Part shown: piece after piece, positions 1 to 39,240 of the stretch
Layout: each line of letters begins with the position of its first letter
How positions within the stretch are numbered: the stretch's first letter is position 1
Source: Natrinema pallidum DSM 3751
Lineage (GTDB): Archaea > Halobacteriota > Halobacteria > Halobacteriales > Natrialbaceae
Reading direction: 5' to 3'
Assembly (NCBI RefSeq): GCF_000337615.1
Contig: NZ_AOII01000109.1
Span: forward strand, 1-39,240
Length of the DNA: 39,240 nucleotides
Notes under the pieces: model-generated
The model's input: only the letters and a program-made list of their open reading frames with translations
The model's database searches: none
What the model was told of the DNA's origin: nothing
Program-made: the position numbers and the translations under genes

Positions 1-1
1 C

Positions 2-76
2 TGTTTTAGCCACGTCGATCCAGCCACCGCAGAAACCTGGCTCCAAGCCCACGCCGTCTGGTGGAATCATGCTTAA
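2..76 (+). CDS. C-terminal tail of a transposase (probably IS6-type), cut by the window start
   Basis: An open frame enters from the left edge and stops at TAA 74-76. It encodes 24 residues beginning CFSHVDPATAETWL and ending AVWWNHA. The pattern FSHxxxxTAxxWLxxxAxxWN resembles the extreme C-terminus of haloarchaeal IS6-family DDE transposases. No catalytic residue is inside the window, so the family call rests on recall of that tail only. An insertion sequence would therefore end about 300 bases before the pckA promoter. No terminal inverted repeat could be confirmed because the other end is outside the window. Confidence 0.45.
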   Translation, partial: CFSHVDPATAETWLQAHAVWWNHA

Positions 77-403
77 GTTAACACGACCGCGGTACCAGAT
101 GTGAAAACCGGGTCAACGGCGGCATCGCCCGAGCATCGGTCCCCGCAAACCTCGAGCACGGAACCGCGGTTCGAGTCCGGCCGGTGCCGTCCCGTCTGCC
201 CATCGCCGATTAGAATTATTTCTTACTCGAGTACCTATTGATACACCTCCAATTACGAACTATTTCGATGGAGTGGGAAAGCTCCCTCTCGAAGCTATCA
301 CAGTGCCACAAACCGGATTTTAATCCTCTTAGTGGGTATGTCGTACCACACAGCGAATAGAATCCTCCATGCTTATGCATCAGGACAGTGGTGCATCACG
401 TGT
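77..403 (+). promoter_or_regulatory. Gene-free stretch with the pckA promoter
   Basis: This stretch of about 330 bases holds no credible gene. Its right half is AT-richer than the surroundings. Two TATA-like elements point towards pckA: TTTTAATCC near 318-326, and CTTATGCA at 372-379. The second lies about 28 nt before ATG 404, the spacing of a leaderless haloarchaeal transcript. A 12-bp palindrome GAACCGCGGTTC lies at 161-172. Its function is unknown and it may be chance. Confidence 0.5.
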
Positions 404-1915
404 ATGTCTGAAACCGGGATGGAGTCCCGTCCGCTGGTCCGACAGCTCCCGGACCCAGCCACAGCGCCGAACGTGCGGTACGATCCGTCGCTCGAGGAAC
501 TCCGCGAACTCGCCGCGCCCGACGAGACGACCACCGAGTTCGGGTCGCCGTCGTACGTTAGCGAGTTCCGTTCGCGGAGCGCCGATCGGACGAAAAACGC
601 CGTCGACGACGAGTTCACCGACCGCGATCACGAACTGATCGACGAGGCCGTCGACAGCACCGACGACATCGAACTGCTCTGTGTCGACCGACTGATGGGC
701 CGCCATCCGGAGGCGAGTTTCTGCTGTCGGCTCTTCGTTCCCGTCGAGCACGCCCGGATCGCCTACGCGTGGGCGAAACTCTTCGAGCCGTCGGACGGGC
801 GAGACCCCGATCTCTACACCGTCCAACTTCCCGACCACGACGAGACCGCGATCCGTGTGCTTCCCGACACCGGATTCACCGCCGTCCTCGGCAGCGACTA
901 CACCGGTGAGGCCAAGAAGTCGTTCCTCCGGCTGTTCATGTACCGGATCAAACAACAGGGCGGTCTCGGGCTCCACGCGGGGAGCAAGCGCGTCCGCGTC
1001 CGCGACGCTGACGGCGACCTCCGGACCGTCGGTCAGGTCTTCATGGGACTGTCCGCGACCGGCAAATCCACGCTGACCTCCCACGGCTGCTGGCTCGAGG
1101 AGCCGGAGGGAGCCTCGATGCTCCAGGACGACGTCTGTGGCCTCCTCTCGGACGGCTCCGTCGCCGGCAGCGAGGGCGAGGGGCTGTTCATCAAGACGAT
1201 CGGCCTCGACGAGGACGAACAGCCCGAACTCTACGCGGCCGCGACCGACGAGTCGGCGATCCTCGAGAACGTCGCCGTCGACGACGACGGGACCGTCCGC
1301 TTCGACGAGGAACGCTATACGTCGAACTCCCGGGCCATCATCCAGCGCGACGAACTCGAGAGCGCCGACGAGGAGATCGACCTCGGCAGCATGGATCAGG
1401 TCTTCTTCATCACCCGCAATCCCCTGATGCCCCCAGTCGCCAAACTCGACGAGGAGCAGGCCGCCGTCGCCTTCATGCTCGGCGAGTCGATCCAAACCAG
1501 TGCGGGCGATCCGTCCCGGGCGGGCGAATCGATCCGCGTCGTCGGGACCAACCCCTTCATTATCGGTCCCGAGGGAGAGGAGGGGAATATCTTCCACGAA
1601 CTGATCGATATCCTCGACGTCGACTGTTACGTCATCAACACGGGCTATCTCGGCGATCGGTCGGCGGATATCGGCGTCACCGAGTCCGTGACGATCCTCA
1701 CGGAGGCCGCCCGCGGCACCATCGAGTGGACCCACGACGAGCGGATGGGGCTGACGATCCCCGACTCCATCCCGGGACTCGATGTCGACGACTACTACGT
1801 CCCCGACCACGTCGATGACTACGACGCGGCCCTGGCGGACCTGCGAACCGACCGTCGCGAGTACTTGGCGCAGTTCGACGAACTCCGCGAGGAGATCACG
1901 GACGCCGTCTACTGA
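404..1915 (+). CDS. pckA: Phosphoenolpyruvate carboxykinase (ATP)
   Basis: A 503-residue cytosolic enzyme that converts oxaloacetate and ATP to PEP, CO2 and ADP, the entry to gluconeogenesis. Visible motifs follow the ATP-PEPCK order: YTGEAKKS near residues 166-173 (substrate and metal binding), LHAGSKRV, the kinase P-loop GLSATGKST near 215-223, then LQDD, the acidic metal site. The P-loop has Ala where bacterial enzymes have Gly (GLSGTGKT). An in-frame ATG at 332 exists, but 404 is preferred because the conserved N-terminus (MSETG...RPLVRQLPDP) starts there and a TATA-like element lies about 28 nt upstream. The gene is monocistronic and its left neighbour is a transposase remnant. The subtype assignment is firm; kinetics are not visible. 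Confidence 0.93.
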   Translation: MSETGMESRPLVRQLPDPATAPNVRYDPSLEELRELAAPDETTTEFGSPSYVSEFRSRSADRTKNAVDDEFTDRDHELIDEAVDSTDDIELLCVDRLMGRHPEASFCCRLFVPVEHARIAYAWAKLFEPSDGRDPDLYTVQLPDHDETAIRVLPDTGFTAVLGSDYTGEAKKSFLRLFMYRIKQQGGLGLHAGSKRVRVRDADGDLRTVGQVFMGLSATGKSTLTSHGCWLEEPEGASMLQDDVCGLLSDGSVAGSEGEGLFIKTIGLDEDEQPELYAAATDESAILENVAVDDDGTVRFDEERYTSNSRAIIQRDELESADEEIDLGSMDQVFFITRNPLMPPVAKLDEEQAAVAFMLGESIQTSAGDPSRAGESIRVVGTNPFIIGPEGEEGNIFHELIDILDVDCYVINTGYLGDRSADIGVTESVTILTEAARGTIEWTHDERMGLTIPDSIPGLDVDDYYVPDHVDDYDAALADLRTDRREYLAQFDELREEITDAVY

Positions 1916-2045
1916 TCGATCGCTCCCCTCCGTCTCGGAGCGTGAACGACACTCCCGGCTTTCAGACCGCGTTGCGATCCCGGTGGGTGGCAGTACTTGC
2001 CGCGCACGCACACCGTTATATGTGTCGAGTTCTCACGGTTCGGTA

Positions 2046-2237
2046 ATGAGTACCCAAGTGCGGAAACCGACCGCGAGAATCTGTGAATCGTGTGGTCGAG
2101 GTGAACAGTGGGACGAACGCCTCGAGGCCTGGCAGATCGCCCGCGACGGCGGCGAGAAACAGGTCGGCAACCCACACTGCATCCACGAGTGGGACATCAC
2201 CGGTACCTTCACGCCTGTCGACGCGACCGACAGCTAG
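2046..2237 (+). CDS. Small HEWDITG-type protein, possible zinc-binding
   Basis: A 63-residue protein beginning MSTQVRKPTARICESCG. It has a CxxC pair at its N-terminus (ICESCGRG) and a C/H pair further on (PHCIHEWDITG). These could together bind one zinc ion; that is inference. The HEWDI(T/N)G ending is a pattern I recognise from small conserved haloarchaeal proteins of unknown function. TTATATG at 2016-2022 lies about 27 nt before ATG 2046, so the transcript is probably leaderless. No partner is evident from the context. Confidence 0.75.
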   Translation: MSTQVRKPTARICESCGRGEQWDERLEAWQIARDGGEKQVGNPHCIHEWDITGTFTPVDATDS

Positions 2238-2296
2238 CCGACGCGCCGCGAGCGACGATACGGACGTTTTTGCCCGACTGGGTCGTAGCGCGTTCC

Positions 2297-2599
2297 ATGC
2301 CGACCGTCTACATCACGGCACCGCCCGAGGCGGCCGACGAACTCGCCGAAACGCTGGTCGAAGAGCGACTGGCGGCCTGTGTCAACCGGCTATCGACGAC
2401 ATCGACCTACCGTTGGGAGGGCGAACTCCACCGCGACGACGAAGTCGTGTTACTCGCGAAGACTACCGACGACGCCTACGACGACCTTGTCGACCGCATT
2501 CGCGACAGTCATCCCTACGATGTCCCCTGTATCGAGCGCTTCGATGAGAGCGACGTTCTCGAGTCGTTTGCGGCGTGGCGAACGGAACGCGTCGACTGA
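2297..2599 (+). CDS. cutA: CutA1 family divalent-cation tolerance protein
   Basis: A 100-residue protein with the full CutA1 pattern: N-terminal VYITAPPEAADELAETLVEERLAACVN split over the first strand and helix, then a central YRWEGEL strand, VLLAKTT, and the C-terminal HPYDVPCIERFD signature. CutA1 proteins form tight ferredoxin-fold trimers. They are linked to copper or divalent-cation tolerance, but the molecular role is unsettled. The start at 2297 fits the family length, and a T-run (GTTTTTGCC, about 2268-2276) lies at TATA distance. The gene sits alone between a small zinc-finger-like gene and L11. Confidence 0.92.
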   Translation: MPTVYITAPPEAADELAETLVEERLAACVNRLSTTSTYRWEGELHRDDEVVLLAKTTDDAYDDLVDRIRDSHPYDVPCIERFDESDVLESFAAWRTERVD

Positions 2600-2697
2600 T
2601 GGGACGGCACCCGTTCGGCCTGCGTACGACAGACGGTCACAGACGATGACTGCCCGAATTAGCAACCCTTAAAACTCGCGCACGGGATATCACGGAT

Positions 2698-3186
2698 ATG
2701 GCTGGAACCATCGAAGTGCTCGTTCCGGGTGGCCAGGCCAACCCTGGCCCACCACTCGGTCCCGAGCTCGGACCGACGCCCGTCGACGTGCAGGCCGTCG
2801 TACAGGAGATCAACGACCAGACCGAAGCGTTCGACGGGACCGAAGTCCCCGTCACCGTCGACTACGAGGAGGACGGCTCCTTCGAGATCGATGTCGGTGT
2901 CCCGCCGACGGCGGCGCTGATCAAAGACGAAGCCGGTTTCGAGACCGGGAGCGGCGAGCCCCAGAAGGACTTCGTCGCGGACCTTTCCGTCGAGCAGGTC
3001 AAGACGATCGCCGAGCAGAAACACCCCGACCTGCTCGCGTACGACACGATCAACGCCGCGAAGGAAGTCGTCGGAACCTGTGCCTCGATGGGCGTCACCA
3101 TCGAGGGCAACGACGCTCGAGAGTTCAAGCAGCGAGTCGACGACGGCGAGTACGACGACGTGCTCGCTAGCGAAGCGAGCGCCTGA
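2698..3186 (+). CDS. rpl11: Large subunit ribosomal protein L11 (uL11)
   Basis: A 162-residue L11 that binds the GTPase-associated region of 23S rRNA at the base of the stalk. The N-terminal domain shows the proline-rich PGGQANPGPPLGPELGP segment, and the C-terminal RNA-binding domain follows DFVADLSVEQVKTIAEQK and DLLAYDTINAAKEVVGTC. A TATA-like CTTAAAACT near 2668-2676 is spaced for a leaderless mRNA. In most haloarchaea L11 lies just before L1-L10-L12. Here an oppositely oriented membrane-protein gene separates them. Confidence 0.97.
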   Translation: MAGTIEVLVPGGQANPGPPLGPELGPTPVDVQAVVQEINDQTEAFDGTEVPVTVDYEEDGSFEIDVGVPPTAALIKDEAGFETGSGEPQKDFVADLSVEQVKTIAEQKHPDLLAYDTINAAKEVVGTCASMGVTIEGNDAREFKQRVDDGEYDDVLASEASA

Positions 3187-3412
3187 AGACGGCGCAGCGA
3201 GTACTTCTCCGTTCTCGTAGAGGTGGGTAGCGTTGGCGATACCGTTTGGCACGCCGGGACGGCCGGTCAGTTTCCGTCTCCCGTCGAGCAGCCGTTGTCG
3301 CTAGTATCGGTCGAGATCGCTAACGCTCGCGTTCGATGGTCGGCGGATGGAGGAAAACAAAATCGCCCGTCGAGCCGAGGGTCCGGAGCGGGAACGCAGT
3401 TAGGGCGGCAAC

Positions 3413-4042
3413 TTAGATCTTGTTCGCGGGCGGGACGGTCCGATCGTCGGGATGGGTCGCCCCGGACGCGCCGAATAGAACCCGGATGAACGCACCGGTT
3501 CCGAGCGTCCCGGCGAGCCCGACGAGAGCGACGGTGGCCGGAAGCGACAGTCCGGCGGCCCCGCTCGCGAGCGCCCCGACGAGCAGCCCGGTCGCGAGCC
3601 GGTCATCGCCGAGCCGTGCGGCGACGGTTCGGCCGATCGCGACGCAGCCGATCGCTATCGACGCCGGGAGAACGATCGCGCCGAGGATCACCATCGGAAT
3701 CCCGAAGAACGTTCCGATGTCCGTATCGACGATCAGGTATCCCGTACTTGCGAGCCCACCCACGACGAGGAACCCCGGAATCCCGATGCAAAGCGAGATG
3801 ATGGGACTCTGGCGTGATTTCGACACGGCCAGCCTGCTGCTGTTCTGTGCCAATCCGAAGACGACCATCGCCACGAGGGCGGTCGCCGCGAACTGGACGC
3901 CCATCCGAACGAACGGCTCGAGCGATCGATACGCCTCGAGTTCACCGCCGGCCGGTGCCAACACGGCGACCGAACTGATCCCCGCCCGACCGATAATAGT
4001 ATATAAGTCTACTGGCCACATAGATACAGGATTCATCAGCAT
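3413..4042 (-). CDS. Polytopic membrane protein of unknown function between L11 and L1
   Basis: About 209 residues. A short N-terminal region (to about residue 45) is followed by four or five hydrophobic segments near 48-68, 82-102, 108-133 and 147-187. The C-terminus ends DDRTVPPANKI. The helix layout, with a GIP motif before a long hydrophobic stretch and a glycine-rich last pair, recalls the membrane domain appended to some haloarchaeal polymer-forming (bactofilin-like) proteins; this is a weak resemblance. The start is uncertain: ATG 4042, ATG 4036, and ATG 4021 with TATA-like CTATTAT about 27 nt before it, are all possible. The gene is divergent from L1 and convergent with L11. Confidence 0.7.
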   Translation of the reverse strand: MLMNPVSMWPVDLYTIIGRAGISSVAVLAPAGGELEAYRSLEPFVRMGVQFAATALVAMVVFGLAQNSSRLAVSKSRQSPIISLCIGIPGFLVVGGLASTGYLIVDTDIGTFFGIPMVILGAIVLPASIAIGCVAIGRTVAARLGDDRLATGLLVGALASGAAGLSLPATVALVGLAGTLGTGAFIRVLFGASGATHPDDRTVPPANKI

Positions 4043-4202
4043 GCATAATAGAGTTTTCGGTTGTTGTGAGCGTGAATAATACGTTACTGTGATGAAACGA
4101 GGGAAAGAAGGCGGCCGCGTGGCTGTCCGTCTCGCCGATCCAGTCCCCGCGGCGACGACGGGCCGACCCCACCGCGAGGCGAGCGTACTGGTAGTTCGAC
4201 GG

Positions 4203-4296
4203 GTTTAAGTTCGGGTTGGCCCTCGGTTCAAGGGAGACAGGCATCGCCTGTTTCACTGACCCGTAGGAGCAGTCCTGCGTACTACGGAGGTGAACG
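4203..4296 (+). promoter_or_regulatory. L1-L10-L12 promoter and structured leader, probable L1 autoregulatory site
   Basis: TTTAAGT at 4203-4209 is a good TATA element and predicts a transcript start near 4228-4233, giving a leader of about 65-70 nt. The leader holds a perfect hairpin ACAGGC-ATC-GCCTGT and a second possible one (CGTAG...CTACG). It ends in a strong SD, GGAGGTGA at 4286-4293. Haloarchaeal L1 operons are known to carry such a leader with a mimic of the 23S rRNA L1 site through which L1 represses its own translation. That this leader does so is inferred from position and structure. Confidence 0.65.
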
Positions 4297-4929
4297 ATGG
4301 CAGATTCGGATATTGAAACAGCAGTAGCGCGCGCACTCGAGGATTCGCCCGATCGGAACTTTACCGAAACGGTAGACCTCGCGATCAATCTGCGCGACCT
4401 AGACCTGAACGAACCGTCGAACCGCGTTGACGAGTCGATCGTCCTGCCGGCCGGAACCGGCCAGGAGACTCGGATCGTCGTCATCGCCGAAGGAGAGACC
4501 GCAGTCCGTGCCGAGGAGGCCGCGGACGAGGTGCTTTCGGTGGACGACGTGGCCGATCTGGACGACGACGAGGCCAAAGACATGGCCAACGAGACGGACT
4601 TCTTCATCGCCGAAGAGGCGATGATGCAAGACATCGCCCGGCACCTGGGTACCATTCTCGGTCCCCGAGGGAAGATGCCGGACCCGCTCTCGCCCGACGA
4701 CGACGTCGTCGAAACCGTCAACCGGCTCAAAAACACCGTGCAGCTTCGCTCCGGCGACCGACGAACGTTCCACACGCTCGTCGGTGCCGAAGATATGGAC
4801 GCCGAGGATATCGGCGACAACATCGACGTCATCCTGCGTCGCCTGCACGCCGACCTCGAGAAGGGCCCCCAGAACATCGACGCCGTCTACGTGAAGACGA
4901 CGATGGGGCCGTCCGTGGAGGTGGCCTAG
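4297..4929 (+). CDS. rpl1: Large subunit ribosomal protein L1 (uL1)
   Basis: A 210-residue L1, the protein of the mobile L1 stalk near the ribosomal E site and, in archaea, a translational autorepressor. Family marks are the N-terminal [14 protein letters not shown] strand, FFIAEEAMM, the universally conserved [10 protein letters not shown] loop near residue 127-136, and the C-terminal [13 protein letters not shown]. Unlike most genes here it has a real leader and SD (GGAGGTGA). Its stop at 4927-4929 lies one base before the L10 start, so L1, L10 and L12 form one translationally linked operon. Confidence 0.97.
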
Positions 4930-4930
4930 A

Positions 4931-5968
4931 ATGAGCGCACAGGCTGAACGCAAAACCGAGAACCTTCCCCAGTGGAAGAAAGAGGAAGTCGACGAGCTCG
5001 CACGAATCATCGACGAGTACGAGAGCGTCGGCGTCGTCGGTATCGCCGGCATTCCCTCGAAGCAGCTCCAGGACATGCGTCGCGACCTGCACGGTACCGC
5101 CGTGTTGCGCGTCAGCCGCAACACCCTGCAGACGCGTGCCCTCGAGGACGCCGGATTCGGCGACCTCGTCGAGCACATCGGTGGTCAGGTCGGCATCATC
5201 GCGACGGACGAGAACCCCTTCTCGCTGTACAAGGAACTCGAGGCGTCGAAGACGCCCGCGCCGATCAACGAAGGCGAAGTCGCCCCGAACGACATCGTGA
5301 TCCCCGAAGGGGACACCGGTGTCGACCCGGGACCGTTCGTCGGTGAACTCCAGGGTATCGGTGCGAACGCGCGCATCGAAGAGGGGTCGATCCAGGTCAT
5401 GGAGGACTCGACGGTCCTCGAGGCCGGCGAGGAAGTCTCCGCCGATCTGGCGAACGTCCTCAACGAACTCGGAATCGAGCCCAAGGAGGTCGGACTCGAC
5501 CTGCGCGCCGTCATCGCCGAGGGCGTGCTCTTCGACCCGGAGGATCTCGACATCGACATCGAGGCCTACCGGAGCGACGTGTCGACGGCCGCCGCCCGCG
5601 CTCGGAACCTCTCGATCAACGCGAGTTTCCCGACCGCGACGACGGCCCCGACGCTCATCGCCAAGGCCACGGGCGAGGCCAAGAGCCTCGGCCTGCAGGC
5701 CGCCATCGAAGACGAAGACCTGATGCCCGACCTCGTCAGCAAGGCCGACGCACAGCTGCGTGCGCTCGCCGGCCAGATCGACGACGAGGAGGCGCTTCCT
5801 GACGAACTTCAGGACGTCGCGGCTCCCGCCGAACCGGCGGCGGCCGACGACGAGGACGAATCGGCAGACGACCAGACTGACGACGAGGCCGAGACCGAAG
5901 ACGCCGAGACCGACGATGACGATGACGACGGCGACGGCGCGGCCGGTCTCGGCGAGATGTTCGGTTAA
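4931..5968 (+). CDS. rpl10: Large subunit ribosomal protein L10 / acidic stalk protein P0 (uL10)
   Basis: A 345-residue P0-type protein that anchors the L12 dimers to the ribosome. The N-terminal rRNA-binding domain contains [14 protein letters not shown] and RVSRNTL. The archaeal insertion domain follows, then the helical spine that binds L12 and a highly acidic C-terminus. The last residues GLGEMFG nearly equal the L12 ending GLGELFG, as expected for archaeal stalk proteins whose shared tail recruits translation factors. It follows L1 by one base and precedes L12 by 18. Confidence 0.97.
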
Positions 5969-5986
5969 TCAACGGAGGATCCAACA

Positions 5987-6334
5987 ATGGAATACGTATA
6001 CGCTGCACTCATCCTGAACGAATCGGACGAAGAGATCAACGAAGACAACCTGACGAACGTGCTCGACGCTGCCGGCGTCGACGTCGAGGAGTCCCGAGTC
6101 AAGGCGCTCGTCGCCGCGCTCGAGGACGTCGACATCGACGAGGCAGTCTCCGAGGCCGCTGCCGTCCCCGCTGGCGGAGCCGCCGCAGGCGGTGCCGCGG
6201 GTGGCGAGGCCGCTGCCGATGACGGCGGCGAGGAAGAAGAGGCCGAAGAGACCAGCGACGTGCCGGACACGACGGACGACGACGACGATGACGACGAGGC
6301 CGACGGCGAGGGTCTCGGCGAACTCTTCGGATAA
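5987..6334 (+). CDS. rpl12: Large subunit ribosomal protein L12 (P1/P2 type)
   Basis: A 115-residue archaeal stalk protein, last gene of the L1-L10-L12 operon. The N-terminal dimerisation helices begin [10 protein letters not shown]. An Ala/Gly-rich hinge lies near residues 62-76, followed by an Asp/Glu-rich tail ending GLGELFG that contacts elongation factors. An SD-like GGAGG (5974-5978) lies just before the start. The gene ends 6 bases before a hairpin and T-rich terminator. Confidence 0.97.
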
Positions 6335-6340
6335 CGTTCC

Positions 6341-6382
6341 CGTCGGTTCGGTTCCGACGAGTTGTAATCCCGAATTTTCTTT
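6341..6382 (+). terminator. Terminator of the L1-L10-L12 operon
   Basis: A six-base-pair hairpin CGTCGG-TTCGGTT-CCGACG (6341-6359) is followed after 15 nt by TTTTCTTT (6375-6382). T-tracts direct archaeal RNA polymerase termination. The hairpin may only stabilise the 3' end. The position directly after the L12 stop supports the call. Confidence 0.55.
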
Positions 6383-6396
6383 CGACTCGAAGTCGA

Positions 6397-6829
6397 GTGG
6401 CGACGCCGATCGAGGCCGAAACCGGAGATATCACAATACAACTTGATGTAACGACCAGCGAGGTTACTGCTCAGCAAGCGAGTAACCAAGGAGGCGTTAG
6501 ATTAGAATCGACGACTGAAACAGTCAATCCCTCAAAGGGGGTATACCCAACCGACCCCTCGGAAGTGACGATACAGGGGCACGGTTGTGGATGCACATTG
6601 AAATGCAGCCTCTGTGTTCAGATATACAAACATGTCTGTAAGCATGGGTGTTGGGGGTGCTTCGACTATCTGCGCAGTACTTGATATTGGCGGTATCCCA
6701 GGAAGTCTCACGTGTGCGACTATCGCAAGAACCGTGTGCAGGAAAGAAACATCGAGTTGGGATTGCGGTAGTCTGGCAGCCCAGAAGTTCTGCAACAAGA
6801 ACTTCGACCTCTGTGACGCAGTTCTATAA
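6397..6829 (+). pseudogene. Halocin C8-like microhalocin gene, frame broken in a G-run
   Basis: Two frames together encode a cysteine-rich peptide. The first (GTG 6397 to about 6656) ends with GHGCGCTLKCSLC and VCKHGCW. The second continues after a GGGGG tract (6653-6657) with STICAVLDIGG, SLTCATIARTVC, WDCGSLAAQKFC and FDLC, stopping at 6829. Cysteine spacing after joining is 2-7-3-(6 or 7)-13-7-8-8-6 residues. As I recall it, mature halocin C8 has 2-7-3-7-13-7-8-8-5. Halocin C8 is a secreted peptide toxin against other haloarchaea, cut from a longer precursor. No ATG start, Tat signal or immunity domain is visible, so the 5' part may be missing. A sequencing error or phase variation in the G-run could also explain the break. 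Confidence 0.65.
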
Positions 6830-6882
6830 GTTCAACATCCCACAGACATCTATTTTATTAACTGTAAGTATAGTATTTATTT

Positions 6883-7068
6883 CTATAGAATTCTTCGACA
6901 GTAGTTGTAGGAAGCTATGAGTAGTATGAATCCAATACCTATAACGAAACTCTCGGCTGCCAACTCAAATATACTGCCCCGATCAAGCATAAAGTTCACC
7001 AAAAAATAGATAACAATAAGAATTAATCCCTGTTCCACGATTACTCTCTTTTCATTCGACTCCATCAT
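6883..7068 (-). CDS. Two-helix small membrane protein next to the halocin-like gene
   Basis: A 61-residue protein, MMESNEKRV..., with two predicted membrane helices (about residues 12-29 and 40-55) and a basic end YNYCRRIL. A very AT-rich tract of alternating T and A at 7081-7100 lies at the right distance upstream on the minus strand to be its TATA element, which argues that the gene is expressed. It is convergent with the halocin-like sequence 53 bases away. Small membrane proteins often confer immunity to peptide toxins, so an immunity role is conceivable, but nothing in the sequence proves it. Base composition is clearly lower in GC than the core genes. Confidence 0.55.
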   Translation of the reverse strand: MMESNEKRVIVEQGLILIVIYFLVNFMLDRGSIFELAAESFVIGIGFILLIASYNYCRRIL

Positions 7069-7197
7069 ATTTTCGAATTGATATTATATATATATATTAA
7101 ATGTCTTGCTTTTGTATAGCGTGCCAGAACCAAGTCACGGCACGAAGGTCGTCCAAAATGAGGGTATAATGTGGTTCAGTCCGACCGGTACCACCAT

Positions 7198-7510
7198 ATC
7201 AGGTCGTGTGCATTAACAGCAGCGACGACCGACGAGCGAGCGGCCCGCCTTGAGACCCTGTCGATGCTCAGCGAGACTGCTTTGATCCCGTGGAAAGGTA
7301 ATCTCGGCGAGCATTACGGGGGGATTCGAGGAAACCCACATCGACGGCTTCACGGTCCAACCGTGACGACTTGCTCGACGCGCTCGTACTCGCGGCTACG
7401 TCGCAAGCGAGCAATCTCCGGCGGCTCTCGTCGTTGCGGATAGCGCGATTCCAACCGACGACGAGACCGGCTTCCCCCAGGAAATCATCGATCACGATCC
7501 GGAACAGTGA
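7198..7510 (+). pseudogene. Decayed DUF429 family gene (C-terminal part)
   Basis: Fragments in three frames line up with the C-terminal half of DUF429 (predicted RNase H-like nuclease) proteins. They are ERAARLETLSML near 7228-7270, then ETHIDGFTVQP near 7331-7362, then DDLLDALVLAATSQ near 7365-7410, and finally PTDDETGFPQEII near 7452-7490, ending with TGA 7508-7510. Frame changes lie between each pair, so the gene is dead. The assignment comes from the characteristic DDLLDALVLAAT and PTDDxxGxPxEI tail. With the halocin remnant it marks 6.4-7.5 kb as a degenerating island. No gene is visible at 7069-7197. Confidence 0.6.
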
Positions 7511-7556
7511 GGCGATGCCCGAGATCATATAAACGAAGCCGCGGCCAAAGCCGGAG

Positions 7557-8795
7557 ATGCCCGCGCCGATCGAAGTCGTGAGCGAGCCGGCAGTAACCCT
7601 CCAGTTGCTGGGCTGGGTACTTGCCGGCTCCCTACTGGGGTGTTGTAGCGGGCTCGTCCCCGGCGTGCACGCCAACAACTTCGCGTTCCTGCTGGCCGGG
7701 GCCGCGCCGTCGGTCCCCGCACCGCCGCTGTTCGTCGGCTGTGCGATGCTCGCGGCCGGCGTCGTCCACACCTTCTGTAACGCCGTCCCGGCGATGGCGC
7801 TCGGCGTTCCCGACGCGGAGATGGCCATGACCGCACTGCCGGGCCATCGGATGGTTCTCGAGGGGCGGGGGTACGAGGCCGTTCGGCTCTCCGCGCTCGG
7901 CAGCATCCTCGCCGTGATCGCGGCGGTTCCGCTGGCCGTTCCCGTCACCTGGGCCGTGACGGCCGTCTATCCGACGCTCCGGGCCCACCTGTCGCTCGTT
8001 CTCGCGACGGTCACAGTCGCGCTGATCGCCTCGGAGCCGACCTGGCGCAGCCGGTTCGGCGCGGTACTCTCGTTCGCGCTCGCGACCGGCCTCGGCGCGC
8101 TCACGCTAGATCTCGCCACCGACGCCCCGCTCGAGGCGGGCGGCACGCTCGCGCCCCTTTTCGCCGGCCTCTTCGGCGCGCCGGTGTTGATCGACGCGAT
8201 CCGGGGTAGCGGGATTCCGCGACAGGAGGACGACGGCGTACGGGCCTCGCGACCGTTCATCGGCGTCACCGCCGCCGCCGGCGCGCTTGCGGGTGCCGTG
8301 GTCGGCTATCTGCCCGGAATCACGGCGGCGATCGCCGCCGTCGGGGTGTTGGCGCTCGTCCCGAACGGAGCCAGCGACCGCGGCTACATCGTCGCGACCA
8401 GCGGCGTCGACACGTCGAACACGATCTTCGCGCTCTTCGCGCTGGTCGCGATCGGTCAGCCCCGGACCGGCGTCGTCGTCGCGTTCGAGCGCACGGCCGC
8501 GCCGCTCGAGTTACCGCTCCTGCTCGCCGGCGTCGTCCTCGCGGGGCTGATCGGGTTCGCGGTCGTAATCGTCGTCGGCGACGTCTATCTCGAGGTGGTC
8601 GGCCGGCTGGCCTACTGGAAGGTGTCGGTTGCCGTCCTCGCCGTCCTGCTCGCCCTGTCGTACCTGTTTACCGGCCCGGTCGGCATCGCGATCTTCGCCG
8701 CTGCGACCGCGATCGGACTGGTGCCGGTTCGGGTGCGGTGTCGCCGCGTCCACCTGATGGGCGTACTGATCGGACCGCTGATGCTCGGCCTCTGA
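7557..8795 (+). CDS. TctA-like (DUF112) tripartite tricarboxylate transporter permease homologue
   Basis: A 412-residue protein with about ten membrane helices. The first helices hold the glycine-rich GLVPGVHANNFAFLL motif, and the internal repeat copy is GYLPGITAAIAAVGVLAL. Both correspond to the duplicated PGxxxN/PG loops of TctA permeases that carry carboxylates with a periplasmic binding protein. Archaeal DUF112 members usually lack TctB and TctC neighbours, as here, so the substrate is unknown. TATA-like CATATAAAC at 7526-7534 lies about 27 nt before ATG 7557 and fixes the start. The gene is convergent with the BtpA-family gene, with 11 bases between. Confidence 0.82.
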   Translation: MPAPIEVVSEPAVTLQLLGWVLAGSLLGCCSGLVPGVHANNFAFLLAGAAPSVPAPPLFVGCAMLAAGVVHTFCNAVPAMALGVPDAEMAMTALPGHRMVLEGRGYEAVRLSALGSILAVIAAVPLAVPVTWAVTAVYPTLRAHLSLVLATVTVALIASEPTWRSRFGAVLSFALATGLGALTLDLATDAPLEAGGTLAPLFAGLFGAPVLIDAIRGSGIPRQEDDGVRASRPFIGVTAAAGALAGAVVGYLPGITAAIAAVGVLALVPNGASDRGYIVATSGVDTSNTIFALFALVAIGQPRTGVVVAFERTAAPLELPLLLAGVVLAGLIGFAVVIVVGDVYLEVVGRLAYWKVSVAVLAVLLALSYLFTGPVGIAIFAAATAIGLVPVRVRCRRVHLMGVLIGPLMLGL

Positions 8796-8806
8796 TCCGG
8801 TCGCCG

Positions 8807-9649
8807 TCAGTCGTCGCTGGAGGTGGCATCGCGAGCGGCCGCGACGAGCGCTTCGACGCGCTCCCGTGAGACCGGAGCGGTCGTCTCACCTCCGCGTTTG
8901 AGTGCGGTGCCGACGATGACGCCGTCCGCGTCCGCGCCGAAGCACTCACTGACCGTCTCGCTCGTCACGCCGCTCCCGACGAACACCGGAACCCGATCGT
9001 GACCCTGCTCCGCGAGCGCGTCGGTGACGCGTTCGATGTCCGCGAGGGAGGCTTCGACGCCGGTTCCGGCTCCGGAAACGATGACGCCGTCGGCCGCGCC
9101 GCGCTCGACCGTCTCGAGGGCCGTTCGCTCGATATCCCGCCGTCCCATCGGCGTCGCGTGCTTGACGTGGACATCCGCGAGGATGTCCACATCGGCCCCG
9201 ATCCGATCACGAAGTCGGAGCGTCTCGTGGGCCCGGCCCTCGACGAGACCCTGATCGGTCGCCGCGGTGCCCACGTGGACGTTGACCCGGACGAACGCGG
9301 CGTCGGCGGCCGCCGCGATCGACAGCGCGGCGCGGGCGTCGTTGCGGAGCACGTTGATTCCAACCGGCACGTCGACGGCGTCGGTCAGTGCCGTCGCGAC
9401 GGCCGTCATCTCCGCGACGACGTGTTTCGGAACGTCATCGGGGTGGAACGGCGCGTCGCCGAAGTTCTCGAGGACGATGCCGTCGACGCCGCCCGCCTCG
9501 AGCCGGGTGGCATCCTCGAGTGCGCGGGTTCGGACGGTCCGGCGATCGCCGTCGAAGGCCGGTGCGCCGGGGAGCGGCGGGAGGTGAACCATGCCGATGA
9601 CGGGGTGGTCGGCGTCGAATCGCTCCGGAAGTGCTGTGGCCGTGGCCAT
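8807..9649 (-). CDS. BtpA/SgcQ family protein
   Basis: A 280-residue TIM-barrel-like protein with the family signatures IGMVHLPPLPGAP at the N-terminus, GGVDGIVLENFGDAPF, VPVGINVLRND, ADVHVKHA and the C-terminal phosphate-binding-like GADGVIVGTALKRGG. BtpA was named for photosystem I accumulation in cyanobacteria. SgcQ is a putative nucleosidase or sugar-metabolism protein; the reaction is not established. In haloarchaea such genes often lie beside kinases, but none is present here. The neighbours are the TctA-like permease and an OYE-type reductase. Confidence 0.85.
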   Translation of the reverse strand: MATATALPERFDADHPVIGMVHLPPLPGAPAFDGDRRTVRTRALEDATRLEAGGVDGIVLENFGDAPFHPDDVPKHVVAEMTAVATALTDAVDVPVGINVLRNDARAALSIAAAADAAFVRVNVHVGTAATDQGLVEGRAHETLRLRDRIGADVDILADVHVKHATPMGRRDIERTALETVERGAADGVIVSGAGTGVEASLADIERVTDALAEQGHDRVPVFVGSGVTSETVSECFGADADGVIVGTALKRGGETTAPVSRERVEALVAAARDATSSDD

Positions 9650-9779
9650 ATCGGTGGTGGGAGCGAGCCGGATAAATGAGTGCGGATCGCTCCACCGGCA
9701 GAGACACGTTGTACGGACGATCCGGCAAGCCCCGCTCCCTCCACGGCTGTTTTTTCCGCAGCGCGGTAACGTTCCGGCG

Positions 9780-10898
9780 ATGGCAGACGTACTCTCTCCG
9801 TTATCGTTGCGCGACCGCGAGGCGGAAAACCGGATCGCCGTCTCGCCGATGTGTCAGTATTCGTGTGAGCGCGACGGGCTCGCGACCGAGTGGCACCGCG
9901 TCCACCTCGGGAGTCGGGCCGTCGGCGGTGCCGGCATCGTCATGACCGAGGCCACGGCCGTCGAGCCGGCCGGCCGCATCACGCCCTACGACTTGGGGAT
10001 CTGGAGCGACGAACACGCGGCCGCGCTCGAGCCGATCACCGAGTTCATCCGCGAGCAGGGCGGGCTGCCCGGCATCCAACTCGCCCACGCGGGTCACAAG
10101 GCCAGCAAGGAACGGCCCTGGGAGGGCCACGTCCCGATCCAGCCCGACGGGACCGATCCCAACGGCGCGTCCGGTTGGGAAGTCCTCTCGCCGTCCCCCG
10201 ACGCCTACCCGCCGTTCGACGGCGACCGGCCGGCGATGCGGAAGGCCGACCAGGACGATATCGAGGGCGTCATCGAGGCCTATCGCGCGGCGGCCGAACG
10301 GTCGCTCGAGGCCGGCTTCGAGATCGCGGAGATCCACGCGGCCCACGGCTACCTGCTCCACGAGTTCCTTTCGCCGGTCACGAACACCCGCGAGGACGAC
10401 TACGGCGGCAGCTTCGAGAATCGAACGCGACTGGTCCGCGAGGTCGTCGCAGCCGTCCGCGAGGTCTGGCCGGACGATAAGCCGGTCTTCGTCCGCATCT
10501 CCGGCACGGACTGGCTCGACGACCGCGAATCGTGGGACATCGAGCAGTCGGTCCGACTGGCGAACGACTTCGCCGATCTCGGCGTCGATCTGGTTGACGT
10601 GAGTTCGGGCGCGCTCCACCCCGAACAGTCGATTTCGGGCGGCCCGAACTTCCAGGTGCCGCTGGCAGAGCGGGTCCGTGAGGAAGCAGATGTCGCCGTC
10701 GGTGCGGTCGGCGGTGTCACCGAACCGGAACAGGCAGACGCGCTGGTCCGCAACGGCCGCGCCGACCTCGTGCTCGTGGGCCGGGAGTTCCTGCGCGATC
10801 CGTACTTCGGCCTCCGCGCAGCCGACGACCTCGAGCGTGACCCGGACGCGGCCGCGAACGCGTGGCCGGCCCAGTACCGGCGCGCGGCGAAGCGGTAA
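9780..10898 (+). CDS. NADH:flavin oxidoreductase, Old Yellow Enzyme family (YqjM-like)
   Basis: A 372-residue FMN-dependent ene-reductase candidate. The YqjM-class marks are SPMCQYS near residue 22-28 (the Cys tuning FMN and the following Tyr), QLAHAGHKAS, and the paired substrate histidines in EIHAAHGYLLHEFLSP. DDYGGSFENRTR, the C-terminal AVGGVTEPEQA and the FMN-phosphate loop DLVLVGREFLRDPYF follow. Enzymes of this class reduce activated C=C bonds with NAD(P)H; the physiological substrate is unknown. Start 9780 is chosen because a T-run (about 9749-9755) lies 28 nt upstream and the conserved N-terminus begins there. Confidence 0.92.
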   Translation: MADVLSPLSLRDREAENRIAVSPMCQYSCERDGLATEWHRVHLGSRAVGGAGIVMTEATAVEPAGRITPYDLGIWSDEHAAALEPITEFIREQGGLPGIQLAHAGHKASKERPWEGHVPIQPDGTDPNGASGWEVLSPSPDAYPPFDGDRPAMRKADQDDIEGVIEAYRAAAERSLEAGFEIAEIHAAHGYLLHEFLSPVTNTREDDYGGSFENRTRLVREVVAAVREVWPDDKPVFVRISGTDWLDDRESWDIEQSVRLANDFADLGVDLVDVSSGALHPEQSISGGPNFQVPLAERVREEADVAVGAVGGVTEPEQADALVRNGRADLVLVGREFLRDPYFGLRAADDLERDPDAAANAWPAQYRRAAKR

Positions 10899-10949
10899 CG
10901 CGGTCGACTCGGCTGCGGGTTCGAACCGGTCCGGAGGATGGGACGCGAG

Positions 10950-11738
10950 TTACGCGCCGTCGAATCCGTCCAGCCATCCGGTGACCGAGGACTGCAACGC
11001 GCCCGTCGTCGTCCCGATATTCAGGAGTTGATAGCCGTTCGCGGCCTTTTCGTTGACATCGTCCATGCCGAAGCCGAGTCCGCCCACCGGGACGTCCGCC
11101 TCGACGGCGGCCGACCGGATCGTCTCGACGGCTTCCTCGACCTCCGGATGATCGAACTCGCCGGGATGGCCCAGCGAGACCGAGAGATCGAGCGGGCCGA
11201 TGAAGACGAAGCCGAGTTCGGGGACCGCGAGGATATCGTCGAGTTCGTCGAGCGCAGACTGCGTCTCGACCGTGACCCCGACGACGGCCGACTCGTCCTC
11301 GCTGGTCACGTACTCGTCGGTCAGCCCCCAGCGGCCGGCACGCGGGTTCGCCATGCCCCGGCGGCCGGGTTCGCCGTCGTACTCGAACCGACCGGCCCGA
11401 ACCGCCGCCCTGAGTTCCTCGGCGCTACCGACTCGCGGGAGGAAGACGTTCCGAACGCCAGCGTCGAGGGCTTTCCGCACCAGCGACGGATCGGTATCGG
11501 GGAGTCGCACCAACAGCTCCGTCTCGGTGCCGTCCACTGCGCGCAGCAGTTCCTCCAGCCGGCCCGCGTCCCGCGGACTCGGGCCGCCGTGCTCGAGGTC
11601 GATCCAGACGAAATCGACGCCCAGCGCCGCGTAGAGTTCGACGACCGTCGGACTGTACGTGTTCTCGAGGACGCCAAGCGCCACGTCGCCGGACGCGAGC
11701 GTCTCGCGGAGCGCGTTACCGCGCGGTGGCTGACTCAT
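10950..11738 (-). CDS. HpcH/HpaI family aldolase (2-keto-3-deoxy acid aldolase type)
   Basis: A 262-residue class II aldolase homologue. Seen motifs are FVWIDLEHGGPS (the Glu/His region near residue 45-55), ELLVRLPDTD, GVRNVFLPRVGSAEE, the MANPRAGRWG loop, VVGVTVETQSALDELD (metal-binding Glu) and FIGPLDLSVSLG (metal-binding Asp). The family cleaves 2-keto-3-deoxy acids such as those of homoprotocatechuate catabolism; the actual substrate here is unknown. ATG 11738 is preferred over 11753 because a TATA-like ACTTTAGTC (about 11764-11772) is at leaderless distance. It is convergent with the OYE gene. Confidence 0.9.
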   Translation of the reverse strand: MSQPPRGNALRETLASGDVALGVLENTYSPTVVELYAALGVDFVWIDLEHGGPSPRDAGRLEELLRAVDGTETELLVRLPDTDPSLVRKALDAGVRNVFLPRVGSAEELRAAVRAGRFEYDGEPGRRGMANPRAGRWGLTDEYVTSEDESAVVGVTVETQSALDELDDILAVPELGFVFIGPLDLSVSLGHPGEFDHPEVEEAVETIRSAAVEADVPVGGLGFGMDDVNEKAANGYQLLNIGTTTGALQSSVTGWLDGFDGA

Positions 11739-11834
11739 ACGGCCGAAAGTCACGCTCGCCTGCGACTAAAGTCTGCGGCCAGCGGCGTTCCCGGCCTGAA
11801 CCGAAGGGATCGAAAACAACCGCGGACGGGCACG

Positions 11835-12398
11835 TCAGTCGTCCGTCCACTTGATCGAACAGCCACGGGAGGGCTGCCACTCGAGGTCGACCGACGCACC
11901 GGCGAGGACGGCGTCGATCGCCTCGCGGATGTGGTACCGGCTCGGCTCGTCGTCGGGGTTGAGAGCGTCGTCGAGACGGCCGTGGTAGACCAGTTCGAAC
12001 TCGTCGTCGTCACGAGCGAAGAGGAACGGATCGGGCGTGCAGACCGCACCGTAGGCGCGGGCGACGTCCTGACTCTCGTCGCGGAGATAGGCGTCGTACT
12101 CGATTGTCCCCTCGTCGACGTACTCCCGCATCTGCTCGACGGAGTCGTCAGGGTACTCCGCGGCGTCGTTGGGATTGATCCCGACGACCGAGACGTCGTC
12201 GTACTCGTCGGCCAGTTCGTTCAGCAAGTCAAATTTCGCCTGCGCGTACGGACAGTGATTGCACGTGAACACGAGCAACAGCGCCTCGTCGTCGGCGAAG
12301 CTCTCGAGCGAGTGCGTCTCGCCGTCGACGCCCTCGAGTTCGAACTCTGGAGCGGGGTCGCCGGCGTCGAGTTCCGACTCGGACTCTGTGAGGACCAT
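11835..12398 (-). CDS. Thioredoxin-fold AhpC/TSA-like (PRX-like) protein
   Basis: A 187-residue cytoplasmic protein. The N-terminus DPAPEFELEGVDGE and LLLVFTCNHCPYAQA carry the thioredoxin-fold redox motif CNHC (CxxC) with a following CP-Y. VVGINPND and the conserved AVCTPDPFLF (cis-Pro loop with a third Cys) follow. The C-terminal GCSIKW ending is typical of this peroxiredoxin-like subfamily found in archaea and bacteria. A thiol-reductase or peroxidase role is expected; the partner is unknown. Start 12398 is supported by TATA-like GATTAAGGC about 27-33 nt upstream. Confidence 0.88.
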   Translation of the reverse strand: MVLTESESELDAGDPAPEFELEGVDGETHSLESFADDEALLLVFTCNHCPYAQAKFDLLNELADEYDDVSVVGINPNDAAEYPDDSVEQMREYVDEGTIEYDAYLRDESQDVARAYGAVCTPDPFLFARDDDEFELVYHGRLDDALNPDDEPSRYHIREAIDAVLAGASVDLEWQPSRGCSIKWTDD

Positions 12399-12491
12399 GT
12401 CCGACCGTTCGGCTCGTGCGGCCTTAATCGTCACGTTCGGGGGAGTCGGGTTCCACAGGCGGTCCACGACGCGCGGCCGCTGGCACCCCGC

Positions 12492-12716
12492 CTATCCGAA
12501 CAGTTCCGCGACCGCCAGACGTATCCCGGGAACGACCAGCAGGGCGATCCCACCGACGAGCAGGGCGAGCGGGACGACCAGGGTGATGTCGGTCAGCAGC
12601 CAGAGTCCGAGACCGCCAAGGATCGCCAGCAGGCCCACCAGCCGGAGCAGCCAGACGAACAACCCCTCGAGTTCCGAATCGGCGACGACGTCGGCGAGTT
12701 CGAGTACCTCATCCAT
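12492..12716 (-). CDS. Small two-helix membrane protein
   Basis: A 74-residue protein, MDEVLELADVVADSELEG..., with two hydrophobic helices (about residues 20-38 and 44-64) and a short tail ending AVAELFG. TATA-like ATTAAATG (about 12744-12751) lies about 30 nt upstream of ATG 12716. I do not recognise a family with a known function. The gene is divergent from the acidic protein at 12834 and 93 bases from the thioredoxin-like start, so it may be monocistronic. Confidence 0.7.
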   Translation of the reverse strand: MDEVLELADVVADSELEGLFVWLLRLVGLLAILGGLGLWLLTDITLVVPLALLVGGIALLVVPGIRLAVAELFG

Positions 12717-12833
12717 GGGTGTCCGAAACTGGCCGATAGGAACATTTAATCCTACTGATAGATATCGCGAGTCGAGCCCTCGCGTTCCCCGTGACGACCT
12801 ACATATTTGTACCCCCGGCCGCATCGACTGGGT

Positions 12834-13445
12834 ATGAAGACGCTCGAGGTCACCGACGAGCAGTACGCGTTCATTCAGCACCTCCGCGAGGAGATTTCCG
12901 AATCGGTCGTCGGCAAGTACGGGTTCGTCCGCGAACAGGACGCCGTCCAGTTTCTGATCGACAACCTCGACGAGGAAATCGAAATCGACGCCGACGAGTT
13001 CGAATCCTCGGCGACCGACGACGTTTCGGCGTCCGTCGGCGCGGCCATCGACGGGAGGAACGATCCGAACGACCTCGAGACGGTCTCCTACGACGAAGGC
13101 GACGCCGCTGACCCGCCGGCCGACGCGGGAGACGCCGACGGCTCGAGCGAGACGACCCCGACCGACGACGCGGACGAGACCGGAACTGAATCGGACGACG
13201 GCGAAGCCGACCCGGACGCCGACGACGGCGATGAGGACGCGAGCGCCGACACCGACGGCGACGGCTCGGCCGACGACGACGACATGTTAGACGAGATGAT
13301 GAGCCTGCTCGAGACCCACGACGACAAGTGGGCGGAGTCCGACGCGGCGGATTTCCGGTACACCGTCGACCTCCCCGACGGCTCGAGCGAACAGGTCCAG
13401 ACGAAAGACGACGTGCGGGCGTTGCTGTTCAAGAATTATCGCTGA
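12834..13445 (+). CDS. Conserved acidic haloarchaeal protein of unknown function
   Basis: A 203-residue protein in three parts. The N-terminal 55 residues (MKTLEVTDEQYAFIQHLREE, then VREQDAVQFLIDNL) look like a small helical, ribbon-helix-helix-like domain. A middle segment of about 85 residues is almost wholly Asp, Glu, Ala, Gly and Thr and probably disordered. The C-terminal domain holds MLDEMMSLLETHDDKWAE and a short beta region ending ALLFKNYR. TATA-like CATATTTG (12802-12809) is spaced for a leaderless start at 12834. A nucleic-acid-binding role is only suggested by the N-terminus. Confidence 0.75.
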   Translation: MKTLEVTDEQYAFIQHLREEISESVVGKYGFVREQDAVQFLIDNLDEEIEIDADEFESSATDDVSASVGAAIDGRNDPNDLETVSYDEGDAADPPADAGDADGSSETTPTDDADETGTESDDGEADPDADDGDEDASADTDGDGSADDDDMLDEMMSLLETHDDKWAESDAADFRYTVDLPDGSSEQVQTKDDVRALLFKNYR

Positions 13446-13625
13446 TACAGCCGGGACAGCGCCGTCTCGCCGGGTTCCGTCGCCGCAGCCGACGAGATCG
13501 TCGGTATCGTGACGCGAGTCAGGTGAGCGGCCGCTCGAGTGTGGGCCTGCGACGGAGCGCCCTCGTATCGCGTTCCGAGAACCGATCTCGCTCACGGGAC
13601 TGCCGTCGGTCGTCAGTGCGTGCGG

Positions 13626-14780
13626 TCAGATCGCTCCGTTGATGATGTTCGCGACTTCCTGTCGATCGAATAGATGTTCGTCGCCGGTCACATCGCCGAA
13701 CTCTTCTGGGAACAGTTGCTTCGCTGCTCGTTCCGTCAGGAAGAGGTTGTGAATCGGGCCCTGGTTGAGGTAACCGCCGCGATACACGCGCCCGTTCTGT
13801 ACGGCAGTGAGTTCACTCCCGACGGGATGGCGCTGCATATAGTCGAGAACCGTGTCACGGAAGTCCGTCGCGGACTTCCGCTCGTGGCCGCGGATGAGGA
13901 TCACATCAGGGTCGATCTCGAGCAGGTTCTCGTAATCGAGTTTTCCCCGGTTCGTGGTGCTGAGATTCTCGGTTCCCGTCCCCGCCAGCGCGTCGTGGAT
14001 ACCGAGGTCCCGCCATTGTTTCTTGCTCGTCCCCTCGTCGTCGAGCCGGTACGGCGAGAACGCCTCCGGCTCTTCGGCACCCTCGAACGTGAGGAAGACG
14101 GACGGGCGGTCGTCGGCCGGTGGGAGCCGCTCCTGCACCGACGCGATGAATGCGGTGTGGAGTTCGCGAAACGCCTCGTAGCGATCACGCTGTTGGAACA
14201 CTGCCGCTACTTTCTCGAAAGCCTCGTACAACGTGTAGTAGCGGTAGTCGTGCCATTCGTCCGATCGACGGAAGATCAGGTTGCCGACGAACGGCGCGAC
14301 CATCGACGTGATTTCGTCGATATCCGCATCGTCCCACCCGAACCAGTTGATGAGCATCTGTGGATCGTACAGGTGCACGTCGCTGTCGAGTTCGTAGAAC
14401 TCCTCTTTGGTCCGAACCTCCGGATAGGACTCGAGGATATCTCGATCGACTGTGACTCCGGGGAGTTCGTCGTACACGTAGGTGTAGTACCGGTTCGCTC
14501 CGCCGAGCCCCGCTAATCCATCAGCTTGCCCCAGTGCGACGGCCATATCCGCGTATCCGCCGTCGTACGCGACCCAGCGCTCGGGTACCGTCTCGAAGGT
14601 GACGCTTCCCATCGGTTCCATCGACACCGAGTACGAGGCGTTCCCACTCGTCTCGCCCTGCTTGCTCTGGTCGGCCAACTCTGAACAGCCGGCGAGGGCA
14701 ACGCCGGCCGCGAGCGTTGTGCCGTATTTTAGCGTGTCTCTGCGTGTCGGTACATCGTGTGTTGTCTCATCTACCCCCAT
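13626..14780 (-). CDS. Fe(III)-siderophore type ABC transporter substrate-binding lipoprotein
   Basis: A 384-residue secreted protein with a Tat lipobox signal: TRRDTLKYG, a hydrophobic stretch and LAGC near residue 32-35. The mature part has the helical-backbone layout of TroA/FepB-type binding proteins: VPERWVAYDGGYADMAVALG, a middle helical region, and LLEIDPDVILIRGHE near the C-terminus. Expected ligands are ferric siderophores or related chelates. No permease or ATPase gene is in the window. ATG 14780 is chosen because the Tat motif follows and TATA-like GTTTATCG lies 27 nt upstream. The promoter is covered by a DtxR-like palindrome, so repression by iron is likely. Confidence 0.85.
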   Translation of the reverse strand: MGVDETTHDVPTRRDTLKYGTTLAAGVALAGCSELADQSKQGETSGNASYSVSMEPMGSVTFETVPERWVAYDGGYADMAVALGQADGLAGLGGANRYYTYVYDELPGVTVDRDILESYPEVRTKEEFYELDSDVHLYDPQMLINWFGWDDADIDEITSMVAPFVGNLIFRRSDEWHDYRYYTLYEAFEKVAAVFQQRDRYEAFRELHTAFIASVQERLPPADDRPSVFLTFEGAEEPEAFSPYRLDDEGTSKKQWRDLGIHDALAGTGTENLSTTNRGKLDYENLLEIDPDVILIRGHERKSATDFRDTVLDYMQRHPVGSELTAVQNGRVYRGGYLNQGPIHNLFLTERAAKQLFPEEFGDVTGDEHLFDRQEVANIINGAI

Positions 14781-14782
14781 GA

Positions 14783-14800
14783 TTTTAGGCCGGCCTAAAA
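14783..14800. promoter_or_regulatory. DtxR/SirR-like operator, 18-bp perfect palindrome
   Basis: TTTTAGGCCGGCCTAAAA is a perfect palindrome. It starts 2 nt before ATG 14780 on the minus strand and lies between the TATA element (about 14805-14812) and the start codon, where a bound repressor would block initiation. The TTAGGC...GCCTAA form matches the known class of DtxR-type metalloregulator sites. The identity of the regulator is inference. Confidence 0.75.
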
Positions 14801-14820
14801 CACGATAAACGCTCCGGTTA

Positions 14821-14834
14821 TTAGGCAAGTCTAA
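14821..14834. promoter_or_regulatory. Second, imperfect DtxR-like box
   Basis: TTAGGCAAGTCTAA has the same half-sites as the operator at 14783-14800, with one mismatched pair. It lies just upstream of the TATA element of the binding-protein gene. Two boxes bracketing a promoter are common for DtxR-family control. Its last six bases belong to the left arm of the 23-bp inverted repeat. Confidence 0.5.
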
Positions 14835-15006
14835 CGTTGTTCGGCCGGCGGAACCACGGGGCGTCTCGAGGAGACTGGGTATCGTACCGGTTTCACCGGC
14901 TTGACAGCCCACAGCGTCGCGTACGGACCGTCCATCGCGAGCACCTCGTCGTGGGTCCCGTACTCGACGACCGTCCCCACGGGCCGCCGGCCGAACAACG
15001 TTAGAC
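14829..15006. repeat. Perfect 23-bp inverted repeat enclosing a 132-bp segment
   Basis: Bases 14829-14851 and 14984-15006 are exact reverse complements over 23 bp (left arm begins GTCTAACGTTGTTCGG). The identity stops abruptly at both ends of each arm. The enclosed segment reads on the minus strand as the tail of an ABC exporter. The left arm abuts the DtxR-like box and the right arm abuts the TATA element of the Lrp gene. A MITE-like element, or a scar of an inversion or duplication, could produce this; no target-site duplication was identified. Confidence 0.85.
14831..14981 (-). pseudogene. Orphan C-terminal tail of an ABC exporter (ATPase end)
   Basis: On the minus strand the segment reads GTVVEYGTHDEVLAMDG, then PYATLWAV, before a divergent tail ending in TAG at 14831-14833. 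The pattern GxVVExGTHxELLxxxGxYAxLW is the conserved end of MsbA-like ABC exporter ATPase domains, after the H-loop. No Walker A, signature or Walker B motif exists here, so only a fragment survives, inside the 23-bp inverted repeat. It may be left over from an iron or siderophore transport cluster next to the binding-protein gene. Confidence 0.5.
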
Positions 15007-15035
15007 CTTTACACACGCTCGCGTTTGCACGCTGT

Positions 15036-15521
15036 ATGAGCGAACGCGAGGTGCTCGAGTTGCTTCGTGAGAACGCGCGGTACTCCACGGCGGATATCGC
15101 GCGAATGACCGACCTTGAGGAACACGAGGTCGAGGCGACGGTCGAGGAACTCGAGGCGACGGACGTCGTCCGGGGCTACCAGGCGGTCGTCGACTGGGAC
15201 AAACTGGAAGACGAGCGCGTCCGCGCCGAAGTCGAGTTGAACGTCACGCTCGACCGCGAGACGAGCTACGACGACATCGCGGAGCGCCTCGCACGGTTCC
15301 CGGAGGTCAAAGCCCTGCGGCTGATCAGCGGCGACTACGACTTCGACATGGAGGTCGAGGGCGACTCCATCCGCGAGGTCTCGCAGTTCATCAGCGAAAA
15401 GGTCGCACCCGTCCCCGAGATTACCCAGACGGTCACCCACTACGTGATGGCCTCCTACAAGGAGAACGGGATCGAACTCGGCGACGGCGAGGGGGACGAC
15501 CGCCTCTCGTTCTCACCCTGA
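15036..15521 (+). CDS. Lrp/AsnC family transcriptional regulator
   Basis: A 161-residue regulator. The N-terminal winged helix spans about residues 1-55 (EVLELLRENARYSTADIARMT with the recognition helix at EEHEVEATVEELE). The C-terminal RAM/AsnC effector domain carries FPEVKALRLISGDYDFDMEVEG, including the conserved SGDYDF ligand loop. TTTACAC (about 15008-15014) lies 22-28 nt before ATG 15036, consistent with a leaderless start. It ends two bases before the aminotransferase start, so both form an operon and the regulator probably senses an amino acid handled by that enzyme. Confidence 0.92.
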   Translation: MSEREVLELLRENARYSTADIARMTDLEEHEVEATVEELEATDVVRGYQAVVDWDKLEDERVRAEVELNVTLDRETSYDDIAERLARFPEVKALRLISGDYDFDMEVEGDSIREVSQFISEKVAPVPEITQTVTHYVMASYKENGIELGDGEGDDRLSFSP

Positions 15522-15523
15522 CC

Positions 15524-16681
15524 ATGACGTTCGAACTGTCAGACCGCGTGCAGACGGTGCCGCCCTCGGGCATTCGACGCTTCTTCGAGATCGCCGAGGA
15601 ACGCGACGACGTCATCTCGCTGGGCGTCGGCGAACCCGACTTCGCGACGCCGTGGGCGGCCCGCGACGCCGCGATCGCGTCCTTAGAGCAGGGGAAAACC
15701 TCCTACACGGCCAACCGCGGGAAGCGAGAACTCCGCGAGGCGATCGCCGACTACGTCGCCGATCGGTTCGATCTGGGGTACGATCCCGGCGAGGAGATCA
15801 TCGTCACGGCGGGTGCGAGCGAGGCTGTCGACCTGGCCTTCCGGGCCTTCGTCGACCCCGGCGATACGGTCGCGATCGCCCAGCCGGCCTACATCTCCTA
15901 TGAACCCGGCGTGATTTTCGCCGGCGGCGACGTGTTGCCGGTGCCGACGACAGAGGAAGACGAGTTCCGCCTCACCGCCAAGGCACTCGAGGCGGCCGGC
16001 GCGGCCGACGCGGACGTGCTCGTCCTCTGTTATCCCAACAACCCGACGGGCGCGATCATGCCCGCCGAGGACCTCGAGCCGGTCGCGGCGTTCGCCCGCG
16101 AGCACGATCTGACGGTCCTGTCCGACGAGATTTACGCCGAGTTGACCTACGACGGCGAGCACACCTCCATCGCGACGCTGCCGGGGATGCGCGAGCGGAC
16201 GATCGTCTTCAACGGCTTCTCGAAGGCCCACGCGATGACCGGCCTCCGGCTGGGCTACGCCCTGGGTCCCGCCGATGCCATCGGTGCGATGAACAAGATC
16301 CACCAGTACACGATGCTCTCGGCCCCGACGACGGCCCAGCATGCCGCGCTCGAGGCGTTGGATTCCTGTGAGGACGATGTCCGGGAGATGATCGCCCAGT
16401 ACGACCGCCGCCGGCAGTTCGTCCTCTCGCGGTTCCGCGAAATCGGGATGGACGTCTTCGAGGCCAAGGGCGCGTTCTACTGCTTCCCCGAGGTCCCCGA
16501 TGGCTTCACCGCCGAGGAGTTCGCCGAGGAGGTCCTGCGCGAACAGGGCGTGGCCGTCGTCCCCGGCGACGTCTTCGGCGAGGGCGGCGCGGGTCACCTG
16601 CGGATCTCCTACGCGACCGGCCTCGAGGACCTCCGACGGGCGCTCAACCGGATCGAAGCGTTCGTCGAAGAACACGCCTGA
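15524..16681 (+). CDS. PLP-dependent class I/II aminotransferase
   Basis: A 385-residue fold-type I aminotransferase of the aspartate/alanine aminotransferase group. Marks are SLGVGEPDFATP near the N-terminus, YTANRGKRELREA, the PLP-phosphate loop TAGASEAVDLA, YPNNPTGAI, DEIYAELTYDG (Asp binding the pyridine nitrogen) and FSKAHAMTGLRLGY, with the Lys that forms the Schiff base and the following Arg. LRISYATG holds the carboxylate-binding Arg. Substrate preference (Asp, Ala or aromatic) cannot be read from the sequence. It is co-transcribed with the Lrp gene two bases upstream. Confidence 0.93.
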   Translation: MTFELSDRVQTVPPSGIRRFFEIAEERDDVISLGVGEPDFATPWAARDAAIASLEQGKTSYTANRGKRELREAIADYVADRFDLGYDPGEEIIVTAGASEAVDLAFRAFVDPGDTVAIAQPAYISYEPGVIFAGGDVLPVPTTEEDEFRLTAKALEAAGAADADVLVLCYPNNPTGAIMPAEDLEPVAAFAREHDLTVLSDEIYAELTYDGEHTSIATLPGMRERTIVFNGFSKAHAMTGLRLGYALGPADAIGAMNKIHQYTMLSAPTTAQHAALEALDSCEDDVREMIAQYDRRRQFVLSRFREIGMDVFEAKGAFYCFPEVPDGFTAEEFAEEVLREQGVAVVPGDVFGEGGAGHLRISYATGLEDLRRALNRIEAFVEEHA

Positions 16682-16809
16682 AACGGGAGTGACCGGCGTC
16701 GCTGCTCGAGAACACGCCCCTCGAGTAGTCCGCCCAACCGGAAAGGCCGGCCACGCACCGGGTGTAGCGATCACGAACAGTTTTCCCGGTCGCCCGCACT
16801 CTCGTGTAT

Positions 16810-18042
16810 ATGGCCGACTATCGTCCCATCCCGGACGAGCGGGACGTCTTTCACGAGTACCGCAGCTACGCGTTCCGGCCCGAGGAGGGGGTGCCGGCGT
16901 ACGACCCCGACGAGCACGAAACGCCCCGCGCGACGCTCGGGTCCCGTCGCGGCGTGTACGAAGCCGATGCGGCCGACGACACCGAGCCCCGCTGTGTCTG
17001 TCGGCACTACTGGCTCGAGTCACGTGTTCGCGACGAAAGCCACCGAACGGCCGGACTCGCGTCCGTCGCGACGCCACCCGAGTACCGCCGACGGGGGTAC
17101 GTCCGGCAGTTGCTCGCCGAGTCGCTCGCGGAGTATCGCGACCGTGACATCCGGTTTTCCGTACTGTGGCCGTTCAGTTATCGGTTCTACCGACAGTACG
17201 GTTGGGACACGTGCAATCGGATCGTCACCCACGAGTGCGAGCCCTCGGTGCTCTCGTTTGCGACCGCCACGGTCGATCGGGACGCGGGGTCGATCCGCCG
17301 ATTCGCGGCCGACGAGTTCGAGTCGCTCGGACCGGCCTACGACGCCCACGCCGACCGATACTCGCTGGCCCTCGAGCGCGACACGGACTGGTGGCGATAT
17401 CGCGTGTTCGCCGGCCACGACCGGGACCCGTTCGTCTACGCGTACGAACGCGACGGACAGGTGCGGGGCTATCTCGTTTACACGCTCGACGGCGAAATGG
17501 GCGACCGGACGATGGCCGTCTCCGAGTTCGTGTCCGCGGATCGCGATGCCACCCTGTCGCTGCTGTCGTTCTGTCACGATCACGCGTCACAGGTCGAGCG
17601 CGTGCAACTTCGCGTTCCCGCGGCCGTTCCGCTCCGCGATCTCGCTCGAGATCCCGACCGGATCGAGACCCACGTCGAGGACGGGCCGATGGTTCGTCTC
17701 GTCGATGTCGCGGACACGCTCTCCGCACTCTCGTACCCGGCTCCGGACGTCAGCCTAACGATCGCCGTCGATGACCCGCTGGCCGAGTGGAACGAGGACG
17801 TGTTCCGGCTGGCGGTCGCGGCTGACCACGCGGACTGTACCCGTCTCGGCGACCGGTCGACATCGGCGGCCGACGCTGACGTTCGCCTCGAGATCGGTGC
17901 ACTCTCGCAGCTCGTCGTCGGGTTCCGATCTGCGGCGAGCCTCGATCGGACCGGAGAGATCGAGACGGCGGATTCGGAGGCCGTGGAGGCGCTGTCGATG
18001 CTCTTTCCGGAAACCGATGTCTACCTCGGTGATCGGTTTTGA
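16810..18042 (+). CDS. Eis-like GNAT family N-acetyltransferase
   Basis: A 410-residue protein with the Eis layout. A first GNAT domain has the acetyl-CoA loop TPPEYRRRGYVRQLL (Q/RxxGxG/A-like) near residues 90-105, followed by RFSVLWPFSYRFYRQYGWD, typical of the family. A second acyltransferase-like domain has GYLVYTL. A C-terminal sterol-carrier-like domain runs from about 310 to 410 and ends near the Phe terminus (GDRF). Mycobacterial Eis acetylates amines and aminoglycosides; the archaeal substrate is unknown. ATG 16810 is preferred to the in-frame GTG 16804, with TTTTCCC about 27-30 nt upstream as possible promoter element. Confidence 0.85.
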   Translation: MADYRPIPDERDVFHEYRSYAFRPEEGVPAYDPDEHETPRATLGSRRGVYEADAADDTEPRCVCRHYWLESRVRDESHRTAGLASVATPPEYRRRGYVRQLLAESLAEYRDRDIRFSVLWPFSYRFYRQYGWDTCNRIVTHECEPSVLSFATATVDRDAGSIRRFAADEFESLGPAYDAHADRYSLALERDTDWWRYRVFAGHDRDPFVYAYERDGQVRGYLVYTLDGEMGDRTMAVSEFVSADRDATLSLLSFCHDHASQVERVQLRVPAAVPLRDLARDPDRIETHVEDGPMVRLVDVADTLSALSYPAPDVSLTIAVDDPLAEWNEDVFRLAVAADHADCTRLGDRSTSAADADVRLEIGALSQLVVGFRSAASLDRTGEIETADSEAVEALSMLFPETDVYLGDRF

Positions 18043-18275
18043 TCGCACGCGACGCTGCGTCGGCTGCTGGCTTCGACCGGCGGGGGAGAGGGATCGACGA
18101 CGGACAGCGATTGTCACAGCATACCATCCAAACGCTCGGCCACGGCACTGAAATAGGACGTTCACTAACTACGTGCTAACTGTCTGTCGATGATGACTAT
18201 CGTTGTGAGTGGCGATCGCCTCGAGCGCGAGGAGGGTCGGTGTCGGTCGGCGGGTCGGGGTGGAGAGCCGTGACG

Positions 18276-20129
18276 ATGCGATCCGTTCCGATCGTCGATC
18301 GGGTGACCGACGCCTTCTTCGCCCTCGATACTGGCTTTCGGTTTACCTATCTCAACGAGCGAGCGGAGACGCTACTCGAGCGGTCCCGCGAGGAACTGAT
18401 CGGGCGCGTCATGTGGGACGAGTTCCCCCAGACCGTCGAGACACAGTTCCCCGACGGGTTCCATCGCGCGATGGACGAGCAGGTGCCGGTTTCCTTCGAG
18501 ATCTATCACATGCCCCTCGAGACGTGGTTCGAAGCCCGGGCGTATCCGTCTCCCACCGGCCTCTCGGTGTACATGCGCGACGTGACCGAGCGGAAGGCAC
18601 AGGAGACGACGCTGGCCCAACACGCCGCCGTCGTCGAGGCGGTCCACGACGCCGTCGTCACGCTCGATCGCAACCGCGAAATCGTGACAATAAACGGTGC
18701 GACCGAGTCGATTCTGGGCGCGGAGCGGGCGGCCATCGTCGGTGAGCACGTCGAAACGCTCACCGAACTGGCCGGAATCGACGATCAACACGCCGTCGAC
18801 ATCGGCCGCGCGATCACCGATGTCGACGTCAGGAACGCGGATCGCCGCCAGCTCGAACTCCCCTACGTCGGCCCGGACGGTGACGACCGGATGGCCGAGT
18901 TCCGGTTCGTGCCGATCGAGGACAACACGGCGACCGTCGCCGCCGTGATTCGAGACGTCACCGATCGACACGAGTACGACCGCGTCGTCACGTCCCTCCA
19001 CGAGATCACGCGGTGGCTCCTCGAGTCGGACGATCCGGAGGAGATCTGTGCGATCTCCGTCCACGCCGGCAGCGATCTGCTCGATCTCCCGATCAGCGGC
19101 GTCTGGCTCCTCGAAGAGGAACGAGGCTACCTCGAGCCCGTCGCCGGGACCGCGGATGCCCACGACGAGTTGGGCGGCCTCCCGCGGTTCAACGCCGGTG
19201 AAGGGCTCGTCTGGGACGTCTTCGAGGCCGGCGAAATCGAACTGTTCGACGACCTCGAGTCGGTCGACGGCCTCTACAACCCGGAAACGACGATCGGGTC
19301 GGAGATCATCGCTCCGATCGGTACCCACGGCGTCCTCATGACCGGCTCGCTCGATCCCCACTGGTTCGACGAGACCGACGTCGATCTCATCTCGACGCTC
19401 GTCGAAAACACGCGGGCCGCCCTCGATCGGGCCGAGCGGGAGCAGGTCCTTCGGGACCGGACGACCGAACTCGAGCGCCAGACCGAGCGCCTCGAAGCCG
19501 TGGCCGACGTCCTCTCGAGCGATCTGCAACGCCAACTCGAGGCCGTCGCCGACGCGCTCGAGGACGATCGGGCCGACGAGTGGGAGTTTCCCCTGGCGGA
19601 GGACACGGTCGAAACGACGCTCGACCGCACCGAAGGGCTCGTCGACGACATCCGGGAGTTCGCCCGCAACGCCTCGCGAGTCGGGACTCGCAGCCGGCTT
19701 CGCCTCGAGTCGGCGATCGCCGACGCCGTCAGCGAGTCCCGTCTCGACGAGGCAGCCGTCGTCGTCGACGGCTCGGCGGTGCTCCGGGCCGATCCTGATC
19801 GGTTTTCCCACCTGCTCGAGACGGCCTTCGACAGCGCCGTCGCACGGGCCGACGGCGACGTGGCGGTCCGGATCGGGCTCGTCGGGTTCGACGACGGCGG
19901 GAGCCGCGGCTTTTACATACTCGACGACGCGGCGAAAATCCCGCCGAACGCACACGATCGCGTGCTCGACCCGACCGCCGACGACGAGACCGCGATCGAC
20001 GGACTCGGTCTCGCGCTCGTCCGTGCCATCGCCGAGGCTCACGACTGGGAGTGTACCGTCACCAACGGCGACGGCGGCACGCGGGTCGAGTTTCGGGGCG
20101 TGACGACACTCGAGCGCCGGCTCGAGTAA
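18276..20129 (+). CDS. PAS-PAS-GAF sensor with degenerate histidine-kinase core (probable pseudokinase)
   Basis: A 617-residue protein. Two PAS domains (about 5-105 and 110-235), a GAF domain (about 240-390) and a coiled coil precede a kinase-like region. At the H-box, where haloarchaeal kinases read SHDLRNPL, it has SSDLQRQL (Ser 415 for His). At the N-box both Asn are lost (LETAFDSAV), and the G1 loop reads DDAAKIP instead of DxGxGIP. Only the G2 motif GLGLALVRAIAEAH is normal. Autophosphorylation therefore seems unlikely, and it may act as a sensor or scaffold. The start is uncertain: ATG 18276 or in-frame GTG 18240. It converges on the HalX regulator gene with one base between stops. Confidence 0.85.
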   Translation: MRSVPIVDRVTDAFFALDTGFRFTYLNERAETLLERSREELIGRVMWDEFPQTVETQFPDGFHRAMDEQVPVSFEIYHMPLETWFEARAYPSPTGLSVYMRDVTERKAQETTLAQHAAVVEAVHDAVVTLDRNREIVTINGATESILGAERAAIVGEHVETLTELAGIDDQHAVDIGRAITDVDVRNADRRQLELPYVGPDGDDRMAEFRFVPIEDNTATVAAVIRDVTDRHEYDRVVTSLHEITRWLLESDDPEEICAISVHAGSDLLDLPISGVWLLEEERGYLEPVAGTADAHDELGGLPRFNAGEGLVWDVFEAGEIELFDDLESVDGLYNPETTIGSEIIAPIGTHGVLMTGSLDPHWFDETDVDLISTLVENTRAALDRAEREQVLRDRTTELERQTERLEAVADVLSSDLQRQLEAVADALEDDRADEWEFPLAEDTVETTLDRTEGLVDDIREFARNASRVGTRSRLRLESAIADAVSESRLDEAAVVVDGSAVLRADPDRFSHLLETAFDSAVARADGDVAVRIGLVGFDDGGSRGFYILDDAAKIPPNAHDRVLDPTADDETAIDGLGLALVRAIAEAHDWECTVTNGDGGTRVEFRGVTTLERRLE

Positions 20130-20130
20130 C

Positions 20131-20718
20131 TCACTCTCGAATCACCGACTCGCCCGCGATGTCGCGACAGAGCTGTCGGTAGCCGTCTTGTTCGAACAGC
20201 GACTGCATCGTGTCGTTGACCTGGACCCGGAGGACCGCCAGTCGATCCCTGAGTTCGGCGTACTCCTGGCTCGACTTCCGTTGAGCGTCGGTCTTCTGAT
20301 CGTCCAACAGCGCCTTCTTCGACGCGAGCGCGAAAAACTCCTGGAGTTTCTCGTTGTAGCTCGCTCGGAGCTGCAGTTGGTCGATGATGTCGACCAGTTC
20401 GCCCTTCGAGACCGGCTTGACGAGGTAGTCGTCGAATCCCAACCTGATGATGTCGAAGTCCGGTTCGACCGCCGTCACCATCGCGACGCGGCAGTCGAGG
20501 CCCCGCTCCCGGATCGTGTCGAGAACGGTGTCGCCGGAGAGTCCGGGCATCCGCCGGTCGAGCAGCACGACATCGACCGAGCCGTCGATGGCGTCCAGCG
20601 CGTCGTTACCGTCGTAGACCGTCTCGACGTCGCAGTCGTCCTCGAGCCAAGCGGCGTAGAGATCCGCGAGGTCGGGTTCGTCTTCGACGATCAGGACGGA
20701 CGGGGTGTCGATTGTCAT
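20131..20718 (-). CDS. HalX-domain response regulator
   Basis: A 195-residue regulator. The receiver domain (about 1-120) has the acidic pair VEDEPD, the phosphoacceptor Asp in VVLLDRRMPG near residue 55, Thr in AMVTAVEP and the conserved Lys in YLVKPV. The C-terminal HalX domain (about 125-190, EFFALASKKALLDDQK...) is a helical module specific to haloarchaeal response regulators, with no DNA-binding domain. An SD-like GGAGGAA (about 20726-20732, minus strand) precedes ATG 20718 and a TATA-like GATATAC lies near 20766-20772, so this gene has a real leader. It may be driven by a kinase elsewhere, since its neighbour looks inactive. Confidence 0.92.
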   Translation of the reverse strand: MTIDTPSVLIVEDEPDLADLYAAWLEDDCDVETVYDGNDALDAIDGSVDVVLLDRRMPGLSGDTVLDTIRERGLDCRVAMVTAVEPDFDIIRLGFDDYLVKPVSKGELVDIIDQLQLRASYNEKLQEFFALASKKALLDDQKTDAQRKSSQEYAELRDRLAVLRVQVNDTMQSLFEQDGYRQLCRDIAGESVIRE

Positions 20719-20887
20719 CGAAGTTCCTCCGAGACTATCGGTTCGTCGGGTAGGTGGTCCCGACTGTATATCAATATTCCGGACAATAGATCAGCGAAAC
20801 CACGTCACGGATAGTTATTACTACCTCTTTGGCAGAGTGACACGAATGGTAACCCGGGTCGTGGTCGGTCGCTTCGTCGACGGCTCG

Positions 20888-23038
20888 TTACTCGAGGTCG
20901 CGGCCGATCGTCGCGCGTCGCTCGCGGATCGTAGCCGCGTCGGTTTCGATCGTCCGCCCGCCCGCGTCGATCGTCAACGCTCCGTCGTCGGTCGCGGTCC
21001 CGAGTTCGACGACGGGTGCGACGCCGTCGAACGCGTCGCGGACCGCCGCCGGCGCGTCGGTCTGGATCAGTGCCCGCCCAGGCTGTTCGTGGAACAACGT
21101 ACCCGCGGGATCGTCGCCGGGGATCGACACCTCGAGACCGGCGTCCGCGGTGACCATTTCGGCGAGTGCGACGGCGAGACCGCCGTGGCTGACGTCGTGA
21201 ACCGCGAGCGTCGCGTCCTCGTCCGCGACCGCTGCGAGCGTCTCGATCAGGGCCGCGGGGTCGTCGGGGAGCGCCGGGAACCGGTCGCTGCCGTCGAACT
21301 GCGCGAGGTACTCCGAGCCACCGAGTCGGACGTCGTCGGTTGCGAGGCCGCGATCACCGACGAGCAGCAGGTCGCCGTCGGCTGCGACCGACAGCGGCGG
21401 GGCGTCGTAGCCGTCCTTGGCACCGACCATCGCCAGCGTTGGCGTCGGCGGGATCGGCCCCGCGACGGAGTCGTTGTACAGCGAGACGTTCCCGCCGACG
21501 ACCGGCGTCGAGAGGGTTTCGCACATCTCGGCGAGTCCGTCGACGATTCCCTTGAACCCACCGTACACGTCCGGTTTCTCCGGATTGCCGCCGTTGAGAC
21601 AGTCGACCGCGGCCAGCGGCGTCGCCCCCTTGGCCGCGATGTTCGTCGCGTTCTCGAGCGCGACCGCGCGGGCCCCCTCGTAGGGCGCGGCGTCGGTCCA
21701 GTTCGGTGCCCCACCGGTAGATAGCGCGAGCCCCTGTTCGGCTTCTCGGACCGCCATAATCGCGGCGTCGTCGCCTGGTCCAACGCTCGTGCGGACGCCG
21801 ACCTCGTGATCGTACTGCCGGTAGACCCACCGCTTCGAGGCCGTGTTCGGGCTCGAGACGACCGCGTCGAAGGCGTCAGTGAGGTCCGGGTCGGGCAGGT
21901 CGGGTTCCGGTTCGGGGGGCACCTCGCTCTCGAGGTCGTTCATCGGCGCGCCCTCGCCGAGGAAGAAGGCGTCGACATCGACGACCGTCTCGCGCTCTCC
22001 GGACTCGCTCCCCTCGAAGGTACAGACGTAGTTGCCCTCGGTGACCTCACCGATGACCGAACAGCCCAGATCGAACCGCTCGGCGATTTCGCGGACCCGC
22101 TCGACGTTGTTGGGCTCGACTTCGTAGCACATCCGCTCCTGGGATTCGGCGAGTAGGATCTCGAGCGCGTTCATGTTCGGCTCGCGCTGGTGGACCCGAT
22201 CGAGTTCGATGTGGGCACCGAGATCGGCCTTGGCGACCATCTCGCTGGATGCACCGCCGAGACCGGCGGCACCGAGGTCGCGGGCCGATTCGATCAGGTC
22301 CTCGTCGACGAGTTGCTCGTTGGCCTCGATCAGCAACTTCTCCGCGTAGGGGTCCCCGACCTGGACGGCGGGGCGGTCCTCGGTCTCGGCGTCCTCCGCC
22401 AGGTCCTCGCTGGCGAAGCTCGCGCCGCCGAGCCCGTCGCGGCCGGTGGCGTTCCCGACGAGCACCAGTTTGTTGCCGGGCTCCTGGGCCTCGGCGGTCA
22501 CGAGCCGCTCCTCGGTCGTCAGGCCGACGCAGGCGACGTTGACGAGCGGGTTCCCCTCGTAGTCCGTGTGGAAATCGACGCTGCCCGCGACCGTAGGAAC
22601 GCCGATACAGTTGCCGTAGTGACTGATCCCCTCGACGACACCCTCGAAGAGGTACTTCGAGTGCTCGTCGTCGAACTCGCCGAAGTACAGCGAGTCCGCG
22701 AGCGCGATCGGGTAGGCACCCATCGAGAGCGTGTCCCGGACGATACCGCCGACGCCGGTCGCCGCGCCGTCGAACGGGTCGACGTAGGAGGGGTGGTTGT
22801 GGCTCTCGATCCCCAGCGTAACGTAGGTCTCCCCATCGAGCGCGACGACCGCCGCGTCGTCGCCCGGGCCGACGACGACCCGCTCGCCCTCGCTGTCGAA
22901 GGCCGACAGCAACGGTCGCGAGGAGCGGTACGCACAGTGCTCGCTCCAGAGGTTCTCGAACAGCGCCGCCTCCGCTCGAGTCGGCTCCCGATCTAACTCG
23001 GAGACGACGAGTTCGCGGTCCGAATCGGCAAGACTCAT
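20888..23038 (-). CDS. purL: Phosphoribosylformylglycinamidine synthase subunit PurL
   Basis: A 716-residue small-type PurL, the FGAM synthase core that converts FGAR to FGAM with ATP and ammonia delivered by PurQ (de novo purine synthesis, step 4). Marks are the N-terminal catalytic-His segment [24 protein letters not shown], the substrate loop [21 protein letters not shown], and the second half-repeat with [10 protein letters not shown] and [13 protein letters not shown]. PurS and PurQ are not nearby. The start at 23038 fits the family. A 12-bp palindrome TCACCTAGGTGA (23039-23050) lies directly before it, and ATTTACC (about 23066-23072) could be the TATA element. Confidence 0.95.
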
Positions 23039-23244
23039 TCACCTAGGTGATGAAAGTCGGCCGGTAAATGGGTTTCTATATGCACGTTCATGGATAAAAT
23101 ACGCCTCGGAGCGGGCGAGCAGCGGCACGGTTCGGTCGAGAGGGTGGTCACTGCGGTGTCGGCGTAGATCGCGCGTGATCGTCGGGAAGGCAAGTCGGCG
23201 TCCCGTCGCGAACGTTTACTATCCGCAGTGTGACGGCACGGTCG

Positions 23245-23625
23245 ATGGTTGAGGACGAATTCGACGACAGGGATTGGGTCGATGTGCTTCGCTACGAGAC
23301 CGCATCCGGCCCCAGCTACCGGTCCGTGCCCGCGGGAGAGGGAAACCGAATCGTCGCCGCCCACGAGAACGAGTTGCGAAAGCGGATTCGGGTTCGACGG
23401 CTCGGAATGACGGGGATCGCGATCGCCGTCGGCGTCGGCGGCGTCCTGGTCGAGCGCGCGGTAGTCGGTGCGCTCGTCGTGGCGATTCTCGTCGGCGCGG
23501 GCTGGCTGGCCGGGGGCGACCACGAGGGGTTCGTTCCGACCGTCGTCGACGAACGAATACGGCTTGAACGCGCGGCGTCGACGTACGATATCGACGTTCA
23601 CTCGGACGACCCGTATCAGGAGTAG
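23245..23625 (+). CDS. Small membrane protein with a two-helix hairpin
   Basis: A 126-residue protein. The soluble N-terminal half (MVEDEFDDRDWVDVLRYETASGP..., ending HENELRKRIRVRR) precedes two adjacent hydrophobic helices at about residues 55-90. A polar C-terminus with an acidic end (SDDPYQE) follows. The basic cluster before the first helix suggests both termini are cytoplasmic. TATA-like GTTTACTA (23213-23220) is at leaderless distance from ATG 23245. I do not recognise a function. It lies upstream of the PHP gene but has its own promoter and a 106-base gap. Confidence 0.7.
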   Translation: MVEDEFDDRDWVDVLRYETASGPSYRSVPAGEGNRIVAAHENELRKRIRVRRLGMTGIAIAVGVGGVLVERAVVGALVVAILVGAGWLAGGDHEGFVPTVVDERIRLERAASTYDIDVHSDDPYQE

Positions 23626-23731
23626 TCCCGTCGACGGGACGACCCGCCGTCTCGAGTCGCGGCGATGGTCCCGTTCGCCGACCGTGGTCGGGACCGAGTC
23701 GTTTTTGATCAGGCCGCCTAAACGTGCGGTC

Positions 23732-24415
23732 GTGCTGTCGGTCGAACTCCACACGCATTCATCGCTGTCCTACGACGGTCGCGACCCGGTCGAGCTCATT
23801 CTGGAGCAGGCCGAAGCCATCGGTCTCGACGCGATCGCCGTGACGGACCACGACGAGATCGACGCAAGCCTCGAGGCCGTCGAGCGCGCCCCCGACTACG
23901 GGCTGGTCGCCATTCCGGGAATGGAAATCTCGAGCAAGGCGGGCCACGTACTCGGTCTGGGGCTCGAGGAGGCCGTTCCGCCAGGGCTGTCGTTCGAATC
24001 GACGCTCGAGGCGATCCACGACCAGGGCGGCCTGGCCGTGATTCCCCATCCGTTTCAGGAGTCTCGCCACGGCGTCATGGCGCGGGTTTCGCGGGACCAA
24101 CTCGCCTTAGGCGACGCGATCGAAGTCTACAACTCCCGGCTGTTTACCGGGCGCGCCAACCGACAGGCCGAACGCTATGCCCGCTCGCGGGACCTGCCGA
24201 TGACCGCCGGGAGCGACGCTCACATCAGCGAGATGGTCGGCCAGGCGATCACCCGCGTTGACGCCGACGAACGCTCCGTCGACGCGATTCTGGACGCGAT
24301 TGCCGCCGGACGGACGACCGTCGAGGGCAAACGAACCCCCTGGCGGATCAGCGTCCGGCAGTTCGCCGGCGGCGTCACGCGACGACTGAGCCGCGTTCTA
24401 AAACACCTCCAGTGA
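23732..24415 (+). CDS. PHP-domain metal-dependent phosphoesterase
   Basis: A 227-residue protein with all PHP motifs: ELHTHSSLSYDG (HxH), AVTDHDEID, GMEISSKAGHVLGLGL, VIPHPF and AGSDAHI, which together would bind a trinuclear metal site. PHP enzymes of this size hydrolyse phosphoesters such as nucleoside 3',5'-bisphosphates or RNA ends; the substrate is unknown. GTG 23732 is the start, with TTTTTGATC (about 23702-23710) as promoter element and no ATG nearby. The stop overlaps the GTG of the asparagine-synthetase-like gene (GTGA), so the two are translationally coupled. Confidence 0.88.
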   Translation: MLSVELHTHSSLSYDGRDPVELILEQAEAIGLDAIAVTDHDEIDASLEAVERAPDYGLVAIPGMEISSKAGHVLGLGLEEAVPPGLSFESTLEAIHDQGGLAVIPHPFQESRHGVMARVSRDQLALGDAIEVYNSRLFTGRANRQAERYARSRDLPMTAGSDAHISEMVGQAITRVDADERSVDAILDAIAAGRTTVEGKRTPWRISVRQFAGGVTRRLSRVLKHLQ

Positions 24416-25545
24416 CAGTACCACGCCTCCGCGGCACCGAGCCACCGATCGTTCGCACCGCCCTCGAGAATCGCGACCCGCTCCCCGGAACGACCGGCTT
24501 CGCGGGAGCGGTCGATGACCGGCTCGTTCGCGACGTGCTCGGACGGGTCCCCCTCTTCGTCGACGGCGACGCGAGCACGACACGCGCGGAGCCGGCGTGG
24601 GCCTTCGAGCCGACCGCACTCGAGGAGCCGACGCTCTTTCCGGCCGGCGCGGCCGCGGCCGTCGGCGAGTCGCTTCCCGATCCCGAGTCCCACTGGTCGC
24701 TCCCCGATCCGACGCCAGCAGCGCCCGACGCCGCTCTCGAGGGGCTCGCCGACGCGATCGAAACCGCGGCCGACGCGGCTCGGCGGGACGACCGCGATAT
24801 CGCCGTCGCCTTCTCCGGTGGCGTCGACTCGGCGCTGGTCGCCGAACTGCTGGACGCGCCGCTGTACGTCGTCGGCTTTCCGGACAGTCACGACGTCGAG
24901 GCCGCACGGACGGCGGCCGACGCGATGGGACGCGACCTGACGGTCGTCGACCTCGAGCCGGCCGACCTCGAGCGCGCCGTCCCCGACGTGGCGCGGGCGA
25001 CCGGCCGGACGAACGCAATGGACATCCAGATCGCGCTGCCGCTGTTTCTGGTCGGCGAACGCGTCGCCGCCGACGGGTTCGACGCGCTCGCCGTCGGACA
25101 GGGTGCCGACGAACTGTTCGGCGGCTACGAGAAAGTCGTCCGACTCGACCACCGGGTCGCGGCCGAGACGGTTCGCGGGGCCGTTCGCGAGGGGATTCGC
25201 AGCCTGCCCGCCCAACTCCCTCGAGACGTGTTGACGATTCAGGCGACGGGCCTCGAGCCGGTCGCGCCCTTCCTCCACGACGCCGTGGTCGCGGCTGCGC
25301 TCCGATTGCCCGACGAGCTACTGGCCGACGAGGACGAACGAAAGCGTGGTTTCCGTCGCATCGCCGCCGGGTATCTCCCCGGCGAGGTCGCCACGCGGGA
25401 CAAGAAGGCGGTCCAATACGGCAGCCTCGTTGCCCGCGAACTCGACCGGCTCGCTCGCCAAGCCGGCTACAAGCGCCGGATCGACGATCACGTCACCAAG
25501 TACGTCGCCGCGCTGTGTTCGGATGGCCCGACCAGCCGCGACTGA
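24412..25545 (+). CDS. Asparagine-synthase-like PP-loop protein without a glutaminase domain
   Basis: A 377-residue protein. The synthetase domain shows the PP-loop VAFSGGVDSALVAELL near residue 140, then YVVGFPDSHDVEAARTAA, GQGADELFGGYEK and RDKKAVQYGS, all typical of AsnB C-terminal domains that adenylate a carboxylate. The N-terminal 110 residues do not begin with the Met-Cys of a class II glutaminase, so glutamine use is unlikely unless a partner supplies ammonia. The starting GTG overlaps the PHP stop by four bases. Asn synthesis is possible, but so is amidation of another substrate. Confidence 0.82.
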   Translation: MTVPRLRGTEPPIVRTALENRDPLPGTTGFAGAVDDRLVRDVLGRVPLFVDGDASTTRAEPAWAFEPTALEEPTLFPAGAAAAVGESLPDPESHWSLPDPTPAAPDAALEGLADAIETAADAARRDDRDIAVAFSGGVDSALVAELLDAPLYVVGFPDSHDVEAARTAADAMGRDLTVVDLEPADLERAVPDVARATGRTNAMDIQIALPLFLVGERVAADGFDALAVGQGADELFGGYEKVVRLDHRVAAETVRGAVREGIRSLPAQLPRDVLTIQATGLEPVAPFLHDAVVAAALRLPDELLADEDERKRGFRRIAAGYLPGEVATRDKKAVQYGSLVARELDRLARQAGYKRRIDDHVTKYVAALCSDGPTSRD

Positions 25546-25559
25546 CCCCGCGTCGCCTA

Positions 25560-25856
25560 TCAGGACGGGAGCGGACAGCGGCTCGCGGTGAAGACGACGG
25601 TCACGTTTCTCGCGCCGTGGGCGACGCCGCGCTCGTGGTGACCCACGCCGGATGCATCGACCCGCTCGCGTTCCTCGCCGTGAACGACGGTAACCGTCCC
25701 CTCGAGCACGTGCAAGACGTTCGTGCTGTCGGCGTGGTCGTGGTCGAGTGCCGCAGTCGGACCGCGGGCGAACGCCTTGACGAGCACGTCGTCGGTGACG
25801 ACCAGTTCCGCGACCTCGACCGTGCCGCACCGCTCCGTTTCGGGACTGGCCAGCAC
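25560..25856 (-). CDS. Cupin-domain protein, start uncertain
   Basis: About 98 residues from GTG 25856, perhaps longer. It has the haloarchaeal cupin pattern: VEVAELVVTDDVLVKAFARGP, then DHDHADSTNVLHVLEGTVTVV (motif 1, histidines in DHDH), then GVAHGARNVTVVFTASRCPLPS split over motif 2 and the tail. Small single-cupin proteins bind a metal; their ligands are mostly unknown. No ATG or TATA element fits the 5' end. The frame stays open upstream into the Mrp gene, so the native start may have been lost or be non-standard. It is read in the same direction as Mrp, 44 bases downstream of its stop. Confidence 0.65.
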   Translation of the reverse strand: MLASPETERCGTVEVAELVVTDDVLVKAFARGPTAALDHDHADSTNVLHVLEGTVTVVHGEERERVDASGVGHHERGVAHGARNVTVVFTASRCPLPS

Positions 25857-25900
25857 GAAAATCCACCCTGCGGTCCGTACGTCGTGCTCTGCGACGGACG

Positions 25901-26992
25901 TTAGTCTTCGGTCTCGGTCGGCAGCTTGTTCGCGGGTTCCTGCGTGATGTTCTCCGAGACCGTCCGACGGTTGGTCTCGCCGATCCGATCCGCGACCTCG
26001 CCGACGACGTCCTCGAGGTGGCTCTGGACCTCGCTGTCGTCGTCCTTGACGAGCGCACCCTGGCTGCCGTCGGCCCCGAAGTCCGGGTGGATCGGGATTC
26101 GACCGAGCAGCGGGACGTCGTACTTGTCGACGATGGTGTCCGCGCCGCCGGTGCCGAACAGGCCGTGCTGATCGCCACAGGACGGACAGATAAAGGAGCT
26201 CATGTTCTCGACGACACCCAGCACCGGCGTATCGTGTTTGTTGAACATCTGAATCCCCTTGCGGGTGTCGTCTAGCGCCATCTCCTGGGGCGTCGTGACG
26301 ACGACCGACCCCGTCACGGGCATCGACTGAAGCAGGTTCAGCGTCGCGTCGCCGGTCCCCGGCGGCAGGTCGACGATGAGGTAGTCCAACCGCCCCCACT
26401 CGACGCCCTCGAGGAACTTCATCATGAACTTGTTGACCATCGGACCGCGGAGGATCGCGGGATCGTCCTCGTCTTCCATCATCATTCCCATACTGATGAT
26501 GCGGACGCCGTCCGACCGGGGCGGAACGATCTCCTCGTTCGGCGTGACGCCGGGGTCGCTCTCGGGCGGGAGAATCTGCGGGACGTTCGGTCCGTGAATG
26601 TCCGCGTCGAGCAGGCCGACCATCGCGCCGCGTTTCTCGAGTCCGGCCGCGAGGTTGGCCGCGACCGTCGTCTTCCCGACGCCGCCCTTCCCGGAGGAGA
26701 CGGCGATGACGTTGCGAACCCGCGGGAGGACCTCGTCGTCGAAGCCGTGGTCCTCGCCGACGTGCGCCCGCAGGTCGGCCTCGAGACCAGCATCCTGGAT
26801 GATCTCGCGGACCTGGTTTCCAATCTCCATCTCGGAGGGCGCGTAGGGCGCGTTAAACGCCAGCGAAATACGGGCGGTCTCGTCGTCGATGGTGACGTCG
26901 TTGACCAGCCCAAGCGAGACGATGTCCTCGCCGATGTCCGGATCTTCGACCCCCTCGAGTTTGATTTCGAGTTCGTGTTCTGTGATACTCAT
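25901..26992 (-). CDS. mrp: Mrp/ApbC (NBP35-type) iron-sulfur cluster carrier ATPase
   Basis: A 363-residue protein. An N-terminal DUF59/MIP18-like domain (about 1-85) precedes a P-loop ATPase with the deviant Walker A SSGKGGVGKTTVAANLA near residue 99, the LDADIHGPN switch and LIVDLPPGTGD. The MSSFICPSCGDQHGLFG region contains the CxxC that binds a bridging [4Fe-4S] cluster in the dimer. It would deliver Fe-S clusters to apoproteins such as the four-cluster ferredoxin encoded about 3 kb away; that link is inference. The start MSITEHELEI fits the family. Confidence 0.93.
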   Translation of the reverse strand: MSITEHELEIKLEGVEDPDIGEDIVSLGLVNDVTIDDETARISLAFNAPYAPSEMEIGNQVREIIQDAGLEADLRAHVGEDHGFDDEVLPRVRNVIAVSSGKGGVGKTTVAANLAAGLEKRGAMVGLLDADIHGPNVPQILPPESDPGVTPNEEIVPPRSDGVRIISMGMMMEDEDDPAILRGPMVNKFMMKFLEGVEWGRLDYLIVDLPPGTGDATLNLLQSMPVTGSVVVTTPQEMALDDTRKGIQMFNKHDTPVLGVVENMSSFICPSCGDQHGLFGTGGADTIVDKYDVPLLGRIPIHPDFGADGSQGALVKDDDSEVQSHLEDVVGEVADRIGETNRRTVSENITQEPANKLPTETED

Positions 26993-27141
26993 AGTGACTG
27001 TATGCTAGCCGAATGGAGGGCATGCAACGGGATACGTGTGATGGTTCGATACTCGAGCGGCGGCTCACGGACCGCGTACTGGGGGACGGTCACAGCGGCG
27101 CGAAAAAACGAAGCGGTGTTCGGATGCGATTCGAGTGACGG

Positions 27142-27450
27142 TTACGGCGGGCCGACGCTGCTGATCGGCTCCGGTGGGCCGCCGTAGAAGACGACGCCGA
27201 TCAGCACGGTCAGGACGAACATCCCGACCCACATCGATGTCGTCAGGCCGACGAGGTAGCTTACGCCGGTCAATCCGGCTTTCGTGTCGCGTGGTTTCCC
27301 GAGGAACCAGGCCGCGAGCATGATGTAGACCGGGACCAGAATGACGGCGAAGATGATCCAGGTCCCCTCGTTGGCGAAGCCGGTGAAGCCGGACGTGCCG
27401 TCGTAGCCGTGGTACAGGAGCGTCGAGAGGATCGTTTGCGTAGTACTCAT
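27142..27450 (-). CDS. Small membrane subunit of the Fe-S/NrfD complex
   Basis: A 102-residue protein with two or three hydrophobic helices (about residues 28-50, 60-92), ending VFYGGPPEPISSVGPP. Its start overlaps the NrfD stop by four bases (27447-27450), so it is the third gene of that operon and probably a subunit or assembly partner. I do not recognise a named family. It has no cofactor-binding motif that I can see. Confidence 0.75.
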   Translation of the reverse strand: MSTTQTILSTLLYHGYDGTSGFTGFANEGTWIIFAVILVPVYIMLAAWFLGKPRDTKAGLTGVSYLVGLTTSMWVGMFVLTVLIGVVFYGGPPEPISSVGPP

Positions 27451-28799
27451 GCTTCCACCTCCGGTTCGGTCGCTTCCTCACTGTGCTCGTGCTCACCGCG
27501 CAGGTGTTCGATCGCGTGGAGTTCGACCACCGGAACGAGCTTCGAGAGGTTGAGGAATAAAAGTACGACCAGCGCAGTCGTTCCGACGAGCGACAGCCAT
27601 TCGATCGCGCTCGGGAAGTAGGATCCGGGCGTGTTGGCGTAGATGTTGAAGTGCGGGTCCATGAACCCTTCGACGACGAACAGGACCTTCTCGGTCAGGG
27701 TACCCATGAGCACCGCACAGCTGACGACGAGCGCCCGTTTCTTGCTGAACAGCGACGGGCGGATTCCCTGCGCGAAGATGTACACGAGCGAGCCGAAGAT
27801 GAGCCCGATCGCGATACGGTAGAGCGGGTGGGCGATCTTCGCTTCGGCCGCGTGTGCCTTGTCGAGCGGACCGAGGAAGATGCCGTTGAAGACGGCCTGA
27901 AGCTGGAACCAGAGGAACAACAGGGTGAAGAACCCGAGCCACAGGAGCAGCCCGCGGAAGATGTCGTCGGTGATGATGTGGTCCCAGTCGTAGGCGCGGC
28001 GGAACCCATAGGAGATGATGGTCACGCCGCTGATAGCGGACATCAGTGCGATACTCAGGAACATCGGCCCCTGAATCCCACCGCTCCAGGCGGGCATCGC
28101 CGGCAGCAGCGAGAACAGCCACGGAATGACGCCGCCGTGAAGCAGGAGCGGGGCCATGATGATGACCGCCGCCGCGAGCCACCAGACCATCCGCTGGATG
28201 ACCTCGTCCTCTCGCTTGGTGTAGCCGATCGTCATGATCTTGTAGATCGGCTCGAACATGTCGGGGAGATCGTCACGCAGGCGGTTGATGTCGTACCGGA
28301 GCGTCAGGCCGAGGTAAGTGGCCGACAGCACGAAGTACGCCGTAATGACCGTCACGTCCCACACCAGCGGCGAGTTGTTGACCGTGATGTGATAGTGACC
28401 GATGATGCTCGTGACCATCCGGTCCGGACGGCCCATGTGGACGATAATGTAGAAGCCGGCGGCCGAGAGGCCACCGATCGTCGTCATCTCCGCGATTCGG
28501 GCGATCGGCATGTATCGGTCCATGCCGAGCAGGCGAACGGCGGCCGAGAGAATGATGCCGCCGTGAGCGACGCCGACCCACCAGATGAACGCGCCGATGT
28601 ATAGCCCCCAGGTCGAACCGCCACCGCTGCCCCAGTCGCCGAGGCCGGTGACGACCAGTCCCTTCTGGAGCTGGTATCCCCAGGCGACGATGAAAGCGAG
28701 GAGGCCGATGGCAGCGATGCCGTAGACCAGGAAGTACTTCTTGGTGAGCGTGTTGATCGGGCGAAGGATGTCCGCTTCGGACGGCTCCTTCGTGCTCAT
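27447..28799 (-). CDS. NrfD/PsrC-type polytopic membrane subunit
   Basis: A 450-residue integral membrane protein with about nine or ten helices. Typical NrfD features are the first helix FLVYGIAAIGLLAFIVAWGYQLQ, then FIWWVGVAHGGIILSAAVRLLG, IVHMGRPDRM, and the FLWFQLQAVFNGIFLGP region. Proteins of this family bind quinol and pass electrons to a ferredoxin-like partner (DmsC, PsrC, ActC types). It overlaps the Fe-S gene by four bases upstream (ATGA, 28796-28799) and the small membrane gene downstream, so the three are translationally coupled. No molybdopterin subunit is encoded nearby. Confidence 0.88.
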   Translation of the reverse strand: MSTKEPSEADILRPINTLTKKYFLVYGIAAIGLLAFIVAWGYQLQKGLVVTGLGDWGSGGGSTWGLYIGAFIWWVGVAHGGIILSAAVRLLGMDRYMPIARIAEMTTIGGLSAAGFYIIVHMGRPDRMVTSIIGHYHITVNNSPLVWDVTVITAYFVLSATYLGLTLRYDINRLRDDLPDMFEPIYKIMTIGYTKREDEVIQRMVWWLAAAVIIMAPLLLHGGVIPWLFSLLPAMPAWSGGIQGPMFLSIALMSAISGVTIISYGFRRAYDWDHIITDDIFRGLLLWLGFFTLLFLWFQLQAVFNGIFLGPLDKAHAAEAKIAHPLYRIAIGLIFGSLVYIFAQGIRPSLFSKKRALVVSCAVLMGTLTEKVLFVVEGFMDPHFNIYANTPGSYFPSAIEWLSLVGTTALVVLLFLNLSKLVPVVELHAIEHLRGEHEHSEEATEPEVEA

Positions 28800-30460
28800 A
28801 GCGACACCCCGTCAACACCGCCGACGGTTTCCTCGTCGAGGAGATCCTGCCGTTTGTCGACGAGACCGATGTCCTCGTACTTCGTCGGTCCTTCGACCTG
28901 CTCCGCTTCCGGTCCGGGCTGCTCGCCGAGATAGGTGACGTTCGGGTGCGTCCCGACGTCCTCGAGCAGCTTGAACGAGTTCGGCTTGCCGGTGTACTGC
29001 TGGATGCGGAACCTGGCCTGGCGCTCGCTTCCGTCGCCGAGTTGCAGTTGGGTGATGGCCTCGTCGGTCTCGAGGTCGACGTACTGTTCGAAGGCGTCGA
29101 CGGAGGCGACGATTTCCTGTTCCTTGCGGAGGATGCTGTTGTTCTCCTCGTCACCGGGCTCGGTGCGATCGCTGACGAGTTCGATCGCCTTCATGATCGA
29201 GAGGGTCTCCTGGTCGAGGTTCTCGAATTTCTCGAGGGCGGACTCGATGTCGTCGTCCGAGCTGAGCGTCTCGTCGATCGTCTCCGGCGACGGAACGCCT
29301 TTGCTCGCGTCGGTGTGCTCGTCCGAGAGACGGATCACGGCCCGGCTCTTGCTCGGATGCTCGCGGTGCTGGGACGGATCGCTCTTCTCGTCCTTGACGT
29401 TCCCGAACTGGATCGCGTTCGGCGGGCAGGCCGACTCGCAGGCGCTCGTCCCGACTTTCTCTTCGCCCTGTTGACCGTCTTGCATGGACGGACACATCGT
29501 ACACTTGCTCATCACACCACGAGGCGCGCGGCTGTCGACCCAGCGCTCGCCGTGTTCGTACTGGGCGTGTGTGATCTCGTCGGGACTGTCGACATCGCGA
29601 TCCTGTGCCTTCGGGATGTCCTCGTAGTCCGTGTGGGGTTCGTCCCACTGGAAGTAGTTGACGCCGTAGGGACAGGCGACCTGACAGTAGCGACAGCCGA
29701 TACAGACGTCGTAGTCGGTCAGGACGAGCCCGTCCTTGTCACGCGTATGCCGGGCCGTCGTCGGACAGACCTTCTCACAGGGGGCGTCCGTGCAGTGCTG
29801 GCACGGCCGCACGAGCATGTTGAAGTCGCTCCCCATGTTGAAATCGGAGCTGTAGACGCCGGTGTCGGTACCCTCCTCGTGGCCCTCGTGGAGTTCGTCC
29901 TCCCAGGCCATGACGTACATCCAGTTGACGCCGGCGTCGAGGTCGTTCTCCTGGGTACAGGCCGACATACAGGTCAGACAGCCGTCACAGCGCTCGAGGT
30001 CGATCGTCATCCCCCACTGCGTGTCGCTGTGTTCGGTGGTCTCCGAGTGGCCGCCCTCGGCGGAGAGACTCTCCATGGGACCGTCTCGGGTAGAACTGAA
30101 CGCACCCATCCCGACGGCCGCTGCACCGACGCCCATCTTCTTCATCGTCTCGCGACGCGTCTCCTCGCCGTCGCCGTCGAAGGCACCGAGCATTCTGGAG
30201 GCGGTTCCCTTGGCCTCCTCCTGTGCTGCCTCGTAGGCTTCTTTGGTTGGACGCTCGTCCTCGCCGAACTCCTCCATCACGGCCTCGTGATGCTTCTCGT
30301 GGAATTCGGCCTCGGAGAGTTCGCCCTTAGTGACCCGCATCGCGTCCTGGGCCATCTCCATACCGAGATCACTATCGTACTCGGTATCGTCGAGCATCGT
30401 CTCGAGTTCGTCCTCCCACTCGTCCCCGAGCGGGTGGAATGATTCATCGTCCGTGCTCAT
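28796..30460 (-). CDS. Four-cluster [4Fe-4S] ferredoxin-type electron transfer subunit
   Basis: A 554-residue protein. The acidic N-terminus (about 1-100, with LSEAEFHEKHHEAVMEEFG) precedes an internal Tat-like signal TRRETMKKMGVGAAAVG near 101-117. Four cysteine sets follow: 158/161/164/168, 220/223/228/232, 253/256/259/263 and 320/323/341/345, the pattern of DmsB/PsrB/ActB-type subunits with four [4Fe-4S] clusters. A long C-terminal region (about 350-554) has no motif I recognise. It heads the operon with NrfD and a small membrane subunit. The Tat-like signal within the chain suggests an extracellular cluster domain. An alternative-complex-III-like quinol oxidase role is inference. Confidence 0.88.
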   Translation of the reverse strand: MSTDDESFHPLGDEWEDELETMLDDTEYDSDLGMEMAQDAMRVTKGELSEAEFHEKHHEAVMEEFGEDERPTKEAYEAAQEEAKGTASRMLGAFDGDGEETRRETMKKMGVGAAAVGMGAFSSTRDGPMESLSAEGGHSETTEHSDTQWGMTIDLERCDGCLTCMSACTQENDLDAGVNWMYVMAWEDELHEGHEEGTDTGVYSSDFNMGSDFNMLVRPCQHCTDAPCEKVCPTTARHTRDKDGLVLTDYDVCIGCRYCQVACPYGVNYFQWDEPHTDYEDIPKAQDRDVDSPDEITHAQYEHGERWVDSRAPRGVMSKCTMCPSMQDGQQGEEKVGTSACESACPPNAIQFGNVKDEKSDPSQHREHPSKSRAVIRLSDEHTDASKGVPSPETIDETLSSDDDIESALEKFENLDQETLSIMKAIELVSDRTEPGDEENNSILRKEQEIVASVDAFEQYVDLETDEAITQLQLGDGSERQARFRIQQYTGKPNSFKLLEDVGTHPNVTYLGEQPGPEAEQVEGPTKYEDIGLVDKRQDLLDEETVGGVDGVSL

Positions 30461-30481
30461 TAGATCAGAACACCTCTGAAT

Positions 30482-30522
30482 ATGACACTGGTGTCATGCC
30501 GGAGGTACTCGACGGCATGCAC
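30482..30522 (-). promoter_or_regulatory. Overlapping hairpins in the Fe-S/NrfD operon leader
   Basis: Upstream of ATG 30460 the arms ATGACAC (30482-30488) and GTGTCAT (30491-30497) form one inverted repeat. GTGTCATGCC (30491-30500) and GGCATGCAC (30514-30522) form another with one bulged base. They share 30491-30497, so in RNA only one hairpin can form at a time. Such a pair could act as a switch, or the first repeat could be a protein-binding site in DNA. No clear SD precedes the ATG. Function is unproven. Confidence 0.4.
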
Positions 30523-30612
30523 TTGAAATCGTTCATTTATCTATCCTCATTCGCCCTCTCACAACCGTACTCGGATGAAATGCCGAGCCGATTTCCATCG
30601 CGTGAGAATAGC

Positions 30613-30628
30613 TACGAACATGTTCGTA
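30613..30628. promoter_or_regulatory. 16-bp perfect palindrome, best copy of the locus motif
   Basis: TACGAACATGTTCGTA is a perfect palindrome in the gap between the HTH_10 regulator stop and the Fe-S/NrfD operon. It contains the core CGAACATGTTCG found in variant form before several neighbouring genes. A TATA-like GCTATTCTC on the minus strand (about 30604-30612) lies directly next to it, which would give the operon a leader of roughly 110-120 nt. I propose it as the operon operator. Confidence 0.6.
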
Positions 30629-30700
30629 AGTACAAATAGCGCGGTCCGAAACGTGGCCGGTGATCGGACGGGGAACGCGGTTCCTGCCCAACGGCCCTAT

Positions 30701-31375
30701 TTAGGTGCTCGCGAGTTCTTCCTCGATCGGGTCGCCGCTGTCGACGCTCGGAAGGTCCTCGACGAATCGTTTGATTACCGCCTCTTCGGCGCGGTGTAGC
30801 GTTTCGCTACAGGTCGACTTGGCGATATCGAGGTGGTCGGCCAGCTCCGTCAGCGAGGACCGCCGCGGGGTGTCGTAGTATCCTTCGTCGACCGCCGCGA
30901 CGATGACCTCGAGTTGGCGCTCCGAGAGCAGTTGGCTCTCGTGGAGTCGCTCGCGGACGTGCTCGATCCGATACTGCAGTCCGAAGTGCTCGAGTTGTTC
31001 GGCGAGTTCGGCGAGACGCTCACGGGAGCCGGTCACGTCGATCCTCGCCTCGCCGTCCTGAATCTCGACCGGGAGTTCGATGGGCATGCCGGACGCTCGA
31101 GAGGAGAACAACAGGAGCGGTGCCGTCGTCTCGAAGTGAACCGTCGCCTCGTTATCGCTCCACTGGGCGAGCGTGATTTCGGTCAGCTGCGGGTGGTCGT
31201 TCATGGCTTCGATCACGTCGGGGACCACCGGCCCGGCGATCCGGACGAGAGCGAAGCCGGACTCGGAGCCGGGCACGGCCGCGAGAACCCGGAACGTCGA
31301 TTCGGGGTACTCCGTCGAAATCTGCTGAATCCAGACGTTCTCGGGCATCGTGAGTGTAAGGGTTGCTTGAGCCAT
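30701..31375 (-). CDS. DmsR/Bat-like HTH_10 transcriptional regulator
   Basis: A 224-residue regulator. The C-terminal HTH_10 domain (about 150-212: LLSERQLEVIVAAVDEGYYD, RRSSLTELADHL, STCSETLHRAEE) is the bacterio-opsin-activator type DNA-binding domain. The N-terminal 140 residues form the sensor-like region found in DmsR-type proteins, with no obvious cofactor motif. DmsR activates DMSO respiration genes in Halobacterium. This gene sits between a DmsB/DmsC-like operon and DUF2249 genes. TATA-like CTATATACC (about 31398-31406) gives a leaderless start at 31375. Copies of the locus motif lie on both sides of that TATA box, suggesting autoregulation. Confidence 0.88.
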   Translation of the reverse strand: MAQATLTLTMPENVWIQQISTEYPESTFRVLAAVPGSESGFALVRIAGPVVPDVIEAMNDHPQLTEITLAQWSDNEATVHFETTAPLLLFSSRASGMPIELPVEIQDGEARIDVTGSRERLAELAEQLEHFGLQYRIEHVRERLHESQLLSERQLEVIVAAVDEGYYDTPRRSSLTELADHLDIAKSTCSETLHRAEEAVIKRFVEDLPSVDSGDPIEEELAST

Positions 31376-31376
31376 A

Positions 31377-31388
31377 CGAACGTGTTCC
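31377..31388. promoter_or_regulatory. Locus motif copy between TATA box and regulator start
   Basis: CGAACGTGTTCC is a one-mismatch version of the palindromic core. It lies between the TATA element of the HTH_10 regulator (about 31398-31406) and its ATG at 31375, covering the expected transcript start. A protein bound here would repress the gene. Confidence 0.45.
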
Positions 31389-31413
31389 GTTCAAACCTAT
31401 ATACCGGTGGCTA

Positions 31414-31425
31414 CGAATATGTTCG
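31414..31425. promoter_or_regulatory. Locus motif copy upstream of the regulator TATA box
   Basis: CGAATATGTTCG, identical to the copy at 34775-34786. On the minus strand it ends 38 nt before ATG 31375, just upstream of the TATA/BRE region. That is the activator position also seen before the three DUF2249 genes. Confidence 0.55.
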
Positions 31426-31459
31426 GTGGGTTCTCGTTCCGCGGGAAGACCGAGAGCTG

Positions 31460-31471
31460 CGAACACGTTCG
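31460..31471. promoter_or_regulatory. Locus motif copy before the first DUF2249 gene
   Basis: CGAACACGTTCG, with perfect five-base arms, ends 39 nt before ATG 31511. It is immediately followed by the short inverted repeat GGACG-AA-CGTCC (31472-31483). The intergenic region is shared with the divergent regulator. Confidence 0.55.
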
Positions 31472-31510
31472 GACGAACGTCCAACCGATCCCGGATCGAA
31501 CGCGGAACCG

Positions 31511-31738
31511 ATGGCAACGAAATCAACGGACCGAACGCTGGATGTCAGAGAGATCGACGGCCCGCCGTTCGACGACATCATGGCCGCCCTCGAGGATCTC
31601 GAGACGGGGCAGCGGCTCCGGCTGATCGCCCCGTTCGAACCGAAACCGCTCTACGAGGTGCTCGACGACCGCGGGTTCAACCACGAGAGCGAGAAACGCG
31701 ACGGCGGCGTCTGGCACGTCCGTATCGACCGTACGTAG
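31511..31738 (+). CDS. DUF2249 domain protein, copy 1
   Basis: A 75-residue single-domain protein, MATKSTDRTLDVREIDGPPF..., with the DUF2249 pattern. An N-terminal LDVREIDxPP strand and a helix (ALEDLETGQRLRLI) lead to the conserved FEPKPLYEVLDDRGF loop, and the last strand is VWHVRI. The domain has a TusA/SirA-like fold. It is often found near denitrification and NO-related genes in bacteria and haloarchaea; its biochemical role is unknown. Two more copies follow. It is divergent from the HTH_10 regulator, with a locus motif 39 nt before the start. Confidence 0.85.
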   Translation: MATKSTDRTLDVREIDGPPFDDIMAALEDLETGQRLRLIAPFEPKPLYEVLDDRGFNHESEKRDGGVWHVRIDRT

Positions 31739-31752
31739 CGACGGGCCGTTCC

Positions 31753-31764
31753 CGATCATGTTCG
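31753..31764. promoter_or_regulatory. Locus motif copy before the second DUF2249 gene
   Basis: CGATCATGTTCG differs from the palindromic core at one base. It ends 40 nt before ATG 31805, the same spacing as at the neighbouring promoters. Confidence 0.5.
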
Positions 31765-31804
31765 TGCGAAAGTCGATGTGGGGCTCGATCCGAGTACGGA
31801 CTGC

Positions 31805-32038
31805 ATGACACGACTCGATGTCAGGGACATTCCGCCGGTGAACCGCCATCCCAGGATCCACGACGAGTTCGACGCCCTCGAGCCGGGCGAATCGTTGACG
31901 ATCGTCAACGACCACGAGCCCAAACCGCTGTTCTACGAGTTCGAGGCCGAGGTCGACAGCTTCGACGCCGACGGCTACGAGGTCGAACAGGTCGCTCCCG
32001 ACGAGTTCGTCGCCACGTTCCCGAAAACGGAGGCCTGA
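31805..32038 (+). CDS. DUF2249 domain protein, copy 2
   Basis: A 77-residue paralogue of the genes at 31511 and 32115. It has LDVRDIPPVNRHPRIHDEFDAL, LEPGESLTIVNDHEPKPLFYEFE and VAPDEFVATFPK split across the same strand-helix-strand plan. The DHEPKPL segment is the conserved loop; its His is shared with many DUF2249 proteins, whereas copy 1 has Phe there. ATG 31805 is preferred to the upstream GTG 31778 because the motif lies at the same distance as in the other copies. It is probably transcribed from its own promoter, as the 66-base gap to copy 1 holds the motif. Confidence 0.85.
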   Translation: MTRLDVRDIPPVNRHPRIHDEFDALEPGESLTIVNDHEPKPLFYEFEAEVDSFDADGYEVEQVAPDEFVATFPKTEA

Positions 32039-32064
32039 TCGCGTCGTCCGGGCAGCCGATCGAC

Positions 32065-32076
32065 CGAACACGTACG
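32065..32076. promoter_or_regulatory. Locus motif copy before the third DUF2249 gene
   Basis: CGAACACGTACG differs from the copy at 31460 by one base. It ends 38 nt before ATG 32115. A weak TATA-like AGAGATAG (32082-32089) lies between motif and start. Confidence 0.45.
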
Positions 32077-32114
32077 GGAGCAGAGATAGCCGCCACCGGA
32101 CCGAACCAATACCC

Positions 32115-32378
32115 ATGCAATCAGCATCCTCGATCGTCGACCGCACCGATGCACCGGCTGACCGACCGCAGGAGACGATCGATGTCCGGTCGGCCGGCCC
32201 GCCGGAGCCGCTGCAACGGACGCTCGAGACGCTCGTCGACCTGTCCGACGAGACGGTTCTCGTCCAGCGAAACGACCGCGTTCCCCAATTCCTCTTTCCG
32301 AAACTGGACGACCGCGGCTACAGCTACGAGACGGTCGAACGCGACAACGATGTCGTGACCGTCATCTGGCGTGGCTGA
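32115..32378 (+). CDS. DUF2249 domain protein, copy 3
   Basis: An 87-residue third paralogue with a slightly longer N-terminus (MQSASSIVDRTDAPADRPQE). The domain core runs TIDVRSAGPPEPL, then LVDLSDETVLVQRNDRVPQFLFPKLDDRGY (the conserved loop here reads RVPQFLF rather than EPKPL) and VVTVIWRG. Loss of the KPL part suggests the three copies have separate roles. It lies 90 bases upstream of the fused heme synthase gene. Confidence 0.8.
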   Translation: MQSASSIVDRTDAPADRPQETIDVRSAGPPEPLQRTLETLVDLSDETVLVQRNDRVPQFLFPKLDDRGYSYETVERDNDVVTVIWRG

Positions 32379-32468
32379 CGCCGTCGTACGACGGGCAAAT
32401 CGGCCGACGACTGACCGGTCGCAGGGTCACGGGAACGGGGACGATCACGGCCGGGAGAGTACGCAGGG

Positions 32469-33899
32469 ATGACAACGGAACTCAGCCGACGACGGTTCGC
32501 GGACGTACTGGCAGCGACGGTAATCGCGGCGTACGTCCTCGTGGCGCTCGGGACCGCCGTCTCGACGACCGACAGCGCGGCCGCCTGCAGTGCGTGGCCG
32601 ACCTGTGCTACTGATCCGATCGTCGGTTTGGCGACCGGCGACACCCTCCTCTACTGGGGCCATCGAGCGGCAGCGCTCGTGGCCGGCTGCCTCGTTCTCG
32701 CGTCCGGATTCGCCGCCCGCCGAGTCGAAGTCGGCCGTCGCGTGACCGGCCTCGTCGGCTGTGCGCTCGTCCTCTTTCCCGTCCAAGTCCTCCTCGGCGC
32801 GACGATCGCCGTCGGCGGCCCGTCGATCGCGGGCCCCATCCACCTCGCGCTCGCGATGGCCATCTTCGCCTGTCTCCTCGTCGCGCTCGTGTTCACTCTT
32901 GAAGACGGGACGCTCGAGGCGGAACCCGGCCGGATGACCCCGACGCCAGATGCATCGACTGCCGGCGACGACGCCGGCGGGGCCCCGCAGTCGACTCCGC
33001 AGCCGACCGGCCGGATCGCCCGGCTCAAACGAACGACCGGCGCGTACCTGACGTTGACCAAACCGCGGCTGATGTGGCTGCTCTGTCTGGTCGCGCTGGC
33101 GGGGATGGGGCTGGCGACGCTCTCCGGTGCGGCGCTCGAGCCGTCGACGGCGCTCGCGACGCTCGCCGGCGGCGTCCTCGCGATCGGGGCGAGCGGGACG
33201 TTCAATCACGTCTACGAGCGCGACCGGGATCGGCGGATGGACCGGACCTCGGATCGGCCGCTCGTCCACGACCTCGTTCCGGCGCGCAATGCCGTGGCGT
33301 TCGGGGTCGGGCTCACGGTCGGTTCGATGATCGTTCTCCTGACGTGGGTCAACGGGCTCGCGGCGGTGCTTACCCTCGCGGCGATCGGGTACTACGCTGT
33401 CCTCTATACGGCAGTATTGAAGCCGAACACGGCCTGGAACACGGTGTTAGGCGGCGGTGCGGGAGCGTTGCCCGCGGTCATCGGCTGGGTCGCCGTCACC
33501 GGGCGCGTCGGACTTCCCGCCGTCGCCCTCGCGGCGGTGATCTTCCTGTGGACGCCCGCTCACTTCTACAGCCTCGCGATCGCGTATCGCGACGACTACG
33601 CACGCGGGGGCTTCCCCATGTATCCGGTCGCCGAAGGCGTCGCCGCGGCGCGTCGCCACGTCGCGTTCTACCTCGGTGCGACGCTACTCGCCGCCAGCGG
33701 TCTGGGCTGGGTGGCCGGGCTCGGTTGGGTCTACGGAGTCACGTCGATCGCCCTCGGCACCGTCTTCCTGCGTTCGGTGGTCCGCCAGTTCCGCCGGCCG
33801 ACCGACGAGGTCGCACTGCGGTCGTTTTACGTCTCGAACTACTACCTCGGGGCGATCCTCCTGGCGATCGTCCTCGAGACGCTCGTCATCGGGAGCTGA
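32469..33899 (+). CDS. ctaB: Fused heme A synthase half (CtaA-like) and heme O synthase (CtaB)
   Basis: A 476-residue membrane protein. Residues about 1-150 form a four-helix CtaA/COX15-like half with the Cys pair ACSAWPTC and possible heme-ligand His in LLYWGHRAAALVAG and GPIHLALAMAIF. A polar linker (about 150-185) joins a UbiA-type farnesyltransferase with NHVYERDRDRRMDRTSDRPL (Asp-rich prenyl-diphosphate site) and the second loop YRDDYARGGFPMYPV. CtaB turns heme B into heme O; the CtaA part would help convert it to heme A. The two-domain layout occurs in other haloarchaea. The gene serves the downstream heme-copper enzyme. Confidence 0.9.
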   Translation: MTTELSRRRFADVLAATVIAAYVLVALGTAVSTTDSAAACSAWPTCATDPIVGLATGDTLLYWGHRAAALVAGCLVLASGFAARRVEVGRRVTGLVGCALVLFPVQVLLGATIAVGGPSIAGPIHLALAMAIFACLLVALVFTLEDGTLEAEPGRMTPTPDASTAGDDAGGAPQSTPQPTGRIARLKRTTGAYLTLTKPRLMWLLCLVALAGMGLATLSGAALEPSTALATLAGGVLAIGASGTFNHVYERDRDRRMDRTSDRPLVHDLVPARNAVAFGVGLTVGSMIVLLTWVNGLAAVLTLAAIGYYAVLYTAVLKPNTAWNTVLGGGAGALPAVIGWVAVTGRVGLPAVALAAVIFLWTPAHFYSLAIAYRDDYARGGFPMYPVAEGVAAARRHVAFYLGATLLAASGLGWVAGLGWVYGVTSIALGTVFLRSVVRQFRRPTDEVALRSFYVSNYYLGAILLAIVLETLVIGS

Positions 33900-33994
33900 T
33901 CGGACGAGCTGCAACGGGACATCGTCGACGATCGAACGAGCGGCCCGGTGCCGCGTACTGAGCCGCGACGGACAATCGCCTTTTAGTCCGCTCC

Positions 33995-34006
33995 TGAACA
34001 TGTCCG
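33995..34006. promoter_or_regulatory. Weak locus motif copy before the cupredoxin gene
   Basis: TGAACATGTCCG has two mismatches to the core. It lies 8 nt after a TATA-like TTTTAGT (33981-33987), the same arrangement as the copy over the regulator start. It is 119 nt from ATG 34126, so the gene would have a long leader. This is the least certain copy. Confidence 0.25.
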
Positions 34007-34125
34007 GCCCCTCTCTTACCGCCCGAGAACCGTCGGTTCGGTTGAACTAGCTAGCCCCGTTAGACGAGCGTGAGGGCAGCGACTCGAGACCCGTTCGATC
34101 GATCGCCACGCCGGATCACAGACCC

Positions 34126-34704
34126 ATGACACATCTCTCACGCCGTACCGTACTCCGCTCGACCGCCTGTACAGCCGGCCTCGCGTTGGCGGGCTGCCTC
34201 GCCGAGGGCATCGATCAGCCGGGCGACGAGCAGCCCCCGGAAAACGCCGGGGAACTCGGCACTCCCGCCGAAGTGGTCACGATCACGGCGAACTCCCGGC
34301 CGTATCCCGAGTTCGACCCACAGATCGTCCACGTCGTTCCCGGCGGGACCGTCGAGTGGCTCGTCGAGACCGGTCGCCACGACGTTACCGGCTATCATCA
34401 GGGGAGTCACGGCCCTCACCGAACCCACGACGGCGTCGAACCGTGGGGAAGCGATCGACTGACCGGGGTCGGCTCCGAACACGAACACACATTCGATACC
34501 GAGGGCGTCTACGACTACGTCGACACCCAGCAGGTCTGTACCTCACACGAAGTCGCCGGGAACGTGGGCCGAATCGTCGTCGGCTGGCCCGATCCCGCCG
34601 ACGAGCCTGCGATGGCCGACCCGCAGCCGGAACTCCCGTTACAGGTCGTCAACGCGATCGAACTGTTCAACGAGGAAACCCGTCCCGTACTCGAGGAGGC
34701 ATGA
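34126..34704 (+). CDS. Halocyanin-like cupredoxin, Tat lipoprotein
   Basis: A 192-residue exported copper-protein candidate. The signal has LSRRTVLRS and lipobox ALAGC (Cys 24). The cupredoxin domain has His 85 in GRHDVTGYH, Cys 138 in QQVCTSHEVAG and His 141, the three strong type 1 copper ligands. The axial Met expected in CxxHxxxGM is Asn 146, so the copper site may be three-coordinate or have an unusual potential. Halocyanins carry electrons to heme-copper oxidases on the outer membrane face. Here it sits upstream of SCO and the oxidase genes, fitting such a role. It could also be a copper chaperone. Confidence 0.82.
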   Translation: MTHLSRRTVLRSTACTAGLALAGCLAEGIDQPGDEQPPENAGELGTPAEVVTITANSRPYPEFDPQIVHVVPGGTVEWLVETGRHDVTGYHQGSHGPHRTHDGVEPWGSDRLTGVGSEHEHTFDTEGVYDYVDTQQVCTSHEVAGNVGRIVVGWPDPADEPAMADPQPELPLQVVNAIELFNEETRPVLEEA

Positions 34705-34774
34705 ACGGCGGCGTCTCGGGTCGGCCGTCACGCCTCGAGCCGTCCGGCGGACACGCCGTTCGGCGGGCAACCGT

Positions 34775-34786
34775 CGAATATGTTCG
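34775..34786. promoter_or_regulatory. Locus motif copy before the SCO gene
   Basis: CGAATATGTTCG within TCGAATATGTTCGA, identical in core to the copy at 31414. It ends 66 nt before ATG 34853. A TATA-like CTTTACC (34820-34826) lies at leaderless distance from the ATG, and another, TTCTATCG (34791-34798), lies closer to the motif. Confidence 0.5.
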
Positions 34787-34852
34787 ACCAGTTCTATCGG
34801 GGCGGGAATCCGAGCAGCGCTTTACCACCGACAGCCGCAACGATCACCTATC

Positions 34853-35599
34853 ATGAGCCGCACAGATCAGACTCTCGATCGACGAACGGTGCTGCGGACA
34901 GTGGGCGCAGCGGCCATCGGCGCGTCCGTCGCGGGGTGTTCGGCCTTGAACAGCGCCGAGAGCGACGGCGACCGGCCCGTCCTGCCACCGCCCGAAAACC
35001 ACGACCGGATCAAGGAATCGGGGATACCACACCCGATTTACGGGGAGGGGATCCCCGAAGCGACGGTCCCGGCACCGCTCCATGACCGCTCGATTACGAC
35101 CACGGCGTTCACCGGCGACCGTCACCTGATGCTGACGTTCGTATACACCAGCTGTACGACCGTCTGTCCGGGACTGACCGCCGCCCTGCGGCGAGTCCAG
35201 GCCGACGCGACCGATCGCGACTACGCGGACGAGATCGCGTTCCTCCCGATGACGTTCGATCCGGAACACGACACGGCGGCCGTCCTCGAGTCCTACGGGA
35301 CGGACCACGGCGTCGATTTCGACGCCGGGAACTGGTACTTCCTCCGGCCGGAAACGCCCGACGACGCGAAAGCCATCGTCCAAGACACGTTCGGCGTCGC
35401 GTTCGAGCAGGGCGACGAGTCGTCCGACGACGGGGACGAGATGGGTCACGACGACATGGCTCACAGCCGACAGTTCGTCCACACCTCCCTGATCCTACTC
35501 GTGAACAAGGAGGGCGTCGTCGAGCGGGCCTACACCGGCGGCTCTCCCGGCGGGAACGAAATCGTCGAGGACGCCCGGACCGTCGTGGAGGGGTGGTGA
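34853..35599 (+). CDS. SCO1/SenC family copper chaperone, Tat lipoprotein
   Basis: A 248-residue protein with signal DRRTVLRTVGA and lipobox VAGC (Cys 29). The thioredoxin-like SCO domain has the copper-binding CTTVC (Cys 101, Cys 105) and the distal His 210 in QFVHTSLILLV. A Met/His-rich insert MGHDDMAH (about 197-204) just before the His may bind extra copper. SCO proteins insert copper into the CuA site of oxidase subunit II, which is encoded 1.5 kb downstream. It is followed after three bases by the thioredoxin gene. Confidence 0.92.
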   Translation: MSRTDQTLDRRTVLRTVGAAAIGASVAGCSALNSAESDGDRPVLPPPENHDRIKESGIPHPIYGEGIPEATVPAPLHDRSITTTAFTGDRHLMLTFVYTSCTTVCPGLTAALRRVQADATDRDYADEIAFLPMTFDPEHDTAAVLESYGTDHGVDFDAGNWYFLRPETPDDAKAIVQDTFGVAFEQGDESSDDGDEMGHDDMAHSRQFVHTSLILLVNKEGVVERAYTGGSPGGNEIVEDARTVVEGW

Positions 35600-35602
35600 C
35601 CG

Positions 35603-36133
35603 ATGCGCCGTCGCGAGGTCCTCGTGGGAGTCACCGGACTCGCCGCGCTCGGCGGCGGTGCGCTCGCGGCCGGCGGATGGACCCCCCTCGAGAGCGGCGA
35701 CGCCGTCGATCCGACCGAACTCGAGACGATCGACGCGCCGGGAAGCGACGCGGGCACCGCGAGCGTTCCCGAACGCGGCCGCGTGACGTTCGTCGAACTG
35801 TTCGCCACCTGGTGTACCGTCTGTGAGAGCCAGATGGAACCGCTCGCTGCGGTCCACGAGACGGTCGACGACGAGGTCCAGTTCGTCTCCGCGACGAGCG
35901 AACCCGTCGGGAACACCATCACTCGAGCGGACATCGCGACCTGGTGGCGCGATCACGACGGCGATTGGCCCGTCGCACTCGATTCCGATCTCGAACTGAC
36001 GGAGGCCCTCGACGCCTCGGGCGTCCCGTACGCATTCGTGCTGGATGAAGCGAACGCAATCACGTGGTCCGGCCGCGGGCGCAAATCGGCCGACGAGATC
36101 CGCTCGGCGATCGACGCCGCCGGAGGTGGGTGA
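35603..36133 (+). CDS. TlpA-like exported thioredoxin
   Basis: A 176-residue thioredoxin-fold protein. A short Tat-like N-terminus (MRRREVLVGVTGLAALGGGALAAGG, split at about residue 25) directs export or anchoring. The active site is WCTVC (Cys 71, Cys 74) in ELFATWCTVCESQ, and the cis-Pro loop is SGVPYAFVL. It probably keeps CuA or SCO cysteines reduced outside the cell, drawing electrons through the CcdA protein that follows. It starts three bases after SCO and its stop lies one base before the CcdA GTG, so the three genes are one unit. Confidence 0.88.
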   Translation: MRRREVLVGVTGLAALGGGALAAGGWTPLESGDAVDPTELETIDAPGSDAGTASVPERGRVTFVELFATWCTVCESQMEPLAAVHETVDDEVQFVSATSEPVGNTITRADIATWWRDHDGDWPVALDSDLELTEALDASGVPYAFVLDEANAITWSGRGRKSADEIRSAIDAAGGG

Positions 36134-36134
36134 C

Positions 36135-36797
36135 GTGACGGGCGGCGAACTCCTCGGTACCGTGGTGTTCGCCCTCGGTGCCGGCATCGCCACGTTCTTC
36201 TCGCCGTGTGCGTACGCGCTCTTGCCCGGATACGTCGGCTACTACGTCGCCGCGACCGGCGACGAGACCGCGCCGCCGCTGTCGGGAACGCTCGCCCGCG
36301 GACTCGCCGCCGCCGCTGGCGCAGTAGGAGTCCTCGGTGCGCTCTCGATCGTCGCAGTCGTCGCGGGCGAGACGGTCGGCCAGGCGTTGCCGCTCCTCGA
36401 GTACGGCGTCGGCGTCGGATTGGTAGCGCTCGGGATCTGGGTGGTGTACGGCGGGAGCGGTGCCGTCCACGTCCTCCTGCCCGAACGGCGGTCGACCGTT
36501 CTCGGGTTCGGTCTCTTCGGCGCGATGTACGCGCTGGCGGCGGTCGCCTGTGTCCTCCCGCTGTTCCTGGGGCTCGCGTTTCGGTCGCTGACGATGCCGC
36601 CGCTCGAGACGGCGCTGGTACTCGGCACGTATGCCGTCGGATTCGGCTCACTGACGGTCGCGATCACGGTCGCGACGGCATTCGGCTACGCACTGGGTAC
36701 CGGCCGCGTCGCCGGCTACGTCGACCGCGTGGTACGACTGGCTGGGGTCGTGCTGGTCGTGGCCGGCCTCGGCCAGCTATACGTCGCCGCAGTCTGA
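36135..36797 (+). CDS. CcdA/DsbD-type transmembrane thiol electron carrier
   Basis: A 220-residue protein with six predicted helices. The family pair of membrane cysteines is present: Cys 25 in FFSPCAYALLPG and Cys 139 in LAAVACVLPLF, which shuttle electrons from cytoplasmic thioredoxin to outside thiol proteins. GTG 36135 is the chosen start, one base after the TlpA stop; GTG 36126 is possible. In bacteria CcdA serves cytochrome c maturation. No c-type cytochrome genes are seen here, so reduction of copper-site cysteines in subunit II is the more likely purpose. Confidence 0.88.
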   Translation: MTGGELLGTVVFALGAGIATFFSPCAYALLPGYVGYYVAATGDETAPPLSGTLARGLAAAAGAVGVLGALSIVAVVAGETVGQALPLLEYGVGVGLVALGIWVVYGGSGAVHVLLPERRSTVLGFGLFGAMYALAAVACVLPLFLGLAFRSLTMPPLETALVLGTYAVGFGSLTVAITVATAFGYALGTGRVAGYVDRVVRLAGVVLVVAGLGQLYVAAV

Positions 36798-36940
36798 CCT
36801 CGACCCGGCGGCGGCTCTTCTTCGTTCTGTCAGTATTAGCACCTGCCAACATCGCATTCGGCTCTGCAGACAGTCTGATGGGAATATGTGCGGGGGAATC
36901 GGTATGCAAGTTCCACAATGAAACCGGATCGAACAGAGCT

Positions 36941-37090
36941 ATGGCACCGTCACAACGAACCGAATCAGAGCCGACGATGCAACGATTGTACGACCGCATC
37001 TGGCTACTCGCAGCGGCAGCGCTCCTGTTTTTCGCGCTGTCGTACGTCGCGTGGGGCTGGATAGACGTCTTCTCGGTACCATTAGGGTGA
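36941..37090 (+). CDS. Short one-helix subunit preceding oxidase subunit II
   Basis: A 49-residue protein, MAPSQRTESEPTMQRLYDRIW..., with a single membrane helix (about residues 22-41) and ending FSVPLG. It lies four bases before subunit II. Small one-helix subunits are known at this position in ba3-type oxidases (subunit IIa/CbaD), which is the likely identity. ATG 36977, which gives a protein of 37 residues, is an alternative start. A weak motif-like GGAATATGTGCG lies at 36881-36892. Confidence 0.65.
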   Translation: MAPSQRTESEPTMQRLYDRIWLLAAAALLFFALSYVAWGWIDVFSVPLG

Positions 37091-37094
37091 TTCC

Positions 37095-37637
37095 ATGACA
37101 TCACCGATCAAACCCCCGGACGGTAACTGGTGGGACCAACCCGTCAACAGGCGCGAATCGATCTGGCTCGGGCTCGGCGTCGGCTGGTCGCTGATCCTCT
37201 TCGGCTGGATGAGCGCCTGGACGCGGGTCGGCGACCAGAACCCCATCGGCGAGACCTTTCGCGTCGAGGCCGAGGAGTACCGCGAGAAGATGGCAGACTA
37301 CAAGGAGCGCGCCGAGGACACCGACGACGGACTCGTCCCGCCGGAACAGGACGTCTATCTCCAGGCGATGCGGTTCCAGTGGGACGGTGCGCCGGTCGTC
37401 CTCGAGACGGGGACGGAATACGACTTCCACCTCAACTCGATGGACGTCCAACACGGCTTCTCGCTCCGACCCGAGGACGCGCTGAGCAAGCAGATCAACC
37501 TGCAGGTGCTGCCCGGCTACGAGTGGGTCGTGCCGATGACATTCGACGAACCCGGCACCTACCACATCATCTGTAACGAGTTCTGTGGGCAGGGCCACCG
37601 GAGCATGCACGGCACGATCGTCGTGGAGGAGGGATAA
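37095..37637 (+). CDS. Heme-copper oxidase subunit II with CuA site
   Basis: A 180-residue subunit with one membrane helix (about 23-42), a charged linker (about 55-80) and a cupredoxin domain. The binuclear CuA ligands are complete: His 120 (MDVQHGF), Cys 160, Glu 162, Cys 164, His 168 and Met 171 in CNEFCGQGHRSM. It takes electrons from a small carrier such as the cupredoxin at 34126 and passes them to subunit I. The compact one-helix form matches ba3-type enzymes. The gap to subunit I is two bases. Confidence 0.93.
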   Translation: MTSPIKPPDGNWWDQPVNRRESIWLGLGVGWSLILFGWMSAWTRVGDQNPIGETFRVEAEEYREKMADYKERAEDTDDGLVPPEQDVYLQAMRFQWDGAPVVLETGTEYDFHLNSMDVQHGFSLRPEDALSKQINLQVLPGYEWVVPMTFDEPGTYHIICNEFCGQGHRSMHGTIVVEEG

Positions 37638-37639
37638 CG

Positions 37640-39240
37640 ATGGCACACAGACTGGACGTTCTCGGCCTGTTCGACAACGAGTACCGCGATGACGGCTTCC
37701 GGACCTGCTCCGTGACGGGGCTCGAGGTCCACCGTTCCGTCGATAACCACGTCAAGCTGTTCGGGCTCACGGCGGTCGTCGCCCTGCTGTACGGTGGTAT
37801 CTTCGCCTTCACCGTCGCGATGACCCGCTGGGAGGTGATCGGGCTGCTCGATCCCGGGGCCTTCTACACCCACCTGAGTCTGCACGCTTGGAACCTGCTG
37901 ATCTTCTGGATGGTGTTCATGGAGATCGCCATCCTCTACGTCGGCGGTCCGATGGTGCTTGGCAGACGGCTGCCGTTTACGAACGTCGCGAAGGCCGGCT
38001 GGCTCGTCATGGCCGGCGGGGCCGTCCTGGTCAACTACGCCATTTGGACCACCGAGGCACCCAACGAGGCACCGCTGTTGACGGCCTACGTTCCGATGCC
38101 GATCTCGCCGCTGTTCTACGCGGGTGCAGTGGTCTTCATTCTGGGCACGGTCGTCGCGGCGCTGCCCTTCTTCGCGACGATGTGGTTCGAGAAGCGCGAG
38201 AACCCCGGCAAGACGCTGCCGCTGGTCAGCTTCGCCGCATTCGTCACGTCGATCATCGCCGTCGAGGCGCTGGTCGGCGGCCTGCTGGCGTTCGGCCCCG
38301 CCCTGCTGTGGCGACTCGAGATCATCGAGTGGTGGGACGCGGCCTGGTACCGCCAGATGTACTGGATCATCGGCCACGGCACCCAGCAGATCAACCTCGT
38401 GGCGATGATCGCGGTCTGGTACTTCCTGACCCACGTCGTCGCGGGCGCGGAGGTCGCCAGCGAGAAGGTCTCGCGGACGGCCTTCATCCTGTACCTGTTC
38501 TTCATCAACCTCGGGGCGGCACACCACCTGCTGTCCGACCCAGCCGTCTCGACCGGCTGGCGGATCTGGAACACGTCCTACGCGTTCTACGGGGCGACGT
38601 TCGCGAGCCTGATCCACGCGTTCGCCATCCCGGCTGGCCTCGAGGCCGGCCGGCGCAAACGCGGGAAAGGCGGCGGCCTGTTCGGCTGGCTGACATCCGC
38701 GCCGTGGTCGAATCCCGTGTTCTCCTCGACGATCTTCTCGATCATCCTCTTTGGCTTCCTCGGGGGGATTACGGGCGTCATGATGGGGCAGCTCCAGCTC
38801 AATATGACCTGGCACAACACGTTCGCGACCGTCGGACACTTCCACGGCACCGTCGTCCTCGGGACCACGGTCGCGTTCATGGGCCTGGTCTTCTTCGTGA
38901 TCCGGACGATGTTCATGCGCCAGTATATTTCCGAGCGGCTGGCCTCGATCCAACCGTACTTCTACTCGGCCGCGATGGGCGTGGCCGTCCTGATGATGAT
39001 GTACGTCGGCATTCTCTACGGGATCCCGCGCCGGACCGCCGAGGTCGTCGAGAACATCCCCGGCACCGAGTTCAGCCTCTCGGCCGCCGCGCCGCTGTTT
39101 GCCGTCTTCGGGATCTTCGCCCTGCTCGCGATCACTGGCGGGGTGTTGTTCGTCCTCGTAGCCGTCGGCTCGCTGGTCTTCGGTGACCGTGTCGAGAACG
39201 CGGCCGACAACGCCGACCTCGTCGCCGACGGCGGGCTCGG
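37640..39240 (+). CDS. Heme-copper oxidase subunit I, active-site Tyr replaced by Gln (3' end outside window)
   Basis: The first 533 residues of a B-type-like heme-copper enzyme. Heme ligands are His 82 (SLHAWNLL) and His 400/His 402 (VGHFHGT). The CuB ligands are His 246 and His 295/296 (GAAHHLL), and the 49-residue spacing equals that of Thermus ba3 (233 to 282). Four residues after His 246, where ba3 has Tyr 237 (HPxVY), this protein reads HGTQQ, so the cross-linked Tyr is Gln 250. The position of the cbb3-type Tyr in the next helix is Ile 289. Oxygen reduction, NO reduction or both are possible. The gene continues beyond the window. Confidence 0.9.
   Translation, partial: MAHRLDVLGLFDNEYRDDGFRTCSVTGLEVHRSVDNHVKLFGLTAVVALLYGGIFAFTVAMTRWEVIGLLDPGAFYTHLSLHAWNLLIFWMVFMEIAILYVGGPMVLGRRLPFTNVAKAGWLVMAGGAVLVNYAIWTTEAPNEAPLLTAYVPMPISPLFYAGAVVFILGTVVAALPFFATMWFEKRENPGKTLPLVSFAAFVTSIIAVEALVGGLLAFGPALLWRLEIIEWWDAAWYRQMYWIIGHGTQQINLVAMIAVWYFLTHVVAGAEVASEKVSRTAFILYLFFINLGAAHHLLSDPAVSTGWRIWNTSYAFYGATFASLIHAFAIPAGLEAGRRKRGKGGGLFGWLTSAPWSNPVFSSTIFSIILFGFLGGITGVMMGQLQLNMTWHNTFATVGHFHGTVVLGTTVAFMGLVFFVIRTMFMRQYISERLASIQPYFYSAAMGVAVLMMMYVGILYGIPRRTAEVVENIPGTEFSLSAAAPLFAVFGIFALLAITGGVLFVLVAVGSLVFGDRVENAADNADLVADGGL

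Follow-up and report, generated by a model that had tools for sequence, protein, structure and literature searches.

Promoters of haloarchaeal denitrification genes contain the palindrome CGAA-N4-TTCG (PMC5746218, PMC10062603, PMC11218638). According to Hattori 2016, as cited in PMC5746218, the nirK promoter of Haloferax volcanii requires this palindrome for its activity. An excerpt of PMC10062603 reports that mutations of the motif in Haloferax mediterranei significantly reduced nos and nor promoter activity, and that in the same mutagenesis the decrease of nir was not significant, nar showed no decrease and one nos mutation had no significant effect. NarO is described there as the proposed activator of denitrification promoters in H. 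volcanii, as not found in H. mediterranei, and the haloarchaeal denitrification regulators as still unknown. PMC11218638 lists a regulator gene, E6P09_00735, with the motif in its promoter.

We analyzed a 39,240-nt stretch of Natrinema pallidum DNA (hereafter, the window), in which a sequence-only reading had noticed a repeated palindromic element. The motif itself is known already as the published element, a correspondence that reading missed. In published descriptions, the same palindrome (CGAA-N4-TTCG or CGAAYATDKTYG) precedes nor, nirK, nos, DUF2249 and bacterioopsin-activator-like genes, with several copies per cluster and a regulator gene that carries its own motif, as is the case here. 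In contrast, the present locus belongs to Natrialbaceae, lies beyond the classical nir/nor/nos clusters and contains an Fe-S/NrfD pair, three DUF2249 genes and an eNOR-type reductase. Its gaps between motif and start codon are 38–40 nt in four promoters, compared with 66–79 nt reported for H. mediterranei nor, nos and nir. Elsewhere in the same genome, a motif copy 68 nt before the ATG of norB (C41) fits the published nor distance of 66 nt. Small DUF2249 proteins (DrpA/DUF2249) also occur at Thermus denitrification clusters, as an excerpt of PMC11218638 describes; unlike those, the proteins encoded here, of putative function, stand three in a row, each with its own motif copy. Our literature search, which covered few subscription journals, returned no link between the motif and an eNOR locus and no binding test of the regulator family described below. 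What is new here is this family of HTH_10 proteins, many of them with the motif in their own promoters, as the likely reader of the element.

Motif copies and genes of the locus

The copies named in the sequence-only reading were all found at their positions and fell into three mismatch classes (exact, one and two; mismatches at 31377, 31753 and 32065 were counted on the better strand). The palindromic consensus CGAA-N4-TTCG was matched exactly at 30615, 31414, 31460 and 34775, and the surroundings of the first form a perfect 16-bp palindrome, as had been described (Table 1). The weak copy at 33995 has two mismatches and a gap of 119 nt to the ATG; the motif was exact in 0/6 orthologous promoters and had one mismatch or fewer in 1/6, and we therefore dropped it as a motif site. 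In total, 39 matches with at most two mismatches were present in the window, compared with a mean of 21.4 (sd 5.2) in shuffled sequences, and this number was reached in 0 of 100 shuffles. Apart from the listed copies, one mismatch or fewer was seen only at 6054–6065, within the ORF 5987–6334. The earlier remark that other intergenic regions lack copies thus holds for the window; it fails for the genome, which has further promoter copies.

Table 1. Motif sites and genes of the locus (positions in the window)
Feature	Coordinates	Strand	Remarks
Perfect 16-bp palindrome TACGAACATGTTCGTA	30613..30628	.	Exact core at 30615; end of core lies 154 nt before the Fe-S gene
Second regulator-promoter site	31377..31388	-	One mismatch; directly before regulator ATG; possible self-limiting site
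Main regulator-promoter site	31414..31425	-	Exact; 38 nt before ATG; TATATA about 10 nt downstream
First DUF2249 promoter site	31460..31471	+	Exact; 39 nt before ATG
Second DUF2249 promoter site	31753..31764	+	One mismatch; 40 nt before ATG
Third DUF2249 promoter site	32065..32076	+	One mismatch; 38 nt before ATG
SCO1 gene upstream site	34775..34786	+	Exact; 66 nt before ATG
NrfD-type membrane subunit	27447..28799	-	Pfam NrfD
Fe-S subunit	28796..30460	-	Ferredoxin_N and DsrO/HybA/DmsB-like clusters; NCBIfam scores all below curated cut-offs
HTH_10 protein P0001, proposed motif reader	30701..31375	-	224 aa; Pfam HTH_10 PF04967, 6.2e-18; family search over 391 genomes
DUF2249 protein 1	31511..31738	+	Pfam PF10006
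DUF2249 protein 2	31805..32038	+	Pfam PF10006
DUF2249 protein 3	32115..32378	+	Pfam PF10006
Heme o synthase (CtaB) domain protein	32469..33899	+	TIGR01473, 3e-84, residues 192-470
Plastocyanin/halocyanin-like copper protein	34126..34704	+	Pfam PF00127; NCBIfam matches below cut-off
SCO1/SenC protein	34853..35599	+	Domain scan
CuA-type subunit II	37095..37637	+	Pfam COX2; CuA-like CNEFCGQGHRSM by eye
eNOR-type subunit I	37640..39240	+	Runs off window; Gln250 at GHPIVY Tyr position of ba3 oxidase (alignment)

The eNOR-type subunit I gene of the locus likewise escaped the sequence-only reading. In eNOR nitric oxide reductases, a Gln replaces the cross-linked Tyr (excerpt of PMC8756737). Q250 of the subunit encoded here aligns with the Y of GHPIVY, and a cupredoxin subunit II of the CuA type is encoded immediately upstream, as in eNORs, so that by sequence classification we regard the protein as eNOR-type, with reduction of NO to N2O as its predicted activity. 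Within the flanks covered, subunit I or II could be scored in only 3/29 orthologous loci, which makes its place in the conserved core tentative. Of the ten window proteins that were scanned, P0001 alone had a DNA-binding domain; the other genes of the window were assessed by eye only. Also by eye only, the N-terminal part of the CtaB protein appeared CtaA-like.

Spacing and conservation of the motif

The sequence-only reading placed the core 38–40 nt before the start codon in four promoters, and the measured values were 38 nt for the regulator and 39, 40 and 38 nt for the three DUF2249 genes. A clear TATA box was seen in the regulator promoter only. A similar spacing recurred around 60 distant members of the regulator family, where the gap was exactly 38 nt in 45 of 122 motif–gene pairs and 37–40 nt in 56; the genes at 38 nt include those for a copper-ATPase, a ThiS-like protein, a cupin and, by eye, DUF2249-like proteins.

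Conservation at orthologous promoters, on which the earlier proposal had been made to depend, was borne out within Natrialbaceae, the compared sequences being related and the counts hence not independent. An exact CGAAN4TTCG was present in 25/29 orthologous regulator promoters (18/29 at the main site, –50/–49), in 17/18 promoters of the first DUF2249 gene (16 times at its own site, –51/–50) and in 16/18 of the second. By contrast, each of 11 permuted half-sites occurred zero times or once at the regulator and DUF2249 promoters. For the third DUF2249 gene, the motif was exact in 2/18 orthologs and had at most one mismatch in 14/18. The 30615 core was exact at –153 to –167 in 21/28 orthologous loci, and the SCO1 promoter had an exact motif in 3/5 orthologs. 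Upstream of the CtaB gene in five orthologs, an exact motif was found in 0/5 and a one-mismatch copy in 1/5. The second regulator site (at most one mismatch, –18 to –10) accompanied the main site in 14/18 orthologs and 6/18 distant members, and occurred in 6/11 orthologs and 1/42 distant members that lack the main site. Five orthologs (L041, L043, L044, L047 and L048) have no exact copy within 150 nt other than that at –13.

The motif across the genome and across Halobacteria

In the genome of 3,915,814 bases, we counted 26 exact CGAAYRYRTTCG sites, 4 of which lie inside the 4,174-bp region 30613–34786, compared with 0.03 expected there (Poisson P about 2e-8, for a region picked after the sites had been seen). 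Copies elsewhere precede norB, a nos-linked regulator paralog, a cytochrome-d1-domain gene, a cupin gene and a CGCGG-peptide gene. The copy before the nosL-linked paralog (C113) ends 40 nt before the ATG, and the sites on C88 and C26 were recognized as promoters from start codons looked for at fixed distances. The motif thus stands in promoters of nitrogen-oxide genes at the eNOR-type locus, norB and the nosL-linked paralog, and it precedes genes that haloarchaea probably use to process nitrogen oxides.

Across the class, the motif was present in 335/391 genomes, compared with 26/391 for a reversed-pattern control (counted by hand; the control pattern contains rare codons). In terms of CGAAYATRTTCG, it occurred in 318/354 genomes with a match to the regulator family and in 17/37 without one. 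Motif density, one of the checks that the sequence-only reading had set for its proposal, was 8-fold higher in intergenic than in genic DNA of the orthologous loci and 5-fold higher in distant loci.

These data bear on whether the copies arose by chance or from codon bias, CGAA and TTCG being favored in GC-rich coding DNA. Genic CGAAN4TTCG did exceed the permuted half-sites (51 versus 0–26 in orthologous loci and 91 versus 0–18 in distant ones), and therefore lone exact copies in a genome are weak evidence. In addition, CGAACGCGTTCG accounts for 11 of the 26 YRYR sites, and of the 8 such sites examined, 6 lie inside predicted genes. However, the fixed spacing, the intergenic excess, the shuffles, the permuted half-sites and the conservation at orthologous promoters make such an origin of the main sites extremely improbable, and we dropped it for them; it may still apply to the 33995 copy.

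The HTH_10 protein and its family

P0001 carries an HTH_10 domain at its C-terminus. The sequence-only reading called it DmsR-like, and it shares with NarO and DmsR, which are HTH_10 proteins without PAS/GAF, this C-terminal domain and the link to anaerobic respiration. NarO reportedly has the cysteine motif CXnCXCX7C. This motif was absent from P0001 when its whole sequence was read; its single cysteine, Cys189, lies in the HTH. The genome encodes a separate CXnCXCX7C protein (G000:C84) beside a DmsA-like gene, with a different HTH sequence (GISKSALSQRLSAAES, compared with DIAKSTCSETLHRAEE in P0001), and CGAA-N4-TTCG was not found upstream of its gene (L069). We accordingly abandoned the DmsR-like identity of P0001; the C84 gene is the one of DmsR/NarO type.

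The P0001 family is haloarchaeal and also occurs at nirK/qNOR-type and nos clusters. In Haloferax larsenii, for example, its members neighbor NorB and a multicopper oxidase that the context marks as NirK, and in Natrinema pallidum they neighbor NosL. Among 93 family members examined, 54 had the motif in their own promoters, and in 40 of these it starts 45–60 nt before the ATG. In distant members (46–60% identity), an exact motif occurred within 200 nt upstream in 26/60, compared with 0/60 for each of 11 permuted half-sites. No exact motif lay within 150 nt of the members' own start in 35/60, 27 of which fall into one clade of family f4. Genes near the regulators of this clade still have the motif, which indicates that self-regulation is not universal.

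Among HTH_10-like genes of the same genome, exact CGAAYRYRTTCG was found no more than 150 nt before an in-frame start in both family members and in 0/19 others; the loose CGAAN4TTCG preceded 3/19 unrelated ones, any in-frame start being allowed. Of 29 rows in this comparison, 21 were testable (6 had no tblastn row and 2 no start in the sequence covered), with L083 resting on a weak match.

A structure prediction for P0001 from 21 of the 29 orthologs and itself was of middling quality (mean pLDDT 72.5). Against the PDB, its C-terminus matched sigma-region-4/LuxR-like HTH structures at Z below 8 and its N-terminal part matched Ta1207 (Z 7.0, rmsd 4.5, 127 aligned); because all Z values were below 8, we claim no sensor fold. 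A sequence search of the PDB gave one match (E 0.084), and a search of NCBIfam gave no family.

Candidate readers and proposed mechanism

The best candidate for the motif binder is the neighboring HTH_10 protein, given that genes of its family are repeatedly preceded by the motif throughout the class and that genes near them have it at a fixed 38-nt gap. Alternatively, a NarO/DmsR-type HTH_10 protein with CXnCXCX7C could read the motif, the neighboring regulator being merely one target. The C84 protein, the requirement for the palindrome at the H. volcanii nirK promoter and the proposed role of NarO in that species are in line with this possibility, which we nevertheless consider unlikely. The HTH sequences differ, and a query with the cysteine domain matched 124/391 genomes, far fewer than carry the motif, although divergent members may escape a single query. 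Within the genus, 3/21 genomes have such a protein and 21/21 have the motif, and H. mediterranei uses the motif while being reported, in the excerpt cited above, to lack NarO.

Somewhat less probable still is another regulator, such as the 124-aa winged-helix protein encoded beside the multicopper oxidase gene in Haloferax. This HTH_20/IclR-like protein (KU306_RS18200) belongs to the H. larsenii cluster; Halobellus limi has a small HTH gene with a similar annotation, and such palindromes fit many dimeric regulators. The P0001-type regulator and the motif might both be targets of such a protein. Counting against the P0001 family as the reader, 17 of the 37 genomes without a match to it keep at least one site. 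On the other hand, P0001 is the sole protein with a DNA-binding domain among those scanned in the window. We also doubt, to a comparable degree, that the element is a repressor operator. A filled extra site at the regulator start codon would block transcription; however, the main site lies upstream of the expected BRE/TATA position, and mutating the motif reduced nos and nor promoter activity (excerpt of PMC10062603).

The element is thus best read as an activator site that immediately precedes BRE/TATA in promoters that we infer to be nearly leaderless. Of the earlier proposal of an activator site for the HTH_10 neighbor, the promoter element, its activator-like placement and the neighbor as best candidate stood; the DmsR-like label did not. 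We consider it likely that a haloarchaeal nitrogen-oxide/low-oxygen regulon has CGAA-N4-TTCG as its operator, at this locus mostly in the form CGAAYRYRTTCG, and that the P0001 family binds it with an activating effect. A homodimer of P0001, or of its nos-linked paralog, would bind the operator and, because it would stand directly upstream of BRE/TATA, would aid the basal factors and activate transcription. Operators 38–40 nt before the ATG would activate the regulator gene itself and the three DUF2249 genes, and those at other distances the Fe-S/NrfD pair and the SCO-containing gene group beside the eNOR-type reductase. The second site at the regulator start codon may shut off the gene when the regulator is abundant, and the inducing signal could be nitric oxide or low oxygen.

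We are evenly divided on a broader proposal, in which nitrogen-oxide genes throughout Halobacteria answer to one HTH_10 family free of the cysteine motif as their missing master regulator. Its targets would share a rigid promoter layout, with the palindrome 38 nt before the ATG of a leaderless transcript, and would include denitrification enzymes, DUF2249 proteins, a CGCGG-type modified peptide, a cytochrome-d1-type protein and cupins, the second start-codon site limiting its own gene. These results name one widespread HTH_10 family as the likely reader of a known denitrification motif and reduce the reader question to one protein and one 12-bp site, and the 38-nt spacing gives a numerical rule for promoters from which more members of the regulon can be predicted. 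The predicted binding target of P0001 is CGAACATGTTCG.

Conservation of the element at orthologous promoters

Re-inspection of the window confirmed the positions that the sequence-only reading gave for all copies of the palindrome CGAAN4TTCG, and likewise its core-to-ATG gaps of 38–40 nt, which are 38, 39, 40 and 38 nt for the regulator (a 224-aa HTH_10 protein) and DUF2249 genes 1–3, respectively. The predominant form, CGAAYRYRTTCG, occurs as four exact copies within 4.2 kb of the window. Given 26 exact sites in the 3.9-Mb genome, this is far above the 0.03 copies expected in such a region, which was chosen after the copies had been sighted.

The regulator search yielded 31 loci, of which 29 full-length orthologs (L026–L054) were used and two distant partial matches (L055, L056) were left out; the orthologs of N. 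altunense and N. gari are 98–99% identical. Starts were placed by tblastn and 130 nt upstream were taken, excluding rows whose match started past residue 25 or that had <100 nt of upstream sequence. Conserved alongside the regulator were the Fe-S gene (scored in 28/29 loci) and the DUF2249 genes (18/29).

The predicted conservation at orthologous promoters was present. Exact CGAAN4TTCG was found in 17/18 promoters of the first DUF2249 gene, 16/18 of the second, 3/5 of the SCO gene and 25/29 of the regulator, of which 18 had an exact copy at the main site itself (38 nt before the ATG in the window) and five had as their sole exact copy the one at –13. Because the regulator and the first DUF2249 gene are divergent, their upstream stretches share sites. 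For the third DUF2249 gene, 2/18 promoters had an exact copy and 14/18 a copy with at most one mismatch. No exact copy was found within 130 nt upstream of the heme o synthase (0/5), copper protein (0/6), CoxII, CoxI, TlpA (0/3 each) or Mrp (0/26) genes, nor within 130 nt upstream of the Fe-S gene, for which an exact motif lay at –153 to –167 in 21/28 loci. Eleven half-site permutations gave only 0 or 1 matches at the motif-bearing genes, and the highest control count at any gene was 5/28, for the Fe-S gene.

Distribution and promoter layout

Eleven of the 26 YRYR sites of the genome are CGAACGCGTTCG; with those on contigs C77, C81 and C107 left out, 6/8 lie inside predicted genes and 2/8 outside. 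Among the other 15 sites, three (C14, C34:29536 and C113:51953) were judged to lack a credible promoter. Other copies lie 68 nt before norB and 38 nt upstream of a cupin gene.

Among the window promoters, only that of the regulator has a clear TATATA downstream of the motif; the sequence following it in distant relatives frequently resembles GGAACACTTAC, a weak BRE/TATA by eye. With archaeal transcription starting about 25 nt past the TATA box, these mRNAs would have almost no leader and the motif would sit directly against the BRE, a usual position for archaeal activators. Around 60 distant regulator relatives, the gap was exactly 38 nt in 45/122 motif–gene pairs; start codons came from a simple gene caller, related species were included and as many as two genes counted per site.

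The regulator family and its own promoters

The distant members were the last 60 among the matches listed (46–60% identity), taken with flanks of at most 4 kb. An exact motif lay within 200 nt upstream of 26/60 (0/60 for each of 11 permuted half-sites) and within 150 nt of 25/60. Adding the 29 orthologs (25), the paralog of the own genome and the three plasmid loci with named hosts (4/4 for these last two groups), the 150-nt tally was 54/93, and a copy started 45–60 nt before the ATG in 40 of these 54 (18 orthologs, 18 distant members, 4 others). On a tree of these 93 members and the window protein, the motif label required 7 changes, compared with 30 in shuffles. One clade of family f4 accounted for 27 of the 35 motif-less distant members; the motif was still present at 38 nt at genes around this clade.

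The weaker start-codon site, a copy that in the window has one mismatch, accompanied the main site in 14/18 orthologs and 6/18 distant members, and occurred with the main site absent in 6/11 and 1/42, respectively; permuted half-sites reached at most 2. Of 29 HTH_10-like rows in the own genome, 21 were testable for a motif before an in-frame start. Exact CGAAYRYRTTCG preceded both family members (2/2) and none of the other 19, of which three had the looser CGAAN4TTCG.

Candidate readers of the element

The element itself is already published: CGAA-X4-TTCG is known from denitrification promoters (PMC5746218). In PMC10062603, mutation of a near-identical semi-palindrome cut nos and nor promoter activity significantly; nir was lower, not significantly, and nar was not lowered. 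From PMC11218638 come a regulated-gene list containing DUF2249 proteins and a bacterioopsin-activator-like regulator, as well as the suggestion of two such regulators as candidates; the other candidate was NarO. The gene neighbourhood of E6P09_00735, a Haloferax mediterranei regulator gene listed there, resembles that of the Haloferax larsenii family member, and its product may belong to the family.

NarO/DmsR-type proteins were found in 124/391 genomes of the class (Cys-domain query) and the regulator family in 354/391 (E up to 1e-20), with motif CGAAYATRTTCG in 335/391; within the own genus, the counts were 3/21 for NarO/DmsR-type proteins and 21/21 for CGAAYATRTTCG. The motif occurred in 318/354 family-positive versus 17/37 family-negative genomes; for the 17 family-negative genomes that were unlisted, both identity and number of sites come from matching the two lists by hand. 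Family and motif presence are linked, with relatedness and genome completeness as confounders. By association, as distinct from binding, the regulator family is a likely candidate reader.

Genes beside family members and the respiratory locus

The own-genome paralog on contig C113 adjoins nosL. At the named Natrinema pallidum locus the family member also adjoins nosL, and ABC-transporter and NosD-domain genes come next. In H. larsenii, the family member has a NorB-type gene on one side and, on the other, a multicopper oxidase gene, by context NirK, with a DUF2249 gene nearby; genes near the Halobellus limi member are annotated much like these. At distant locus L131, the motif lies 133 nt upstream of a copper nitrite reductase gene (TIGR02376).

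Subunit I of the window carries Gln250 in place of the GHPIVY tyrosine in an alignment with ba3 oxidase. According to PMC8756737, Gln at the cross-link Tyr position defines eNOR, which has a cupredoxin subunit II directly upstream and is reported from many Halobacteria, frequently misnamed oxidase. On this criterion, a nitric oxide reductase is most likely among the products of the respiratory locus. The eNOR part was scorable at three loci only.

Coordinates of individual features (G000, own genome; C, contig; L, retrieved locus)
Position	Feature	Observation
Window 27447–30460	Fe-S and NrfD membrane pair	No recognised catalytic subunit adjoining
Window 32469–33899	Heme o synthase domain fused behind N-terminal membrane part	Heme A synthase-like by eye
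Window 37640–39240	Subunit I	Best database matches would name cytochrome c oxidase subunit I
L003, G000:C34:39477	Cytochrome-d1-domain gene	45 nt after motif
L006, G000:C88 ~225735–226298	Two motif copies ahead of three genes	Gaps: ThiS-like, 43 nt; 460-aa protein (no Pfam match), 38 nt; CGCGG-family peptide (TIGR03995), 38 nt
C67:6542	Loosely placed site	CoxII-type gene 250 nt downstream
C42:46208	Loosely placed site	Ferredoxin gene downstream, its start uncertain
C113:51953	YRYR site	Intergenic per gene caller, but inside a transporter gene when read by eye
G000:C84:95008 (L069 1081–1698)	HTH_10 protein with CXnCXCX7C, likely the DmsR/NarO-type protein of the own genome	DmsA-like molybdopterin oxidoreductase gene (by eye) immediately downstream
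G033:C1:1169372–1169978	NarO/DmsR-type Cys-domain match	Directly ahead of a regulator-family member
L150–L152, L154, L155, L162, L165–L168, L172, L175, L177, L178, L180, L183	16 f4 members	LQRV replaces LHRA after the recognition region; own start without motif within 150 nt
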